From contig JAGXKT010000005.1 in the NCBI GenBank assembly GCA_018335035.1, forward strand, positions 62,001 through 126,000: a stretch of DNA of 64,000 bases, read 5' to 3'. The DNA comes from Phycisphaerae bacterium (GTDB lineage: Bacteria; Planctomycetota; Phycisphaerae; SM23-33). The position numbers were made by a program, and so were the translations under genes. Numbering within the stretch: position 1 is the stretch's first letter; each line of letters begins with the position of its first letter. Positions 1 to 64,000 of the stretch are shown piece after piece. The notes under the pieces were generated by a model. It did no database searches and was not told the DNA's origin. It saw nothing but the letters and a program-made list of their open reading frames with translations.

Positions 1-147
1 GTCGACGTGGGCCTGGCACTGAAAGACGCGCCCGTTGTACACACGGATGCCCTCGAAGACGCCGTCGCCGTACAGCAGACCGTGATCCCAGACGCCGACC
101 CTGGCGTCGTCCGCATCGACAAGCTGACCGTTGAACCAGACTTTCAT
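1..147 (-). CDS. ilvE: Branched-chain amino acid aminotransferase, N-terminal part (cut by window edge)
   Basis: Only the first 49 codons are inside the window, so the ORF track misses the gene. The translation begins MKVWFNGQLVDADDAR and contains YGDGVFEGIR, the N-terminal signature of fold-type IV PLP aminotransferases (IlvE, D-amino acid aminotransferase, aminodeoxychorismate lyase). The opening and the FEGIR motif fit IlvE best, the cytosolic enzyme for the last step of Leu/Ile/Val synthesis. The catalytic lysine lies outside the window, so other fold-IV members cannot be excluded. It starts 28 nt after galU on the same strand and is probably cotranscribed with it. Confidence 0.8.
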   Translation of the reverse strand, partial: MKVWFNGQLVDADDARVGVWDHGLLYGDGVFEGIRVYNGRVFQCQAHVD

Positions 148-175
148 GGGAGTCCTCGCCTCGCGTCGCGCCTCA

Positions 176-1039
176 TCATACGTCGGGCCGCCCGGTCGGA
201 CAACCGTCGGTGGGCCTCGCGAAGGCCGCGAAGGCGTCGGCATAGGCGCCCGGGGTGCCGGTGTCCAGCACGTCGCCCGCCACGCGGCACAGCAGCACCT
301 CGCCGCGGCCGCAGAGGCGCCGCTCAGCTTCGGTCAGCTCGATTTCGCCGTCGGCGCCCTCGGCGCTCAGGTCGCGCAGGGCGTCGAAGATCGCCGGCGT
401 GAAGGCGTAGATGCCCGCGTGGGCGAGGTAGCGGTCCGCCCCCAGCCCCGGCGTGACCAGCTCGCGCTGCGCCGTCGCGGCATCGGGCTTCTCGATCAGC
501 GCCGTGCAACGATAGACGCCGCCCGCGGCCGGGTCGCCCAGCGGCTCGCCGGCAGCGACGCCGCAGCGCTCCAGCGCCTCAGGGCCGATCACCTGCATGC
601 CGATCATCACGTCCGGCGCGTGGGCGTCCATCGCGGCGAGCACCTGAGCGGTGCAGCTCGATCGCCCGGCGGCGCGGCGGACGTGGTCGCCCAGCAGGAC
701 GCAGACGGGTTCGTCGCCGGCGAACTCGGCCGCCTCAAGCACGGCGTCGCCGAGTCCGCGAGGTTGCGACTGCTCGATGCAAACGATGTCGCGGGGCAGG
801 TCCGCGTCGCCGGCGGCGGCCTGGAGATACGCCTCCAGTGCGGCCCGCTGCCCCGGCGAGACGACCAGAGCCGCATGCGTGATGCCGCCGGCGGCCGCCT
901 CGGCGAGAATCCAATGAATGACCGCCCGCAGGCGTCCGTCCGCGTCCACCAGCGGCAGCAGCGCCTTAGGCGTCGCGGCGGACCACGGGCGAAGCCGCGT
1001 GGCGCGCCCGGCGATCGGGATGACGGCACGCGTGATCAC
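176..1039 (-). CDS. galU: UTP-glucose-1-phosphate uridylyltransferase family protein (GalU-like)
   Basis: 287 aa, the usual length for GalU. Near the N terminus is the nucleotide-binding loop GRATRLRP followed by TPKALLP with the substrate lysine. QSQPRGLGDAV (about residue 90), a GDH segment near 117 and an EKP motif near 187 match the sugar nucleotidyltransferase fold. The enzyme would make UDP-glucose from UTP and glucose-1-phosphate for cell-envelope sugars or glycogen-related metabolism. The start is GTG with no clear ribosome binding site. The gene diverges from the acylphosphatase gene and precedes ilvE. A related nucleotidyltransferase with a different sugar or nucleotide is possible. 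Confidence 0.8.
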   Translation of the reverse strand: MITRAVIPIAGRATRLRPWSAATPKALLPLVDADGRLRAVIHWILAEAAAGGITHAALVVSPGQRAALEAYLQAAAGDADLPRDIVCIEQSQPRGLGDAVLEAAEFAGDEPVCVLLGDHVRRAAGRSSCTAQVLAAMDAHAPDVMIGMQVIGPEALERCGVAAGEPLGDPAAGGVYRCTALIEKPDAATAQRELVTPGLGADRYLAHAGIYAFTPAIFDALRDLSAEGADGEIELTEAERRLCGRGEVLLCRVAGDVLDTGTPGAYADAFAAFARPTDGCPTGRPDV

Positions 1040-1047
1040 GCTGGACG

Positions 1048-1076
1048 TTGTACCCGCTGCCAGCGGCGCTTACAAT
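1048..1076 (+). promoter_or_regulatory. Candidate sigma70-type promoter for the acylphosphatase gene
   Basis: TTGTAC and TACAAT are separated by 17 nt. The inferred start point is about 10 nt before the ATG at 1095. Read from sequence only. Confidence 0.5.
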
Positions 1077-1094
1077 TCCCGGCAGAGGCGATTT

Positions 1095-1370
1095 ATGGCG
1101 CCCGAGCGGCGAGACATCTGGTTTTCGGGCACGGTCCAGGGCGTGGGGTTCCGCTATACGGCGTGTCGCGTGGCCGGTCGGCATGATGTGACCGGCTACG
1201 TTCGCAACCTGCCTGACGGACGCGTGGAATGCATCGTCGAAGGCGAACACGGCGAGATCGACGATTTCGTGACCGACCTGTCCGAGGCGATGCGAGGTTA
1301 CATCCGCGATCGCGACGAGCAGCACGGGACGGCCGAGGGGCAATTCAGCGGCTTCGGAGTCCGACGGTGA
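1095..1370 (+). CDS. acyP: Acylphosphatase
   Basis: 91 aa, typical of the family. The phosphate-binding loop GTVQGVGFR carries the catalytic arginine (R20), and the conserved asparagine is N38 in GYVRNLPDGRVE. The enzyme hydrolyses carboxyl-phosphate bonds such as acetyl phosphate or 1,3-bisphosphoglycerate in the cytosol. The ATG at 1095 is chosen over the longer ORF start because the family begins just before the loop and a promoter-like element ends at 1076. The stop overlaps the GTG of the next gene by a few bases, so the two are probably translationally coupled. Confidence 0.93.
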   Translation: MAPERRDIWFSGTVQGVGFRYTACRVAGRHDVTGYVRNLPDGRVECIVEGEHGEIDDFVTDLSEAMRGYIRDRDEQHGTAEGQFSGFGVRR

Positions 1371-2293
1371 GCGAACGCCATGAGACGGGCGCATCGCGGC
1401 ACACGAGCGAATCAGTGGTCGGTTGGCTCGGCGCGGTGGTCGACGGGGCGTTGACGGCGCTGAAGCTGACGGTCGGTGCCGCAGCCGGCAGCCATGCGCT
1501 GGTCGCCGACGGACTGCACAGCGCGTCGGACCTGGTCACGGACGCGGCCGTTCTGGCCGGGCTGCGCGTGTCGCGCCAGCCGGCCGACAGCGACCACCCC
1601 TACGGGCATCGTCGCATCAGCACGCTCGTGGGGCTTTTCATCGGCGTGGTGCTGTTCGCCGCCGGCGTGTGGATCGCCTACAACGCGTTGCTCGCCTTGC
1701 GCGCAGAGGAGGAGGGGGTCAGTAGCTCGCTGGCGTTTTACGTGGCGTTGGGGGCCGTGCCGATTAAGGAGGCGCTCTACCACATCACGCATCGGGTCGG
1801 GCGGTGCGCCGGCGACGTGTCGCTCCAGGCAAACGCCTGGCACCACCGCAGCGACGCATTGAGTTCGGCGGCGGCCGCGGCAGGACTGGCGGCGGTGACT
1901 TTCGGCGGGCCGGAATGGGCCTTCGTCGATGCGGTCACGGCGCTGGTGCTGGCGGCGTTTCTGCTTCTGGTGGCCGTGCGGCTGGTCCATCGTAGCGGCT
2001 CGGAGTTGGTCGACAGCGCCCCGGCTGAGGCGACGCGCCAGGCAATCGAAGAGGCCGTCGCCGCCACGCCGGGCGTTCGCAGCCATCACGCGTTTCGCGC
2101 GCGGCAGGTCGGCGGGAAGGTGGAGATGGACATTCACGTGCAGGTGGATCCGGACCTGACGGTCGGCGAAGGGCACGACATCGCCTCGGAGGTGCGTCGG
2201 CAGGTACGGAAGGCCGACGGCAGCGTCGCGGAGGTCATCGTCCACGTTGAGCCGGCAGAGCCGGACGGGGTGGGCGGCTCACGCCTCGGCTAA
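1367..2293 (+). CDS. Cation diffusion facilitator family metal transporter
   Basis: 308 aa. Membrane segments alternate with the CDF metal-site motifs: DGLHSASD in the second helix (H51/D55 region) and WHHRSDALSS in the fifth. HPYGH follows helix 2, and a soluble C-terminal ferredoxin-like domain (from about residue 215) ends with VHVEP, as in FieF/YiiP. The protein would export Zn, Fe or Mn using proton antiport; the metal cannot be read from sequence. The GTG at 1367 overlaps the acylphosphatase stop and fits the family N terminus better than the upstream ATG. The C terminus overlaps the convergent gene by about 15 bp. Confidence 0.9.
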   Translation: MSERHETGASRHTSESVVGWLGAVVDGALTALKLTVGAAAGSHALVADGLHSASDLVTDAAVLAGLRVSRQPADSDHPYGHRRISTLVGLFIGVVLFAAGVWIAYNALLALRAEEEGVSSSLAFYVALGAVPIKEALYHITHRVGRCAGDVSLQANAWHHRSDALSSAAAAAGLAAVTFGGPEWAFVDAVTALVLAAFLLLVAVRLVHRSGSELVDSAPAEATRQAIEEAVAATPGVRSHHAFRARQVGGKVEMDIHVQVDPDLTVGEGHDIASEVRRQVRKADGSVAEVIVHVEPAEPDGVGGSRLG

Positions 2294-3235
2294 GCCGGCA
2301 AGCTTCTTCTCGATGTGCCGCAGTTCGTGAAGCCGCTCGCTCATCCAGTAGCCAATCAGCGTCCCGCCGCCGCCGGCGGTCAGCCAGTCCACCGGCAGGA
2401 TGCAGGCGTAGTGCGGCAGCGACTTCCAGGCATCGACGCCGCCCGGCACGGCGACCATCGACAGCACGTAGAAGCCCAGCCCTGCCAGCAAGGGCAAACA
2501 GACGATTGCGGCGCTGCGTATCTCGGGGAGAAGTTGATGCGCCGCCATCGCGCCCAACAGGAACGCCGCCAGAAGGGCAAAGAGAATCTGCCCGCGCTCG
2601 GGCGAGCGAAGCAACAGCACCAGCAGCGCGACCGACACAACCAGACCGAGCCCCATCGCCGCCAGCGTCCGAGAGGCATCCGCCGGTCGCCACCGCCCGT
2701 CGCGCCACGGGGGCAGGAAGCCCAGAAGCGCCCGGATCGGCTGCTTCCCGTCCGCCGAGGCACCTGCGGCGAGCACGTCCTTGTGGAGCCACTGCGGGCG
2801 AACAGCGGCAATGCCGCGGCGGACGAGGTCGACAATGAGGGCCGCGACGAACAACAACGCCGCCAGCAGCGCCAATTCCGCGATGAGCCATCCGAAGACG
2901 TTCCGCAACGGGCCCGACCAGGCCCACAGCAGCCCGCGCATCTGTGGCGAACGCAACGAGACGCCGCCGACGCCGAGCACGGCCGCCATCAGCGCCCCCT
3001 CCGGGCGCGCGTGGACGGTCAGAACGGCGGCAACGGCCGCCAGAACCCATAACGCTCCCGCGAACATCGCGGCGCTGCCCGGGGCTCCCAGAACGAAGAA
3101 CACCACTGGGTCGCGCGGATCCGAAGGGCGCAGCACCGGCCACAGCGCAAAGTACACCAATACGACGCCGGCGACAGCCGCCAGTTGAACCTGTATCTTC
3201 TCCAGCAGGTGCAGGTGGCGATGGGTCAGTTTCAT
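2279..3235 (-). CDS. Polytopic membrane protein of unknown function
   Basis: 318 aa from the ATG at 3235; a TTG five codons earlier is the alternative and would run into the pta promoter region. A short basic N terminus ([14 protein letters not shown]) is followed by about eight hydrophobic stretches, such as [15 protein letters not shown] and [15 protein letters not shown]. The C-terminal tail ([16 protein letters not shown]) looks like a short amphipathic or coiled-coil helix. No catalytic motif is recognised. It is convergent with the CDF gene and divergent from pta. Confidence 0.7.
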
Positions 3236-3243
3236 CGTTCGGC

Positions 3244-3273
3244 TCGACAATCGGCGGACAGAATCGTTAGAAT
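3244..3273 (+). promoter_or_regulatory. Candidate promoter for pta
   Basis: TCGACA and TAGAAT with 18 nt between them, about 60 nt upstream of the pta ATG. It overlaps the first codons of the divergent membrane-protein gene if that gene uses its TTG start. Confidence 0.4.
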
Positions 3274-3334
3274 TCGCGCCACGGTCACACGACCGCGGCT
3301 CATCCTACAGAGCCGACGAGCGAAAGGCAAACGC

Positions 3335-4345
3335 ATGGAGCACGAGGTCGTTCAGAAGCTTACGGCCCGGGCCGCGCGGCTGGGCAACACGATCGTTCTA
3401 CCGGAGGCGCACGATCCGCGCGTGCTTCGTGCGGCCGGAGAGGTCGCCCGTCGCAACTACGCTCACGTGGTGCTTCTCGGCCGACCGGACACGATCCGCG
3501 TCGCGGCCGAGCGCACCGAGGCGGACATATCGCATGCCGAGATTGTCGACCCGGACACCGACGGGGCGCGCGACGAGTACGTCCGGACACTGCAAGCGCG
3601 TCGCCGGCACAAAAACATGACGCGTGACGACGCCGACGCGCTGCTGAGCCACCCCGTCTACTATGCCGGCATGATGGTCGGCGCCGGGCGGGTCGACGGC
3701 ATGGTGGCCGGGAGCATGTCGCCCACGGCCGACACGGTGCGCAGCGCGCTGTACGGGGTGGGCACGGCCGAGGGCATCCGAACCGTCAGCGCCTGCAGCG
3801 TCATGAACACTATCGTCCACAACAGCGGTGTCGACGGTTCATTCATCTTCGCCGATACCGGTGTCGTGCCCGACCCAACCGTCGATCAACTGGCGGACAT
3901 CGCCATCGCTGCGGCGGACTCCTGCCGCGTGCTGCTGGACGTCGAACCGCTCGTAGCGATGCTGAGCTTCTCCACGAAGGGCTCTTCAAAGAGCTCCGCC
4001 GCCGGGAAGGTCATCGCCGCGACCGAGGAGGTCCGCCGGCGAGGCGCGAACCTACTGGTGGACGGAGAGCTGCAACTTGACGCAGCCGTGGTCGCAGATG
4101 TCGCGCGCCGTAAGGCGCCGGACTCGCCCGTCGCCGGACGGGCCAACACGCTGGTGTTTCCGGACCTGGCCTGCGGGAACATCGGCTACAAGCTCATCGA
4201 ACGAATGGGCATGGCGACGGCGCTGGGCCCGCTGCTGATGGGATTGGCGCGACCGGTCAACGACCTGTCGCGCGGCTGCAGCGCGGAGGACATCGTTCTG
4301 ATCGCGGCAATTACCGCCGTCCAGGCCGGCGCCCTTACGCCGTGA
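3335..4345 (+). CDS. pta: Phosphate acetyltransferase
   Basis: 336 aa, the size of the short single-domain Pta. The enzyme interconverts acetyl-CoA plus phosphate with acetyl phosphate plus CoA. Family motifs are visible: [13 protein letters not shown] at the N terminus, [11 protein letters not shown]-like substrate loop ([11 protein letters not shown]), DGELQLDAA, and [17 protein letters not shown] near the C terminus. The ATG at 3335 has AAAGG eight bases upstream and begins exactly where the family begins; the longer ORF start is rejected. No ackA lies beside it. Its stop overlaps the convergent STAS gene by 11 bp. A phosphate butyryltransferase is less likely given the motif set. Confidence 0.92.
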
Positions 4346-4688
4346 GCGCCGCGCCGGCGTCTTCGTACATCGGGAAGAGCTTGGTCAGACGCGTCGTCTC
4401 GAACAAGCGTCGGATGCTCGGTTGGGGCTTGAGCAGGCGAAGTTGCCCCTCGTGATGGCGTAGCTTGAGGTGTGCCTCGACCATGGCACCGAGTCCGGCC
4501 GAGGCGATGAAGTACATCTGCTCCAGGTCCAGCACGACGGGGTGGCATTGGGCGTCACACAAGTCACAGAGTTGCTTCCGGAGGCCCGCGGCTTCACCCA
4601 GGCCCACCGACCCGCGGACGTGTACGACTGCGGCCCGGCCGTGACGTTCGACCTCCAGCCCCAGCGATTCCTCATTGTCCGGTTTCAT
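4335..4688 (-). CDS. STAS-domain anti-sigma factor antagonist-like protein
   Basis: 117 aa from the ATG at 4688. The single domain has the STAS pattern: beta strand [10 protein letters not shown], then [23 protein letters not shown]. The usual phosphorylatable Ser of the DSSGLG loop is present as IASAGLG. Such proteins bind RsbW/SpoIIAB-type kinases and release their targets. It is the last gene of a tight group with the ATPase and STAS genes upstream (10-nt gaps). The longer ORF start is out of register with the family. Confidence 0.82.
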
Positions 4689-4698
4689 GGTCTGGCCC

Positions 4699-5160
4699 TC
4701 AGTCAGAGGCGTCCCGCGACCCGTGGCGGTCATTGACCTTGACCAAGCGAACCTGATTTCCCCCACCGAGAAACTGCACGTCGTCCATGTAGGCCCGCAT
4801 GAGCATGATGCCGCGCCCGCACGGCTTCTCAATGTTTTCGTCGGCGGTCGGATCAGGAATCCGCTTGGGATCGAATCCGCGGCCTTCGTCGATGACGGTG
4901 ACCTCAGTGCAGCGCTCGTCGACCTCGTAGCAGATGGTCACGCGCTTGTCGGGGTCCATGGCGTTTCCGTGCTTGATGGCATTATTGAGCGCTTCCTCGA
5001 CAGCAAGGCGAATCGCGAAAGAGGCCGACTCGCTGTACCCGTGCCGCGCCACCTCGTCGAGCAATGCCTGCTGCGCGCGGCGAAGATCCGTGAACTCGGA
5101 GCGTATCACCATCTTCTCTGCCAACGTAGCCCTCGTCGTGCCTGCGGGGGTCCCGCTCAC
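4699..5160 (-). CDS. RsbW-like anti-sigma regulatory factor (serine kinase, HATPase_c fold)
   Basis: 153 aa from a GTG at 5160; an ATG at 5112 (MVIRSEFTDL) is an alternative start. GHKL-ATPase motifs are complete: N-box EEALNNAIKHGN, G1 box DEGRGFDP and G2-like GRGIMLMRAYMD. No histidine-kinase dimerisation domain is present, so this is the stand-alone switch kinase type. It would phosphorylate and bind one or both flanking STAS proteins and in turn sequester a sigma factor or other target. No sigma factor gene is nearby, so the final target is unknown. Confidence 0.88.
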   Translation of the reverse strand: MSGTPAGTTRATLAEKMVIRSEFTDLRRAQQALLDEVARHGYSESASFAIRLAVEEALNNAIKHGNAMDPDKRVTICYEVDERCTEVTVIDEGRGFDPKRIPDPTADENIEKPCGRGIMLMRAYMDDVQFLGGGNQVRLVKVNDRHGSRDASD

Positions 5161-5170
5161 CCGCGCCGCC

Positions 5171-5536
5171 CTAGGTCAGCGACTCCAGCGCCTCGGAGAC
5201 GGCATCATGGATTCGGAAAACATCGTTGAGCCGCGTGATGACGAACACCTCGTAGATTTCCGGCTGAATGCTCGCCAAGCGGAGGTCTCCGTCTTTCTCG
5301 CGTACGTGCTTGTGCAGCGTAATCAACATGCCCAAGGCGCTTGAGGACATGTGCGACACGCCGCTGAAATCCAGAACCATACGCGGCCGAGAGGCCTCAT
5401 TCACAAGGGCTTCGAGCTGTCGGCCGATTTCGGAAATGCTCATCTCGTCGAGGATCTTCTCGTCAACGAAACGCACAACACTGACGCCATCCTCGACAGA
5501 CACGCTCAATCGCGGTTCTTGTTGCTGCATCGTCAT
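5171..5536 (-). CDS. STAS-domain anti-sigma factor antagonist (RsbV/SpoIIAA-like)
   Basis: 121 aa. The loop SGVSHMSSSALGMLITLHK carries the serine expected to be phosphorylated by the neighbouring RsbW-like kinase, and the fold pattern (VSVVRFVDEKILDE, MVLDFSGV) matches the family. Two ATGs, at 5536 and 5530, follow the ribosome binding site AAGGAG; both are plausible. It lies between the Hanks-type kinase gene (82-nt gap) and the RsbW-like gene (10-nt gap), which suggests one transcription unit. Confidence 0.87.
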   Translation of the reverse strand: MTMQQQEPRLSVSVEDGVSVVRFVDEKILDEMSISEIGRQLEALVNEASRPRMVLDFSGVSHMSSSALGMLITLHKHVREKDGDLRLASIQPEIYEVFVITRLNDVFRIHDAVSEALESLT

Positions 5537-5617
5537 CCGTCTCCTTGACCGGCGCCGCGGATACTGTAGCTTGCATGGTACCGGTCGGCGCCACGCGAGG
5601 CAACGGCCATTGTTCCC

Positions 5618-6850
5618 CTAACCCGCCAGCAACAACAGCAGCACCAGGTTCAACAACACGCTCGCGCCCAACCCCACCCCCAGTGCCACCAGGATGCTGC
5701 GACCGGACTGGCCGGGCTTGGCGACGGCATCGGCCCCCTCGTCGGCGGCCTCGACGGCCAAACCGTTGAGCACTGCGCTGTCGATCCGCTTGCGCGCCTG
5801 CAGCGGCGGCTCGCCCGAGCGAATCGCCTCCAGATCCAACAGCAGATCGGCCGTCGAGCCATATCGTCTGCGCCGTTCCTTGGACATCATCACTTCCACC
5901 ACTTCGCCGACGCCGGCCGAGAGTTCCGGGCGTACGTGGTCCGGCGGCACCAACGGCTCGCGCAGGTGCTTGTGCATCACGGCCACCGGCGTCGACGCCT
6001 CGAACGGCACGCGCCCGGTCACCAGGTGGTAGAGCGTCGCGCCCAGCGAGTAGATATCGGCGCGGAAGTCGATGTCCACCTCGCCTCGCACCTGCTCCGG
6101 GCTTATGTAGTAAGGCGTACCGTATGCGCGTCCGGCTTCGGCCTCGGCGGCGCGGACGTCAGCGGCAGCCCGTGCCAGCCCCATGTCCGCCAGCTTCGCC
6201 ACGCCTTCGGACGTTATCATGATATTCTTGGGTTTGACGTCGCGGTGGATCAGGCCCTGGGAATGGGCATGGTCCAACGCACGAGCGATCTGAATGACGA
6301 TGTCGAGCGCCTCGGCCTCGGAGAACACCTTGCCGCCCGCCAGCTCGTCGTGGAGCGTGTGCCCCTCGACGTACTCCATGACGAAATAGTGGTAGCCGCC
6401 GGCCTCCCCGACGTCGATCGCCTGGACGATGTTGGCATGATTCAGTTTGGCCGCCGCCCTGCCCTCGCGGTTGAACCGCTCGACGTACTCGGGGTTCTCC
6501 GACATCTTGCGGGGCAGGACCTTGATCGCCACCTCGCGATCCAAGCTCAACTGCCGCGCCTTGAACACCGTCGCCATCGCCCCGGCGCCGATCTTCTCGA
6601 GGATCTGGTAGCCGGGGATCTGCTGCGACCGCGACGCTTTGATCGTCTCCTTGAGGCGTGAGATCTGCCGCGGAGTCACCGATCCCTGCGCGACCAGCAC
6701 ATCGGCCAGCGTCCGGTTCGAGGCGTCTTCGTCGCGGCAACGCTTGGAGGCCTCTTCGACTTCTTCATGCGTCGCCAAATTGCGCTCGACGACAAGATGT
6801 CCGAGTTCCGTATCGAGCGATTCCGCCGTCTTGGCATTCTGCCCGGTCAT
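5618..6850 (-). CDS. Membrane-anchored Hanks-type serine/threonine protein kinase
   Basis: 410 aa from the ATG at 6850, which has GGGAGC upstream; the ORF start nine codons earlier lacks one. An N-terminal helical region (about residues 1-75) is followed by a kinase domain (about 80-335): glycine loop GAGAMATVF, VAIK lysine, catalytic loop HRDVKPKN and APE-like SPEQVRGE. The metal-binding DFG is DMG here. A single C-terminal membrane helix (SILVALGVGLGASVLLNLVLLLLL) ends the protein with almost nothing outside, so no extracellular sensor domain exists. It heads the partner-switching cluster and may phosphorylate its STAS proteins (inference). Confidence 0.92.
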   Translation of the reverse strand: MTGQNAKTAESLDTELGHLVVERNLATHEEVEEASKRCRDEDASNRTLADVLVAQGSVTPRQISRLKETIKASRSQQIPGYQILEKIGAGAMATVFKARQLSLDREVAIKVLPRKMSENPEYVERFNREGRAAAKLNHANIVQAIDVGEAGGYHYFVMEYVEGHTLHDELAGGKVFSEAEALDIVIQIARALDHAHSQGLIHRDVKPKNIMITSEGVAKLADMGLARAAADVRAAEAEAGRAYGTPYYISPEQVRGEVDIDFRADIYSLGATLYHLVTGRVPFEASTPVAVMHKHLREPLVPPDHVRPELSAGVGEVVEVMMSKERRRRYGSTADLLLDLEAIRSGEPPLQARKRIDSAVLNGLAVEAADEGADAVAKPGQSGRSILVALGVGLGASVLLNLVLLLLLAG

Positions 6851-6994
6851 CGCTGCTCCCGGGGAAAGACCTGGCATGCACCAGGCCGAAAGTTGTCTCG
6901 CACTCGGTAGCGCCCGGAAACCATAGTCACGTGTCCGACCGGCGTCAAGCTCTACAAGGCCCGCCCAAGCGACAGGCCGGTCCTTATGTTCATT

Positions 6995-8041
6995 CTAGGA
7001 TTCGTCTTCTGCCCAAACCATCGCGCCTGCTGCTTCATCGACCGCGGCATACATCGCGCGTGGGGCAAGCGTCTGACCACCGCGGCCGCGATTCGCCATG
7101 AAGCGTCGCACCTCCCAGCAGAGGTGACACTTGCCGGCATATTGCGCGGCGGGACGAAACCCCGCCCGTCGCGCCTCGTCGACAAGCCCCACCGGTCCTT
7201 TCCGCACCAACGTGGCGACAATCGCCCGCCGTCCGTGATCCGCGTCCAGCCGCCGCCAGATCTCGCCCGGCGTCTGGGGGCCGACCCGTCCGACGACGAT
7301 GCCCGCGCACGTGCCCGGACTGATCCGCCCTGCCGGGTCCACGTGCACGTGCCGCCCTCGCAATAGCGGCTGCCGACAGTTTTCATCGGCCAGATCAAAT
7401 ACCGACTTTGCCAGAAGATGCCGTCCCAACATGCCGGCCGCACGTCCGGTGAGCCGGTCCCGCCGCCGCTGGGCATACTCGGCGAACAGGCGCCGGCGCC
7501 GCTCGAGCGAAAGGCCCGCCGTGTCGATCCCCTCAGCAAGCCAATCCCGCCAGCGGACCTGCACGCGACCGCTGCCGAGGACCTCCTCCGCGGCGCGGAC
7601 GAGGCGCCTGACGCGCACGATGGGAACGAACTGCTGATGGTAAGGATCAGCCGAAACGCTGAGCGTCTGCATGCCGGCGACATCCAGCGCCGCCAGCCGC
7701 CGACGGATGATCGCATCGTCATCGGCCCAGAAGGCGTTGGTCTCGACCTTCTCCAGCGGGCCGAGCCCCTCAGCGTGGGCGCGGCGTGCGATCGTGATCA
7801 GAAGGTCCCAGTTGCCGAACGGCTCGCCGCCGGTCAGGTGAACCCGGCATCCGTGGGGCGAGGCGTCCACCAGGCCGCGCCAGGCGCGCAGGGCCAGATC
7901 CGCGTCGATCCAGCCGCGGCGTTCGGGACCGCAGCACAGGTAGCACGACGCGCAGCGGGCACTGCACCAGTAGCTCAGCAGGATGCCCGCCCGCGACCAG
8001 TACTTCACCGGCATCGGTTCTGTGCGATGTCGCCGGGGCAT
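6995..8041 (-). CDS. Radical SAM protein with C-terminal cysteine cluster
   Basis: 348 aa from the ATG at 8041; a second ATG at 8014 is possible. The cluster motif is CSARCASC (CX3CX2C), ligating the SAM-binding 4Fe-4S cluster, followed by LTGGEPFGNW, the GGE motif for SAM binding. Later cysteines (ENCRQP, GTCAG, KCHLCWEVRRF) resemble a SPASM/twitch-type auxiliary cluster region. The substrate is not identifiable. It is divergently transcribed from the GGCT-amidoligase-like gene across only 71 bp with back-to-back promoters, which hints at a shared pathway. Confidence 0.85.
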   Translation of the reverse strand: MPRRHRTEPMPVKYWSRAGILLSYWCSARCASCYLCCGPERRGWIDADLALRAWRGLVDASPHGCRVHLTGGEPFGNWDLLITIARRAHAEGLGPLEKVETNAFWADDDAIIRRRLAALDVAGMQTLSVSADPYHQQFVPIVRVRRLVRAAEEVLGSGRVQVRWRDWLAEGIDTAGLSLERRRRLFAEYAQRRRDRLTGRAAGMLGRHLLAKSVFDLADENCRQPLLRGRHVHVDPAGRISPGTCAGIVVGRVGPQTPGEIWRRLDADHGRRAIVATLVRKGPVGLVDEARRAGFRPAAQYAGKCHLCWEVRRFMANRGRGGQTLAPRAMYAAVDEAAGAMVWAEDES

Positions 8042-8047
8042 GACGGC

Positions 8048-8077
8048 ATTGTACCGGTTGGCCGGCACGCGGCGCAA
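8048..8077 (-). promoter_or_regulatory. Candidate promoter for the radical SAM gene
   Basis: TTGCGC, 18 nt, TACAAT on the minus strand. The inferred start falls at or next to the ATG at 8041, so the message may be nearly leaderless or may start translation at 8014. Confidence 0.4.
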
Positions 8078-8086
8078 TGCTACAAT
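8058..8086 (+). promoter_or_regulatory. Candidate promoter for the GGCT-amidoligase-like gene
   Basis: TTGGCC, 17 nt, TACAAT, about 20 nt before the inferred leader end at the ATG at 8113. It overlaps the opposing promoter. Confidence 0.5.
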
Positions 8087-8112
8087 GCCGAGCAGCGCCG
8101 CGGCGCGATGCG

Positions 8113-10059
8113 ATGGGCAAGTCCGAGCAGGGCAAACCGTTCTATCTGTTCGTTTACGGCACGCTGATGCGGCCGGAGGTGTTTCGCGCCGTGCTGGGGC
8201 GATGGCTGGTGCGTTACGCCCAGCAGGCCGACGGCCGCGAGACGTTTCACGCGCGGCCGGGCGTGCTCGACGGGTACAAGAAGGTCAGCCCGGACCGCAC
8301 CTACCAGTACGCCGTCGAAGATCCCCACGGGCGCATCCGCGGATACGTCGTCGGGCCGTTGCCATCTGAGCTGATGTCCGCTCTGCGAGAATACGAAGGC
8401 AAGAACTACTCCAAGCGGACGCTGAAGGTTCAAACGCAGGACGGGCCCGTGCGAGCCGTGGCGTTCGTCGCCAATCGCAAGCAACTCGAGCACGCCTTCG
8501 GGCACGCTTTCCGCGACCCGCTCAAACAGGAAATTCTCCTGGACGACAAGATCGAGCGGGCCCTGATCGAGACCGAGCGCGAGCACCTGCACACGACCGA
8601 GGCCCTCGCGCGCCGGGCGGTCGGCGAGCTGCACGGCCCGACCATTCGCGACCTCGTCCGGCGGCACTTCGAGGCCGGCGGCATCAGCGACTACGCCATC
8701 CGCCACGCCCTGAAGGACGCGCCGCTGCGCGACTTCGCACACTTGGTCGACGATCCGGAGGCGGCCGCCTTGGCGCCGAACTACCTGACGCTCGTGGTCC
8801 GCCAGGTGATCTTCAACCAAATCGAGGAGGCCATCCACCGCGACTTCCGCTACGAGTTGGACCGCATGGGCCCCAGCAGCCACTATTACGACCGTGCGAT
8901 CAGCTCGCTGGCGGCATTGCGGATTCTCAACGCCAACAACGCGCTGCTCGAATTGCTGATGGGCGACTGTCTGACGGAACTGGACTTCGCCGCGGACCAC
9001 CTGGTGGACTACGTCCGCTGGGCGATCGTTGCAGCCGATTCGCTCTACGAGCCGCATCAGGTCTCAAGCGAGCTGAATTTCATCCGAAGCCACATGGGAA
9101 CGGGTTACATCTCACTCGGGGCCGAGTTGGAGTTCTCGAACATCGGACACGACGTGATCCGCGACCCGTCCGGTCATGACCGTCGCGACAGCCGCTACGA
9201 CGGGTTTCTGTACTTCCGAGACTTCGCGCTGGACGCGTTGACCTGGAAGCTCGGCGGACACATCGACGACCACCACCGCAAGACGTCCGAGGGCCCGCGA
9301 CGGGGCTTTTTCGAAATCGCGCCGGGAAATCTCTCGCTCAAGGAGAATATCTCCAAGCCGTTGACCGACGACGCCTGGACGCTGAACCAGCTGATCCATG
9401 AGGGGCGGCAGTTCTACGCGGGCATCGCGCCGCACAGCGTGCATCTGTCGCTTCAGCTTCGCCGCCAGCACAAGCCCGACCGCAATCGTATCCTCCCAAT
9501 GGCGGTGATGAAGTGCCTGTTCGCCATCGGCGGCGATCCGCAACGTGACGATGACGGGTACGTTCGCATCCGCCGCCTGACGAGCGACGAGATTATCTCG
9601 CGCGACGGCGCACCGCGTATGCTGCTCAGCGAGATCTCCGTTCGCCACAGTCGCGGCGGCGCCGAGGATCATCCGAGCATCCGTACGCCCGATTCCGGCG
9701 GGCGTTACGTCCAGCAGTTCCGTTTTCTCCGCCTTTCGCCGACACTGAACTACGAGCCGATCATCCTGGCGCTCAAAGGCATTCAGGTCCGCCTGCGGCC
9801 GGGGACATTCCTGACCGGCTCCCAGGCCGAAACCAGCGATCGCCACCGCCGCGCCTTCGAGGCGCTGGTCGAATGGGGCCGACAGCCCACCGCCTTGAGC
9901 GAGAAGGACATGACGACCTTTCTCGACGCGGTCAGCGAGGGACTACATGCGGAAAAACGCGGAAAAGCCGCTCACAGCGGGGCCTATATCGCCTGGGCCG
10001 TCAGCCAGCTCCGCGCCATGTGCCGCCGCTTCAACGAGCAGGTCACGCATCGACCGTGA
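8113..10059 (+). CDS. Fusion of gamma-glutamylcyclotransferase-like (AIG2/GGCT) domain with an amidoligase-like domain
   Basis: 648 aa from the ATG at 8113. Residues about 7-125 show the GGCT/AIG2 fold: FVYGTLMRPEVF near the start, DGYKKV, and LREYEG carrying the usual acidic residue. A helical middle follows (about 130-310). The C-terminal part contains LGAELEFSN (near 335), GFFEIAPGNLSLKENIS (near 397) and HSVHLSLQL (near 442). These resemble metal-binding strands of glutamate-cysteine-ligase-like COOH-NH2 ligases, but this is pattern recognition only. Amidoligases linked to GGCT domains are known from comparative genomics and are thought to make and break gamma-glutamyl-type amides. No transport signals are present; the protein should be cytosolic. 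Confidence 0.65.
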   Translation: MGKSEQGKPFYLFVYGTLMRPEVFRAVLGRWLVRYAQQADGRETFHARPGVLDGYKKVSPDRTYQYAVEDPHGRIRGYVVGPLPSELMSALREYEGKNYSKRTLKVQTQDGPVRAVAFVANRKQLEHAFGHAFRDPLKQEILLDDKIERALIETEREHLHTTEALARRAVGELHGPTIRDLVRRHFEAGGISDYAIRHALKDAPLRDFAHLVDDPEAAALAPNYLTLVVRQVIFNQIEEAIHRDFRYELDRMGPSSHYYDRAISSLAALRILNANNALLELLMGDCLTELDFAADHLVDYVRWAIVAADSLYEPHQVSSELNFIRSHMGTGYISLGAELEFSNIGHDVIRDPSGHDRRDSRYDGFLYFRDFALDALTWKLGGHIDDHHRKTSEGPRRGFFEIAPGNLSLKENISKPLTDDAWTLNQLIHEGRQFYAGIAPHSVHLSLQLRRQHKPDRNRILPMAVMKCLFAIGGDPQRDDDGYVRIRRLTSDEIISRDGAPRMLLSEISVRHSRGGAEDHPSIRTPDSGGRYVQQFRFLRLSPTLNYEPIILALKGIQVRLRPGTFLTGSQAETSDRHRRAFEALVEWGRQPTALSEKDMTTFLDAVSEGLHAEKRGKAAHSGAYIAWAVSQLRAMCRRFNEQVTHRP

Positions 10060-10062
10060 GCG

Positions 10063-11661
10063 TCACGACGCGTCGCCGGCGGGGGTACCCGTGGCGCTGT
10101 CGCGCCCTTCCGCTTCGCCGGCGCCGGTCTCGCCATCGCCCTCGATCGCTTCGCCCGGTCGCTTTCCGGTCAACACGTACCGTGCGAACGCGGCCAGCAT
10201 GTCGTCCTCGGCGTCTGCGAGCTTGGCGGCCTGTTGACGTGCAGCGAACGTCTGGCCCAGGCATTGGTGCAGGTAGGCGCTGAGAAACACGAAGCTCCGG
10301 TCGGCGCGTGTCGCAACGCCTTCGTCGGTCCGCTCGTCCAACGCGACGAGGCGCTGTTGCAGCACGTCGATCTGCTTTCCCATCATCCGCGCCACGTCCA
10401 TGCGCGTCTCCATCAGGGGCGGATACAACTCCATCGCCTCCCGCAGCAATATGGCGGCGGTCAGCGGCTCACCGGCGGCCAGCATCGCCAACGTCCGCCC
10501 CACCCGCGGCAACGGGCTGGCCGGGCGTATCAGCAGCGCCGCCTGGGAGCTCTCGTCGGCCCGGTAGAACTCGCCGCGCTGCAACCGCCGCTGGGCCTCG
10601 GCCATCCGCGCGTTATACGCTGAGTCGCGGCGACCGGCCAAGCTGCGCACCATGACGCTCTGCGCGTCGATTTCCACGATCGGCTGCATCGGACGGGTCG
10701 CCTCGTCCGCTTCGTCAGCCGCGGCATCATCCGTCGGCTCCGACTCGGTGTCGGTCTCGACAAACGACTGCATGCGCCGTTCGCCGCGCAGCTCCTGCTG
10801 GCGCAGCAGCATGTCCAGATACACGTCCTGGTTGGGCGCCACGTCGCCGGTGCGCGCCGCCTGCTCGCTCGGCGGGACCTGCCCATCCTCGGTCGCCTCC
10901 GGCGCACGGAACTCAGGAGGCATCTCGCGCCCGGTCGCGCGCGACTCAACCGTGCCGTCCAGGCGCGCCTCGATTCTTTCCTCGCGCCGCGGCTCGGCCG
11001 TCAGAGGCGTCTGCGAGGGGCCGACCGCTTCAGACTCCGCGTCCAAGCGCCGTTCACGTCCGGCCAGAATCTCGCCAAGCCCCGTACCGGTCAGCCCGCC
11101 GCCGTCCGGCAGCCCGCCGGCCGTATACGAGCCGCCTAGGCGGACGCCCTCGCGCCGCGCGCCGCGGGCCATGAGTGCCTCGTAGTCTCTCGTCGCCTCG
11201 GCAAAGATGCGTTCGGCGAGCCCGTCGCCGTCGCCCGATCTCGTTCGCCATTGTGATCCCAGCCCCGTTCCGCCGCTGCGCAGCTCGAACGTCGTCTGAG
11301 CCGGGTCGAAATACGGCGCCGTTCTGTGCGTCGCGCCGCCGAGGACGCTCTCGATGCCCACCGACTGACGACGGAATCCGCTGAGCGTCGTCGACGGAAG
11401 GGTCAGGCGCAGCTCGTTGGCCGCCTGGTAACCCGCGTCCCCGCGGAATCGGCCCAGCCCCGTGACCTGCCCGGTAACGTAAAGCTGGCTGTCGACGCCA
11501 AAGTCACCCGTGCGACTGACGTTCCGCCGCCCGCCGCCGACCAGCGGGTTAGCGTCCAGCGCCCGTCCGTAGTTGATGCGCCCCACCTGTCCACGGGCCG
11601 TGGCGACGGCGACCAGCACCAGCCCAGCCGTCATGAGTATCCTGAGGGTGTTACGGTTCAT
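10063..11661 (-). CDS. Exported TPR-like protein of unknown function
   Basis: 532 aa from the ATG at 11661, which starts a clean signal peptide (MNRNTLRILMTAGLVLVAVATARGQ); an ATG ten codons earlier is the alternative. The N-terminal half is low-complexity and Gly/Arg/Glu-rich. The C-terminal part (from about residue 340) has helical repeats with TPR-like spacing, including RLQRGEFYRADESSQAALLIRP and LREAMELYPPL. The last 30 residues are acidic and disordered. No enzymatic motif is seen. It is convergent with the GGCT fusion gene (3-nt gap) and divergent from glgP. Confidence 0.75.
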   Translation of the reverse strand: MNRNTLRILMTAGLVLVAVATARGQVGRINYGRALDANPLVGGGRRNVSRTGDFGVDSQLYVTGQVTGLGRFRGDAGYQAANELRLTLPSTTLSGFRRQSVGIESVLGGATHRTAPYFDPAQTTFELRSGGTGLGSQWRTRSGDGDGLAERIFAEATRDYEALMARGARREGVRLGGSYTAGGLPDGGGLTGTGLGEILAGRERRLDAESEAVGPSQTPLTAEPRREERIEARLDGTVESRATGREMPPEFRAPEATEDGQVPPSEQAARTGDVAPNQDVYLDMLLRQQELRGERRMQSFVETDTESEPTDDAAADEADEATRPMQPIVEIDAQSVMVRSLAGRRDSAYNARMAEAQRRLQRGEFYRADESSQAALLIRPASPLPRVGRTLAMLAAGEPLTAAILLREAMELYPPLMETRMDVARMMGKQIDVLQQRLVALDERTDEGVATRADRSFVFLSAYLHQCLGQTFAARQQAAKLADAEDDMLAAFARYVLTGKRPGEAIEGDGETGAGEAEGRDSATGTPAGDAS

Positions 11662-11797
11662 GGTCTCTAGCACCTTGCCTGTCTGTTTCATCGACACATC
11701 CGACCGCTTGCCTGTGTAATTGTAGGGCGCCGGCAGCCGCCAGACGAGGCCAACCCGCCGGGCTGACGGACAAATGGCGTAATCTTGCGGACACGCT

Positions 11798-11826
11798 TTG
11801 CCGATACGTGCTACGGATGCTACGAT
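11798..11826 (+). promoter_or_regulatory. Candidate promoter for alpha-glucan phosphorylase
   Basis: TTGCCG, 17 nt, TACGAT; the ATG follows about 70 nt after the inferred start point. Confidence 0.4.
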
Positions 11827-11904
11827 GATCTCGTTGCGGCCCGCCCGGCTGCGCTCGGGCGCGCCGGTGAGCCGTCGACCGCCCAGTGCCCCCACGGATT
11901 GCTC

Positions 11905-14481
11905 ATGCGACCGCTACGAACCTTTACAATCGAACCGTCGCTCCCGCCGCAACTCCAGCCGCTGCTGGAGATCGCCTACAACCTCTGGTGGTGCTGGCAT
12001 GGCGACGCGCTGGAGCTGTTTCGACGGCTCGATCCGGACACGTGGGAGGCCTGCCAGCACAACTGCGTGGACCTGCTCGGGCGCGTCAGCCAGCAGCGTT
12101 TGGAAGAGATGGCCGGCGACGAGGGCTTCCTCGCGCACGTGCAGCGCATTCACCAGGCGCTGCGCGAGTACATGAACAAGCCGGGCTGGTGGACGCGCAC
12201 CTACGGCCAGGAGGAGGAGCGCGGGACGGTCCGCGTTGCCTACTTCTGTGCCGAATACGGCATCAACGAGTGCATGCCGATCTACTCCGGCGGGCTGGGC
12301 GTGCTCGCCGGTGATCATCTCAAAAGTTCCTCCGAGTTGGACCTGCCGCTGGTCGGCGTGGGACTTCTATATCAGCTCGGCTACTTCCACCAGCGGCTCA
12401 ACGCCGACGGGTGGCAACTCGAGCTGTTCCCGCGAAACGACTTTCCCAACATGCCCGTGGCGCTGGTCCGCAACGGCGAAGGCGAGCCGATCACCGTGCA
12501 CGTCGAGATGCCCAACCGCACGACGCACGCGCAGGTCTGGCGGGTCCGGGTCGGACGCGTCCCGCTGTATCTTCTTGACACCAACGTACCCGAGAATTCG
12601 CCCGAGGACCGCCACATCACCGCCCAGCTCTACGGCGGCGACCAGGAAATGCGGATCCGCCAGGAGATCGTCCTCGGCATCGGCGGCGTCCGTATGCTTC
12701 GCGCCATCGACTGCCACCCGCAGGCCTTCCACATGAACGAAGGTCATTCCGCCTTTCTCGCCCTCGAACGGGCGCGGATGCTCATGGCCGAGAAAGGCAT
12801 CAGCTTCGCCGAGGCGATCGAGCCGGTCGTCGCCTCGAACGTGTTCACCACGCACACGCCCGTCCCGGCCGGCAACGACGCCTTCGAGTCCTGGCTGATC
12901 GACAAATACTTCGCCAACTACTGGGAGCAGCTCGGGCTCGATCGCGAGCAGTTCCTCCGGCTCGGTCGCCAGGAGCCCGATAACCAGGACGAGCCAATGA
13001 ACCTCACCGTCCTGGCCATGCGGATGAGCACCTTCCGAAACGGCGTCAGCAAGCTGCACGGACAGGTCAGCCGCAAGCTCTGGGCGGGCGTCTGGCCGAA
13101 TATCCCCGCCGACGAGGTGCCCATCACGCACATCACCAACGGCGCCCACACGCCGAGTTGGATCAGTCACGACATGGCCGAGCTGTATGACCGCTACCTC
13201 GGGCCGGGTTGGCACGAGAAGCCGGCCGACATGAGCGTCTGGCAGGCCGTCGAGCACATCCCGGATACCGAATTGTGGCGTACGCACGCGCGCCGCCGCG
13301 AGCGGCTCGTGGCCTTTGCCCGCCGCCACGGGCACAAGCAACTCACCAAACGCGGCGCGAGTTCGTCGGAGCTTGCCGCGGCCGAGGAAATCCTCGATCC
13401 CGAGGCGCTGACCATCGGCTTCGCACGGCGCTTCGCGACGTACAAGCGGGCGAACCTCATTCTCCAGGACATCGACCGCCTCGCGGCGCTGCTGAACAAT
13501 CCCGACGCGCGGGTGCAGATCATCTTCGCCGGAAAGGCCCACCCGCGCGACAACCCGGGCAAGGACCTCATCCGCCAGATCGTCCACTTCGCGCGCCAGG
13601 AGCCGTTCCGCCGCTCGCTGGTGTTCCTCGAAGACTACGACATGAACATCGCCCGCTACCTCGTCCAGGGCGTGGACGTGTGGCTCAACACGCCGCTGCG
13701 CCCCATGGAGGCCTCGGGCACCAGCGGCATGAAGGTCGCCGCGAACGGCGGGCTGAACGTCTCCATCCTCGACGGCTGGTGGAACGAGGGCTATGACAGC
13801 GGCGTGGGATGGGCCATCGGCGCCGGCGAGAGCTACGACGACCTCGAATACCAGAATACCGTCGAATCCCAGGCGCTCTACAACCTGCTGGAAAAGGAAG
13901 TGGTCCCCCTGTTCTACGACCGCGGACCGGATAACCTGCCCCGCGCGTGGATCGCCAAGATGAAGGCGGCCATGTCGCGCCTGGCGCCGGTGTTCAACAC
14001 CAACCGCATGGTCCGCCAGTACGCCGAGCAGTTCTATCGCCCGGCCGCTCGCCGCTGGGAGGAGCTGACGACCGACGACCTGACGCGCACGCGACAGCTC
14101 AGCGCCTGGAAGGCCAAACTCCACGAGCAGTTCGCCAGCGTCCGCATCGAAAGCGTCCAGGACGACCTGGACGGCAACGGGACACCCGCCCAGGTCGGCG
14201 AGGACGCCCGTGTCGAGGCCGTCGTCAACCTCGGCGGGCTCAGCGCCGACGACGTCTCCGTGGAGCTCTACTACGGCCCGCTGGACGAGTCCGGGCAGCT
14301 CGCCGGCGGCGAGGCCCTTCCGATGGAGAAGGTCGACACCGACGCGAGCGACGGGCAGGCCCGCTACGCCGCGGCCATGCCCTGCCGACGCAGCGGACAG
14401 AGCGGCTACACCGTCCGCGTCCTGCCCCGGAACGACCTGCTGGCCAACCCGCGCGACCTCGGCCTCATCCGCTGGGCGTGA
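11905..14481 (+). CDS. glgP: Alpha-glucan phosphorylase (GT35)
   Basis: 858 aa. It starts with the DUF3417-type N-terminal domain of the bacterial/archaeal alpha-glucan phosphorylase subfamily (LEIAYNLWWCWHGDALELF), followed by AYFCAEYGINECMPIYSGGLGVLAGDHLK. The PLP-binding lysine lies in EASGTSGMKVAANGGLN, and FTTHTPVPAGND and RRFATYKRANL are further family motifs. The enzyme releases glucose-1-phosphate from glycogen or maltodextrins in the cytosol; galU in this window could consume that product. The ATG at 11905 begins the conserved RTFTIEPSLPP segment; the ORF start 40 codons earlier reads through the promoter region. Confidence 0.95.
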   Translation: MRPLRTFTIEPSLPPQLQPLLEIAYNLWWCWHGDALELFRRLDPDTWEACQHNCVDLLGRVSQQRLEEMAGDEGFLAHVQRIHQALREYMNKPGWWTRTYGQEEERGTVRVAYFCAEYGINECMPIYSGGLGVLAGDHLKSSSELDLPLVGVGLLYQLGYFHQRLNADGWQLELFPRNDFPNMPVALVRNGEGEPITVHVEMPNRTTHAQVWRVRVGRVPLYLLDTNVPENSPEDRHITAQLYGGDQEMRIRQEIVLGIGGVRMLRAIDCHPQAFHMNEGHSAFLALERARMLMAEKGISFAEAIEPVVASNVFTTHTPVPAGNDAFESWLIDKYFANYWEQLGLDREQFLRLGRQEPDNQDEPMNLTVLAMRMSTFRNGVSKLHGQVSRKLWAGVWPNIPADEVPITHITNGAHTPSWISHDMAELYDRYLGPGWHEKPADMSVWQAVEHIPDTELWRTHARRRERLVAFARRHGHKQLTKRGASSSELAAAEEILDPEALTIGFARRFATYKRANLILQDIDRLAALLNNPDARVQIIFAGKAHPRDNPGKDLIRQIVHFARQEPFRRSLVFLEDYDMNIARYLVQGVDVWLNTPLRPMEASGTSGMKVAANGGLNVSILDGWWNEGYDSGVGWAIGAGESYDDLEYQNTVESQALYNLLEKEVVPLFYDRGPDNLPRAWIAKMKAAMSRLAPVFNTNRMVRQYAEQFYRPAARRWEELTTDDLTRTRQLSAWKAKLHEQFASVRIESVQDDLDGNGTPAQVGEDARVEAVVNLGGLSADDVSVELYYGPLDESGQLAGGEALPMEKVDTDASDGQARYAAAMPCRRSGQSGYTVRVLPRNDLLANPRDLGLIRWA

Positions 14482-14529
14482 CGCGGCATCTCACCACAGC
14501 GCACACGAAGAACACCGAGACCGTAGGGC

Positions 14530-14702
14530 CGGGTGCCGTGGTTTGCGAAGCAACCACGTCGTCGCCGACGCGCTACGAGAAGCCGGGTGCCGTGGTTTGC
14601 GAAGCAACCACGTCGTCGCCCGAAACCCGGCCCCAAGCCCAGCCGGGTGCCGTGGTTTGCGAAGCAACCACGTCGTCGCCCGAAACCCGGCCCCAAGCCC
14701 AG
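14530..14702. repeat. Tandem hairpin repeat, three copies
   Basis: The block GTGGTTTGCGAAGCAACCAC occurs three times inside a 36-nt unit. The last two copies belong to an exact 60-bp tandem duplication (14583-14642 and 14643-14702). Each block folds into an eight-pair stem with one bulged T and a GAA loop. The array lies 48 bp after glgP. Function unknown. Confidence 0.85.
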
Positions 14703-14870
14703 CCATTGCAATGACCGGGAACATACCACCTCGCTGTGTTGCCAGAGGGACCCTCCGCGGGGAGAAGCCCTCTGGCAACACCTTACGGGCTTGGCGTGGT
14801 GGGTAGTCCGCCGCGCCGCGAATCCCGGCCGGTTGATCCGACTGGGGAGCCCCGAGCCCCAACGGCGCGC

Positions 14871-14899
14871 AAAACGCGACCCGCCTTGCGGCGGGTCGC
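14871..14899 (-). terminator. Rho-independent terminator of hsp20
   Basis: A perfect ten-pair stem (GCGACCCGCC / GGCGGGTCGC) with a four-base loop is followed on the minus strand by GTTTTG. It lies about 70 nt downstream of the hsp20 stop. The T-run is short. Confidence 0.6.
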
Positions 14900-14971
14900 C
14901 TGTCTTACGCTCGACCAGGGCGAATCACGATCCCGCCCGGCCGATTTGGCCCGCGGCGCCCTTGGCGCCGC

Positions 14972-15418
14972 TCAGGACTTGACCTCGATCCGACGGCTCT
15001 TGGCCTGCTCGGTCTTGGGCAGTTTGACCGTCAGCACGCCGTCGCGATAGGTCGCCTCGGTCTTACCCGCATCGACGGGCGCGGGCAGCTCGACGTCGCG
15101 GCGGAAGCTGCCGTACGTCCGCTCGACGTGGCAGTAGGACGCGTCCTTGTGCTCGTTGGACTGCTTCTTCTCGCCGCTGATCGTCAGCACGTTGCCCTGC
15201 ACCGCGATGTCGATGTCGTCGCGGGTCATCCCGGGCAACTCGGCGTGAAGGACGACCTCGTTTTCGTTGTCGGCCACGTCCAGCGCCGGCCACCACAGCC
15301 CGCGGCGTGCGGCGCCGAGCGGCCAATCCTCGAAGAACCGCCCGAACAAGTCGTTGACCTCGTCCTGGAGCCGGCCCAGCGGCGCCGAGCGATCGCCTCT
15401 ACGTCGTACGATTGCCAT
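14972..15418 (-). CDS. Small heat shock protein, Hsp20/alpha-crystallin family
   Basis: 148 aa. The alpha-crystallin domain (about residues 42-140) contains DVADNENEVVLHAELPGMTRDDIDI and GVLTVKLPK, ending with the IxV-type C-terminal tail (RRIEVKS). It would be an ATP-independent holdase forming oligomers. AGGAGGTGG directly upstream of the ATG is one of the strongest ribosome binding sites in the window, and a terminator hairpin follows the gene. No CIRCE-type inverted repeat is seen upstream. Confidence 0.95.
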   Translation of the reverse strand: MAIVRRRGDRSAPLGRLQDEVNDLFGRFFEDWPLGAARRGLWWPALDVADNENEVVLHAELPGMTRDDIDIAVQGNVLTISGEKKQSNEHKDASYCHVERTYGSFRRDVELPAPVDAGKTEATYRDGVLTVKLPKTEQAKSRRIEVKS

Positions 15419-15653
15419 GGTACCACCTCCTGTCGTGTCTCTGCGTCGTGCATCGTATCCCGCCGCCCGCGCCGTCGGGGCGCTCGCCCCGTCCCGGCCG
15501 GTGCGGCCCGTTCACCCAGATGGTTTGCAACCGCGGTGCCGCGCTCGCCAGGCGCATAGTAGTTTTCATTCAAAGCACTTACGGCGACGCGGGCGCCATC
15601 CAGAAGGTGCAAAAGCGGCGCCGAACACTCGGCGGAGGTGCCGTTTTGGCAGC

Positions 15654-15795
15654 GCCGGAAAAATAGGGGAAAAATAGGGACAGTCACCGTTTTGGGAGAG
15701 GTTCTTCCGCCGCTTGAGGCATACGCAACCCAAAACGGTGACTGTCCCTATTTTTCTAAACGGTGACTGTCCCTATTTTTCTCTATTTTTCCGGC
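15654..15795. mobile_element. MITE-like inverted-repeat element, copy 1
   Basis: Outer 13-bp perfect inverted repeats (GCCGGAAAAATAG / CTATTTTTCCGGC) enclose 27-bp inner inverted repeats with the core GGGACAGTCACC. The right inner end is present twice (15729-15755 and 15758-15780). No transposase is encoded. The right end abuts TATACT (15797-15802), a possible -10 box for the next gene. Confidence 0.7.
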
Positions 15796-15849
15796 GTATA
15801 CTGACGCAGCGATCGCCACTCGGACCGTGGTCGCGGCAAGGAGCGCATC

Positions 15850-16344
15850 ATGGCGCAGGTATTGATCGGCTACTACACGCGGACGCAGCACACCGAGCAC
15901 ATGGCCAAGTCGGTCGCCGAAGGCGCCGCCCAGGTCGATGGCGTCCAAACGGACGTCCGCGCCGTCGGCGGCATCGAGGCGCGCGAGCTGGTGGACTACG
16001 ACGCGATCATCCTCGGCTCGCCGACGTACTACGGCACGATGGCGGCCGAGGTGAAGCAACTGCTCGACGAGTCGGTTGCCTTTCACGGGCAGCTCGCCGG
16101 CAAGGTCGGCGGCGCGTTCGCCAGCAGCGCGAACGTCGGCGGCGGCAACGAGACGACGGTCGTGGACATCCTCAGGGCCTTGCTGATTCACGGGATGATC
16201 ATCCAGGGCGACCCGGGCGGGGACCACTACGGCCCGGTCGCCGTCGGCGCCCCGGACGAGCGCGCCCGGCGCGAGTGCGTCAAGTTCGGCAAGCTGCTGG
16301 CCTCGCTGGCGGTGTCGCTTCACGGCGGGCGCGAGGACACTTGA
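15850..16344 (+). CDS. Flavodoxin-fold NAD(P)H:quinone oxidoreductase (WrbA-like)
   Basis: 164 aa, slightly short for WrbA (about 200). The FMN-phosphate loop YYTRTQHTEHMAK is at the N terminus. GSPTYYGTMAAEVKQLLDE and the stretch GKVGGAFASSANVGGGNETT match WrbA/flavodoxin loops that contact the isoalloxazine ring, and LLIHGMIIQGD matches the conserved C-terminal part. Role: two-electron quinone reduction or general flavin redox, cytosolic. AAGGAG lies seven bases before the ATG. The 55 bp upstream border a MITE. Confidence 0.85.
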   Translation: MAQVLIGYYTRTQHTEHMAKSVAEGAAQVDGVQTDVRAVGGIEARELVDYDAIILGSPTYYGTMAAEVKQLLDESVAFHGQLAGKVGGAFASSANVGGGNETTVVDILRALLIHGMIIQGDPGGDHYGPVAVGAPDERARRECVKFGKLLASLAVSLHGGREDT

Positions 16345-16439
16345 TATCTTGTCGGGCGGCATGTTCCGAGGGGGCGGTGGGCGCGTGCGCGGCTGTAGCG
16401 TCCTGCGGTTCGGCTCAACAGGCATCAGACGTAAGGGAC

Positions 16440-16467
16440 TTGCCTCATGTGATGCGGCGTCTATAAT
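16440..16467 (+). promoter_or_regulatory. Candidate promoter of the Mla operon
   Basis: TTGCCT, 16 nt, TATAAT (perfect -10). The inferred start is about 35 nt before the GTG at 16510. Confidence 0.6.
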
Positions 16468-16509
16468 CACCTTCGCCGAGCGCGAACACGTTTTGCTGAA
16501 AGGCCAAGG

Positions 16510-16893
16510 GTGAACAGTGTTTGTCTCAGCGTAGCGGCCGGGGCCGCGGCGTTGGTTCTGTGCGGTTGCCAGCCGAGCGGGCCAATTTTGTGCGCTCAGC
16601 TTCAACAGGGCGACCCGCCGACACGGATTCAGGCAGCCGTGCGCGCGGCCGAGGCCGGAAATCGCGAGGCGTTGCCCTACCTGGTGGACCGGCTGACCGA
16701 CAGCGAGCGCGCGGTGCGGATGTATGCGATTCTCGCGTTGCGGCGCCTGACGGGTCAAACGCTGGGCTACTGCTATTACGACCCACCGGCCGAACGCGAT
16801 GTCGCCGTGGCGCGGTGGCGTCGCTGGCTCGCAAAGCAGCCCGGCGCCGCGTCGCGCCCGAGCGACGAAACACCACAGGAAGGACGCCCATGA
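16510..16893 (+). CDS. Small HEAT-repeat-like lipoprotein at the head of the Mla operon
   Basis: 127 aa from a GTG start with AAAGG upstream. A signal peptide ends in a lipobox-like LCGC, so the protein is probably lipidated. The mature part holds one or two HEAT-like helix pairs (AAVRAAEAGNREALPYLVDRLTD, AVRMYAILALRRLTG). Its stop overlaps the ATG of the STAS gene (ATGA), which points to coupling. Function unknown; by position it may assist the lipid transporter. Confidence 0.7.
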   Translation: MNSVCLSVAAGAAALVLCGCQPSGPILCAQLQQGDPPTRIQAAVRAAEAGNREALPYLVDRLTDSERAVRMYAILALRRLTGQTLGYCYYDPPAERDVAVARWRRWLAKQPGAASRPSDETPQEGRP

Positions 16894-17246
16894 CCGCTGA
16901 CAGCGCCGCATCCCCCATCACCGACGTACACTGGCAGGGACGGACGTGCATCGCCCGCGCCGCCGGCGACATCACCGTCGAGCGATCGACCGCGTTCCAG
17001 GAACAACTCGTGGCCCTGCTGGACGACGCGCCCGAGCAGCTCGTGGTCGATTTCGGCAAGGTGGCGTTCATCGATTCGTCCGGCATGGCGTCGCTGGTCA
17101 AGGTGCTCAGCCGCGCGCGAAAGCAGGAGGCCGAGCTGGTCCTGGCCGGCATGTCTGATCGCATCCGCGGCGTGTTCGAGATCGCCCGCCTGGATCGCGT
17201 CTTTCACATCGAGTCGGACGTACCGGACAACGAACAGGAGGGCTAG
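16890..17246 (+). CDS. mlaB: STAS-domain protein of the Mla transporter (MlaB-like)
   Basis: 118 aa with the STAS core VVDFGKVAFIDSSGMASLVKVL. Its position directly before mlaE, mlaF and mlaD marks it as the cytosolic accessory subunit that binds the MlaF ATPase, not a sigma-factor antagonist. The DSSGMA loop keeps the residues that would be phosphorylated in partner-switching relatives. The two-nucleotide gap to mlaE suggests translational coupling. Confidence 0.85.
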   Translation: MTADSAASPITDVHWQGRTCIARAAGDITVERSTAFQEQLVALLDDAPEQLVVDFGKVAFIDSSGMASLVKVLSRARKQEAELVLAGMSDRIRGVFEIARLDRVFHIESDVPDNEQEG

Positions 17247-17248
17247 CC

Positions 17249-18067
17249 GTGGCCTCGACACACCGGCGCAACGCGGTCGAGTTTCTCGGGGCCAAGCTCC
17301 TGGGCGGCCTGCGCTGGGCCGGCGGGCTGTCGCTGCTGGGCCGCGAGACGCTCCGTTGGGCGGGGCGCGGCGTGGTCCATCGCCGCGCGCGGCTTCGGCG
17401 CGGCACGCTGTCGGCGCAAATGGTCCGCGTCGGCGTCCGCAGCTTGGGCGTGGTGTTCGTCGTCCAGTCGTTCATCGGCGCGATTCTCGCGCTGCAGATG
17501 GCCGCCCCGCTCGCCCAGTGGGGTCAGGAAAGCCAGATACCCCGCATTGTCGGCGCCGCGGGCTTCCGCATGCTCGGGCCCATCATCACGGCCGTGGTGC
17601 TCAGCGGCTTCGCCGGGGCGTCGATCGCCGCCGAGCTGGGCACGATGGTCGTCGCCGAGGAGGTCGAGGCGCTGGAGGTCATGGCGCTGAATCCGGTGCG
17701 GTTCCTGGTGCTTCCGCGCGTGCTGGCGACCTTCATCATGATGATCCTGCTGACGGTGATCGCGGACCTGATTCTGGCGTTCGGGGGCTACGCCGCGGCG
17801 TGGGCGGCGCTGGGCCCGGACGTCTACCGCGGCTACTGGGACCGCATGCGCGACCAACTGGCTTACATGGACTTCTTCACCGGCCTGATCCAGGGCGGCG
17901 TGTTCGGGCTTCTGATCGGGCTGATCGCCTGCTTCGAGGGGCTCGGCGTCCGCGGCGGCGCCCAGGGCGTCGGACGGGCGACGACGCTGACGGTGGTCTA
18001 CTCGATCGTCGCTATCGGCGCCGCGGCGCTGGTCTGCACGATGATCTTCTACGCCTTCGGGCTGTAA
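17249..18067 (+). CDS. mlaE: Mla-type ABC transporter permease
   Basis: 272 aa with a GTG start. An N-terminal amphipathic segment is followed by hydrophobic helices typical of MlaE/YrbE: FVVQSFIGAILALQMA, MLGPIITAVVLSGFAGASIAAELGTM, and the coupling-type segment EEVEALEVMALNPVRFLVLPR. This is the inner-membrane permease of a phospholipid transport system between the two membranes. It is the third gene of the operon. Confidence 0.92.
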   Translation: MASTHRRNAVEFLGAKLLGGLRWAGGLSLLGRETLRWAGRGVVHRRARLRRGTLSAQMVRVGVRSLGVVFVVQSFIGAILALQMAAPLAQWGQESQIPRIVGAAGFRMLGPIITAVVLSGFAGASIAAELGTMVVAEEVEALEVMALNPVRFLVLPRVLATFIMMILLTVIADLILAFGGYAAAWAALGPDVYRGYWDRMRDQLAYMDFFTGLIQGGVFGLLIGLIACFEGLGVRGGAQGVGRATTLTVVYSIVAIGAAALVCTMIFYAFGL

Positions 18068-18085
18068 GCCCTCAGGAACAAACGG

Positions 18086-18934
18086 ATGTCCGCAGCGAAT
18101 GACATACCGGCCGTCCGCGTCTGGCAGTTGGTCAAGCGCTTCGGTGACCACACCGTGCTTCACGGTGTGGACCTGGAGGTCCGTCCCGGCGAGACGATGG
18201 TCATCATGGGCGGCTCCGGCTGCGGAAAAACCACGCTGCTGAAGCACATGATCGGCCTGCTGAGCCCGGATGCCGGCTCGGTCGAGCTATTCGGAAGCCG
18301 GCTGGACGAGCTGGACGAGGACGGGCTGGACGCGCTGCGCCGCCGGTTCGGCGTGCTGTTCCAGGGCGGGGCGCTGCTGACGAGCTTGACGGTAGCCGAG
18401 AACGTCGCGTTGGCGCTGGAGGAGCATACCGACCTGGACGCCGAGACGATCGACATCATCGTTCGGATCAAGCTCGAGCAGGTCGGCCTGCGCGAGGCGG
18501 CCGGGCGGATGCCCTCCGAGCTGTCCGGCGGCATGCGGAAGCGCGTCGGGCTGGCGCGGGCGCTGGCGCTGGACCCGGAGATCCTTTTCTACGACGAGCC
18601 CTCGGCCGGGCTGGACCCGGTCACCACGGCCGAGATCGACGAGCTGATCGCCGGGCTGACCCGCAAACTCGGCGTCACGAGCGTGGTGGTCACGCACGTG
18701 ATGGAGTCGGCCTTCCGAATCGCCGATCGCATGGCCATGCTCGACGCCGGACGCATGCTCAAGATCGCGCCGCGAGCCGACTTCGAGGCGATCCGCGACG
18801 GCGAACCGACCGGCGACGAGCAGGCCGACCTGATCCGCCAGTTCCTCCGAGGCGACGCCGAGGGGCCCATGAGCGCCCGGCGAACGCTCGACGGATACGA
18901 GCAGGACATCATGCGAGCAGCCGAGGGGGGCTGA
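18086..18934 (+). CDS. mlaF: Mla-type ABC transporter ATP-binding protein
   Basis: 282 aa. Walker A is GGSGCGKTTLL, the Q-loop region is LFQGGALLTSLTV, the signature is LSGGMRKRVGLARAL and Walker B is EILFYDEPSAGLDPV, followed by the switch histidine in VVTHVM. The sequence matches MlaF, which powers MlaE. A C-terminal extension of about 30 residues follows the ATPase core. Confidence 0.93.
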   Translation: MSAANDIPAVRVWQLVKRFGDHTVLHGVDLEVRPGETMVIMGGSGCGKTTLLKHMIGLLSPDAGSVELFGSRLDELDEDGLDALRRRFGVLFQGGALLTSLTVAENVALALEEHTDLDAETIDIIVRIKLEQVGLREAAGRMPSELSGGMRKRVGLARALALDPEILFYDEPSAGLDPVTTAEIDELIAGLTRKLGVTSVVVTHVMESAFRIADRMAMLDAGRMLKIAPRADFEAIRDGEPTGDEQADLIRQFLRGDAEGPMSARRTLDGYEQDIMRAAEGG

Positions 18935-18954
18935 GAACACCAGGGAGCACATCC

Positions 18955-20226
18955 ATGGCGAAAAAACGAACCAACGAGCTGACCGCGGGCCTGTTCGTGA
19001 TCGTCGCGCTGGGCGCGACGCTGGGCGTGGTGCTGTGGATCGGCGCGGCCGAGTTGTTCAAGCCCACCGGGCAGACCGCGTACTTCTACGTGGACCCGTC
19101 GGCCGGGTCGCTCGGTCTGGCCGAAGGCAGCGTCGTGCTCATCGGCGACGCCCCGATCGGCAAGATCACGGACGTCGCCTACGACGCCCACGCCGGGCGG
19201 ACCGTCTATCGCGTTCGCGTCGAACGCGGTGACGTGCAGATCCGCAGCGACGCCCACGCGACCGTCTCGCTGGCGATGCTCGGCACGGCCCAGCTTGTCA
19301 TCAAGAACCCCGGCTCGCCTGACCAGCCCCCCGCCGACGCGGCGCACGCCGTGCGTGTCACGGGCGGGCTGTCGGCCGCGTTCGACCAACTTACCGACAC
19401 GCTCAATACCGTCGGTTCGCTCGCCACGAGCGTCCAGAGCGAGCTGACGCCGAGCAATCCCGAGGCGCTGATCGCCAAGCTGCACGCCATTGCCAATCAC
19501 GCCACGCAGATCGCCGCGAACCTCAACGCGCAGCTTGATCCCGACGCGTCGGATTCCGTCATGGGGCATATCAAGAACGTCTCGCGCCACATCGACGAAG
19601 AAACCGACCGCAGAGCTGACGGCTCGCTGATGCACAAGGCCCACGGCGTCGCCGACGATGCGACCGTGATGGCCGGTAACGTCCGCGCCGCCACCGGCGA
19701 CATCAAGGCGATCACGTCCGACGCGCGTCCGAAGGTCGCCAAGATCCTCACGCACGCCGAGGCCACCGCCGAGGGGATGGCCAAGGACCTGCCCGGCATC
19801 TTCGAGCGGCTGCGCAAGGCCAATGACAAGATCCTCAAGGTCGCCAACGACCTGTCGGACGTCTCCGGCGCGACACGCGAGATCGTCGTGCTCAATCGCC
19901 ACAACATCGATCACATGATCGAGAACATGACGCGGGTGTCCGAGTCGCTGAAGGCAACGGCGGCCGAGATTCGCCGAAGCCCGTGGCGTCTGCTGCGCAA
20001 GCCGGAGCGTGAGGAAGTGGCGACGTACGACATTCTGACGGCCGCGACGGCGTTCGGACAGGGCGCCGCCTCGCTGGACCGCGCGGTCACCAAGCTCCAG
20101 ACGCTGGAGGGCGAGGCGGTCAGCCGCGACGACCCGCAGGTCAAGGAAATCCGCCAGCACCTCGCCGAAACGTTCGCCAAGTTCAAGGCCGTCGAGGACG
20201 CCCTCTGGAAGCAGATGCAGAAGTAG
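18955..20226 (+). CDS. mlaD: MCE/MlaD-domain lipid-binding protein
   Basis: 423 aa. One N-terminal membrane helix (GLFVIVALGATLGVVLWIGA) anchors a periplasmic MCE domain (about residues 38-125, with GLAEGSVVLIGDAPIGKI). A long helical, coiled-coil-rich tail follows, much longer than E. coli MlaD and more like the extended MCE proteins that form tunnels. It completes the operon; no mlaC or mlaA is present nearby. Confidence 0.9.
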   Translation: MAKKRTNELTAGLFVIVALGATLGVVLWIGAAELFKPTGQTAYFYVDPSAGSLGLAEGSVVLIGDAPIGKITDVAYDAHAGRTVYRVRVERGDVQIRSDAHATVSLAMLGTAQLVIKNPGSPDQPPADAAHAVRVTGGLSAAFDQLTDTLNTVGSLATSVQSELTPSNPEALIAKLHAIANHATQIAANLNAQLDPDASDSVMGHIKNVSRHIDEETDRRADGSLMHKAHGVADDATVMAGNVRAATGDIKAITSDARPKVAKILTHAEATAEGMAKDLPGIFERLRKANDKILKVANDLSDVSGATREIVVLNRHNIDHMIENMTRVSESLKATAAEIRRSPWRLLRKPEREEVATYDILTAATAFGQGAASLDRAVTKLQTLEGEAVSRDDPQVKEIRQHLAETFAKFKAVEDALWKQMQK

Positions 20227-20231
20227 CGGGC

Positions 20232-20280
20232 AGCGGGTAGCGGACAGCCGTCGGCAATCAGCGGTCAGCCCTCAGCAACA
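20232..20280. repeat. Heptamer tandem array (AGCNNNN x7)
   Basis: Seven consecutive 7-nt units (AGCGGGT, AGCGGAC, AGCCGTC, GGCAATC, AGCGGTC, AGCCCTC, AGCAACA) directly after the mlaD stop. A related array is at 50824. Confidence 0.7.
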
Positions 20281-20315
20281 GGCCTCACCGGCACCCGTGC
20301 CGCACGCACGCGGCG

Positions 20316-20972
20316 TCAGGCGTCCGTCGAGCCCGTCGCGCACCACGCCAGCATGCGCAGCAGGATCGTCCGGTACGTCGGGGCGGCCCACTCCTCGGCG
20401 AAATGCCCGGGTGCGAGATACGCCACGCGCCCCGCCCCTTCGCGGCGCGTCCAGCCCATGGGGTGCACTTCCTGCTCGTGCACCGCGGCGAGGCAGACGT
20501 CGATATCCGCTGAACACTGATGGAAGTAGAACTCGTCGAACACGGTGAACGCAGACAGGCCGTGCGTGATCGCGTTGCGGCAATGCCGCGGATAGACCGT
20601 GAACGAAAACGGCTTGGGGTGCTTCGCGAACCGCCCGCCGATCAGCTCCCGGTGAGCGGCGTTGCTCTCGCAACACACCGAGGCCGAATGCACGCCCAGC
20701 AGACCCTTGCCGCCGCGGACCCAGGCGCGCAAGGCCTCGATCTGCTCCGGCGCCAGGTCCCGCCCGTAGCGCGTGCCGTCGAAGGCATCGCCCAGCGAGG
20801 TGTACAGCAGCACCGCGTCGCAGTGCAGCGCGTCGAGCCGCGTGAAGACGTCGTGATCGTACGTCGCCTCGACGGCGTAGCCCTGCTCTTGCAGCAGCGG
20901 GCCCATCGCGGCCTCGAAGCCCTCGAAATCGTGATGGGCGCCGCCGAGAACGATCAGGATATCGCGTGCCAT
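20316..20972 (-). CDS. ThuA-like domain protein
   Basis: 218 aa from the ATG at 20972, which has TAGGAG upstream. The glutamine-amidotransferase-like ThuA fold is recognisable: ILIVLGGAHHDFEGFEAAMGPLL, DAVLLYTSLGDAF, LRAWVRGGKGLLGVHSASV and a C-terminal HFAEEWAAPTYRTILLRMLAW. ThuA proteins occur in sugar-utilisation clusters; no precise reaction is established. It follows an SDR gene by 11 nt and is probably cotranscribed with it. Confidence 0.85.
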   Translation of the reverse strand: MARDILIVLGGAHHDFEGFEAAMGPLLQEQGYAVEATYDHDVFTRLDALHCDAVLLYTSLGDAFDGTRYGRDLAPEQIEALRAWVRGGKGLLGVHSASVCCESNAAHRELIGGRFAKHPKPFSFTVYPRHCRNAITHGLSAFTVFDEFYFHQCSADIDVCLAAVHEQEVHPMGWTRREGAGRVAYLAPGHFAEEWAAPTYRTILLRMLAWCATGSTDA

Positions 20973-20983
20973 CGTCCCGGCTC

Positions 20984-21694
20984 CTACCACGGTAGCGCCC
21001 GCCCGTCATACTGGAAGAACCGCGGCATCTCGGCCGCGTCGGGACCGGTGATCAGGCGGAACAGCGCTTCGGCCGACTCCTCGGGCGAGAAGCCCATCTC
21101 AGGCGATCCCATCCTGGTGCGCATGCCGCCCGGATGGATCGCATGCACGCTGAAACCCGACGGCGAGAGGTAGTTGTGCAGGATTTGCGTCTGCATGTTC
21201 AGCGCCGCCTTGGACATGTTGTAGCCGAACCCCGCCCGCCGTTTGCAGTCGGCGATGCTGCCGGCCTCGGACGAGACGTTCACGATCCGCTTCAGCGCGC
21301 CGTTTTTCAGCAGGCCGAGGAATCGTTGCGTGACGCGCAGCGGCCCGATGGCGTTGACGTCGAACACGCGTCCGATCGCGTCGCAATCGACGTCCTCCAG
21401 CGGCTGCCGCGCGCCGGTGTGGATACCCGCGTTGTTGATGAGCATATCGAGCCGGTCGGTGTGCGCGGCGACCGCGTCGCCCGCCTCCCGGATGCAGCCC
21501 GGGTCGGTCACGTCGAGCCGGACCGGTATGCACGCGTCCGAGGCCTTGGCCAGGATCGGCGAGTCGGGCTCGATGTACCCGGCGAAGACGACCCAGCCGT
21601 CGTCCAGAAACGTCTCGACGAATGCGTAGCCCAGACCGCTGTCCGTGCCGGTAATCACCACGTGGCGTGTGTCCGGCGCGTCATCGGTATTCAT
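20984..21694 (-). CDS. Short-chain dehydrogenase/reductase
   Basis: 236 aa. The Rossmann motif TGTDSGLG, the structural NNAG, catalytic serine in NVSSEAGS and the YNMSK catalytic tyrosine-lysine pair are all present, so the enzyme should be active with NAD(P). The substrate is unknown; its neighbours (ThuA, sulfatase) suggest sugar or sulfated-glycan catabolism (inference). A MITE lies 18 bp upstream of its start. Confidence 0.9.
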   Translation of the reverse strand: MNTDDAPDTRHVVITGTDSGLGYAFVETFLDDGWVVFAGYIEPDSPILAKASDACIPVRLDVTDPGCIREAGDAVAAHTDRLDMLINNAGIHTGARQPLEDVDCDAIGRVFDVNAIGPLRVTQRFLGLLKNGALKRIVNVSSEAGSIADCKRRAGFGYNMSKAALNMQTQILHNYLSPSGFSVHAIHPGGMRTRMGSPEMGFSPEESAEALFRLITGPDAAEMPRFFQYDGRALPW

Positions 21695-21712
21695 GAGCAG
21701 AATCCTTTCGCC

Positions 21713-21776
21713 TAAATAGGGACAGTCACCATTTTTACATCTTCATCGCGGCGAAAATGGTGACTGTCCCTATTTA
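21713..21776. mobile_element. MITE-like inverted-repeat element, copy 2
   Basis: 64 bp with perfect 23-bp terminal inverted repeats (TAAATAGGGACAGTCACCAT at the left end). Its right terminus overlaps the TAA stop codon of the sulfatase gene. Confidence 0.8.
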
Positions 21777-23069
21777 CGCCCCGCCGGCGATCCGCTTGAA
21801 CTGTTCCATGCGCCGGCGGTAGGCGCTCTGGGCCATGGGCCCGTCAAGCAGCGGATCGCCCGTACGCTGCATCCACGCGTGCAGCACGCCGATCAGCTCG
21901 TCGCGCTTGCCCGCGTGGGCCGGGTCGGCTGCCAGGTTGTGCCGCTCGTGCGGATCGCCGGTCAGGTCATACAGCTCCAGCGGCGGATGGTACATCTCGT
22001 CGGGGTTCAGGGCCTTGGCGACCTCGACGTAGCTCTTGGCATTGTTGTCGTAATCCGGCGAGGTTTCCTGCCACGGCGCGAATTCGAAATTCGCCACGAG
22101 CTTCCATTGTCGGCTCCGCACCGCACGCATCGGATCGTAGTACGTGTGGTACGTCTTTTCCGCGAAGACGTATGCGTTTTCCGTGTAGTCGCCCCCGTCC
22201 AGCAGCGGCCGGAAGCTCCGACCGTGCAGATCGGACGGGCACGCCAGCCCGCACAGCTCAAGCAGCGCCGGCATGACGTCCACGTTGCTGATCATCTCCC
22301 GGCGAACCACGCCCTCGGGCAGGCCCGGACCGGCGACGATCAGCGGCACCTCAATGCCGGCATCGTACAGCGTCAGCTTGGCCTGGGGAAACGCGATGCC
22401 GTGGTCGGCCGTGAAGACCACGAGCGTGTCGTCGGCGATGCGCGACGCCTGAATCGCGTCAACAATGCGACCGAAGGCCGTATCCATCGCGCAGATCGAT
22501 GCTTCAATGTCCGCAAGGTCCTCGCGGACCTCCGGGATGTCCGGCAGGTACGGCGGGATGGTGAAGTGGTCCGGCGCGAGCGGCTCGACGCCCTCGTGCA
22601 CGAACGGACGGTGCGGCTCGAAAAAACCGACCTGCGCGAACAGCGGCCCGTCCGCCGGCTCGTAGTCGCCCAGAAGCGCGCAGACCTCGTCGGCGAGCTC
22701 CCCGCACGGGCGCACCGGGTGGATGTGCTCATAGCCGCAGCGTTCCGGGCTGGCCGCTTCGTGCTGCACGCCAAACAGGTGCGTCTCGTACCCGCTGCCG
22801 CGCAGACGCTGGACCAGGTGCGTCTCGTCGGCGTTCAGGTCGTTTCCGAAGCCGCCGTGGGCCAGCCCGACCACCCCGTTGGCGTGGGCGAACCGCCCGG
22901 TCCATAGACCCGCCCGCGAGGGGCTGCACTGCGGCGCGGTGCAGAAGCTGTTCTCAAAGCGAACGCCCGAGCCCGCGAATGCGTCGATCCGCGGCGAGCG
23001 GATATCCGACCGCCCGTAGCAGCCGAGGTGCTGCCCGAGGTCGTGACAAATGACGAAAACGATATTCAT
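21774..23069 (-). CDS. Sulfatase (formylglycine-dependent arylsulfatase family)
   Basis: 431 aa from the ATG at 23069 (AAGG upstream); the longer ORF start lacks family similarity. The CSPSR pentapeptide in APQCSPSRAGLWTGR carries the cysteine converted to formylglycine. Metal ligands appear at the N terminus (CHDLG) and in TADHGIAF. No signal peptide is seen, so the enzyme may be cytosolic or use an unusual export route. The last codon plus stop come from a MITE end, so the C terminus may have been reshaped. It may cleave sulfate from glycans; no sulfatase-maturase gene is in the window. Confidence 0.9.
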   Translation of the reverse strand: MNIVFVICHDLGQHLGCYGRSDIRSPRIDAFAGSGVRFENSFCTAPQCSPSRAGLWTGRFAHANGVVGLAHGGFGNDLNADETHLVQRLRGSGYETHLFGVQHEAASPERCGYEHIHPVRPCGELADEVCALLGDYEPADGPLFAQVGFFEPHRPFVHEGVEPLAPDHFTIPPYLPDIPEVREDLADIEASICAMDTAFGRIVDAIQASRIADDTLVVFTADHGIAFPQAKLTLYDAGIEVPLIVAGPGLPEGVVRREMISNVDVMPALLELCGLACPSDLHGRSFRPLLDGGDYTENAYVFAEKTYHTYYDPMRAVRSRQWKLVANFEFAPWQETSPDYDNNAKSYVEVAKALNPDEMYHPPLELYDLTGDPHERHNLAADPAHAGKRDELIGVLHAWMQRTGDPLLDGPMAQSAYRRRMEQFKRIAGGA

Positions 23070-23103
23070 GGCGCGACCTTCGTTTGCCCGCCCTTCCGGT
23101 CTC

Positions 23104-23208
23104 CTACCCTCGCACAAGCGCACGCGGCGTGCACGGGTTTTCTGCGCACGCGCCTTGCGGGTTCTGGACGACGGCGAAGCGCCCGTGCGTCTGCATCGGA
23201 TTGTTCAT
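23104..23208 (-). CDS. Possible 34-aa small protein upstream of the sulfatase
   Basis: ATG at 23208 preceded by AAGGGAG at six-base spacing; ends 34 nt before the sulfatase start. The sequence MNNPMQTHGRFAVVQNPQG continues with two cysteines. No homology recognised. A small protein or upstream ORF is possible, chance is too. Confidence 0.3.
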   Translation of the reverse strand: MNNPMQTHGRFAVVQNPQGACAENPCTPRALVRG

Positions 23209-23452
23209 CGCCTGCTCCCTTCCGGGCGCCGCGCGTCCAGGGGTGGTGATCGCAGAGGCCGGGTGCCCCGCGCGGCCGCACTGTAGCCCGCCCGTCGCGC
23301 GCGGCCCAAGACCGATCGCAAGGCGCCTGTCGCCACCGCCCATACCAAAGTGTCCTGAAGGCCTCTGCCGGGCGTGCGGCCGGTTCGCCGCGTGCCAACG
23401 GTCTCGTTTCGGGCGGCTTTCGGCAGAATATTGTCAGGAGGCCGGGATTCCT

Positions 23453-23481
23453 TTGACAAGATCAAGTGAAGCCCGTATAGT
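23453..23481 (+). promoter_or_regulatory. Strong sigma70-type promoter driving the small-RNA region
   Basis: TTGACA, exactly 17 nt, TATAGT. It is the best consensus match in the window and precedes no long ORF; the transcript would run into the two hairpins at 23597-23665. Confidence 0.7.
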
Positions 23482-23487
23482 GTCAAT

Positions 23488-23665
23488 GCGAGCTCGCGCA
23501 TCGCAAGGCGTCGTGATGCAGGAAAAATCGGAAAGGCAGAAAAAAACAGTAGAGAAAACCGTGTCTTCTGCCGTATACTAATATAGAGCGAGCGACAGGG
23601 GCTGCTCCCCCCAGCCCCTACGGCCGGCGAGGTTTCTCCTCCTTTCCCTCGCCGGCTGCTTTTTT
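23488..23665 (+). ncRNA. Candidate small RNA, copy A: two hairpins with C-rich loops and terminator
   Basis: From the inferred start near 23488. Hairpin 1 (23597-23619) has an eight-pair stem AGGGGCTG/CAGCCCCT and loop CTCCCCC. Hairpin 2 (23623-23656) has a ten-pair stem GCCGGCGAGG/CCTCGCCGGC with a 14-nt loop TTTCTCCTCCTTTC, followed by TTTTTT, so it doubles as an intrinsic terminator. The loop contains CUCCUCCUU, complementary to Shine-Dalgarno sequences. A second copy with compensatory changes is at 24029. Confidence 0.65.
23516..23581 (+). CDS. Possible 21-aa leader ORF in the small-RNA transcript
   Basis: MQEKSERQKKTVEKTVSSAV plus Tyr, ATG preceded by AAGG at seven bases. It ends 15 nt before the first hairpin. 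The stretch is markedly A-rich compared with its surroundings. Lys/Glu/Gln-rich with no known relatives; could be a small protein, a leader peptide, or noncoding. Confidence 0.35.
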   Translation: MQEKSERQKKTVEKTVSSAVY

Positions 23666-24028
23666 GCGCCGATGCACCCGTCGGATTTTGCGGATTATGC
23701 CGATCCGGCAGGCAAACTGGCCCGTGCCATGGTAGGGTTGATCGCCTAGGGTCTGCCCTTAAGCCGAGCCTGCCTGCCGTGCTGTCCCCATGAGGCCCGA
23801 GACGTTCGAGCGTCGCAGCGTGATCCGCATTGCGTGATGGCCGGGTGTCCCGGGGATGCCTGATGCCGTCTCACGGTCCGCGCCCCCGCAATCGCGTCGC
23901 CTCCTCCGCCGCCCGGCGGCCTTCCGACACCGATGCCGGGTCTGCATTTCTCACAAAAACGCCGGCGAGTATCGAACCATCCGGCGCGGCGCCGCGTAGC
24001 AAAATACAGACACGTTCAGTACGACTCC
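23666..24028. other. Gene-free stretch between the two RNA elements
   Basis: No ORF with a plausible ribosome binding site and no further repeat was found here. Confidence 0.6.
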
Positions 24029-24097
24029 AAGGGCTGCTCCTCCCAGCCCTTGAAGGCCGGCGGGGTTTCTCCTCCTTCCCCCGCCGGCCCTGTTTTT
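24029..24097 (+). ncRNA. Candidate small RNA, copy B: paralogous two-hairpin element
   Basis: Hairpin 1 (AAGGGCTG/CAGCCCTT, loop CTCCTCC) and hairpin 2 (11 pairs GGCCGGCGGGG/CCCCGCCGGCC, loop TTTCTCCTCCTTC, then TTTTT). Against copy A, stem positions change as pairs (G-C to A-T in hairpin 1, A-T to G-C in hairpin 2, G-T to G-C at the base) while the loops stay nearly identical. No clear promoter is seen upstream. Confidence 0.6.
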
Positions 24098-24117
24098 CAT
24101 ACCGCTGTCTTGTTGAT

Positions 24118-24149
24118 TCGTTGGCTCGTTCACTCGTTATCTCGTTGAC
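24118..24149. repeat. Octamer tandem array (TCGTTNNC x4)
   Basis: Four 8-nt units (TCGTTGGC, TCGTTCAC, TCGTTATC, TCGTTGAC) just before MITE copy 3. The reverse complement is the same octamer family as at 25356 and 25534. Confidence 0.65.
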
Positions 24150-24156
24150 TGGCTGG

Positions 24157-24245
24157 TAAATGGGGACAGTCACCATTTTCACCGCGGCGAAACCGGCGAA
24201 ATGGAACGACCGGGCTGCGATGAAAATGGTGACTGTCCCTATTTA
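24157..24245. mobile_element. MITE-like inverted-repeat element, copy 3
   Basis: 89 bp with 23-bp terminal inverted repeats differing at one base; same GGGACAGTCACC core as copies 1 and 2. It lies 60 bp before a HEAT-like gene and supplies an in-frame stop that limits that gene upstream. Confidence 0.8.
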
Positions 24246-24304
24246 CTCAGCCAGACCGCCACGCGGCCGCAAGACTGCGACGGCACGTCCAACTCTGTGG
24301 GGCC

Positions 24305-25231
24305 GTGGCGCCGGAGATCGTACCCCGCGTTGCCACGGAATTCGTCAAAACAGACCGGGCGTGGTTGCTGCGGGAACTTGCGCTATCAGGCACCAAAGAG
24401 CCGATGAACGATGTCGTCGTCGCCATGGCAGATCGCATCTGCACGGACGACGGACCGGTCGCCAGCACCCGGCCGTACTGGCGGCAGCTCATTGCAATGG
24501 GCAAGAAGGCCGCCCCCGCAGTCGCCGTGCTGAGCGAGGGGTTGCGCGACCCCGCCGCGGCGAGTCGGATATTGCAGGGCGGACATGCCTATTTCGGTCG
24601 GCTGCTGAAGAACAACCCCAGCGACAGAGCCGTCGAGCGGCTCAGCACCGTGATGTCCGCGCACCCGGACCTGATGAACTCGGCCGCCGTTGCGCTGGGC
24701 TACAGCGGCTCGCCGAAGGCCGTCGACACTCTCATCGCCCGGCTCAAGGCCGGCAGCAGGGAGTCCCCCAATCGCCTTCACCCCGTGATTAACGCGCTTG
24801 GGCGGCTCGGCGACGCACGCGCCATCGAGCCGCTACGTGCGCTCGGCGTGTCCGGACCGGTGCTCAGCGCGCTGGTCGCCATCGATGCCGACGCCGCGCG
24901 CGACACCGCGCTGCAGGCCCTCGACAGCACCGCAGCGGCCGAACGCGCCGCGGCGATCGACCATCTACGGCGATGGGACGTCGTGCCGAAGCTTCCGGAC
25001 GAACGGCGCGCCGCGCTGATGGAGCGGTTCTTCGTGATGACGCGGCAGGAGGAGGACCCGGCCGTCATTCGTCGGCTCGGCTGGCTGCTGCTGGAGGCCG
25101 TGCGAGAGTGGCATCTTGCCGACGCGCGCCGCGTGGAAAAGGCGTTCCGCGCCATGCGCGGCCGCGTGCGCCGGGCGCCCGTGACCGGGTGGGTTGATGA
25201 CTGGCTCGGCAAGCTGCGTAAGAAGCCGTGA
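24305..25231 (+). CDS. HEAT-repeat-like protein, possibly 5' truncated
   Basis: 308 aa from a GTG with no good ribosome binding site. Helical repeats of HEAT type are visible: AAPAVAVLSEGLRDPAAA, LMNSAAVALGYSGSPKAVDTLIARLK, VINALGRLGDARAIEPLRAL. There is no signal peptide or enzymatic motif. The open frame extends upstream to a stop codon inside MITE copy 3, so the original N terminus may have been lost by insertion. Function unknown; HEAT arrays usually bind other proteins. Confidence 0.6.
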   Translation: MAPEIVPRVATEFVKTDRAWLLRELALSGTKEPMNDVVVAMADRICTDDGPVASTRPYWRQLIAMGKKAAPAVAVLSEGLRDPAAASRILQGGHAYFGRLLKNNPSDRAVERLSTVMSAHPDLMNSAAVALGYSGSPKAVDTLIARLKAGSRESPNRLHPVINALGRLGDARAIEPLRALGVSGPVLSALVAIDADAARDTALQALDSTAAAERAAAIDHLRRWDVVPKLPDERRAALMERFFVMTRQEEDPAVIRRLGWLLLEAVREWHLADARRVEKAFRAMRGRVRRAPVTGWVDDWLGKLRKKP

Positions 25232-25355
25232 CCAGCCCGACGCGGCGACGCCGACGCGCGACGCGTCGTCGTCGACCGGACCCGCCCCGGCGCCGCAACG
25301 GCCGCGTACCGGCACCGAACCCCGGATGGGATGAGGCCACGCTTCGCAGGGCAAG

Positions 25356-25454
25356 CGAGATAACGAGGCAACGAATCACCCGGCTTCGTCAGGCGACGAC
25401 TACGCCGTGGCAAGCGAGTCAACGGATCAACGCATCAACGAGGCAACGAGGCAT
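25356..25454. repeat. Composite repeat copy 1: octamer array - core - octamer array
   Basis: Three octamers of CGANNNAA type, then a 42-bp core (25377-25418, starting CACCCGGCTTCGTCAGGCGA), then five octamers (CGAGTCAA, CGGATCAA, CGCATCAA, CGAGGCAA, CGAGGCAT). Confidence 0.75.
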
Positions 25455-25533
25455 GGTTGCTCGCTGCGCTCGCAGCCCATGGCACCTCCGGCTCGCAGCC
25501 GATGGCGTCCCGGATCGCGTAATCGCCGCACAC
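25455..25533. other. Spacer between composite repeats
   Basis: No gene. Contains a short inverted repeat (GCTCGCTGCGCTCGCAGC) and nothing else recognised. Confidence 0.4.
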
Positions 25534-25633
25534 CGAGTCAACGAGATACCGAGTGAACGAATCAACCCGGCTTTGTCAGACGACGACTCCGCCGTGACAG
25601 GCGAGTCAGCGAATCCACGAGTCAACGGTTCAA
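25534..25633. repeat. Composite repeat copy 2
   Basis: Four octamers (CGAGTCAA, CGAGATAC, CGAGTGAA, CGAATCAA), the core (25564-25605, about 90 percent like copy 1 by eye), then four octamers (CGAGTCAG, CGAATCCA, CGAGTCAA, CGGTTCAA). Confidence 0.75.
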
Positions 25634-25716
25634 TGAGACGACGGCGCCCCCTGCTCGCTCGAGGCGAGAGAGGCGGCCGCGTCCGTCGTGCGCCGCGCGA
25701 GCGTGAGCGGGGGGGG

Positions 25717-26271
25717 CTACCCCTTGGCGGGCTTCTTGCCCTGCGGGGCGAGCATGAGCGTGATGCGCCGCCCTTCGCGTCGCGTGGGGCGCTCGGTCTT
25801 GGCGAGCTCCCCGAGCTGCTCCTGGATGCGCTCGAAGACGCGGTAGCCCTCGTCGACGTGGGCCAGCTCGCGCCCGCGGAACCGCAACGAGAATTGCACG
25901 CGATCGCCGCGTTCCAGGAACTTCCGCGCCCGGTCAACTTTGATTTTCAGGTCGTGCTCGCCGATCTTCGGCGTGCGGATGCGGACCTGCTTCATCTCCG
26001 TCTCGTGGCGCTGGGCCTTGGCCTTGCGCTGCTTCTTGCTCTCGGAGTACTTCCACTTGCCGTAGTCCATGATACGGCAGACCGGCGGCCGGCTGTTCGG
26101 CGCGACCTCGACGAGGTCCAGCCCCGCCTCCTGGGCGCGCTGCTGGGCGTCCTTGGTCTCCACGATGCCCACCTGCTCGTTGTTCTCGTCGATCAGACGG
26201 ATCGGCGAGATGCGAATGCGGTGGTTCACGCGCAGGTTCTTGCCGCTGTCACGTGCGTAACGTTTTGCGAT
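25717..26271 (-). CDS. infC: Translation initiation factor IF-3, probable AUC start
   Basis: 184 aa if started at the ATC at 26271, giving (M)AKRYARDSGKNLRVNHRIRIS. TGAGGAG lies eight bases before that ATC. The ORF-track start is a GTG 14 codons later with no ribosome binding site. The N domain (RLIDENNEQVGIVETKDAQQRA), linker (DYGKWKYSESKKQRKAKA) and C domain (KQVRIRTPKIGEHDLKIKVDRARKFL, RFRGRE) match IF-3, which binds the 30S subunit and proofreads initiation. Rare AUU/AUC/AUA starts are a known autoregulatory feature of infC. It lies downstream of thrS but has its own -10 box; rpmI and rplT do not follow. Confidence 0.92.
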   Translation of the reverse strand: MAKRYARDSGKNLRVNHRIRISPIRLIDENNEQVGIVETKDAQQRAQEAGLDLVEVAPNSRPPVCRIMDYGKWKYSESKKQRKAKAQRHETEMKQVRIRTPKIGEHDLKIKVDRARKFLERGDRVQFSLRFRGRELAHVDEGYRVFERIQEQLGELAKTERPTRREGRRITLMLAPQGKKPAKG

Positions 26272-26400
26272 GGTAGGATCTCCTCAGGTTCATCCCGGCC
26301 GACGGCGGCGGGCACGCCCCGTCGCGTCCGGCCGGCATCTTATCTCTCAACCACGGAGCCCACGGAGGACACAAGGCGTTCTGTGTCCGCAGATCACCCG

Positions 26401-26420
26401 GCGAGCAACGCGTTGCTCGC
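26401..26420 (-). promoter_or_regulatory. 20-bp perfect palindrome in the infC leader
   Basis: GCGAGCAACGCGTTGCTCGC reads the same on both strands. It falls between the putative infC -10 box and the infC start and could form a leader hairpin or bind a dimeric regulator. Confidence 0.5.
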
Positions 26421-26454
26421 CCTGCAAAAAGTTCGCGGGCAACAGGTCGTGTAT

Positions 26455-26481
26455 ATTATAACATAAACTGTTCAACAACAA
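26455..26481 (-). promoter_or_regulatory. Candidate infC promoter
   Basis: Perfect TATAAT (26460-26455) in an AT-rich patch right after the thrS stop. The best -35 is TTGTTG at 15 nt, so the -35 is weak. Leader length would be about 175 nt. Confidence 0.45.
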
Positions 26482-26485
26482 GCGC

Positions 26486-28537
26486 TTACAAACCTTCTTG
26501 CTTTGAAATCTCTGCGCCCTCTGTGGTTGCATCTGTCCCGTCGGCGCCGGCGAGGGGGCGCGTGCGGCCTTTGGAGTCCCGCTCGGCGGCCAGCGCCTCG
26601 ACGAAGGCATCCAGCGCGATCGGTCCGCGGTCGCCGTCGGTGCGCTCGCGGACGGCGACGGTGCCTTGCTCGGCCTCGCGCCCCCCGACCACGGCCATGT
26701 AGGGTACCTTGTCCATCGTCGCGCGGCGGATTTTGGCGCCGATCTTCTCGGGCGAGTCGTCCAGCTCGGCGCGGAAGCCGGCGTCGCGCAAGCGCCGCGC
26801 GACGTCGGCGCCGTAATCGGCGAACTTGTCGCTGACCGGCAGGACGGCCACCTGCACCGGCGCCAGCCACAGCGGGAACGCGCCGGCGAAGTGCTCGATG
26901 AGGATGCCGATGAACCGTTCCGGCGCGCCGAGCGGCGCGCGGTGGATCATCACGGGCCGGTGCGGCGCGTTGTCGGGTCCGGTGTAGGTCAGGTCGAACC
27001 GCTCGGGGAGGTTGTAGTCCACCTGGATGGTCCCGAGCTGCCACTCGCGCCCGAGGGCGTCGGTGACGACGAAATCGATTTTCGGCCCGTAGAACGCGGC
27101 CTCGCCGGGCTCCTCGGTGTAGTCCATCTCGAAGCGCCGCACGACGTTTCGGAGGTTGGTCTCGGCGAGGTCCCAATTTTTCTCGGGCCCGGTGTACTTG
27201 GAGCTGTCCGGGTCGCGCAGGCCCACGCGGACGCGGTAGTCGTCCAGCCCGAGCGTGGACAGCACCAGCTTGGTCAGCTCGACGCAGGAGGCGACCTCCT
27301 GCTCGATCTGCTCGTGCGTGCAGAGGATGTGCGCGTCGTCCTGCGTGAAGCCGCGGACGCGCACCAGTCCGTTGAGCTCGCCGGACTGCTCCAGCCGGTA
27401 GACCGTGCCGAACTCGCTGTAGCGGATCGGCAGCTCGCGGTAGCTGTGCTGGGCGGACTTGTAGATCCGCATGTGGAACGGGCAGTTCATCGGTTTGAGC
27501 AGGTAGCCGTCGCCGTCGTCCTCGCCCAGTTGCATGGTCGGGAACAACCCGTGCTCGTAATATGGGTAATGCCCGCTGGTGCGAAACAGGTCCGTCTTGC
27601 CGATGTGCGGCGTGATGACGGGCTGGTAGCCGCGACGAAGCAACTCGCCTCGCAGCCAGGTCTCAAGCTCCATCCGGATGATCGTGCCCTTGGGCAACCA
27701 CAGCGGCAGGCCCGGACCGACCTGCTCGTCAATCAGGAACAACCCCAACTGTCGGCCGAGCACGCGATGGTCGCGCTGGCGGGCCTGCTCGATCCGCTCG
27801 ACATGCGCGTCGAGGTCCGCCTTGGAGAAGAACGCCACGCCGTAAATCCGCGTGAGCATCTTGTTCCGCTCGTCGCCGCGCCAGTACGCCCCGGCCGCGG
27901 TGACCAGCTTGAACGCCTTGCCCAGCTTGCCGGTGTGCGGCAGGTGCGGGCCGCGGCACATGTCCACGAAGTCGCCCTGGCGATACAGTGAGACGGTCGG
28001 CGGCGCGGCGCCGGCCTCGGCGACGAGATCGTCGATCATCTCGATCTTGTAATGCTGCCCGCGGCGGCGCATCTCGGCCTTGGCCTCGTCCGGCGGCAGC
28101 TCGACGCGATCCAGCGGGATCTTCTCGCCGACGATGCGGCGCATCTCGCCCTCGATCGCCGCCAGGTCGTCCGCCGAGATCGACCGCGGCAAATCGAAGT
28201 CGTAGTAGAAGCCGTACTGGAAATCGTCTATCAGCGCCGGGCCGATCGTGTACTGAACGCCCTCGCCGTAGAGCCGCACGACGGCCTGGGCGAGCACGTG
28301 GGCCGCCGTGTGACGCAACACCTCCAGCGCCGCGTCGCCGTCGCGGTCGGTCAGCAGACGCAGCTCGTGTCGGCCTTCCGCCAGCGGCGCCGTCAGGTCG
28401 CACAGCGCACCGTCGACCTCGGCCGCCACGGCCGCTCGCGCCAATCCCGCGGAGATGTCCTCGGCGACGCGCGCCGGCGTAACGCCGTCGTCGTACTGTT
28501 TGGTGCTGCCATCGGGCAGGGCGATCTGTGTGCTCAT
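26486..28537 (-). CDS. thrS: Threonyl-tRNA synthetase
   Basis: 683 aa with full architecture: N-terminal TGS domain (about 1-60, IALPDGSTKQYDDGVTPARVA), editing domain with HTAAH and CRGPHLPHTG zinc-like residues, class II catalytic core (motif 2 RYSEFGTVYRLEQSG, motif 3 GAPERFIGILIEHFAG) and anticodon-binding domain (APVQVAVLPVSD). It charges tRNA-Thr and edits Ser-tRNA-Thr. The upstream region carries a sigma70-type promoter and a threonine-rich leader ORF, which suggests attenuation by threonyl-tRNA level. infC follows on the same strand. Confidence 0.97.
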   Translation of the reverse strand: MSTQIALPDGSTKQYDDGVTPARVAEDISAGLARAAVAAEVDGALCDLTAPLAEGRHELRLLTDRDGDAALEVLRHTAAHVLAQAVVRLYGEGVQYTIGPALIDDFQYGFYYDFDLPRSISADDLAAIEGEMRRIVGEKIPLDRVELPPDEAKAEMRRRGQHYKIEMIDDLVAEAGAAPPTVSLYRQGDFVDMCRGPHLPHTGKLGKAFKLVTAAGAYWRGDERNKMLTRIYGVAFFSKADLDAHVERIEQARQRDHRVLGRQLGLFLIDEQVGPGLPLWLPKGTIIRMELETWLRGELLRRGYQPVITPHIGKTDLFRTSGHYPYYEHGLFPTMQLGEDDGDGYLLKPMNCPFHMRIYKSAQHSYRELPIRYSEFGTVYRLEQSGELNGLVRVRGFTQDDAHILCTHEQIEQEVASCVELTKLVLSTLGLDDYRVRVGLRDPDSSKYTGPEKNWDLAETNLRNVVRRFEMDYTEEPGEAAFYGPKIDFVVTDALGREWQLGTIQVDYNLPERFDLTYTGPDNAPHRPVMIHRAPLGAPERFIGILIEHFAGAFPLWLAPVQVAVLPVSDKFADYGADVARRLRDAGFRAELDDSPEKIGAKIRRATMDKVPYMAVVGGREAEQGTVAVRERTDGDRGPIALDAFVEALAAERDSKGRTRPLAGADGTDATTEGAEISKQEGL

Positions 28538-28641
28538 CGGGCCGTGCGCCTCCGGGCCTCACGCCGGACGCCGCGGACGGGAAGGGGGGCAAAAGAGCAG
28601 GCCGGCAGGCGACGGTGCCACGAACCGCTGACGCTCCCCGT

Positions 28642-28656
28642 CCCGGACTGTCCGGG
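28642..28656 (-). promoter_or_regulatory. GC-rich hairpin after the Thr-rich leader ORF
   Basis: CCCGGA-CAG-TCCGGG begins nine nt after the leader stop. It has no T-run directly after it, so if it acts in attenuation it is a pause or antiterminator element and not a complete terminator. Confidence 0.4.
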
Positions 28657-28664
28657 CAAGGGCC

Positions 28665-28703
28665 TTAGCACGTCGTCGTAGTCGTCAGCGTCGTAGCCAT
28701 CAT
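28665..28703 (-). CDS. Threonine-rich leader peptide upstream of thrS
   Basis: MMATTLTTTTTC, 7 Thr in 12 codons, 36 nt after the inferred thrS transcript start and about 130 nt before thrS. The design matches amino-acid leader peptides such as thrL, in which ribosome stalling reports charged tRNA supply. The ribosome binding site is weak (AAGAG about 11 nt upstream). The region is partly a CGT simple repeat, so chance is not excluded. Confidence 0.5.
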   Translation of the reverse strand: MMATTLTTTTTC

Positions 28704-28745
28704 CGTCTGCCGGCTCTTGTAGCGACAGGAACCGCTGGACTGTTC

Positions 28746-28773
28746 ATCTTATCGCGCGAAATACGGCTGTCAA
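28746..28773 (-). promoter_or_regulatory. Candidate thrS promoter
   Basis: TTGACA, 16 nt, TAAGAT on the minus strand, start near 28739. Confidence 0.6.
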
Positions 28774-28814
28774 ATGAACTTCGCGCAAAAAACCACGCCG
28801 TCGCCCAGCGCAAT

Positions 28815-28830
28815 TGTTCCACGTGGAACA
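28815..28830. promoter_or_regulatory. parS-like chromosome partition site
   Basis: TGTTCCACGTGGAACA is a perfect 16-bp palindrome identical to the parS sequence known from Pseudomonas and one base pair class from the Bacillus consensus TGTTNCACGTGAAACA. It lies in the non-coding stretch between thrS and tRNA-Ala. ParB binding would mark proximity to the replication origin. parAB is not in the window. Confidence 0.7.
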
Positions 28831-29049
28831 TTTTGAATCCGCCGACGCGTCTGTGCGCAACACCGCGTCATCCGCGAGCCGCCGCGCGGCCCTAACTGCC
28901 GCTCGCAACGCCGTATGCGCCGGCCGCATTGCGTCGCCGCGCCCCGCCGGCGCCGGGCAGCATCCGTGCGCAAGACCGTGTAGACAACGCCCCGCGGCGT
29001 CAACCTGTGGAAGCGATTCTGCGCACAATCGCGCCCGGCCGCGCGGCGC
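28831..29049. other. Gene-free stretch between parS-like site and tRNA-Ala
   Basis: No supported ORF. Three TGTGCGCA/CGTGCGCA-type words occur (near 28851, 28967, and inverted near 29023) without recognisable meaning. Confidence 0.4.
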
Positions 29050-29078
29050 TTGACGCGACCCGGTCAAGCTGGTACACA
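29050..29078 (+). promoter_or_regulatory. Candidate tRNA-Ala promoter
   Basis: TTGACG, 17 nt, TACACA; inferred start about 9 nt before the tRNA. Confidence 0.45.
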
Positions 29079-29093
29079 AGAGCCAGTACCGAC

Positions 29094-29166
29094 GGGGCCG
29101 TAGCTCAGTTGGGAGAGCGCATGCATGGCATGCATGAGGTCCGGGGTTCGAATCCCCGCGGCTCCA
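29094..29166 (+). tRNA. tRNA-Ala (GGC)
   Basis: 73 nt cloverleaf: acceptor GGGGCCG/CGGCTCC, D stem GCTC/GAGC, anticodon stem CATGC/GCATG with loop ATGGCAT (anticodon GGC), T arm CGGGGTTCGAATCCCCG, discriminator A. CCA is not encoded. Confidence 0.95.
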
Positions 29167-29440
29167 GTCCGCTTCGCCCCTCGCCGCCCGCGGCGAGGAG
29201 CTTGGCAGCCCGTCTGGCACTGTAAACGCCGGCGCCGTGAGCGGAATCAGCTTGCCCCGCGTAGTGCGACGGCGCTCGCGGCGTTGCTACCGCAGCAGGC
29301 CTCCCGGCCGCGCAGCAGAGCTACGGGCGCCAGAGCGCCCCGACGTGCGCGGCCTTGGCGGCGCAACAGGGCGGAGGATAGCTTCCGGCCGCGTATCCGG
29401 ACATGTCGGCGCGGACGCTACGGCGCGCTGCGCCTTGGTT

Positions 29441-29460
29441 ATGCCGCCCCGGGGCGGCAT
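29441..29460. repeat. 20-bp perfect palindrome between the tRNA genes
   Basis: ATGCCGCCCCGGGGCGGCAT. The rest of 29167-29440 shows no gene. It sits just before the tRNA-His promoter; no T-run follows. Confidence 0.6.
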
Positions 29461-29465
29461 TTGCG

Positions 29466-29494
29466 TTGACACCTGTCGGCCGCGGTGCTATCGT
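29466..29494 (+). promoter_or_regulatory. Candidate tRNA-His promoter
   Basis: TTGACA, 17 nt, TATCGT; start about 49 nt before the mature tRNA. Confidence 0.5.
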
Positions 29495-29549
29495 CGTCAC
29501 GTCGGGCGTGCCCGGGGCCTATCGGCTCCGGCACGCACCCCGACCCACG

Positions 29550-29624
29550 GTGGATGTAGCTCAGTTAGGTCAGAGCACCTGGTTGTGGTCCAGGGGGTCG
29601 GGGGTTCGAATCCCCTCATCCACC
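29550..29624 (+). tRNA. tRNA-His (GTG)
   Basis: Acceptor GTGGATG/CATCCAC, D stem GCTC/GAGC, anticodon stem CCTGG/CCAGG with loop TTGTGGT (anticodon GTG), T arm GGGGGTTCGAATCCCCT, discriminator C. The extra G-1 expected for tRNA-His is encoded at 29549. CCA is not encoded. Confidence 0.95.
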
Positions 29625-29646
29625 CGTACCCGGGGGCCGCGCGCCC

Positions 29647-29700
29647 CGCTTGCCACGGCGTAGTCGTCGTCTGACGAAGCCGGGTGGCTCGTTATCTCGG
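29647..29700 (-). repeat. Composite repeat copy 3 (inverted, partial)
   Basis: The core at 29647-29686 is the reverse complement of the cores at 25377 and 25564 with few differences, and an octamer remnant (GCTCGTTATCTCG) flanks it. It lies 22 bp after tRNA-His. Confidence 0.7.
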
Positions 29701-29843
29701 CGTGGCACGATTGGGCGCTTGAGGGCGCCTTGGGCTGCGAGTGAAGCCGTGCACAGGCCTCCCGCCGCGCCTTCGGGCGACCGGAAGCGGGCGCACGGTT
29801 GCTCGCCTCGCTCGTATTCCGGCGCATCCGGCCGGCCTGTTCC

Positions 29844-29861
29844 GCGGGCATGCATGCCCGC
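29844..29861. repeat. 18-bp perfect palindrome downstream of the GH94 gene
   Basis: GCGGGCATGCATGCCCGC. In the 3' region of the minus-strand phosphorylase gene; could act as a hairpin end, but no T-run follows. No gene lies in 29701-29932. Confidence 0.5.
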
Positions 29862-29932
29862 CCGCCCTACACCTACGAGCCCCCATGGGACGAGGCCATT
29901 CCCCAGGCCGGGGCGGCAGCACGGCGCCGCTC

Positions 29933-32722
29933 TCAGCCGAGCGTAACCTCCACAGCGTTCGTTTTGCGTGTGCACGCGGCCAGCAAGGCATCCTTTGCGA
30001 TCCGCGCGGTCAGTCCGTCGTCGGCGATCTCGGCCGGGGCGTCGGTGCCGTTGATCCGCACGCCGCGGACGGCGTAGTCGCCCCAGTCGCAACGGTCGGC
30101 GTTGAGGTAGGTCACGTGCAGGCGTTTGCCGTGGAGATTGAAGCTCACGGACGTCCGCCCGTCGGGCCCGAATTGCTCGGCCACGAGCTGCGGCGCAATG
30201 ACCAGGTCGCCGCCGTCGCCGCGCAGCCCGAACATCTGCGTCAGCGACGCCAGCACCAGCCACGTCGCCGAGCCGGTCAGGTAGCAGTAGCCGCCGCGCC
30301 CCTCGCGATCGAAAAACGACGGGATGCAGGGAAAGATCTTCGACCGGCCGGAGTCCATCACCAGCGCGTAGATGTCGCGGAACACCTCGTAGCCGGCGCG
30401 GACGCGCCCGCGTTGGTACAGCCCGTACATGTACATCATGTTCTGCTGGTTCCAGATCGAGCCGTGCTCCTTGTAGCCGTAGACGAAACCGGTCACCCGC
30501 CCGAAGTCGAGCTTCAGCTCGCCGAAGTCCGTGCATAGGCGCAGCCCCCCGACATCCGGATTGCGCAGGTGCGTCCGCACGGCAGCGTACATCCGGTCGA
30601 TCTGGTCGTCGTCGGCCGTGGCGAACATCGTCGGCAGGACCTGGCTGGTCAGGTCCATCCGCACGCCGTTGGGGTGGTCGCCGTCGACGCGTTGGGCGTG
30701 GTCGTCGTAATGCCCGTTGAAGAACCGCTGTCCGTCGCGGGTGCGGATGAACTCGTTTCGGCGCAGGTGCCGCGTGAGGTGGTCGGCCTTGGCGCGAAGG
30801 TCGGCCGCCAGTTCATCCGTGGCGACCCGGACGCGCTTGCCGGAGACGCTGTGGGCGACGCGTTCCATGTAGTCGCTCAGGCGTTTTCGCATCGCGGCCG
30901 GGCTGGTGTAGCGCACGGTTTTCTGCCCGTCGAGGCGGTCCAGCAGGACGAGCATTTCGTCGAGCAATTCGACGGACGTCACGCCGCGGGCGTTCAGCGT
31001 TTCGAGCGTCTCGGCCAGCGTGCGCAGGTCCCACGCGTAGAAGTGCGTGAAGCAAACGCTCTCGCCGCGCGTGCGTGCGTTGTCGTAGGTGTCGTTCCAG
31101 TCGCCGCCCTCGAGGTAGATATTGCCGTGGTCGCCGACATGGTAGAAGCTCGTGAGCACCTCCAGCAGGATGTGCTCCAGCAGCGTGCCGCGGTAGACGC
31201 GCCCGCGGGCGTCGCGCTGCTCGTGGCCCTGCGAGCGGTCCCAGGCCTCGTCGCGCCGTCGGCAGCGGACGGCGAGATGATCCTTCCAGTACGGCAGGTC
31301 GCCCAGCAGCACGTCGTCGTCGCCGGTCTGGTCGATGTAGAACTTCATCACGAACCACGGCCAGGCGGCGTGGTCGCACCAGACGCGGACGATGTCGTTT
31401 CGGTCGGCCTTGAACTCGCCCGGGGCCGTGCCGATGATCGTCGCGTTCGTGCCATCCACGCGGACGCCGCGGAAGTTGTTGATCATCTCCTCGCGCGATC
31501 CGGCCGGGTCCACCAGAAACAGCGACAGCAGGTCGGACCACAGGTCGCGCCACCCCCGCCCCCCGCGACCGTAGCCGAAATCCGGCAGGTAGGAGTTGCC
31601 GTAGATCTTGCGGTAGAACAACTGCGCCACGGCCCAGCGAATCCAGTTGTCGTAATCGTCGTCGGGCGTTTCGAAGCGCACGACCTCAACGGCACGCCGC
31701 CAGTGGGCGACGGTCCTGTCCAGCGCCTTGTCGGCGGCCGCGGCGTTGCCGTACCGCCGCTGCCAGCGGGCCGGCGCCTTGCGGTCGGAGGCGATGCCGG
31801 AGACGACGACGAATGCCGTCGAGGCACCCGGCTTGAGCGTCGTGGCGGACCAGCGCATCGCGCCGATCGCCTCGCGCCCGCTGCGCTGGTCCGTGGTCTG
31901 CTTCGGGGCCGGGGTGTTCTTCCAGACCGCCTCGGGATTGTCCAGCGTGCCGCCCTCGCCGCAGAATTCCCGCACGTTGGACCACACGTGCCGCGGCGCC
32001 GCGCCGCGCGCGGCGAAGGCCAACACGGCGTAGAACGTCTCGTTCGGGCGGTGGCCCGTCTCGTCGTGGACGATCGAGGGCGTCACGAGCACGCCGTACT
32101 TGCGCGCCTCGACCGTGTTGAACATCGTAGTGACCTGGCGATGGTCGCGCAGGTTGTCCGCCTGGCGGGCGAAGATCGGCACGGCCGCCGTCGGCGTGAA
32201 GCGCACGGGCTTTCGCCCGACGTTCTCGACGGAAACCTTCATGACCTCGACCGTCTCGTCGTCGGCCGGGACGGACACCGTCACCTCGGCCCGCAGACCC
32301 AGCGCGCGATTCGTGCGCGTCACGCGGAACCAGCCCACGCCGGCGCGGACTTCGGCATCGTCGGGCTTGTCCCACTGCCGCCCGGCGGCGAACGCACTGA
32401 CGCCGGCGACGGACCACGGCTCGCGCCCGTCGACGCGGAGCCAGAAATTGCGCGAATTGCGCGTGCGGTGGAGGTCCTCGGTGACCGTCGGGATCGACAG
32501 GTAGTGCTCGAAGTCCGAGCACACGTCGCCCTTCAACTCCGGCGTCACCGAGCACCGCATGCCCGCCCGATTGCACAGTGGGAAATACAACCCGGAGACG
32601 AACTGCGGATCGGCGGCACGGAACGATCCGTCGTCACCGGTGAACTGCCACAACGGCCCGGCCTGCTCTCGAGCGGCGAGCCCGCCGGCGGGCGACCCTG
32701 TCTTGCGCGCGTGTTTCGACAT
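29933..32722 (-). CDS. GH94/GH36-type glycoside phosphorylase-like protein
   Basis: 929 aa from the ATG at 32722 (CAGGAGC upstream). The N-terminal beta-sandwich includes SRNFWLRVDGREPWSV. The catalytic (alpha/alpha)6 part contains GFGRGGRGWRDLWSD-like YGRGGRGWRDLWSDLL, and LEGGDWNDTYDNA where GH94 enzymes keep the general-acid Asp. GYCYLTGSATWLV near the C terminus matches the phosphate-site region. Family members phosphorolyse cellobiose, cellodextrins, chitobiose or beta-1,2-glucans; the substrate cannot be set from sequence. No signal peptide, so cytosolic. It is divergent from the uronate-isomerase-like gene. Confidence 0.85.
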   Translation of the reverse strand: MSKHARKTGSPAGGLAAREQAGPLWQFTGDDGSFRAADPQFVSGLYFPLCNRAGMRCSVTPELKGDVCSDFEHYLSIPTVTEDLHRTRNSRNFWLRVDGREPWSVAGVSAFAAGRQWDKPDDAEVRAGVGWFRVTRTNRALGLRAEVTVSVPADDETVEVMKVSVENVGRKPVRFTPTAAVPIFARQADNLRDHRQVTTMFNTVEARKYGVLVTPSIVHDETGHRPNETFYAVLAFAARGAAPRHVWSNVREFCGEGGTLDNPEAVWKNTPAPKQTTDQRSGREAIGAMRWSATTLKPGASTAFVVVSGIASDRKAPARWQRRYGNAAAADKALDRTVAHWRRAVEVVRFETPDDDYDNWIRWAVAQLFYRKIYGNSYLPDFGYGRGGRGWRDLWSDLLSLFLVDPAGSREEMINNFRGVRVDGTNATIIGTAPGEFKADRNDIVRVWCDHAAWPWFVMKFYIDQTGDDDVLLGDLPYWKDHLAVRCRRRDEAWDRSQGHEQRDARGRVYRGTLLEHILLEVLTSFYHVGDHGNIYLEGGDWNDTYDNARTRGESVCFTHFYAWDLRTLAETLETLNARGVTSVELLDEMLVLLDRLDGQKTVRYTSPAAMRKRLSDYMERVAHSVSGKRVRVATDELAADLRAKADHLTRHLRRNEFIRTRDGQRFFNGHYDDHAQRVDGDHPNGVRMDLTSQVLPTMFATADDDQIDRMYAAVRTHLRNPDVGGLRLCTDFGELKLDFGRVTGFVYGYKEHGSIWNQQNMMYMYGLYQRGRVRAGYEVFRDIYALVMDSGRSKIFPCIPSFFDREGRGGYCYLTGSATWLVLASLTQMFGLRGDGGDLVIAPQLVAEQFGPDGRTSVSFNLHGKRLHVTYLNADRCDWGDYAVRGVRINGTDAPAEIADDGLTARIAKDALLAACTRKTNAVEVTLG

Positions 32723-32869
32723 CGTCTGCTCCTGTCTTTCGGGGCCGAAAACCGGAAGGGACGCCGCCGTCCGCAAGCCGCGAAAGCCCCTTGCGTGACG
32801 GCGCCGGCGGCACGATACTGCCCACGCCGCGAACAGGCAAGCGCTTTCGCCCGTGCGTGGAGGGGCCCG

Positions 32870-32945
32870 TACGTGCGTGGCATGGGCCCATACGTGCGTG
32901 GCATGGGCATCTTGCCCCTGTGTGCCACGGGCGTCCCGCCCGTGC
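32870..32945. repeat. Direct and inverted repeats between the GH94 and amidohydrolase genes
   Basis: TACGTGCGTGGCATGGGC is repeated exactly at 32870 and 32891, and GTGCCACGGGCGTCCC with its partner half forms a hairpin at 32922-32947. No promoter is obvious inside. Confidence 0.65.
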
Positions 32946-32994
32946 ACAGCCGTCGCAGGCACAGGACGCAGACCCCGCACAACACGGAGACGAC

Positions 32995-34296
32995 ATGACG
33001 CTGCAGGACGCGTTGCATCAGGCCTTGTGGGACACCCCCGTGCTGGACCCCCACACGCACGTCAACCGCGACCGCATGACGGCCGCCGGATTGCACCAGA
33101 TCGTCTTCTACCACATGCAGATGTATATGATGCGCGGCGCCGGCGTCGACGAACTGGCGATGTGGCCGGAACAGGAATGCATCGACCGCGGGCTGCCGTT
33201 CGAGCAGTGGGCCCGCGTCTGGCGGCTGGTGCGGCGCAGCGGCTTCGCGTGGATTCTGCAAACGATCCTGCGCGATCTGTACGGCTTCGACGAGCCGCCG
33301 ACGGCCGAGTCGCTGCCGCGGCTGCATGAGGCGTTCAAACGGGCCTCGGACGATCCCGGCCGCGCCCGGCGCGTGCTCGAACGGGCCCGCGTGGTCCGGC
33401 TGTGCTCCAGCAAGCTGGACGTGGCGCCGCTGGAACCCGGCCAGTGGGACGGGGACATCCGTTTCACCATCGAGGACATGCCGCTGGCCGGCAAGACCGA
33501 CTACACACCGTGGTCCGCGCACCTTGAAACGCTGGACGCGACTCTCGGGCGCGACGTCACCTCGGCAGACGACTTGCGCGAGGCCGTCGCCGCCTATTAC
33601 GCCGATTACGACTGGACCGGGCGCAACGCGCTGGTCGCGTGGGTCGGCGCCGAGGCAGACTTCACCCCGGTCGGCGACGCGGAGATCAATCGGATCATCG
33701 CCGCGGCCCGCTCGGGCGGGGCGCTGCCGCTGGCCCAGCGGCGGCTTCTCGAGGCGGCCTACATTCGCGCCATCGCCGCCGTCGCCCGCGACAACACGCG
33801 CGTCTTCCAGTTCTGCTACGGCACGCAGTACGTCACGCCGGAGCCCCAATGGGCCCACCCGATCCAGAAGGCCGCGGGGACGTTCGCCGCCACGGCGGGG
33901 TATTTGTTCGGCGAGTTTCCCGAGCTGCACTTCAACGTCCTCAACGGCTACGAGCCGGACGAGCCGATCTGGTGCTCACTGGTGCCCGCCTACGCGAACG
34001 TCTCGCTGTCGAACTTCTGGTGGCAGACGTTCTACCCGTCGGTCATGCGGCGGGCCGTCCAGCGGCGCCTGGACGTGGTTCCGCTCAACAAGCTGGTGGG
34101 CTTCTTCAGCGACGGGTGGTGCGTGGAGTACGTTTACGGACGGCTGGCGATGGTCCGGCGGGTCTGGGCGGATGCCCTCGCCGAGCGGATCGAACGCGGG
34201 CTGATGACGCGGGACGAGGCGCTGACGACGGCACGGCAGGTGTTCTTCGAGACGCCGCGCGAACTGTTTTTCCCCGACGAGCCGCTGGAGGAATGA
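32995..34296 (+). CDS. Amidohydrolase-fold protein, uronate isomerase-like
   Basis: 433 aa from the ATG at 32995; upstream codons of the longer ORF run through repeats. The metal-binding DPHTHVN (HxH) is near residue 20, and a late GFFSDGWCVEYVYGR holds the conserved aspartate of the fold. VARDNTRVFQFCYG and FGEFPELHFNVLNGYEPDEP resemble the UxaC family (uronate to ketouronate isomerisation). Overall similarity to canonical UxaC is only partial, so a distinct sugar-acid or other amidohydrolase activity is possible. The context (GH94-type gene next door) favours sugar metabolism. Confidence 0.7.
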   Translation: MTLQDALHQALWDTPVLDPHTHVNRDRMTAAGLHQIVFYHMQMYMMRGAGVDELAMWPEQECIDRGLPFEQWARVWRLVRRSGFAWILQTILRDLYGFDEPPTAESLPRLHEAFKRASDDPGRARRVLERARVVRLCSSKLDVAPLEPGQWDGDIRFTIEDMPLAGKTDYTPWSAHLETLDATLGRDVTSADDLREAVAAYYADYDWTGRNALVAWVGAEADFTPVGDAEINRIIAAARSGGALPLAQRRLLEAAYIRAIAAVARDNTRVFQFCYGTQYVTPEPQWAHPIQKAAGTFAATAGYLFGEFPELHFNVLNGYEPDEPIWCSLVPAYANVSLSNFWWQTFYPSVMRRAVQRRLDVVPLNKLVGFFSDGWCVEYVYGRLAMVRRVWADALAERIERGLMTRDEALTTARQVFFETPRELFFPDEPLEE

Positions 34297-34327
34297 GCCC
34301 CCGGGGGCAATTTCGCGCATTCCGGCG

Positions 34328-34355
34328 TTGACATTGCCCGCCGGTATGAGATAAT
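34328..34355 (+). promoter_or_regulatory. Candidate promoter of rplM-rpsI
   Basis: TTGACA, 16 nt, GATAAT; about 40 nt leader. Confidence 0.65.
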
Positions 34356-34400
34356 GCGTGGCTCTACCGGAAACCCCAAACGCAACAGGCGACGGAAGAA

Positions 34401-34829
34401 ATGAAGACCTACATGGCCAAGAAGGGCGACGTGGACGCCCAATGGCACGTGGTGGACCTGGACGGACAGGTTCTCGGGCGAGCGGCGACGACCATCGCCA
34501 CCTTGCTGATGGGCAAGCACCGTCCCGAGTACACGCCGCACGTGGACACTGGCGACTTCGTGATCGTGATAAACGCCGAGAAGGCCCGCCTGACCGGGCG
34601 CAAAGACGTGCAGCGTCGGGTCACGCGGTTCAGCGGCTACCCCGACGGGCTCCACGAAGCGTCTCTGGGCGAGGAGTTCCGGCGGCATCCGACACGCGTG
34701 GTGACCAACGCGGTGCGGCGCATGCTGCCCAAGAGCCGCCTCGGCAAGCAGATGCTCACGAAACTCAAAGTCTATGCCGGAAGCGACCACCCCCACCAGG
34801 CCCAGCAGCCCCAGCCCTACGCGCTGTAG
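34401..34829 (+). CDS. rplM: 50S ribosomal protein L13
   Basis: 142 aa. Matches L13 throughout: WHVVDLDGQVLGRAATTIATLLMGKH, YTPHVDTGDFVIVINAEK, VRRMLPKSRLGKQMLTKLKVY. The ATG has GGAAG upstream. It is followed by rpsI after 21 nt in the classical L13-S9 operon. Confidence 0.97.
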   Translation: MKTYMAKKGDVDAQWHVVDLDGQVLGRAATTIATLLMGKHRPEYTPHVDTGDFVIVINAEKARLTGRKDVQRRVTRFSGYPDGLHEASLGEEFRRHPTRVVTNAVRRMLPKSRLGKQMLTKLKVYAGSDHPHQAQQPQPYAL

Positions 34830-34850
34830 CAAGCGAAACGGATCGGACCG

Positions 34851-35357
34851 ATGACCAACGACGAAACGACACAGGACGCAACGGTAGCGGACGCCACGGC
34901 GGTCGCCGACGAGCAAGCCGCGGCAACCACGACCACAATGCCCCTGACCGCGACCGACCCGCCCGCCGGGCAGCACTACTGGTGGGGCACCGGACGTCGC
35001 AAACGGGCGATCGCCCGCGTACGCATCCGTCCCGGTTCGGGCGCGTTCAAGGTCAATGGCCGCGACGTGGACGAATTCTTCACCCAGCAGCGGGACCGCA
35101 TCGCCGTGCGTCAGCCGCTTGATGCGACGAAGATGGTCGAAAGCTGGGACATCTGGGCCAATGCCAGCGGCGGCGGATATGCCGGACAGGCCGAGGCCGT
35201 TCGCCTGGGCTTGGCGCGCGCGATCGCCCGCGCCGTGCCCGAGACGGACTCGCCCCTGCGCGACCGGCAACTGTTGACACGAGACGCCCGCAAGACGGAA
35301 CGGAAGAAATACGGGCGGCGCGGCGCGCGGCGCTCGTTCCAGTTCTCCAAGCGGTAA
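34851..35357 (+). CDS. rpsI: 30S ribosomal protein S9 with N-terminal extension
   Basis: 168 aa, about 35-40 longer than typical S9. The conserved part starts at YWWGTGRRKRAIARVRI and ends with the canonical KYGRRGARRSFQFSKR tail that reaches the P site. The extra N terminus is Thr/Ala/Asp-rich and low complexity. The only ATG with the right spacing after rplM begins the extension; an internal ATG (TTTTMPLT) is the alternative start. Confidence 0.96.
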   Translation: MTNDETTQDATVADATAVADEQAAATTTTMPLTATDPPAGQHYWWGTGRRKRAIARVRIRPGSGAFKVNGRDVDEFFTQQRDRIAVRQPLDATKMVESWDIWANASGGGYAGQAEAVRLGLARAIARAVPETDSPLRDRQLLTRDARKTERKKYGRRGARRSFQFSKR

Positions 35358-35367
35358 CCCCGACGGG

Positions 35368-35396
35368 TTGATTCACCGCGGGCCGGGCGGTTCAAT
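35368..35396 (+). promoter_or_regulatory. Candidate dnaX promoter
   Basis: TTGATT, 17 nt, TTCAAT; about 45 nt before the ATG. Confidence 0.45.
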
Positions 35397-35446
35397 GGGG
35401 CCCTTGTGCGCTACAGGCCGTCCGGAATCGCCGAAGCGAGAACCCC

Positions 35447-37012
35447 ATGGCGTACCTTGTACTGGCCCGCAAATACCGTAGCCGGACCTTCGCGGAGGTC
35501 ATCGGACAGGAACATGTCGCCCGCACGCTGACCCGCGCGATCGAGGCCGGGCGCGTCGCCCACGCCTACCTGTTCACCGGCACCCGCGGCGTGGGCAAGA
35601 CGACCATGGCGCGGATCCTGGCCAAGGCGCTGAACTGCCAGTCCGTCGAGGAGCCCACGCCGGAGCCCTGCAACGACTGCGAGACGTGCACGGCGATTGG
35701 TCGCGGCGACGACATCGACGTCGTCGAGATCGACGGTGCGAGCAACACCGGCGTCGACGACGTCCGCGAGCTGCGATCGAACGCGATCTACCGCCCCGCC
35801 CGCAGCCGGTACAAGATCTACTACATCGACGAAGTCCACATGCTCTCGACCGCGGCGTTCAACGCCCTGCTCAAGACGCTCGAAGAGCCGCCCGAGCACG
35901 TGAAGTTCATCTTCTCGACCACCGAGGTCGCCAAGATTCCCGCAACGATCCTCTCGCGCTGTCAGCGGTTCGACTTCCGCAACATCCCCACCGACCGCAT
36001 CGCCGAGCATCTCAGGAGCATCTGCGCTGCTGAGAGCGTCCAGGTCGACGACGACGCGATCTTCCGCATCGCTCGCGCCGCAGCCGGATCCATGCGCGAC
36101 GGCGTCTCGCTGCTGGACCAGCTGCTCTCCTCGGCCGAGCAGGTCACCGATGAGGCGGTCGTCCGCGTGCTGGGCACGCCCGCCGACGAGCGCGTTCTGG
36201 CAATCGTCGCCGCCGTCGCCGCCGGCGATGCCCCCGCGGCGCTGGGCGAGCTGGCGACGGTGCTCGATTCCGGCGTGACGCTGCCCAGCGCCACGACGGC
36301 AGTGGGCGAAGCGTTTCGCCACCTGCTGCTGGCATCCACCTGCGGGCCCGACAGCCGGCTGATCGAGTTGCCCGAGTCGCAGCGGCAACAGGTCGCAGAG
36401 CTGACCGAGCAGTTCTCCGTGCCCACGCTGGTCTACGCGCTGGGCATGCTCCAGACGCTCGAACGCAACGTGCGAAGCTCGAGCGTCGGCCGCGGACTGA
36501 TCGAAGCGGCCCTGGTTCGCCTCGCCGCCGCCGACCAGTTCGTAGACCCCGGCGCGCTCCTCGAGCGGCTCGAGGCGCTGGCCGACGGCAACCGCCCCGC
36601 GCAGCTCCGCGGCGGCGCCCGCCCCGCACGAACCGGACAGGCCCCCGGACGGGCGCAAAAAAAAAAGCCCCCGCTAACCGGCGCCGCTAGCGACGAACCG
36701 GCCCAATCCGCCCCAGCCGGCGTCACGCCGCAGCCGGCGTCACGCGGTGCCGCACCCCCGACCACACCGACCCGGGTTCAACCCGATGAATCGGCGTCAT
36801 CCGGAGCGGATACAGTCTCTGGCGACGCAGGCATCTACATGCCCCAACCGGCGGCGCCGAAACTCACCACCGCCGAACGCAATGCGATCGCCAACGACCC
36901 GGCCGTTCGCGAGGTGACGGACCTTTTCGGCGGACGCGTGGTGGACATCCGCCGCGAAGCGCCACCGGCGGAGCCGACCGAAGGCGACACCGAGGACACG
37001 GACCCCGACTGA
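35447..37012 (+). CDS. dnaX: DNA polymerase III subunit gamma/tau
   Basis: 521 aa. The AAA+ clamp-loader ATPase (about 1-240) has Walker A GTRGVGKTTMARIL, zinc-binding cysteines (CNDCETC), Walker B YYIDEVHML and sensor FIFSTTEV. Domain III follows to about 370. A Pro/Ala-rich linker then contains CAA-AAA-AAA-AAG (A10 tract at codons 404-407). Both shifted frames stop within 23 nt of the tract, so a short gamma form of about 410 aa is expected besides full-length tau. The tau-specific tail is short. It heads a dnaX-ybaB-recR group. Confidence 0.95.
   Translation: MAYLVLARKYRSRTFAEVIGQEHVARTLTRAIEAGRVAHAYLFTGTRGVGKTTMARILAKALNCQSVEEPTPEPCNDCETCTAIGRGDDIDVVEIDGASNTGVDDVRELRSNAIYRPARSRYKIYYIDEVHMLSTAAFNALLKTLEEPPEHVKFIFSTTEVAKIPATILSRCQRFDFRNIPTDRIAEHLRSICAAESVQVDDDAIFRIARAAAGSMRDGVSLLDQLLSSAEQVTDEAVVRVLGTPADERVLAIVAAVAAGDAPAALGELATVLDSGVTLPSATTAVGEAFRHLLLASTCGPDSRLIELPESQRQQVAELTEQFSVPTLVYALGMLQTLERNVRSSSVGRGLIEAALVRLAAADQFVDPGALLERLEALADGNRPAQLRGGARPARTGQAPGRAQKKKPPLTGAASDEPAQSAPAGVTPQPASRGAAPPTTPTRVQPDESASSGADTVSGDAGIYMPQPAAPKLTTAERNAIANDPAVREVTDLFGGRVVDIRREAPPAEPTEGDTEDTDPD
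36657..36690 (+). promoter_or_regulatory. dnaX slippage/frameshift site
   Basis: Ten A residues then G, in frame as A-AAA-AAG. A TAA in the +1 frame at 36675 and a TAG in the -1 frame at 36688 close both alternative frames. A CGCTA/TAGCG stem lies about five nt downstream. Confidence 0.75.
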
Positions 37013-37024
37013 GCGCCGCCGGCG

Positions 37025-37053
37025 TTGCCGCGACGCCGTCGAGGTGCTACAGT
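37025..37053 (+). promoter_or_regulatory. Candidate promoter of ybaB-recR
   Basis: TTGCCG, 17 nt, TACAGT, starting 13 nt after the dnaX stop; gives ybaB-recR an independent start. Confidence 0.5.
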
Positions 37054-37139
37054 GACGTCATCGTCGGGTGCCACCCACGTCGCGCCCCGTCACACTGGCA
37101 CGGGCGAGTCGACGCGCCGCCCGAATGAAGGTAACCTCA

Positions 37140-37469
37140 ATGTTCGGAAACCTTGGCAAGATGATGAAGATGGCCGGACAGCTCAAGACGAACCTGCCGG
37201 CCGTGCAGGAGAAGATCGCCACCAGCGAATTCACGGCCGCCGCCGGCGACGGTGCCGTCACGGCAACGGTCAACGGGCGGTTGAAGCTGACGGACCTTCG
37301 AATCGCACCGCAACTGCTGTCCGACGAGGCAACCGACGCCGCACGCCTTGCGGAGCTGGTCACCGCGGCCGTAGGCGACGCGCAGGACCAGGCCGTCGAA
37401 GCCATGCAGCAGGCCGTCCGCGAGTTGACCGGCGGCGAGGACATCCCCGGACTGAGCGACATGCTCTAG
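37140..37469 (+). CDS. ybaB: YbaB/EbfC family nucleoid-associated protein
   Basis: 109 aa from the ATG at 37140, giving MFGNLGKMMKMAGQLK, the usual family N terminus; AAGG lies nine bases upstream. The fold ends with MQQAVRELTGGEDIPGLSDML, close to the typical GGxxxPGL tail. It binds DNA as a dimer. The gene sits between dnaX and recR, its common place in bacteria. Confidence 0.93.
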   Translation: MFGNLGKMMKMAGQLKTNLPAVQEKIATSEFTAAAGDGAVTATVNGRLKLTDLRIAPQLLSDEATDAARLAELVTAAVGDAQDQAVEAMQQAVRELTGGEDIPGLSDML

Positions 37470-37473
37470 CCCC

Positions 37474-38073
37474 ATGGCCGAGTATGCCGAAACCATCCAG
37501 CACCTGATCGACCAGTTCGGCAAGCTGCCGGGCATCGGCGCCCGCACGGCCGAGCGGCTGGCGTTTCATATCCTCAAAAGCGCCGAAGCCGATGCCATGG
37601 CGCTGGCGAGGGCGATCCATGACGTCAAGACGAAGATCCACCCCTGCGCGACGTGCTTCAACCTCACCGAAGGCGAGACGTGCGCGATCTGCGCCGACCC
37701 GCGGCGGGACCGCTCGGTGATCTGCGTGGTCGAGCAGCCCAAGGACCTGCTGGCGATCGAGTCGACCGGGGCGTACGACGGCGTCTACCACGTGCTGATG
37801 GGCCACATCGCGCCGCTGGAAGGCGCCGAGCCGGAAGACCTGACGATCGACGCGCTGGAACAGCGCATCCGCGCCGGCGGCGTCAACGAAGTGGTCCTGG
37901 CGACAAACCCGACCGTCTCGGGCGACGGAACCGCGTTGCACATCGCATCGCTGGTCGAGCCACTCGGCGTGCGCGTGACGCGCCTGGCACGCGGGCTGCC
38001 GACCGGCGGGCAGATCGAGTACGCCAACCAGTCCATCCTCACCGACGCCATCACCGAGCGGCGCCGGGTCTGA
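37474..38073 (+). CDS. recR: Recombination protein RecR
   Basis: 199 aa. Helix-hairpin-helix (LPGIGARTAERLAFHIL), four-cysteine zinc finger (CATCFNLTEGETCAICAD) and Toprim domain (VCVVEQPKDLLAIE, VVLATNPTVSGDGTALHIA) are all intact. RecR acts with RecF/RecO in loading RecA at gaps. Four nucleotides separate it from ybaB. Confidence 0.97.
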   Translation: MAEYAETIQHLIDQFGKLPGIGARTAERLAFHILKSAEADAMALARAIHDVKTKIHPCATCFNLTEGETCAICADPRRDRSVICVVEQPKDLLAIESTGAYDGVYHVLMGHIAPLEGAEPEDLTIDALEQRIRAGGVNEVVLATNPTVSGDGTALHIASLVEPLGVRVTRLARGLPTGGQIEYANQSILTDAITERRRV

Positions 38074-38121
38074 CGCGACACCCCCGGCCGACACCAGGTT
38101 TCGGATCACGCGGGCGCCGCT

Positions 38122-38700
38122 TCACGTGCCGCGCATCAGATTGACCGCCTCGGTGCGCGTGGCGAGGTTGCTCTTGAACAGCCCGCGCATCGCCGAGGTG
38201 ACCATGACCGAACCGGGCTTCTTGACCCCGCGGATCGCCATGCACGTGTGCTCGGCCTCGATGATGACGCCGGCGCCCTTGGCGTTCAGCTCGCGCATCA
38301 GCAGGTCCGCGACCTGACTGGTCAGACGCTCCTGCACCTGCGGGCGGCGGGCGCAAACCTCCACCACCCGCGCCAGCTTGCTGACGCCGACGACCTTGCC
38401 CCGCGGCAGATACGCCACGTGCGCGTGGCCCATGAACGGAAGCAGGTGATGCTCGCACATCGAGTAGAAGGGAATCTCCCGCAGCACGACCATTTCGTCG
38501 TACTGCTCGGTGAAATTGACGGCCAGATGCTTTGCCGCGTCCTCATACATCCCCCCGAACAACTCGCGGTACATTGCGGCGACGCGCCGCGGCGTCTCCC
38601 GCAGTCCCTCGCGATCCGGATCCTCGCCGATCGCCTCGAGCATTTGCCGCACCGCCTGCTCGATCGCGGCCGTATCCACACGATGGTCCTGGCTGCTCAT
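38122..38700 (-). CDS. folE: GTP cyclohydrolase I
   Basis: 192 aa from the ATG at 38700. The zinc ligands are in FYSMCEHHLLPF and in EHTCMAIRG, and GKVVGVSKLARVVEV and RLTSQVADLL are family motifs. It converts GTP to dihydroneopterin triphosphate, first step of folate synthesis and also of queuosine-type pathways. The ORF start 70 codons upstream reads through the promoter and is rejected. Confidence 0.96.
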   Translation of the reverse strand: MSSQDHRVDTAAIEQAVRQMLEAIGEDPDREGLRETPRRVAAMYRELFGGMYEDAAKHLAVNFTEQYDEMVVLREIPFYSMCEHHLLPFMGHAHVAYLPRGKVVGVSKLARVVEVCARRPQVQERLTSQVADLLMRELNAKGAGVIIEAEHTCMAIRGVKKPGSVMVTSAMRGLFKSNLATRTEAVNLMRGT

Positions 38701-38734
38701 GCTGCTGGTTCTCCCGGGGCAAAGGGACACGCGT

Positions 38735-38763
38735 CTTATACTCCCCCGCGCGGCGCGGGTCAA
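38735..38763 (-). promoter_or_regulatory. Candidate folE promoter
   Basis: TTGACC, 17 nt, TATAAG on the minus strand; leader about 28 nt. Confidence 0.6.
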
Positions 38764-38945
38764 ACGCCGCATGCACTGGCCCCGTCCCAGGTGGGGGCTG
38801 AATTGCACCGTGGCCATGCCGGCCGAGTGCGCCACGACCGGCCGTGCCCGCCCGGGCAAGATGCTCGTGCGACACGTGGGCCGGACGCCCATGCCGCGAT
38901 TCCGCCGCACATCGGCCGCCGATTAGGCCCGCCGCCCGCGTGGGA

Positions 38946-40145
38946 TCATCTGGAAACCGCTTTGATCAACCGCGCCGAAGCCAGGTCCACATGATCGGCC
39001 ACGTCCAGGTCGTTCGGGCCGTAGTCCACGCGAATCGTCAACCGCCGCACCCCCGCGACGTCCAGGCGTACGGGCCGTGCCTCGTCGGTGCCCGCCACGG
39101 TCCATGGTTCGCCCAGCGGCTCGCCGTCGCCGAGAAAGCTCACGACGGCCTCGCCGTGCGGACGGACGGCGTCATCGATGCCCACGACGGCGACGAGCTG
39201 CACGAATTCCTCATCGAGCGCCCACGTCAACTCGCAGAAGCTGTGCAGCCCGAGCCCGTGCGGGTACGTCCGGCCGTCCAGGCGGAGCGGTCCGCCGCCC
39301 GCGGCGGCATCGACACGATAGGCAAAGGTTTCAAATACGCCGTGTTGCGTCACGCGGACGGGTTCGAGTTGACCAAGCGGAACCACACGTCCGGAGCGGA
39401 AGCGAATCTCCGCCACGTCCTTGCGGGCGATGCGACAGGTTCCCAGTTCGCTGCCGCTGACGGTCAGGTGCTCGGCGTCCAGTGCAAGCGTGTCGAAAGC
39501 CACCTGCGTGCCGTCGCGCGCCCGGACCGTCCCCGCAGGTTTCGGCGCTTCCCGCGGCGCGCGAGCGAAGTATATCGCCGCGACGCGCTTTCGGGCGAAG
39601 GTGCGATCTCGGCCTTTCCAGTGAAACGTAATCGTCTCGTCATCCAGCGCCTTCAATGCTCCGCTGACGGTCAACCAGTTCCCGTCGCCGCGAGGAAGAA
39701 CCAACACATCCTGGGCCTGACGGGTCAGCGCCATCTCTTCACACTTGCGTTGGACGGCTCGGGTCGTCATGGCCTCGGGCGGCTGGTACAGAACGCTCGC
39801 TGCCGCCAGCGGCAACTCGGCGCGCCCGAGCAAGCCGCTGCGCAACACCAGCCGCTCCTCAACCAGGGTCAGTTCGCTCAGCGGCAGCACGTCACCGGTG
39901 ACGCTGGTCAGCACAAGCGTACCGTGTGTCATCGGGTCGGCCGCAGCCGCCAAGGTCACGCGCGCCAACGCGTCGCGCGGGACGGTGCGGCGGGTCTCGC
40001 CATCGCGCAACACGAGCGTTTGGTCATCGAGGGACACGATATGTCCGTCGAGCTGTCGGGCATCGATCCGCTCGACTTGTCCGCCGGCCGCCAGCGCCGC
40101 ACAAGCCCCGGCCGCCGCCACTGCCATTGCGACGTGCCGCGTCAC
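38946..40145 (-). CDS. Secreted NPCBM-like domain protein, last gene of the MoxR operon
   Basis: 399 aa with a signal peptide (MTRHVAMAVAAAGACAALAAGG). Repeated beta-rich segments follow (LDGHIVSLDDQTLVLRDGE, VSGALKALDDETITFHWKG). The C-terminal third (RTYPHGLGLHSFCELTWALDEEFVQLVAVVGIDD) matches the NPCBM/NEW2 carbohydrate-binding domain. It may bind glycans at the envelope. Its start overlaps the upstream gene's stop by 4 nt. Confidence 0.8.
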   Translation of the reverse strand: MTRHVAMAVAAAGACAALAAGGQVERIDARQLDGHIVSLDDQTLVLRDGETRRTVPRDALARVTLAAAADPMTHGTLVLTSVTGDVLPLSELTLVEERLVLRSGLLGRAELPLAAASVLYQPPEAMTTRAVQRKCEEMALTRQAQDVLVLPRGDGNWLTVSGALKALDDETITFHWKGRDRTFARKRVAAIYFARAPREAPKPAGTVRARDGTQVAFDTLALDAEHLTVSGSELGTCRIARKDVAEIRFRSGRVVPLGQLEPVRVTQHGVFETFAYRVDAAAGGGPLRLDGRTYPHGLGLHSFCELTWALDEEFVQLVAVVGIDDAVRPHGEAVVSFLGDGEPLGEPWTVAGTDEARPVRLDVAGVRRLTIRVDYGPNDLDVADHVDLASARLIKAVSR

Positions 40146-41359
40146 GGCGTGTCCTCCGCTTCGGACATGGCCTTACGGTATTCCTTAATCAACGTGCGGT
40201 ATTTCTCCGGGTAGAGCTTGCGCATCGCCTCCATGATCCGTTCACGTTGTTCCGGGGGCAACTGAGCCCAGTCCTCGGCGCCGTCTCCCGGAAGCGGATC
40301 GCTCATCTCGGGCGGCCGCTCCGCGGTTCCCGCCGGAAGGAAGCTGCTGTCGGCGGGGCGGCTCGGACGAGCCGGTGTCCCACGCGGCACGCCGGCGACG
40401 GCGCGGCCGGGCTTGCCCTCCTCGCCCGTCTTGCCATTCTTGCCTTTGTTGCCCGGCTTCTGCTTTCTGCCGCTCCGCCCGGACCTGCCGCCCTGCTCCT
40501 CGGCGAGCTTGATCAGGTCCGTCAACACACCCACGATTTCATCCTGCGTCTTGCGCGTCTCGGGCCCGCTGTCCGTCGCGGCGAGGCGCTGGCGAACCGT
40601 CCCCATGCGTTCCGTCAGGGCGCCGAGGGGATCGGCGTAGATGTCGGCAAGCTCCTTCGCCCGCGCGTAGATGCGATCGTACTCGGCCTTGGACAACGTC
40701 AGCCCGTAGTTGTTGAGACAATGCGCGTACAGGACCGCCGCGTAGTACAGCCGACCGGCGGCCTCCTGGGTTTTGGCGGCCTGAACAACCGACATCGACG
40801 AGAAGCTGGTGCGATCCCGCATCTGCTCCATGATCTTCTTATAGGTCGTAACGGCCAGGTAGTGCGAATCGGTTCTTCGCAGACACTCGGCCGCCAGGTA
40901 ATGCAGCGCGGCGCTGCGGTAATCCGTGTCGCGGTCGTGGACCTTGAGCATCTTCCGAAGCTTCGGCAACGCGTCAGCCGGCGTGTCCCCGGTGGCGTCG
41001 GCGTACACCTCAGCAAACGCGTCGTCAACGGCCGCGAACGCGCGGCAAATGCACGCGATGTTGTCGAGTTGTGTGTCGATGTCCGCATCGCCGAGGATAG
41101 CGACGGCTTCATCCTTGGCGTCCGGGGCGTAGAGCAGACCCCCGCGAATCTCCGCGGCCACGGCGTCACGTTCCATCTTCAGCCGCGCCGCAGCCGCCTC
41201 GTCAAGCAGCGCGTCGATCTCTTCACGACTCATGCCGACGAGTGGATCGTAACCGTCCGTCGCGCCTGCGCCTGTCGGCACTTGAGCGGCGGCACCGCCC
41301 GTCGACAGTAACAGCATGAGCACGGCTAGACCTGTCTGAACAGCCCGTGTACGTTTCAT
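40142..41359 (-). CDS. Exported helical-repeat protein of unknown function
   Basis: 405 aa with a signal peptide ending near GGAAAQ. The middle is helical with TPR-like segments (YRSAALHYLAAECLRRTDSHYLAVTTYKKIME, AAGRLYYAAVLYAHCLNNYG). A Gly/Lys/Arg-rich linker (GRSGRKQKPGNKGKNGK) precedes a conserved-looking C-terminal helix (PPEQRERIMEAMRKLYPEKYR). No enzyme motif. Translationally coupled to both neighbours. Confidence 0.75.
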   Translation of the reverse strand: MKRTRAVQTGLAVLMLLLSTGGAAAQVPTGAGATDGYDPLVGMSREEIDALLDEAAAARLKMERDAVAAEIRGGLLYAPDAKDEAVAILGDADIDTQLDNIACICRAFAAVDDAFAEVYADATGDTPADALPKLRKMLKVHDRDTDYRSAALHYLAAECLRRTDSHYLAVTTYKKIMEQMRDRTSFSSMSVVQAAKTQEAAGRLYYAAVLYAHCLNNYGLTLSKAEYDRIYARAKELADIYADPLGALTERMGTVRQRLAATDSGPETRKTQDEIVGVLTDLIKLAEEQGGRSGRSGRKQKPGNKGKNGKTGEEGKPGRAVAGVPRGTPARPSRPADSSFLPAGTAERPPEMSDPLPGDGAEDWAQLPPEQRERIMEAMRKLYPEKYRTLIKEYRKAMSEAEDTP

Positions 41360-43572
41360 GGCAGTGGTCCTTCGTCCACGCTTTGGCCAAGCTGCATGGA
41401 CTTGGCAATGTCGCGTGTCATCTTCTCGACCTTCTTCTGTCGCGCGGCCAGCTTCTCGTGCGCCTCGGCGGCCTGTGCGTCAGACACGTCGCCGCCCTTT
41501 ACCTGCCTGGCGAGCACGCCGGTGCGCCGGTTGACGTCCTGCTGCAACGCGAGCAGCAGCTTCAGTTCGGCAACACGCGGAATCAGCGGCGCTTTGCCGC
41601 GGCGCCCACCCCCCGCCCCGCCGGCTCCCGCTCCGCCTCCGCCCGCCTTGACGCGGTCGGCGAACTCCTTGCGGATGGCGTCGATCATTTGGCGCAGCGC
41701 CTGCTCGATTCCGGCCTGCATCCCCTGCGTTATGGGTCCGGCGCGGCGGTCGGTCAATCGCGTGCTCGCGTCGGTCATGTCGGCGCGGACTTCGCCAAGA
41801 ATCGCCGGGAACACCACCGTCGTGCCTTCCGCGGCGAGCATCTTGGCGATGTGCTCGATCTCGCCGGCCAGGGCGCCCTGGCGATTGCCCAACTCGCCGA
41901 GGGCGACCTGGTCGGGCCGGCCGTATCCTTCCTCGCCGCGCCGCGCGTGGATGCCGGCGGTCTCGGCGCTGACGGACTTCTGCTTTCGAAGGATCACATC
42001 GAGCATGCGATCGACGCGCGCGAGCGTCTCGGCCTGCATCATCTCGCGACTGTCGTCGATGGCCTCATCCAGCGCATCCCGCGCCTGCTTCATCGCGTCG
42101 AGGGCTTCCTTCTGGCGCGCGTTGGCGCCGCCGGCGTTGGACTTGCCGAGTTGCTTGCCGGCCTTGCCCATCGCTCCGGCCGCCTGCTTCATAGACTTCT
42201 GGCCCGGACCCGCCGCGTCGCCCTCGCTCATCTTGCCCGCCGTCTTCCCGGCGCGGTGCGCCAACGCGTCCTGCTGCGGCTTCTGCTCGGCGAGTTTGCG
42301 GTCCAGCGCCTTCTTGACGCGCCGGTGCAACTCGGCGAGGCGCTCTCGCTCGTCTTCAAGGTGCTTCAGCGCCTCATCCTGATGTTTGCACGCGGCGTCC
42401 GGGTCCTGGGCGTTGAGCTTGTCCGCGGCGCGATCCATCTCCTGCGCCGCTCCGGACAAATCCGGCGCGTCGGAATCGCGAGCGACGTCCGCTGTTTTGG
42501 ATGCGTCCGACGCCTTCCGCGTCCGCCCGGCCAGGGCGTCTTGTTCGCCGGCGATCTTTCCGGCCGGCGTGTCGGCGGCAGCGGCCTTCATCGCGCGCGT
42601 CAATGCCGCGCGGGCCGCTCGTAAGTCGTCCGCGGCACTCGCCTGTGACGCGCCCGCATCCTGCCGCAACCCGGATCCGAGGGCCTCTGCGGCCCGCTGC
42701 ATCGTCTCGCCGCCGGCGGCGGTTTTGCCGGCCGCGTCGTCGAGCGCCTCGCGGCCATCGGCGGCATCGGCCAGCGACGCCTTGACCTCGGGGCGTGCGG
42801 CGGCGTTGGTGACGGCTTTCGAAAGTTCAGCGGCCGCCTCAGCCAGCTCGCCCTGCTTGCGCCCGACAACGGGAAGCTCCCGCCCGCCGACAACGGCGGT
42901 CTCGCGGGCCACGGCCTGATGGTGCGCGAGGAGTTCATCGACGCGATCACGCAGTTTCGCCAGCGTACCTGCGGCCGTGTCGGCGTTTTCGAGGGTGCCG
43001 GTCTTATCGCGCAAGGCCTTCTGTGCGGCGATCAGCGCGGCGATCTGCTTATCGAGCTTGCCGACGTGTTCGTCGATCTCGCCCGCGCGCTTGTGCAGGT
43101 CGCTGATGCGTTCCAGCGCGGCCTGATCGTCGATCAGGTCGTCGATATCGTCGCGGAGCTTCTGCCACTTCCTGATGCTTTCGAGTCGTTTGTCCGCGTC
43201 GGTCACGCCCTCGCGCAGCAGACGCAGCAGGCGCTTGAGCTTCTCGATGACGCGACCCTCGTGCCGCGACGCCAATTCCGTCATGCCCTTGCGGAGATAC
43301 TCGACGACCTTGTCCATGTCCTGCGATATCGCGTAGGCCCCGCGGGCACGCTGCACCGCTTCGCGCAGAATCTCGGCCGAGTCCGGCTCCGTATCGCTCA
43401 GCTCCTCGGCGAGCGCGAGCATCTCGGCCGTCAACTCGTCGAATTGCCGCTTGGTCAACTGCTGCCGGTGAGCCAGTTCGCCCGTTCGAGCGTCGGACGT
43501 GTCGACCGTCTGGCCAGATGCGGCGACGGCCGTCAGCCAGACAACGCCTGCACAGGTAATGACGAATCTCAT
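41356..43572 (-). CDS. Large exported coiled-coil protein
   Basis: 738 aa with signal peptide (MRFVITCAGVVWLTAVAASG). Nearly all the rest is predicted helical with heptad-like Ala/Leu/Lys/Glu patterns; short Gly-rich breaks occur (AGGGGAGAGGAGGGRRG). Such proteins follow DUF4175-like genes in other operons of this type, as far as I recognise. A periplasmic structural or scaffolding role is inference. Overlaps the next gene by 4 nt. Confidence 0.75.
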   Translation of the reverse strand: MRFVITCAGVVWLTAVAASGQTVDTSDARTGELAHRQQLTKRQFDELTAEMLALAEELSDTEPDSAEILREAVQRARGAYAISQDMDKVVEYLRKGMTELASRHEGRVIEKLKRLLRLLREGVTDADKRLESIRKWQKLRDDIDDLIDDQAALERISDLHKRAGEIDEHVGKLDKQIAALIAAQKALRDKTGTLENADTAAGTLAKLRDRVDELLAHHQAVARETAVVGGRELPVVGRKQGELAEAAAELSKAVTNAAARPEVKASLADAADGREALDDAAGKTAAGGETMQRAAEALGSGLRQDAGASQASAADDLRAARAALTRAMKAAAADTPAGKIAGEQDALAGRTRKASDASKTADVARDSDAPDLSGAAQEMDRAADKLNAQDPDAACKHQDEALKHLEDERERLAELHRRVKKALDRKLAEQKPQQDALAHRAGKTAGKMSEGDAAGPGQKSMKQAAGAMGKAGKQLGKSNAGGANARQKEALDAMKQARDALDEAIDDSREMMQAETLARVDRMLDVILRKQKSVSAETAGIHARRGEEGYGRPDQVALGELGNRQGALAGEIEHIAKMLAAEGTTVVFPAILGEVRADMTDASTRLTDRRAGPITQGMQAGIEQALRQMIDAIRKEFADRVKAGGGGAGAGGAGGGRRGKAPLIPRVAELKLLLALQQDVNRRTGVLARQVKGGDVSDAQAAEAHEKLAARQKKVEKMTRDIAKSMQLGQSVDEGPLP

Positions 43573-43582
43573 GTCGGTCTCC

Positions 43583-45916
43583 TCAGGGGTTTGGCTCCCG
43601 TTCGGTCGGACGCGTCGTGGTTCCGAAAAGTTCCTCGATATCCCGTCGGCGCTGCGTGTCGATTTCCTCTTGAAGCTTTTCCAGCCAATCGATCATCCGC
43701 TCGACGCGGTCGGCCATCACTTGAAGCGTGCGCAGCTTCTCCATGCGGCGCGCCACGGCCTTCATCTCAGTCAAAATGCGCTGCTGCTCGGCGGCGGCGT
43801 TTGCGACATCGCCGCCCGCGTCGGCAAGCCGCTCCAGCGTCACGGCGACGTTCACGCCGCGCGTCGCCAGCGATTTCAGCGGGTTAATGATGCCGACCGC
43901 CACGGCGACCCGCTCGTTGGCGTCGCCGATGCCATTGTACTCCATCTCCTCCAGCAGCCCGGCGAACGTCGTCGCCGCTTCGGCACACTGATCGGCCACA
44001 ACGCGCTGCGCTCGGGCCGAGTCCTCCAGCAGCGCCGGCGGCGCACTTGCGGGCGTCTCGGCGACCGCCGCCGTCTTGGCGCAGGCCGTCGTCTCAAGCT
44101 GAACCGCCCCGGCGAACCGGTCCGCCAGTTGCCTTTGGCGGGCGAACAGCTTCGCAGACAACTCGCTCCGCTCGACGACGTGCAGTTCCAGGGGCTCGCT
44201 GACGCGGCGCCCGGGCCCCGCAAGCTCGTCGGGGCGCGCATCGCATGCCACGGCCGCCAGGCGCGCCGTCTGCCCGGCCGAGACGGCACCATCCAGCGAC
44301 GCCTCGTGACGAAGCGTCACGTGCGACCGTTGCGCCGGACGAACCAATACCTTGACCGGACGGGTCGCCGCTTCGGTGTTGTCCTCGCGGGCAATGCGCA
44401 CGCTCAGCGCCGGCGCGACGAAATCCTCCCGAACGCCCTGCGGCGTGGTCTGCAGTTCCCGCGCCCGCTGCTCGACGAGCGACGTCCACGCCTCCGGCAC
44501 GGGGCCCACGGCCAGACCGTAGCCGTCCCGCGCGGTGATGCGTACGGGCAACACCGCATTCGGCGTGACGTACCGCATGTCCGGCAGCCCGCCGATCTTG
44601 GCGATCGTCACCGTCGGCGGCTCATCCGGAATCACGCGCAGGGAGAAGTCCTGTCCCGCCCCGTTTGTGTGCCCACTCTCGTCACGCAGGCGAATGTTCA
44701 GCATCTTCTCGGCGAAGACATTGTCATCCGACAGTACGACCCGCGCCTCGAACGTGCGTGTCGCCGCGCCCGGTTCGGAGCCGCTGCGCCATACGGTCCG
44801 CCCGACGAATTCGCCTCGCTCACCCGTGACGGGATCGATGCGCCAGGTTCCCAGGCGCACCTCGGCGGTCGCCGGTTTGTTGATGGCGGCCCGAAGGACC
44901 GCCGTTCCGCCAAAGGGCACGGCGGCAGCGGCCTCGCCGTCGTCGTGGTGCACCGGTTCGCGCTGCGTGTACGCCGGATAGCGCACTGTCAGCGAGACGC
45001 TCTCGACCCACGGGGGATCGATCACGTGCACCTGGTGCGGATTGCGTTTGTCCGTGTCGTCATCGCCTCCCGTGACGTAGAAGCTGAACGGCTCGTGGAT
45101 GTTACGGATGACCTTCTCGTAGCGCGGCTCCTTGTCGCCCGTCAGGGGGATGACCTCCTGAGAGGCCCGCCCGACGGACGCGAGCGTCCGATGCAGCGTA
45201 ATCTCGCGCGGCGCGACGCTGCCCGCAGCGACCCCGACGGTGATGCGCAGATCCTGCCCGCGCAGCACGGTGAAGTGCGGGCCGCCGCGGACGCTCAGGT
45301 AGGTCTCCTGCGGCCAAGGCGCCACGGCGGCGTCCGCCAGAAGCACGTTTCGCTGGAACCAGCGCCGCATGATGCCGCTTTTCCAGACGGTGAACCCGCC
45401 GAGCAGCATCACCGAGGCCAGGGCGATCAACGCCACACGGTGCAGGCGGCGCCGCTCGACGACGCGGTTGAAGTTCATCGCGGCGGCCGCGTGCCGTGCC
45501 TCGTCGCCCATGCGCGCGACCAGGGCGGCGCTGACGCCGGCGGTGCGGCCTGCGGCAAAACCCACCGCCCCGGCCAGGCGGTCCTCAAGCTGGGGGTACG
45601 CCCGCTCGACCAGCAGCGCCAACGCCTCCGGCGTCATCGCCACGTACAGCGGGCGCAGCAGTTGCGACCAGATGACGGCACAGACGCCCGCCACCGCCAG
45701 GCCCAGCACGATCAGACGAAGAACCCGCTCGTCCAGGCGCAAGGTGTAGTCCACCGCCAGCGTGCCGAACACACCGGCAACCAACACCACGAGCACCCAC
45801 GCCAGGCCCTCGCCGGCGAGGCGAAAACGCAACGCCTGCCGCAGCCGCCACAGCTTAGCGTACAACTCGTCCGGAAGTTCGTAGCGGCTCTGCATGATCT
45901 CGTCGCGGTTGTCCAT
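43583..45916 (-). CDS. DUF4175-like membrane protein
   Basis: 777 aa. A short cytosolic N terminus is followed by two or three membrane helices (EGLAWVLVVLVAGVFGTLAVDY, LRLIVLGLAVAGVCAVIW) and another near LHRVALIALASVMLLGGF. The large extracytoplasmic part has Ig-like beta segments (VESVSLTVRYPAYTQREPV, LSLRVIPDEPPTVTIAKIG) and ends in long helices. The arrangement matches the DUF4175 type often coupled with MoxR/VWA genes. Role unknown. Confidence 0.75.
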   Translation of the reverse strand: MDNRDEIMQSRYELPDELYAKLWRLRQALRFRLAGEGLAWVLVVLVAGVFGTLAVDYTLRLDERVLRLIVLGLAVAGVCAVIWSQLLRPLYVAMTPEALALLVERAYPQLEDRLAGAVGFAAGRTAGVSAALVARMGDEARHAAAAMNFNRVVERRRLHRVALIALASVMLLGGFTVWKSGIMRRWFQRNVLLADAAVAPWPQETYLSVRGGPHFTVLRGQDLRITVGVAAGSVAPREITLHRTLASVGRASQEVIPLTGDKEPRYEKVIRNIHEPFSFYVTGGDDDTDKRNPHQVHVIDPPWVESVSLTVRYPAYTQREPVHHDDGEAAAAVPFGGTAVLRAAINKPATAEVRLGTWRIDPVTGERGEFVGRTVWRSGSEPGAATRTFEARVVLSDDNVFAEKMLNIRLRDESGHTNGAGQDFSLRVIPDEPPTVTIAKIGGLPDMRYVTPNAVLPVRITARDGYGLAVGPVPEAWTSLVEQRARELQTTPQGVREDFVAPALSVRIAREDNTEAATRPVKVLVRPAQRSHVTLRHEASLDGAVSAGQTARLAAVACDARPDELAGPGRRVSEPLELHVVERSELSAKLFARQRQLADRFAGAVQLETTACAKTAAVAETPASAPPALLEDSARAQRVVADQCAEAATTFAGLLEEMEYNGIGDANERVAVAVGIINPLKSLATRGVNVAVTLERLADAGGDVANAAAEQQRILTEMKAVARRMEKLRTLQVMADRVERMIDWLEKLQEEIDTQRRRDIEELFGTTTRPTEREPNP

Positions 45917-45922
45917 ATCGAA

Positions 45923-48538
45923 TCAGGCCATGTTGTATCGCTTGCGGACGAACCATTCGACCGCGAGCAGCAGCACCACAAGCGACAGCAGAATCGCCGC
46001 CGGCCGGCGGGCCGACAGAAGGTCGCGCTGCTGTTGCCGGCGAAACGTCAATGGCTCGCGAGAGAGCATCGTCTCCAGGCGGTCCATCTGTTCCAGCGGC
46101 AGGCAGCGCTCGGCGGCCTGCGGCCCGACCAGTTGCCGCAGCAGCGCCGGGTTCGCCTCGGGACGGCGCATCTCGCGCCGACGCCGCACCACGCGGAACC
46201 GATCGGTCTCCGCACGACCGGGGGGGATGTCGGCAGTCGGTACCAGTTCGTAGCTGCCCGCTTCGAGGTGCTCCAGCGACGTCCGGTACAGGCCCGGCGC
46301 GCCGTCAGGGTCGACGGCGGCCAGCGTGATCTCGCGCGCGCCGTCCTCACCGTCTGTGCGGCGACAGAGAATGCGATACGTCCGACGGGTAATTGGCTCG
46401 AAGCTCTGGTCGTAGGCCTCGACCTCCACAGGCACGCGCTCGCCGACGTCATACCGGCGCTGCGGCGATGTGATGAGCACCTGAGAGATCCGCAGCGGGC
46501 CGAGGTACCGCGCCGCGTTGGTCCAGAACCGGCGGAAGACGGCCCCGTCGGCCAGGGGACGCCAGCGCCATGTACTGTCGAAGCCCACGTAGAGCACGCG
46601 TCCCCGCCCGGACGTATGCACGGCCACCACGGGTTCCGGCTGACCTTCGTGCGTCTGACGCCACGGGTTCGAGCTGACGGCTAACACGCGAGCCAACGGT
46701 TTGCGCCGGTACACCGCGTGAGACCAGTGGATCCCGGGCAGAACGGACCAGACGCGGGCCGAGGCATCCGGATCGTCCGCGAGGCGCATCAGCGGGTGCT
46801 CGCGGCCGGCCTCGCGCAGCACGACGCGATGGGCCTCGGGACGCGTGCTGTGGATCCGCTCCTCGATGAGCGACTGGTTGCGCCCCACCTCGACCGGAAG
46901 CAAATCCCGCAGCGCGTCGAAGACTTCCTCGTTGCCCATGACGGCCTCGGTGTACTTGCGCCCGGCGATGTAGCACAGCCCGCCGCCATGCTCCTGGACG
47001 TACGCCTTGAGCACATCGGCGAACGTCTTGTCCACGCCGTCCTGCGTCGGTTTCGGATCGTACAGGATGACCACGTCGTATCCGGGATGCGGGCGGCCTT
47101 TCGGCGAGCCGATCAGCACGTCGAGCGTGCGCGGCAGGTGATCGAGCTTCATGCCCGTCGAGGCGTCCTGGTTGAAGCCCTTGTCGGCGTCCTGCTGCCA
47201 GACAGTGACGCGAAAGGCGTCGCGCATCTCGCCGTCCGGGTCCTTCCGCTTCTGGCGCAGCAGGAAGTTCCGCAGGTACTGGAACTCCCAGCCGGCGTGC
47301 CCGACCAACAGTACGTTCACCGTCTCGTCGCAGAGCTCCACGTAAGTGGAGGCGGCGTTGTCGTCCGTGTCCGCCTCGTCGTCCAGTGGGGCGATGCGCG
47401 CCTGGTAGACGAATTCGCCAAGCTCCGTGCCGACCTCCTCGGGCGTCAGGATGATTTCGACCGTGCGCGGCGCTGGCGCCGCGTCGTCCTCCGCGGCATC
47501 GGCCGGAAGATGAACCGCCTCGCTGCGCGCGACGGTCGCCCAGTCCGTCGCGTCAGGGCGCCGGCGACGAAGCTCGACGGTCACGTCGTGCGGCTCGGGC
47601 AACGTGTGCAGAAGCTTGACCGCAAACGTCGCACGCCGGCCCCGCCGAATCCGCCGCGCGGGCGGACGGGCGGACACAACCGTCACATTGCGACTGTGGC
47701 GGCGCGGCCGGCCGACGCACACGCAGCAGAGCCCCGCGCGGCGTGCCGCCGCCCGCCGGCGGGCGCGCTTCAGCCCGGCGCCGGGCGCATCTTCCGTCAC
47801 CTGCCCGTCGGAGACGATCACCAACCCGGACAGCCGCCGCCCCGCGGTCCGCGCCAGCGCGCCGTCGACCGCGGCGGACAGGTCCGTCCGCCGCCCCTCG
47901 ACGCTCAGAGCATCCAGCGCCTCGCCCAGAGCGGTAAGGTCAACCGAAGCGTCGCCACCGCGTCGTGCCCCGGCCGGTACAATCCCCAACGGACGGACGT
48001 AGTCCGCCCCCTCGCCGGGGGCGAACCGCATTAACACGAGGTCCTGATTCCGCGCCAGCCGGGCCAGGGCGCCGTCGGGCCGTTGCAACGCGCGGCGCAG
48101 CAGTTCCCGGCGCGGCATCTCGTCAAGCTCGGCCGCCTTGACGCCGATCATCTCGGCCAGGGCGCGTGGCTCGTCGTCGGTCCGGCCGGGGTTGTAGCGA
48201 TCCGTGTTGCCCATGGACGCGCTGTCGTCCAGCACGACGGCAACGGTGGCGTATTGCATACGGACGAACTCCAGCACCAGCGCGGGGCGAAACAGCAGCG
48301 CCACGATGATCGCCACCACGCCCAGCCGAAGACCCGTCAGAATCACCTTCGCCGCCGTCGGCGTGTTGCCCTCGCGGCGGTAGCTGCGCACCACGAGGTA
48401 GCCCACCACCACCAGGCCCGCCACCAGCGCCAGCAGCACGCCGGCCGGGTACTGCCCTGCGAAGGCCAGCCGCCAGTTGCTGCTGGAGGTCAAGGCCTCC
48501 GGGTCCAGCTCAAACAGCCATGTCAGCCAATCGCGCAT
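45923..48538 (-). CDS. VWA-domain membrane protein with glutamine-amidotransferase-like region
   Basis: 871 aa. Two N-terminal membrane helices precede a von Willebrand factor A domain with MIDAS motif VVLDDSASMGNTD. A later segment (NVLLVGHAGWEFQYLRNFLLRQ, YDVVILYDPKPTQDG, YVQEHGGGLCYIAG) resembles the class I amidotransferase fold without an evident catalytic Cys. One C-terminal helix ends in RKRYNMA. These large proteins bind metal-dependent partners and assemble with MoxR and DUF58 proteins in known systems; here the function is unknown. Confidence 0.85.
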   Translation of the reverse strand: MRDWLTWLFELDPEALTSSSNWRLAFAGQYPAGVLLALVAGLVVVGYLVVRSYRREGNTPTAAKVILTGLRLGVVAIIVALLFRPALVLEFVRMQYATVAVVLDDSASMGNTDRYNPGRTDDEPRALAEMIGVKAAELDEMPRRELLRRALQRPDGALARLARNQDLVLMRFAPGEGADYVRPLGIVPAGARRGGDASVDLTALGEALDALSVEGRRTDLSAAVDGALARTAGRRLSGLVIVSDGQVTEDAPGAGLKRARRRAAARRAGLCCVCVGRPRRHSRNVTVVSARPPARRIRRGRRATFAVKLLHTLPEPHDVTVELRRRRPDATDWATVARSEAVHLPADAAEDDAAPAPRTVEIILTPEEVGTELGEFVYQARIAPLDDEADTDDNAASTYVELCDETVNVLLVGHAGWEFQYLRNFLLRQKRKDPDGEMRDAFRVTVWQQDADKGFNQDASTGMKLDHLPRTLDVLIGSPKGRPHPGYDVVILYDPKPTQDGVDKTFADVLKAYVQEHGGGLCYIAGRKYTEAVMGNEEVFDALRDLLPVEVGRNQSLIEERIHSTRPEAHRVVLREAGREHPLMRLADDPDASARVWSVLPGIHWSHAVYRRKPLARVLAVSSNPWRQTHEGQPEPVVAVHTSGRGRVLYVGFDSTWRWRPLADGAVFRRFWTNAARYLGPLRISQVLITSPQRRYDVGERVPVEVEAYDQSFEPITRRTYRILCRRTDGEDGAREITLAAVDPDGAPGLYRTSLEHLEAGSYELVPTADIPPGRAETDRFRVVRRRREMRRPEANPALLRQLVGPQAAERCLPLEQMDRLETMLSREPLTFRRQQQRDLLSARRPAAILLSLVVLLLAVEWFVRKRYNMA

Positions 48539-48560
48539 ACGCTCTCACTCGCGGCGGGCG

Positions 48561-50819
48561 TCAGCCATAGTGCCCGAAGCGCCGCGCCAAAACAGTCTCT
48601 ACCGCCAACAGGCCCAGCATCGCCGCCAGGACCCACTTCCAGTACGGTTTGTCCGGGGCGCGGACCAATGCTTCGGGCGACCCGGTCGCATCCCGTGCCG
48701 TGTAGATCACATCGTCGCCCCCGGCGTCCCTGACGGCCTCCCCCCCGGCGGGCGTCAGGTCGCCCTCGGACGGAGCGACGTTCCGCGCGAAGGCCACAGA
48801 CGCCATGTCGAGCCCGCCGGCGGCGAAGCCAAGCGCGTAGCCGCCGGCACGGTCCGCAGCATGCTCGAGGCGCTTGTCGATGCGGAGCCACCGTGCGAGC
48901 GTTACGGACCCGTCCGGCCCGAACCGCTCCAGCACGGCCTGCGCCCGCCGCAGCCGCCGCGGGACGTCGTAGACGACCGGCTCGCCCACGCGCTCGTTGC
49001 GCCCGTCGTCTTGCGGGCGAACCAGGAAACGGACCATATCCTGAATCATGGGCGCGTAACTGAATCCGTATCGCGCCCAATCCGTCCAAGACAGATCGGC
49101 CGAGGTGAACACGCTGACAACGCGGCCCTCGCCGAATGGATGCAGCACGACGGCCGGCGAGGCGTCGGCATCCGTGAATCGCGCAAGGACCACGCTACGT
49201 TGCTCCCCCGCCTCAGGCACTTTGACGGGCGTGAACGCACGCACGCGAATGAGTGTCGTCAGGTCGAACTCCGCGCCTTTCGTCCAGCGTCGCAGCCAGT
49301 CGCCCGCGGCGCGCGTCCGTTGCGTATCGCGCACGTCGAGCCGGACGTAACTCGCCTCATCGTCGCCGTCACCGGCTCGCGGTGCGATCGGATACGGCAA
49401 GAGCCCCGCGCCGCCGGCGTACAGGTGCTCGTTGTAGTAGCGCGTGTCCACGCGGTCGCCGGTGAAGAGCGCCAGCCCCCCGCCGCCGCGGACAAAGGCC
49501 TCCAACGCCGCCAGCGACGACGGTGAGCCCTCGTTGACCCCCGGGCGGCTTGCCGTCCCGCCGACCAGCCGCGCCACGTCCACCAGCACGACGGCGTCGT
49601 ATTCGGACAGGTCTTGCACGGCCAGCTCCGTGCTGGTCACGAGGTCGGCCTGAACGCCGAAGTTCATGTCGCCCGGGCGCAGCGCCTCGACGAGCAAACG
49701 CGACGGGCGTTCGCGCGGCGCGGCTCCCTTGCGGTCGTCGACAACAAGCACGCGGATCGCCTCGCGAACGTCCAGCGCCAGCAAAGCGGCGTTATCGCCG
49801 GCCAACTCGTCGCGAGGCACTTCCGCCCGAAGCACCAGCGGACCCGGGCGGGCCGGCGTCACTTTGAAGACGCGCACGGCGGGCGCGCCCGGCTCGAGGG
49901 TGTCCAACTCGGCCGCTGGCGCCGCCTGACGCCACGGCTCGTCCGGACGACGCGCCGTCAGGCGGATCGTCGCGGCGCCGGCGACGACTTCGCTGTTGTT
50001 GCGCACCTGCACGCGAACGTTCACCGGCTCGCCGGCGAGCACGAGCTTGTCGCGATCGGCCTGGCGACGGCTGACGGCCTCGACGGTCAGGTTGGCCGTC
50101 GCCGCCCGCCCGTAGTCGGCGACGACCACGTCGATCCCGTCGCCCTGGATGGCCTCGAGCCGGCTGCGCAGCTTGGCGGCGCGATCCTCGGGCACCCAAT
50201 CGCCGTGGCGGCAATCGCTGAGCACGTAACACCGCCGCCGGCCGGAGGCATCCTCGAGCAGGGTATGGGCCCGATCCAGCGCGTCGGCCAGGTCGGCAGG
50301 CATATCGCTGAGCCCCCCAGCGCGAAGCTGCTCGGCGACGGAGGCGGGATCCTCCACGGTCCGCAACCGCGCCAGCCGGCCCGTATCCTGCGTCGACGCG
50401 CGGACGACGGCAACACGAGAGCCCTCGGGCAGCGCGCGGATCTGCTCGGCGAGTTCACCGACCGCCGCATCGTACAGTGAGCCGTCGGCCACCTGCTGAC
50501 CCATGGAGAAGCTGTCGTCGATGACAAAGACGACCGCGGCGGGCTCCGTGCCGCCGAGAGGCAGCGACGTCATCGCCGCACAGCCGGTCAGCCGCCCCAG
50601 CGCCACCCCCAAGGCGAGCACGATCAGCATCCGCAACGCCAACAGGATCAACTCCTCCAGGCGAAGCCGGCGCCGGTTCTTCTTCATCGCCTCCAGCAGG
50701 AAGCGCATTGCCGCCCAGTCTCGCATGCGGTAGCGCGTGCGGTTGAGGATATGGATCACGACGGGAACGCCCATCGCACCCACGCCCGCCCAGAATATCG
50801 CCGGATGCATAAACGGCAT
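48561..50819 (-). CDS. BatA/VWA-domain membrane protein
   Basis: 752 aa. The N terminus is the BatA signature (MHPAIFWAGVGAMGVPVVIHILNR, then RLRLEELILLALRMLIVLALGVAL). MIDAS is VVFVIDDSFSMGQQ. An amidotransferase-like segment (DAVVLVDVARLVGG, FVRGGGGLALFTGD) follows, and one C-terminal helix (WVLAAMLGLLAVETVLARRFG). It pairs with the preceding VWA protein. Heptamer repeats lie just before its start. Confidence 0.85.
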   Translation of the reverse strand: MPFMHPAIFWAGVGAMGVPVVIHILNRTRYRMRDWAAMRFLLEAMKKNRRRLRLEELILLALRMLIVLALGVALGRLTGCAAMTSLPLGGTEPAAVVFVIDDSFSMGQQVADGSLYDAAVGELAEQIRALPEGSRVAVVRASTQDTGRLARLRTVEDPASVAEQLRAGGLSDMPADLADALDRAHTLLEDASGRRRCYVLSDCRHGDWVPEDRAAKLRSRLEAIQGDGIDVVVADYGRAATANLTVEAVSRRQADRDKLVLAGEPVNVRVQVRNNSEVVAGAATIRLTARRPDEPWRQAAPAAELDTLEPGAPAVRVFKVTPARPGPLVLRAEVPRDELAGDNAALLALDVREAIRVLVVDDRKGAAPRERPSRLLVEALRPGDMNFGVQADLVTSTELAVQDLSEYDAVVLVDVARLVGGTASRPGVNEGSPSSLAALEAFVRGGGGLALFTGDRVDTRYYNEHLYAGGAGLLPYPIAPRAGDGDDEASYVRLDVRDTQRTRAAGDWLRRWTKGAEFDLTTLIRVRAFTPVKVPEAGEQRSVVLARFTDADASPAVVLHPFGEGRVVSVFTSADLSWTDWARYGFSYAPMIQDMVRFLVRPQDDGRNERVGEPVVYDVPRRLRRAQAVLERFGPDGSVTLARWLRIDKRLEHAADRAGGYALGFAAGGLDMASVAFARNVAPSEGDLTPAGGEAVRDAGGDDVIYTARDATGSPEALVRAPDKPYWKWVLAAMLGLLAVETVLARRFGHYG

Positions 50820-50823
50820 AAGG

Positions 50824-50858
50824 AGCTCTCAGCTCTCAGCTTTCAGCAATCAGCGTTC
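50824..50858. repeat. Heptamer array (AGCNNTC x5) between BatA-like and DUF58 genes
   Basis: Units AGCTCTC, AGCTCTC, AGCTTTC, AGCAATC, AGCGTTC. Inverted units (GCTGATCGCTGATC) are present near 50921, so the whole gap 50820-50943 looks like repeat-derived filling. Confidence 0.65.
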
Positions 50859-50943
50859 AGTGTGTCGGCGTCAGCGGCTGCCGTGAACGAACGGCGGTTG
50901 GCCGAAGGCCGGCCGCTGCGTGCTGATCGCTGATCTCTTCTTG

Positions 50944-51894
50944 TCACCTCTTCGCGCTCGCCTTGCGGGCCGCGGCGGCGCGGGCGGCCAGAAAGGCACA
51001 CAACGCCGCGTCCAGGTAGTCCGCCGTCGAGACCAGCTTGTAGTCGATGCGCCCGGCCGTACAACGCCGCTTGGCCTGGCGGCAGAAGCGATCCACCGCA
51101 TCCAGGTAGCCCTGACGCAGCGCCCGCGGGCGGATCGTGAGCTTTCCGGTATCCTCCAGGCCGCGGAACATCGTGTTGCCCTCGAACGGAAACGTCAGCT
51201 CGTCGGCGTCCATCACGTGCAGGACCATCACCTCGTGCTCGTAATGACGGAAGTGCTGCAACCCGCGCACCACGCTGTCGAGGTCGGCGAACAGGTCGCT
51301 GATCAGACAGACCAGCCCCCGGCGCGGGATCTTCTCGGCCACGGCGTGACAGATCGCCTCCAGCGAGGTCTTCGCCTTGGGCTCGTTGACGTCGATGGCG
51401 CGAACGAACGACTTGATGGCGCCCTGACTGGCCGAGGGCGCCAGGTGCGTCCGCAGGCGGTCGTCGAAGACGGCCAGGCCGACGGCGTCCTGCTGCTGCA
51501 GCAGCAGGAACGCCAGCGACGCCGCCACCGCACCGGCGTAATCGTACTTGCTCATCCGCCCGTTGCGGGCCGTCTCGTCGGCCGGGGGATAGCGCATCGA
51601 CTCGCTGGCGTCCAGCAGGAACGTGGCCTTGAGGTTCGTCTCCTCCTCGTACTGCTTGATGTAGAAGCGGTCGGTCTTCGCCTGGACCTTCCAGTCAATG
51701 TGCTTGATGTCGTCGCCGGGGACGTACTCGCGATGGCTGGCGAACTCCACACTGTACCCGTGGAACGGGCTGCGGTGCAGACCACTGATGAACCCCTCGA
51801 CGACCAGCCGCGCCTGGAGGTCCAGACGCGTGACCTTCGCCAAGACTTTCGGGTCCAGATACTTCTGAAGTTGTTCGCTTGCGACCTGTGCCAT
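50944..51894 (-). CDS. DUF58 domain protein
   Basis: 316 aa. The family motif HREYVPGDDIKHIDWKVQAKTDRFYIKQYEEE is followed by a VWA-like motif FLLDASESMRYP. Conserved blocks continue through LVCLISDLFADLD. In known systems DUF58 proteins work with MoxR ATPases and VWA proteins in envelope assembly or metal-centre insertion. Part of the eleven-gene operon. Confidence 0.93.
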   Translation of the reverse strand: MAQVASEQLQKYLDPKVLAKVTRLDLQARLVVEGFISGLHRSPFHGYSVEFASHREYVPGDDIKHIDWKVQAKTDRFYIKQYEEETNLKATFLLDASESMRYPPADETARNGRMSKYDYAGAVAASLAFLLLQQQDAVGLAVFDDRLRTHLAPSASQGAIKSFVRAIDVNEPKAKTSLEAICHAVAEKIPRRGLVCLISDLFADLDSVVRGLQHFRHYEHEVMVLHVMDADELTFPFEGNTMFRGLEDTGKLTIRPRALRQGYLDAVDRFCRQAKRRCTAGRIDYKLVSTADYLDAALCAFLAARAAAARKASAKR

Positions 51895-51944
51895 TTGTCA
51901 TCCGGCCTGTGCTCTGGGGCGTCCGTCCTTCGTTCGCGGCTGCG

Positions 51945-52421
51945 CTATACGGGCGTGTCGGCGGCCTGCCTTGCGTCCGGCTCGTCGTCGCTATCGGTCT
52001 GACCATCGGCGCCTGTGCCGACGGACTTGGTCCGCTTCGTGGTGCAGGAACTATCCTGCCAGAATCGCGAGACCACGCCGTCAGTGATCTCGAAGTGGAG
52101 GTTCTGGCACCGTACCTTTCTATTGCTTGCCGCCATGAGGAACAGGATCGCCACGGAATCCTGTTTCTTCTCCACGTAGCGATACGTCAGCACCTCGACG
52201 CCGTCAGCCCTGGCGACCTCGCTGGGCTCACCGAGCGTCGCCAGCAGCCACGCTCTGGTCGTCTCGTCGGGTTCGATCTCGTCCAGCGTGGCGCGATCCA
52301 CGAACTTCCCCTTGCCTTCGTACGTCGTCTGCGAGCCGCCCATGACCAGGCAGCCGCTCAACGAGGCGCACAGTAGAAACGCCGCAACACCTGTCCGTAC
52401 GACGCGTGCGAAACATCCCAT
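51945..52421 (-). CDS. Small lipoprotein, SmpA/OmlA-like
   Basis: 158 aa from the ATG at 52421 (GAGGAG upstream). Signal peptide ends with the lipobox SLSGC. The mature part (TRAWLLATLGEPSEVARADGVEVLTYRY) resembles the BamE/SmpA beta-alpha pattern, where such proteins sense or stabilise outer-membrane assembly. A DSSCTT segment and acidic C terminus follow. Role inferred from pattern only. Confidence 0.7.
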   Translation of the reverse strand: MGCFARVVRTGVAAFLLCASLSGCLVMGGSQTTYEGKGKFVDRATLDEIEPDETTRAWLLATLGEPSEVARADGVEVLTYRYVEKKQDSVAILFLMAASNRKVRCQNLHFEITDGVVSRFWQDSSCTTKRTKSVGTGADGQTDSDDEPDARQAADTPV

Positions 52422-52459
52422 GGTCTGTTCTCCTCGGCGTGATGACATGGCGCCGACCG

Positions 52460-53560
<1,101 letters not shown>

Positions 53561-53592
53561 GTTCTGTCTCCTCGTAGCGTCGCATTCGTCCG

Positions 53593-54750
53593 TTAGCGTT
53601 CGTAAATCGGCAGGTAGCCGTAGGGAAGCTGCAAGATCGTCAGCGCCATGGCGGTCCCGTACACCGTCCCTGTTCCGTCGCCGTTCCAACTGCCGTCGGG
53701 CGCCTGCATCGACAGCAGCTTGTCGCGAATCGCCGGGTAGTACGCCTTCCAATCCGCCCCGCCGCGCTGGTACATCGCCTGGGCGTAGTAGTAATGTGCA
53801 TAGAACCAGTGGCCCATGCGCCGGGCCACATCCATGCGGCCTTTGCAGTAGTTGACCAGCCGCTCGACCATCTTGGCTTCTTCGCCGCTGCCGCCGGCCT
53901 TGCGGTCGTACACGCCGGCCGCGTAGAAGCACGCGACGGCGGCGGCCGAGATCGCCGGGCGCGACGAGCCCCGATTGCTGGCGGAATAGCAGATGCCGCC
54001 GTCGGCCTGCTGGCAGTGTTTGAGGTAGCGCACCGCGCGGGCGATGGTGTCCTTGTTGACCTTGATGCCCGCGTTGCGACACGCCCGGAGGGCCTGAAGT
54101 TGCGTGACCGTCACGCTGCCCTCGTCGTTGTTGCTGCCCGGCGTGTAGTACCAACCGCCGGCGTGACCGTGCTTCTCGCCCAGGTCGGACTGCGCCGACG
54201 CCGTGAGCTTCGCGCCCTGCGTCAGGGCCTCGCTGAGCCGCTCGGACGTATCCTCGTCCGCCTGCATGCCGTAGCACTGGGCGAGAAACAGCATGGAGAA
54301 CCCGTGCCCGTACATGCTGCGCGACCCGCCGGACGAGCCGATCACCATCCCGTCTTTGTACTCCTGGGACGCGTTCAGCAAGAAGCGCATCGCTCGGCGG
54401 ACTTCCTTGGCATAGGGGCCCTCGGCCGGCGTGGAGCCCCCGGCCATCATCGCCAGACCGCCCAGCGCCGTCATCGCGCCGGGGTAACTGCCGTAGCGAC
54501 CGTTGGAGAGCCACTGCCCCGAACGATGCTGCACGCGGGCGAGGTATTTCATGCCGGCGTCAATGGCCTTGACCGTCTCGCGGTCCATCATTTCGGGCAA
54601 CAGCGAATCCGGCAGATCCGAGATATCCTGACCGGCCGCTTCGCCGCATACCACGCCCACGACGCCGCAGCCCAGCAGCACGCCGCAGGCGGCGACCGCA
54701 GCGGCGCGCCGCGCCGCCCAGCGCGTGTCAATCGCTCGGTTCGGACGCAT
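53593..54750 (-). CDS. Secreted prenyltransferase/squalene-cyclase-fold repeat protein
   Basis: 385 aa with an N-terminal hydrophobic signal ([21 protein letters not shown]). Alpha/alpha-barrel repeats are visible ([54 protein letters not shown]). No DxDD-type cyclase acid motif is seen, so it is probably a structural relative and not a terpene cyclase. It follows the PQQ-type gene with a 23-bp overlap. Confidence 0.8.
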
Positions 54751-57700
54751 AGATGCTCACTCCGTCACGGGTTTCCACAATCAGCCGCCGACCGGCGATG
54801 ACCGGCGCACTGTGCGACGCTCCTCGGTTATCCGGCTTGACACGCTGCAGCACGTCGCCCGTGCGGGCATCGAGGACCTGCACGCCGCCGCTGCGCAGCG
54901 ACACAACGGCCGCCCCGCCGCCGGCGCCGACGTCCGACACGACGTCCCCCGGCGAAACCGCCATCTTCCACGCGCACAGGCCCGTCGGTAGGGGCCATTT
55001 CTCCAGTACTTCGGCTTTCACCGTCGCGCGCGGCAGCGACGCCGGCGTCGCGGTCATCCCCACCGCCTCGCGCCGAAGCCGGTGCGGCGCGGCGGCTACG
55101 CCACCCCTGTGTCGGGGGCCGAACGCCGCGAGGCGACGAGCGCGGCCTTGATGATCCGCCGTCGCGATGACGCCGCGCGGCGTGTCGGCCGCTTCGGCGC
55201 GGCGCGGCGGTTCGTCACCGCGTTTCGCGGGTGCCGACGGCTTCCCGCGTGCGACGTAGACGGCATCGTCAAACAGGCAGCACTTAGTCACCGGCCCGTC
55301 CCCGGCGTTGGTCTTGATGACGGTATCCGCGATGCCTCCCCCCGCCAGCGACAGCACCTCCACACCGTGCCGCATCCGCACCACGATGCGTTCGTCGACG
55401 GCGTCCAGCAACTCGCCCGTCCCTTCGACGTCGCGCGTCCAGGCCGGTTCGTGAAAATCGGCGGCGCCCCCGACGGCGTAAACGCTCAGACGCCCGTCGA
55501 TCATCACCGCCAAGAGCCCGTTGGGGGCCAAGTGCGCCCAGCCGAGATTCTCGGAACGCCACCGGGCCAGCAGCTTGCCCGTGGACAGGTCGAAGGCACA
55601 AACCGTCACGGCGTGCTGGGGCGGCTTGTTTTCGGCACCGTACGTCACGACGGCGATGCCCGCGGCGGCCTGAATCCCCATGGGCGCACGTCGAGCGCCG
55701 AAGTGCTGTGCCGTCCACTGGCGGGGCCTGCCCGTCGTCGCGTCCAGCGCGTGCAACCGCCCCGAGGCATCGGCCAGCAGAACTACCCCGGCGCACACGG
55801 CCTGGGCGGCAGACGCGCTCCACTCCAGGTCGGCGACCTTGCGGTGCCAGCATGGCTTCCCGGCCGCGATGTCGTAGCCGCTTACGCCGTTGGCTGCAGC
55901 GAGCACCAATATGTCGCCGTCACGGGCCACGCCGACCGTGCCGCCACGCCCCCAAGGAAAAGGCCGCTGCCGGCAGATAAAATCGCCCGTCAGCGGCGAG
56001 TCGGTCCCGATGGTCTCAGTGGGTACGTCGGACGCGCCGCCGAGCAGAACGAGTCGTTTGCCGTCCACGAGTGCCACGCGACCGCCGACCCGCACCGGGC
56101 GCTCGCGCGCATCGCGCAGCACCACAACGCGTCCGTCGAGCGTCCACGCCTTTGTCAGCGGCGGGCGCAGGGCGGCGTCGTGCGCCGCATCGCCACCGGA
56201 ACCGTCCAGCAGAGCGCGCAGCAGCGCCTCGGCGCGGGCCGAGATGTCCGCAAAGTCCACGGTCAGGGACGCGTCGAAGTCCGGATCGTCCAGCACGGCG
56301 CGGGCGCGGTCGGCGGCGACGTGCACCTGCCCGTCGCGCTGGTAAAGCATGGCCAGGACGGTCGCGGCTTGCAGGCGCAGAGCGGGCACCTCGGCCCGGC
56401 TCAGTTCGGCCAGCAGGCGCCGCGCGGCGTCCATGTGCTCGCGTGCCGCGGCGTCCTCGGCGTCCCGCGCCCGGCGGTAGTGCGCCTCGGCTGCGGCGAA
56501 CACGGCGCGGTCGGCGGCGCGGCTGTTGGGCCAGCGATCGCGAACGCCCAGCAGCGTCTCGGGGCGCCCGTCCTGTCGGGCGTCGACCAGGCCTTCGCCG
56601 GCGCGCCGCTCGACGGCGGCGTAGACATCGCGACCGTTCTGCTCGATCAGGCGCCGCAGGAGTCGACGGACGCGAATCTCGGCGACAAGCATCGGGCGGT
56701 CGGGACCCATTCGGTCCGTATCCAGCGCGTCGGCGCCGATGGCGACGTCCACGATTTCCACGTCGGCGTATGCGTCGCGGAGGTCATCGGCGCAGGCGAC
56801 CGCGGCGGTCAGGTCATCGGCGCGTTCGTGGGCCTTGACGAGTCGCAGCAACGTGTGAGCATGTTCGCGGTCGGTCACGGCCAAGTCGAGGGCCTGCGTG
56901 AACCCGGCGATCATCGCGATCGGATCGGCGGCACGATTGGCCAGAGCGATCTGCGTGCGATAAGCCCAGCTTTGGGCGCGCCCGGCATCAACGGGTCGGC
57001 GAAGCCGCTCGGCCAGGCGGCGCGCGGCGGCGAAGTCCTTGGCCGCCAGGTCAAACCGCCCGGCGTTGAAGGCGACCTGCCCCTGCCGCAGCATCAGTCC
57101 GAGGCGCTCGGCCGGCACAGCAGCACGGATGCGCTCGGCAAGGTCGCTGCGAACGTCATCGAAGCTGAAGTAGGCACACACGCCGGCGCCGTTGGCGGCG
57201 AGCAGCGCCCGTTCGCAACTGACGAGATTGCCGAGCAGCGCGTCGGCCGCACCGAGCTTTCGCCGCGTGACCTTCCGCGTCTTGAGATTCAGCGTCAGCA
57301 GCTCGCCTGATGTGCTTGCCAGGACGCGTCCCGACGTGACGGCCGGTCGCCCGCAGACGGACACCCCGCCGTCCCATTCCCATAACCGTTCGCCGTCGGT
57401 GCTGGACAGCAGCACCAGTCCCGGCTCGCTCAGCAGGACCGTTTGCGCGTCGACGCCGCTGAGATTCGCCAGTCCGCCGCGCGGACAGCTCCACCGGGAC
57501 CTACCGTCGTCAACCGACACCGCCAGAACCTGATCGCTGTCGGCCGGCAGGCAGATCACGCGATCGCCGCTGACCAGAAGCGGGTTCGACGGGCACCGCA
57601 CCGCCGAGGACGTACCCCGCCTCTGGTTCATCGGGCGGTTTGTCGTGCTGGGGTAATGGTTGGCCCACAGTGGTTTGCCCGTGGCCGCGTCCAGTGCAGC

Positions 57701-59557
57701 GAGAACGCCGGCGTTCGTGCAGACCACAACGCGCCCGGCGGCGACGGCCGGCGGACTGACACGTTCGAAGAGCGTTCCGCCGTTAGCGTGACCACCGCGA
57801 TTGGGCGGCAAGGCGGGCGTCTGGGATACCGGTTGACGCCACAGCAACGTGCCGCGCTGAGCATCGAGGCAGACCACGTGGTGCTGGTCTGCGTGAAGCA
57901 TCACGAGATACAAGCGCCCGCGATGGTAAGTCACCGGCGAGACAAACCTGCCGGCACTGAGAACGTCGTCGTCGCTGGCGCCGTCGCCGAGGACCCACGC
58001 GCGCCGGCCGTCGTTAACGCGCAGCGCCACTAGGGTGCCGCTTTGCGCCGACGACTTGGCGGCCGCAGACGCGCGCCATCTTCCATACATGTGCTGCGGG
58101 ACCATTACCAGCGGCGTGACACCACACCGGACGAAGACCAATTTGCTCCCGGCCGTCAGGTGATAGTACCCCTCATCACCGACGCGAACGCCTGGACGCC
58201 GACCGGGGTGACCACGCCGAAGATACAGCATCTGCGTTTGGGACGGGGAGCGGTACAGGCGGAGATCGCGTTCCGTCCTTTCCCAACGGGGCTGTCCGCT
58301 GAACAGGTCGCGCGCGACGACACCATCATCCGTGCGATAGAGCACCGTCTCACCGACCACGAGTGGATGGACCAGGGGCAGCAGGACGCGAGACGACCTG
58401 TCCTGCCCGTACGCGGTAACCAGCCCGCCCTGGACCTTGGTCCGGCCCTTGTAGGACCCCGGCATGCGATCAGCGCCGCCGGCGATCAGCCCCGTCACAC
58501 CCGCCCGCCTCGCATCGGACGGACGCAGCCACATCGGCGTCAGGACCACCTCGTCAGCCGCTGTCATGACCCCCTGCCCGTCGGGGACCCCGCCGAGCCC
58601 CGGCCAGCCGGCAAGCACCCGTCGCCGGACGGCGGCCGGAATGCGGCGCATCCGCTCGACGTAATCGACCAGGCGGACGTCCTCGCCGGCGATCCGTGCG
58701 CGGGCGCTGGGGTAGCGCTCGCGCAGGCGAGCCAAGGATGTGTCGGCCAGGTCGCGCCGACCGGACAGATGATACGCCGTCGCGGCGCGCGCCAGCAGCA
58801 GCGGCGGCGGCACGGCGGAAGACTCCTGCTGCAACAGCGCGCCCCAGCAGCGAGCGGCGGCCGCGAAACGTCCGCGATCGAAGTACATCAGACCCAGACG
58901 GTCGAGGGCTTTGGGTCCGTAGCTCGAGCGGGCGTACTGGTGGACGATGCGATGCAGCGGCGCGAGCCGCCCGGTCGCCACGGCCGTGCGGTACAGGTGC
59001 CCCGCCTGCCCGTCGTACAGCCCGCGATAAAGCGCCCGTCCGGCAGGCGGTAGCGTGGAGAGAATCTCGCGGGCGCGGACCGCCAGCCCCACGTAGCGGC
59101 GCTCGCCGCGCGCGACGAAACCGCTTTGCTCGCGCTCGGCGAGGGCCTGAAGAATGCGAATGGCCCGCTCGTGATTGCCGGCCTCGATCATCTCCGCCGC
59201 CTGGGCGAAGAAGTCCGGCCAGTCTTCCTCGGTCGTCACGAGCACCTGGAAGTCGCGCCCGTCGACCGGCGCCGAGGGACCTTCCACGATTTCCATATCC
59301 ATAGCGGCGGCGTGCGGTGCCGGCAGCAGCCCGGTCAGCAGCAGCACGGTCAGCACCGTCGTGGTTTGCAGCGTGGGCGTGCCGCCGCGGCGCGAAGGCC
59401 AGTGGTGTCCCCGACAAGGCCGAAATTGTGCCGTCGTGCTGTTCAGGGCTATTCCCCAGTGCGGCGGACCATCCGCGTTCACACTGTATCGCGCGGGCGC
59501 GTGCTGAGACAAGTGCCCGACATAGCTCAGACGCGGCAGGCGGGCAGAAGTTTCCAT
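54728..59557 (-). CDS. Giant exported PQQ-like beta-propeller and TPR protein
   Basis: 1609 aa from the ATG at 59557; the ORF-track start further up crosses the divergent gene's upstream region. A hydrophobic segment (LQTTTVLTVLLLTGLLPAPHAAA) lies about 60 residues in and would be the signal. TPR-like helices follow (RAIRILQALAEREQ). PQQ-type propeller strands recur (GRVVVCTNAGVLAALDAATGKPLW, YDIAAGKPCWHRKV, GVQVLDARTGDVLQRVKP). No metal or quinone site is identifiable, so it is likely a binding scaffold. It opens the eleven-gene operon. Confidence 0.8.
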   Translation of the reverse strand: METSARLPRLSYVGHLSQHAPARYSVNADGPPHWGIALNSTTAQFRPCRGHHWPSRRGGTPTLQTTTVLTVLLLTGLLPAPHAAAMDMEIVEGPSAPVDGRDFQVLVTTEEDWPDFFAQAAEMIEAGNHERAIRILQALAEREQSGFVARGERRYVGLAVRAREILSTLPPAGRALYRGLYDGQAGHLYRTAVATGRLAPLHRIVHQYARSSYGPKALDRLGLMYFDRGRFAAAARCWGALLQQESSAVPPPLLLARAATAYHLSGRRDLADTSLARLRERYPSARARIAGEDVRLVDYVERMRRIPAAVRRRVLAGWPGLGGVPDGQGVMTAADEVVLTPMWLRPSDARRAGVTGLIAGGADRMPGSYKGRTKVQGGLVTAYGQDRSSRVLLPLVHPLVVGETVLYRTDDGVVARDLFSGQPRWERTERDLRLYRSPSQTQMLYLRRGHPGRRPGVRVGDEGYYHLTAGSKLVFVRCGVTPLVMVPQHMYGRWRASAAAKSSAQSGTLVALRVNDGRRAWVLGDGASDDDVLSAGRFVSPVTYHRGRLYLVMLHADQHHVVCLDAQRGTLLWRQPVSQTPALPPNRGGHANGGTLFERVSPPAVAAGRVVVCTNAGVLAALDAATGKPLWANHYPSTTNRPMNQRRGTSSAVRCPSNPLLVSGDRVICLPADSDQVLAVSVDDGRSRWSCPRGGLANLSGVDAQTVLLSEPGLVLLSSTDGERLWEWDGGVSVCGRPAVTSGRVLASTSGELLTLNLKTRKVTRRKLGAADALLGNLVSCERALLAANGAGVCAYFSFDDVRSDLAERIRAAVPAERLGLMLRQGQVAFNAGRFDLAAKDFAAARRLAERLRRPVDAGRAQSWAYRTQIALANRAADPIAMIAGFTQALDLAVTDREHAHTLLRLVKAHERADDLTAAVACADDLRDAYADVEIVDVAIGADALDTDRMGPDRPMLVAEIRVRRLLRRLIEQNGRDVYAAVERRAGEGLVDARQDGRPETLLGVRDRWPNSRAADRAVFAAAEAHYRRARDAEDAAAREHMDAARRLLAELSRAEVPALRLQAATVLAMLYQRDGQVHVAADRARAVLDDPDFDASLTVDFADISARAEALLRALLDGSGGDAAHDAALRPPLTKAWTLDGRVVVLRDARERPVRVGGRVALVDGKRLVLLGGASDVPTETIGTDSPLTGDFICRQRPFPWGRGGTVGVARDGDILVLAAANGVSGYDIAAGKPCWHRKVADLEWSASAAQAVCAGVVLLADASGRLHALDATTGRPRQWTAQHFGARRAPMGIQAAAGIAVVTYGAENKPPQHAVTVCAFDLSTGKLLARWRSENLGWAHLAPNGLLAVMIDGRLSVYAVGGAADFHEPAWTRDVEGTGELLDAVDERIVVRMRHGVEVLSLAGGGIADTVIKTNAGDGPVTKCCLFDDAVYVARGKPSAPAKRGDEPPRRAEAADTPRGVIATADHQGRARRLAAFGPRHRGGVAAAPHRLRREAVGMTATPASLPRATVKAEVLEKWPLPTGLCAWKMAVSPGDVVSDVGAGGGAAVVSLRSGGVQVLDARTGDVLQRVKPDNRGASHSAPVIAGRRLIVETRDGVSIYASEPSD

Positions 59558-59886
59558 ATTTCTTCGACAACCTTGTCGCGCGGGTGACGAATTCCACTTG
59601 CCCATCGGCGAACCGGGCATTACGATGATTCGTAGAATAGGTAACCGCCGTTTCGGGTTCGCGCCGAAGGTTTGCGGCCTCATCCGTATTTCATATCCCC
59701 GTGGGCGCGGCGGCCGAGCGGCCTCAGTGCTCATCTGCGCGAAACGTACGCATCTTTTCGCACACTCGTGCTGCGCCATCGGTGCAGCCGGAACGGTTTT
59801 GCCGCGTGCGCGGCCGGTTCGCCGTGACACACGTCCGCAGGCGAATGGGCGCGCGGCGCCGGCAAGCCGCTCATGAGGGTAACACA
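59558..59886. other. Divergent regulatory region between the MoxR operon and the zinc-finger gene
   Basis: No ORF supported. An inverted repeat CGACAA-GG-TTGTCG (59563-59576) lies directly upstream of the giant gene's start and could mask or mark its ribosome binding site. No consensus promoter was found. Confidence 0.4.
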
Positions 59887-60654
59887 ATGCCCACACAAAT
59901 GCAGAATGCCGGCAGCAACAGCCACGAGCGGGTCGCCCCCTCGAACCGTCGCATGCGGCGCCCGGGCGAGCCGCTGTCCGACGCCATGGAACGCCTGCGC
60001 CAAACGCTCTCCGGCGACGGCGGCGAGGAGACCGCCCGCGCCTACCAGGCGCTGCGCCGCGCGGGGAACGGCATGAACGTCGGCGAACTGGTCGCGGCGG
60101 TCCGCGCCGCGCTGGGCCCCGAGGGGCTGACGACCGTCATCGACGCCCACGCACACCTGGCGTGCTATATGTGCACCGCGGGTGTCGTGGTCTGCCATCA
60201 GTGCCAGGGGCGCGGCGAGATCGAACAGGGCCGCTCCTGCGCCCATTGCGACGGGCTGGGCGTGATCCGTTGCGGCTTCTGCGGGGGGACCGGCTGGGCG
60301 GACCGCGCCAGCCACCCGGCCGAGCTGCGCGAGGCGATCGTTCTGCAACAAGCCGCCCACGTACGGAAAACGGTGGGCAAACTCGTCGAGGTTCTGGGCT
60401 CGCTGACGCGCGCCAAGGCCCGCGCCCTGCCCGCCAGACAGCGCGTGCAACTCGTCGCGCGGCTGCTCCACACACAGGCGCGACTGGCGGACCTGGCCGA
60501 GGCCGACGCCGTGGACCCCAAGACGCGCGGGCTGATGCATCGCGCGGCCGAGAAACTCGACCCCCCGCTGGAGCTGCTGCGTGGCGGGATGCGCCCCGAC
60601 GAACGGCACGAAGAGGACGACGAAGCGACCGACGCTGAGGCCCCGTCATCATAG
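59887..60654 (+). CDS. Protein with DnaJ-type zinc-finger repeats
   Basis: 255 aa from the ATG at 59887 (GAGGG upstream). Four CXXC units (CYMCTAG, CHQCQGRG, CAHCDGLG, CGFCGGTG) form the cysteine-rich fold of DnaJ, but no J domain exists. Helical N and C termini flank it; the C-terminal end is acidic. It may bind unfolded protein or act as a disulfide/zinc chaperone; exact role unknown. Divergent from the MoxR operon. Confidence 0.8.
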   Translation: MPTQMQNAGSNSHERVAPSNRRMRRPGEPLSDAMERLRQTLSGDGGEETARAYQALRRAGNGMNVGELVAAVRAALGPEGLTTVIDAHAHLACYMCTAGVVVCHQCQGRGEIEQGRSCAHCDGLGVIRCGFCGGTGWADRASHPAELREAIVLQQAAHVRKTVGKLVEVLGSLTRAKARALPARQRVQLVARLLHTQARLADLAEADAVDPKTRGLMHRAAEKLDPPLELLRGGMRPDERHEEDDEATDAEAPSS

Positions 60655-60672
60655 CGCGGCCGGCCGTCGGCG

Positions 60673-62628
60673 TCAGCGCCGCGGCGTCCATGTGCCTGGC
60701 GCCGCCAACCGCACCGGCGGCACCTCGCCACTGACATCGCAGAACACATCCAGATCAGCCCACTCGGACGCGGGCGTCGTATCCAGGACACGGCTCGGAC
60801 CGGCGATGAGCACATCCCACCGCCGACCGGATGGGACGGCACAAACGCGGCCCGATCCGACGGCCGCCAGGAAGCTCCGCGCGACGGCCGCGATCGCAGA
60901 GGCGTCGCCCTGCGTCCGCAGCAACAGACAGCCGCCGCGCAGGCGGCTCGCCGCCGCACGCAACGCCGAAACGTTGTAGTATCGCCACGCATCCGGATGA
61001 CCGGCCGGAAGCGGCGCCAGCAGCACACCGTCCCATCGTTGGGCCGGCGTGCCCGGCGCGGTCGCCAGTTCCGGCGACGCCACCTGCTGCCAGGTCAGTC
61101 GCGGCGGCACGTCCTGCCAAGCGCGTGCCGCGACCGTCCACGCACCCGGTCGCGCCGCCACTATCTCGTCGGCCTTGCGTGCGATTGCAGTCGTGCGCGG
61201 CCCGGCCGCCGTCGCGGCGCCGCGCCGCTCGGCGAGACCTGAGGCCACCCAGCCGTCCCGCACAATCACGCCACCGGCCACGGCGACGGCCCCCAGCGCC
61301 AACACACCCGTGGCGCCCCAGCGCGCCGCACGGGCGGCGTTCGTCGCCGCCGCGATGCCGCGCAGCGCCGCCAGCGCGAGCAGCGCGGCCGGCAGGGCCG
61401 CGATCGCCGGCGCACCCAGGCGCGCTGCGTCCAGAATGACGACCAGAAGGATGCCGACGCAGACACCGGCGGCCGCGGCGTTAAGGTAGGTATGGGGGCG
61501 CCCTCCCGCCGCCGCCAGCACCGCACGCCCGCGCCGCAACACGACCGCGGCACAGGCCGCCAGCGGCAGTTGCATCGCACCGGCCGTTGCCAGCGCGAGC
61601 CACGCCGCCGGGGACGCCGCCGTCGCGTCACGCCAGACCGCCAGCGCAAGAGCCACCTGTACCGCCAGCGCGGCGCCCGCGCCGGCGACGGCACCGACGG
61701 ACGGCTCGCCCGCGGCGTCGCGACGGGAGGCGTCCTGTCGCGCCGCGAAGACGGCAACCAGCGCCAGGCCCGCGGCCAGCCACACCGTCCGTACGGGCAT
61801 TGCCACGCCCAACACATGCGTCAAGAGGCGCCCCTGGATGATCACCACGGCCGCCAGCACGGCCCACGCCGCCGCGATGCCGACCCGTTGCCGCCGCGGC
61901 GCCCGTCCGCGCACGGGCACGGCGCGACGCGGCATCGCCGCCGCTGCGGGGCGCACAAGCCAGCCGATCGCCGCCGCCAGTGCGATAACGCCCGCCGCGG
62001 CGCACAGCCCCGGCAACTCGGCGCCGCTCGCGGTCAACGCGGCAAAGCCCGCCATCCCCAAGGCCGCGGCCAGGAGCATGTCGCGCCACGCCCCGCTGTA
62101 GGCGTCGCGCCCCCCGCTGCTCCGCACCGCCGCCGACAGCACCCATACGACGCACAGCCCCACGGCCAGCGGCACCATGCCGCCGGCCACCACGACCGCG
62201 CGCACGCCCGCGGCGCCCGCCGGCGACCACACCGTCCACCGGACCAGCCACTCGGCGATGCACGCCCCCGGACCGATCAGCGCCGTGCTGCCCGCCGCGG
62301 CGAGAACGGCAAACACGCCCCCGGCGCCCAGCAGGCGTCCGGCGCGACGTATGTCCTGCGGGCGCGTGGGGCCGTCGGTGGCAAGCTCCACGGCGCGGAT
62401 GTCGAGCACGCCGCTGCGGATCAGCACCCATTGCACGGCTCGCGCGACGTACCACGGTAGCGGCGCCGCCAAGGCAACGGCAGCGAACAACCCCGCCAGC
62501 GTCAGCGAGGCCATCAGCGTCGAACTGCCAACGGCCCACCCCCACAGCACGCTCGCGCACGCGGCCCACAGCACCAGCGCCGCCATTAACCAGACCACCA
62601 GCAACCTGTCCGCCAGGCCGGGCTTCAT
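60673..62628 (-). CDS. Polytopic membrane protein of unknown function
   Basis: 651 aa from the ATG at 62628. The first 480 residues hold about twelve hydrophobic helices (VVWLMAALVLWAACASVLWGWAV, LALVAVFAARQD and others). A soluble C-terminal part (about 500-651) contains WRYYNVSALRAAASRLRGGCLLLRTQGD and no recognised site. The combination of membrane helices plus an enzyme-like tail recalls polyamine-synthase-type membrane proteins, but the key motifs are not visible. The longer ORF start overlaps birA and is rejected. Confidence 0.7.
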   Translation of the reverse strand: MKPGLADRLLVVWLMAALVLWAACASVLWGWAVGSSTLMASLTLAGLFAAVALAAPLPWYVARAVQWVLIRSGVLDIRAVELATDGPTRPQDIRRAGRLLGAGGVFAVLAAAGSTALIGPGACIAEWLVRWTVWSPAGAAGVRAVVVAGGMVPLAVGLCVVWVLSAAVRSSGGRDAYSGAWRDMLLAAALGMAGFAALTASGAELPGLCAAAGVIALAAAIGWLVRPAAAAMPRRAVPVRGRAPRRQRVGIAAAWAVLAAVVIIQGRLLTHVLGVAMPVRTVWLAAGLALVAVFAARQDASRRDAAGEPSVGAVAGAGAALAVQVALALAVWRDATAASPAAWLALATAGAMQLPLAACAAVVLRRGRAVLAAAGGRPHTYLNAAAAGVCVGILLVVILDAARLGAPAIAALPAALLALAALRGIAAATNAARAARWGATGVLALGAVAVAGGVIVRDGWVASGLAERRGAATAAGPRTTAIARKADEIVAARPGAWTVAARAWQDVPPRLTWQQVASPELATAPGTPAQRWDGVLLAPLPAGHPDAWRYYNVSALRAAASRLRGGCLLLRTQGDASAIAAVARSFLAAVGSGRVCAVPSGRRWDVLIAGPSRVLDTTPASEWADLDVFCDVSGEVPPVRLAAPGTWTPRR

Positions 62629-62672
62629 CCTGCTATCCTGTCGATCCCGCCGCGACGTCACGGCGACACGTC

Positions 62673-63632
62673 TCAGCGCGTTAGCGTAGCACCGCCGGCC
62701 GGAATGTGCACGCGCCGCCCGTCGTCGCATACCAGAACAAGCCCCTCCAGCGGTCGAACGTCCACGACGCGCCCGACATGCTGCCCGCCGGGCGTATCTA
62801 CGCGCACCCGTTGATTCATCATCTCGCAGCGAGCCAGCCAGCGGGTGTGCAGTTCCTCCAGCCGCCCTTTGCAGATGTGGTCCACCCACGCGTCCAGGCA
62901 CCGCAACACGGCCCGCGCAAGCTCGACGCGCTCGACGGCGTGCCCCACGGCATGATTGAGGCAAGCGGCCGGCGCGTGCACGGTGTCGTCCGGCGGCGCG
63001 GCGGCGACGTTGACGCCGATGCCGACGACCAGCCCCCCGCCGGTGCCGCTTCGGCGGAACTCGACAAGCACGCCGGCGCACTTGCGCCCGTCGAGGTGCA
63101 CGTCGTTGGGCCACTTGACGGAGCATCGCAGCCCGCACGCGGCCTCGATGCCCTCGGCGACGGCCAACCCCGCCGCCACCGTCAGCGCCTCGGCCGGCGG
63201 CAGCGACCCGCCGCACAGCACCACGCTCATTAACAGGTTTGCCCCCGGCGGGCTGATCCACGAGCGGCCCAGTCGGCCCCGACCCCGGCGCTGATACTCA
63301 GCCAGCACGACCAAACCGTCCGCGTCGTTTCGCTCGGCCGCTTGCCACGCGACGTCGTTGGTCGAGGCCACCGCGTCGAAACACAGCACGCCGCGGCCCA
63401 CACGCCGTGTGCCCAGGCCGCGTTCGATCAGTCCAACCGACGGACGCGCCGGACGGACCAGGCGCACCCCGCGGTCCGGCGTCCGCTCCAGAGGCCACCG
63501 GCCCTCATGAAGCGTGCTCAGCGCGGCCTCCAGGCGCGGCCGGTCCACGCCGGCGGCGCGCGCCAGCTCGTCCAGCGCGACGTAGTCGGCACGATCGTAG
63601 AGCAACGCGAGGATGGTGTGGTCAGGAGACAT
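62673..63632 (-). CDS. birA: Biotin-[acetyl-CoA-carboxylase] ligase / biotin repressor
   Basis: 319 aa from the ATG at 63632; a GTG at 63644 is possible. An N-terminal winged-helix region (residues about 1-65) precedes the ligase core with GRGRLGRSW (ATP/biotin loop) and KWPNDV (biotin binding), then a C-terminal SH3-like part (RVDTPGGQHVGRVVDV). It activates biotin and transfers it to BCCP, and may repress biotin genes. It follows nadC by about 33 nt. Confidence 0.92.
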   Translation of the reverse strand: MSPDHTILALLYDRADYVALDELARAAGVDRPRLEAALSTLHEGRWPLERTPDRGVRLVRPARPSVGLIERGLGTRRVGRGVLCFDAVASTNDVAWQAAERNDADGLVVLAEYQRRGRGRLGRSWISPPGANLLMSVVLCGGSLPPAEALTVAAGLAVAEGIEAACGLRCSVKWPNDVHLDGRKCAGVLVEFRRSGTGGGLVVGIGVNVAAAPPDDTVHAPAACLNHAVGHAVERVELARAVLRCLDAWVDHICKGRLEELHTRWLARCEMMNQRVRVDTPGGQHVGRVVDVRPLEGLVLVCDDGRRVHIPAGGATLTR

Positions 63633-63665
63633 TGCCGAACGCACCGTCGGGCCCGAGGCCGACGG

Positions 63666-64000
63666 TCAATCCAGGTCCACTTCCAGGGCGATGTCGACCG
63701 CCGGCGCCGAGTGCGTCAGCGCGCCGACCGCGATGCGGTCCACGCCCGCTTCAGCGACGGCGCGAACCGTCTCCAGTGTCACGCCGCCGGAGGCCTCAAG
63801 AGCGACCGCGTCGCCGCGCCCGGCCTCGTCGCGCATCCGCACCGCTTCGCGGAGGGCGTCAGGGGGCATGTTGTCCAGCAACACCACGTCAACCGGAAGC
63901 TTCATCGCTTCGGCGAGTTGTTCGAGCGTGTCGACCTCGACCTCGACGAAGCCGCCCTCGCCCAGCCGCGTCCGCGCCTCGGTGAGGCGGTCACCGAGGC
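63666..64000 (-). CDS. nadC: Nicotinate-nucleotide pyrophosphorylase, C-terminal part (cut by window edge)
   Basis: Open to the window end; the translation EVEVDTLEQLAEAMKLPVDV followed by VLLDNM and LEASGGVTLETVRAVAEAGVDRIAVGALTHSAPAVDIALE is the conserved C-terminal half of quinolinate phosphoribosyltransferase. The EVEVD and LDNM motifs bind substrate. It makes nicotinate mononucleotide in NAD synthesis. birA follows on the same strand. Confidence 0.93.
   Translation of the reverse strand, partial: LGDRLTEARTRLGEGGFVEVEVDTLEQLAEAMKLPVDVVLLDNMPPDALREAVRMRDEAGRGDAVALEASGGVTLETVRAVAEAGVDRIAVGALTHSAPAVDIALEVDLD

Follow-up and report, generated by a model that had tools for sequence, protein, structure and literature searches.

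A single-chain fusion of a GGCT-type cyclotransferase domain with a predicted glutamine synthetase/PafA-like ligase domain in Planctomycetota

We analysed a 64,000-nucleotide stretch of a Planctomycetota genome (hereafter the window), in which a single uninterrupted open reading frame on the forward strand encodes a protein of 648 amino acids (P0001), running in one frame from an ATG at position 8113 to a stop codon ending at 10059 and aligning over its full length with its relatives. A second in-frame ATG lies upstream at 8077 and would lengthen the protein by 12 residues. Since the alignment of most relatives starts only at about residue 7, and since the open reading frame of a radical SAM protein on the opposite strand (6995-8077) begins at 8077, the ATG at 8113 is the likelier start. 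The chain was divided into a GGCT/GGACT (AIG2-like) domain at residues 12-124 (8146-8484), an all-helical middle region at residues 136-311 (8518-9045) and a predicted ligase-like domain at residues 312-648 (9046-10056). The original prediction had described this gene as a single-chain fusion of two domains, and one 648-residue frame carrying a significant GGCT domain bears that architecture out. A sequencing or frame artefact was ruled out because many other genomes, both in the order and in the class, carry the fusion, and no internal stops were reported in it.

The N-terminal domain can be assigned to the GGCT/GGACT group at the family level, as had been proposed for it at the outset. In a Pfam search the fusion protein matched PF06094 over residues 12-124 with 44.4 bits (E 3e-11), above the curated cut-off of 22.8, and the same profile matched all 28 of the relatives aligned first at E <= 1 (best 1.9e-16). 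The YGTL sequence at residues 15-18 (8155-8166) corresponds to the YGSL motif that has been described for GGCT-fold enzymes, which also have a catalytic glutamate in common (PMC7022552). In mouse GGACT the motif reads YGTL (Tyr7, Gly8, Thr9 and Leu10), and Glu82 lies in the catalytic site (PMC2954230). Across our alignment of 52 sequences the YG pair was invariant and followed by T or S in every member, with L in the fourth position in 49 sequences and F in three. The glutamate of the YEG sequence at residues 94-96 (8392-8400) was likewise invariant (52/52), and from its position in the Pfam match we take Glu95 as the equivalent of the catalytic glutamate of GGCT enzymes, that is, as the candidate general acid/base. 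A Foldseek search with the full-chain model returned Arabidopsis AIG2-like proteins, ChaC2 and human GGCT and GGACT among its best matches, the GGACT, GGCT and ChaC structures at probability 1.00. The likeness to the GGACT/AIG2-like cyclotransferases (human GGACT, GGCT and ChaC) therefore comprises a match to the greater part of the profile, the YG[ST]L motif, the invariant candidate glutamate and the best structural matches. The members of this family that we compared are stand-alone or short proteins, whereas here the domain forms the N-terminal part of a much longer chain.

For the remainder of the protein we relied on structure prediction. AlphaFold gave a pLDDT of 87.3 and a pTM of 0.81 for the full chain (alignment of 28 sequences), and 84.7 and 0.87 for residues 312-648 alone (alignment of 42 sequences). 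The middle region, which is all-helical in the predicted secondary structure, matched no Pfam family by itself in the 28 relatives searched, and it is conserved about as much as the other regions of the fusion (52 sequences). When residues 312-648 were compared with the PDB using Foldseek, PafA (4bjr) came first, with E 4.9e-5 and a probability of 1.00, and glutamine synthetases together with another PafA entry took the places below it. PafA and glutamine synthetase entries made up all of the eleven best matches, and the next match was unrelated, with a probability of 0.10. The full-chain search also returned PafA (1.00), glutamine synthetase (0.89), Dop (0.85), GshF (0.72) and GmaS (0.41), while a library of viral structures gave weak matches only (best probabilities 0.63, 0.41 and 0.44, the last an annotated phage amidoligase). 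PafA, Dop and glutamine synthetase belong to one superfamily of carboxylate-amine ligases, and in glutamine synthetase and PafA ATP first phosphorylates the gamma-glutamyl group, which is afterwards attacked by the amine (PMC7947786). The superposition with PafA was loose, with a TM score of 0.45 of the query and an rmsd of 9.3 over 386 columns, so the likeness is to be read as a statement about the fold superfamily and not about the family. The model thus supports the C-terminal domain as a divergent relative of the glutamine synthetase/PafA superfamily at the fold level, with no family assigned. The original prediction had named a fold comparison as the way to challenge its amidoligase-like reading of this half, and the predicted fold proved to be related to the glutamine synthetase-like ligases. 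The ligase part of that reading is supported to this extent, but the nearest solved fold is PafA and not a glutamate-cysteine ligase.

Sequence comparisons of the C-terminal half, including the profile search suggested earlier, gave no significant link to GCS2 or Amidoligase_2. Apart from weak scattered matches, confined to one to a few of the 28 relatives, the C-terminal half of the query and of these relatives had no family match in Pfam, NCBIfam, PHROGs or PADLOC. Matches to aromatic amino acid hydroxylase profiles (Biopterin_H, Trp_5_monoox and Phe4hydrox_tetr) occurred in a single member each and were rejected as chance. Searches of PDB sequences with the single protein and with profiles matched no ligase, and Amidoligase_2 (PF12224) had no Pfam match in the 28 members at E <= 1. 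Using hhalign with ligase-family profiles built in this analysis, the local P values for the C-terminal alignment were 0.027 for glutamine synthetase, 0.032 for Amidoligase_2, 0.19 for Pup ligase and 0.28 for GCS2, as compared with 0.15-0.77 for eight unrelated control clusters. No ligase family was significant; the two lowest values did belong to ligases, over short stretches in which the motif sets were not paired. A search with COOH-NH2_lig (PF14395) gave no match to the domain and none to any control either. Within the fusion's own genome the Pup ligase (PF03136) and GCS2 (PF04107) profiles had no match, and the single match to glutamine synthetase (PF00120) was a separate gene on contig C32. 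PafA is the closest solved fold of the domain, yet it differs from PafA and Dop (Pup ligase and depupylase) in having no PF03136 match and a loose superposition, and in residing in a genome that has no Pup ligase match. With glutamine synthetase and GCS2 it shares the fold superfamily; it differs from both in the missing profile match, and GCS2 is absent from its genome. By eye it resembles Amidoligase_2 in the order of its motifs (GxExE, E..SP, HxH, ...R, as read in the L086 sequence), but has no Pfam or significant hhalign link to that family. Since no sequence profile ties the domain to GCS2 or Amidoligase_2, we treat it as a divergent relative at the superfamily level.

Three motifs of the C-terminal domain, GxExE (336-340), GF[FL]ExAxG (398-405) and HSxHxSxQ (441-448), rank with the best-conserved positions of the family, and they correspond to the motifs picked out by eye in the original prediction (ELEF, FFEIAPG and SVHLSLQ). 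In the window protein they read GAELEF at residues 336-341 (9118-9135), with the candidate metal ligands E338 and E340, RGFFEIAPG at residues 397-405 (9301-9327), with the candidate metal or substrate residue E401, and PHSVHLSLQ at residues 440-448 (9430-9456), with H441 and H444. A further segment, QQFRFLRL at residues 534-541 (9712-9735), contains R540. Among the 52 sequences E338 and E340 are each kept as glutamate in 51, E401 and H444 in 50, and H441 and R540 in all. In the model the ExE, E, HxxH and R candidate residues are placed on successive core strands: E338 and E340 on strand 334-341, E401 on 399-402, H441 and H444 on 440-449, R511 on 506-512 and R540 on 531-540, the last of the core strands.

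The two sequences in which E401 is altered come from the two genomes available for one family, f109 (G435, locus L079, and G442, locus L182). In each of them one of E338 and E340 is replaced by D, and the two also carry D385 changed to E or R, H387 to M or R, E401 to R or V, and H444 to R or A; D385, H387, E401 and H444 are all kept in the remaining 50 sequences. The L182 sequence is additionally altered at G336, S446, Q448, Q535, N546 and E548. Both retain H441, R488, E493, R511 and R540, and their GGCT motifs are intact; the L079 gene lies at 8134-10074 of that locus. If the candidate ligase residues form one active site, then they should be lost together, and their joint alteration beside intact GGCT motifs is suggestive of such a shared site, with the qualification that these are two sequences from one family. 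The lineage offers a natural control, since its departures affect the ligase residues and spare the GGCT motifs.

The fusion is widespread within one class of Planctomycetota and widely kept there. A protein search gave matches in 26 of the 38 genomes of the order and in 7 of 392 genomes sampled across the phylum, and a profile search matched 103 of 397 genomes of the class, about a quarter. Four of these 103 matches (G418, G496, G564 and G584) are limited to the GGCT region or to a short piece at one end, and some more are broken off where a contig ends; the remainder reach into the fused part, with no internal stops reported. A search with the C-terminal profile in 294 genomes of the phylum recovered known fusions only and no unfused C-terminal domain, and the phage, plasmid and viral-contig collections yielded no relatives. 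Our scan of other phyla consisted of a close-relative search of the genome collection, which returned three Planctomycetota loci, and the fusion may occur more widely. No paper describing a GGCT-ligase fusion was found in the literature searched.

What the fusion joins in one chain is often encoded by phages as two separate, nearby genes. A GGACT gene lay near an Amidoligase_2 gene in six of eight sampled phage regions (L113, L114, L115, L117, L119 and L120), and none was seen among the neighbours scanned in the other two (L116 and L118). Amidoligase_2 is thus a recurrent partner of GGACT, but as a separate gene in the phages sampled. In Arthrobacter phage Salgado (L117) the GGACT gene precedes the amidoligase gene, the same order as in the fusion, and the same two functions are listed for Arthrobacter phages as genes 97 and 98 (PMC5513430). 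The two genes are about 2 kb apart in Bacillus phages, and both functions are found in the published annotations of a Pseudomonas fluorescens phage (PMC3890496) and of a phage infecting a cultured planctomycete (PMC10945688). No experiment identifying the substrate of such a pair was found in the literature searched. In L113 the Amidoligase_2 protein (4335-5888 of that region) carries an additional N-terminal stretch of about 220 residues that has no Pfam match.

Taking the fusion and its conservation together with the GGCT family match, the predicted ligase-like fold and the conserved motif set, we consider it somewhat more probable than its negation that a divergent glutamine synthetase/PafA-type ligase and a GGCT cyclotransferase are united in this chain as a bifunctional gamma-glutamyl enzyme. 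In such an enzyme the C-terminal domain would bind metal ions through E338/E340, E401 and H444 and use them with ATP to activate a carboxylate, the likeliest being the gamma-carboxylate of a glutamate that is free or stands at the end of a peptide, and the ligase domain would then join it to an amine. The GGCT domain would break gamma-glutamyl amides with Glu95 as the acid/base, releasing the amine and 5-oxoproline, and the middle helical region may dock the two domains or bind the acceptor. We infer that both sites are active and that the ligase product is a gamma-glutamyl bond. The substrates of the two domains might be identical or linked, with one domain making what the other removes or with the pair editing chain length; action on the same bond is plausible, and the recurrent phage gene pair helps this view. 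Some considerations count against the bifunctional reading. To make and remove one bond constitutively with a single chain would be wasteful, unless the activity were regulated or the substrates differed, and the C-terminal domain has neither a significant sequence or profile link to a ligase nor a close fit to the PafA fold. On our best reading, the novelty lies in the fusion architecture and in the divergent ligase family, the chemistry itself being known.

The gene neighbourhood bears on whether the two domains act in succession. In ten loci of the order (the window, L080, L161-L166, L168 and L174) the radical SAM gene and the fusion form a head-to-head pair, the aligned starts being about 24-490 bases apart (36 in the window; in L162 the match starts inside the protein). 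In L084 the radical SAM gene lies 2 kb away, and the flanking sequence retrieved for the other order loci did not show it. The window protein has a CxxxCxxC motif, but its Radical_SAM Pfam match is weak and below the cut-off, and its match to a YydG peptide epimerase-like NCBIfam model scores 43 bits where the cut-off is 300. Genes for an aminotransferase, a large membrane protein and a family 2 glycosyltransferase (GT2), sometimes also an alanine racemase gene, usually precede the fusion on the same strand in families f7 and f115. We did not adopt this string as a functional operon, as its genes look mixed and it may reflect plain synteny. Neither arrangement is common to all lineages, and no gene neighbour in the loci scanned points to a substrate. 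Genes for a STAS-domain protein and for a Ser/Thr protein kinase also lie near the fusion (5171-6877, reverse strand), and relatives of both occur close to it elsewhere in the order, at some of the loci.

Gamma-glutamyl groups serve as carriers in the catabolism of polyamines and alkylamines. By analogy, the ligase could load an amine with gamma-glutamate, which would protect or carry it, a second enzyme could alter the amine, and the GGCT domain could then remove the added group as 5-oxoproline, so that the two domains would meet different intermediates and no cycle on one bond would arise. The presence of GmaS, a gamma-glutamylmethylamide synthetase, among the full-chain fold matches is consistent with this scheme, and either the radical SAM protein, frequent in the fusion's own order, or the aminotransferase of the string that the fusion closes in two families could supply the middle step. 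The neighbours vary by lineage, however, and therefore provide no single conserved middle enzyme; we judge the sequential scheme unlikely. A stronger form of the bifunctional reading appears to us improbable: in it a new PafA/glutamine synthetase-like branch would write gamma-glutamyl amide bonds, possibly isopeptide bonds, on peptides or proteins, the eraser of these bonds would be fused to it in a single chain, and the pair would have been retained across a class of Planctomycetota.

Modification of proteins could take another form, in which the PafA-like ligase places glutamate or a short gamma-glutamyl peptide on protein lysines, leaving the GGCT domain to remove the gamma-glutamyl-lysine remnants. 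This proposal draws on the fact that the closest solved fold is that of PafA with Pup, and on the gamma-glutamylamines that are substrates of GGACT-type enzymes (PMC7022552). Against it stand the looseness of that fold match, the lack of a Pup ligase profile match in the fusion's genome, and the failure to identify a Pup-like partner. To our knowledge, moreover, GGCT enzymes generally act on small molecules and not on intact proteins, and we regard protein tagging as very unlikely.

The distribution of GCS2 raised the further possibility that the fusion stands in for glutamate-cysteine ligase where GCS2 is missing, its ligase domain supplying gamma-glutamylcysteine or a comparable thiol precursor and its GGCT domain recycling this product. 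All 30 fusion-bearing genomes tested (the fusion's own and 29 others) had no GCS2 match, as compared with GCS2 in 24 of 59 genomes of a phylum sample, and only three (G396, G397 and G498) of the 56 GCS2-positive genomes in a class sample of 327 were also on the fusion list. The GCS2 pattern follows lineages, however, so that shared ancestry alone may explain it; most genomes of the class have neither gene, GCS2 was the sole type of glutamate-cysteine ligase searched, and f109 retains the protein despite its altered ligase residues. The stand-in role is accordingly more doubtful still. Least probable of all is that GGCT is the sole enzyme, regulated by a non-catalytic glutamine synthetase-like sensor of nucleotide or glutamate: f109 indicates that the protein can be retained with an altered ligase site, but the conservation of D385, H387, E401 and H444 in all the other sequences would be unusual for a mere binding domain.

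If, as the bifunctional reading holds, both domains are active, then opposing gamma-glutamyl chemistries are united in one polypeptide, and the fusion would provide a handle on the role of the recurrent amidoligase and cyclotransferase pair of phages. The ligase-like family is absent from all libraries searched, and it is carried by about a quarter of the class genomes sampled.

Further downstream in the window, positions 11785-14481 encode a carbohydrate phosphorylase with an N-terminal DUF3417 domain. Between the end of this frame at 14481 and a reverse-strand frame at 14972-15418 lie three tandem units of about 60 bases (14527-14704) containing the palindrome GTGGTTTGCGAAGCAACCAC, which occurs nowhere else in the window. 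A 25-base unit, AAACGGTGACTGTCCCTATTTTTCT, is present in two exact copies at 15733-15782.
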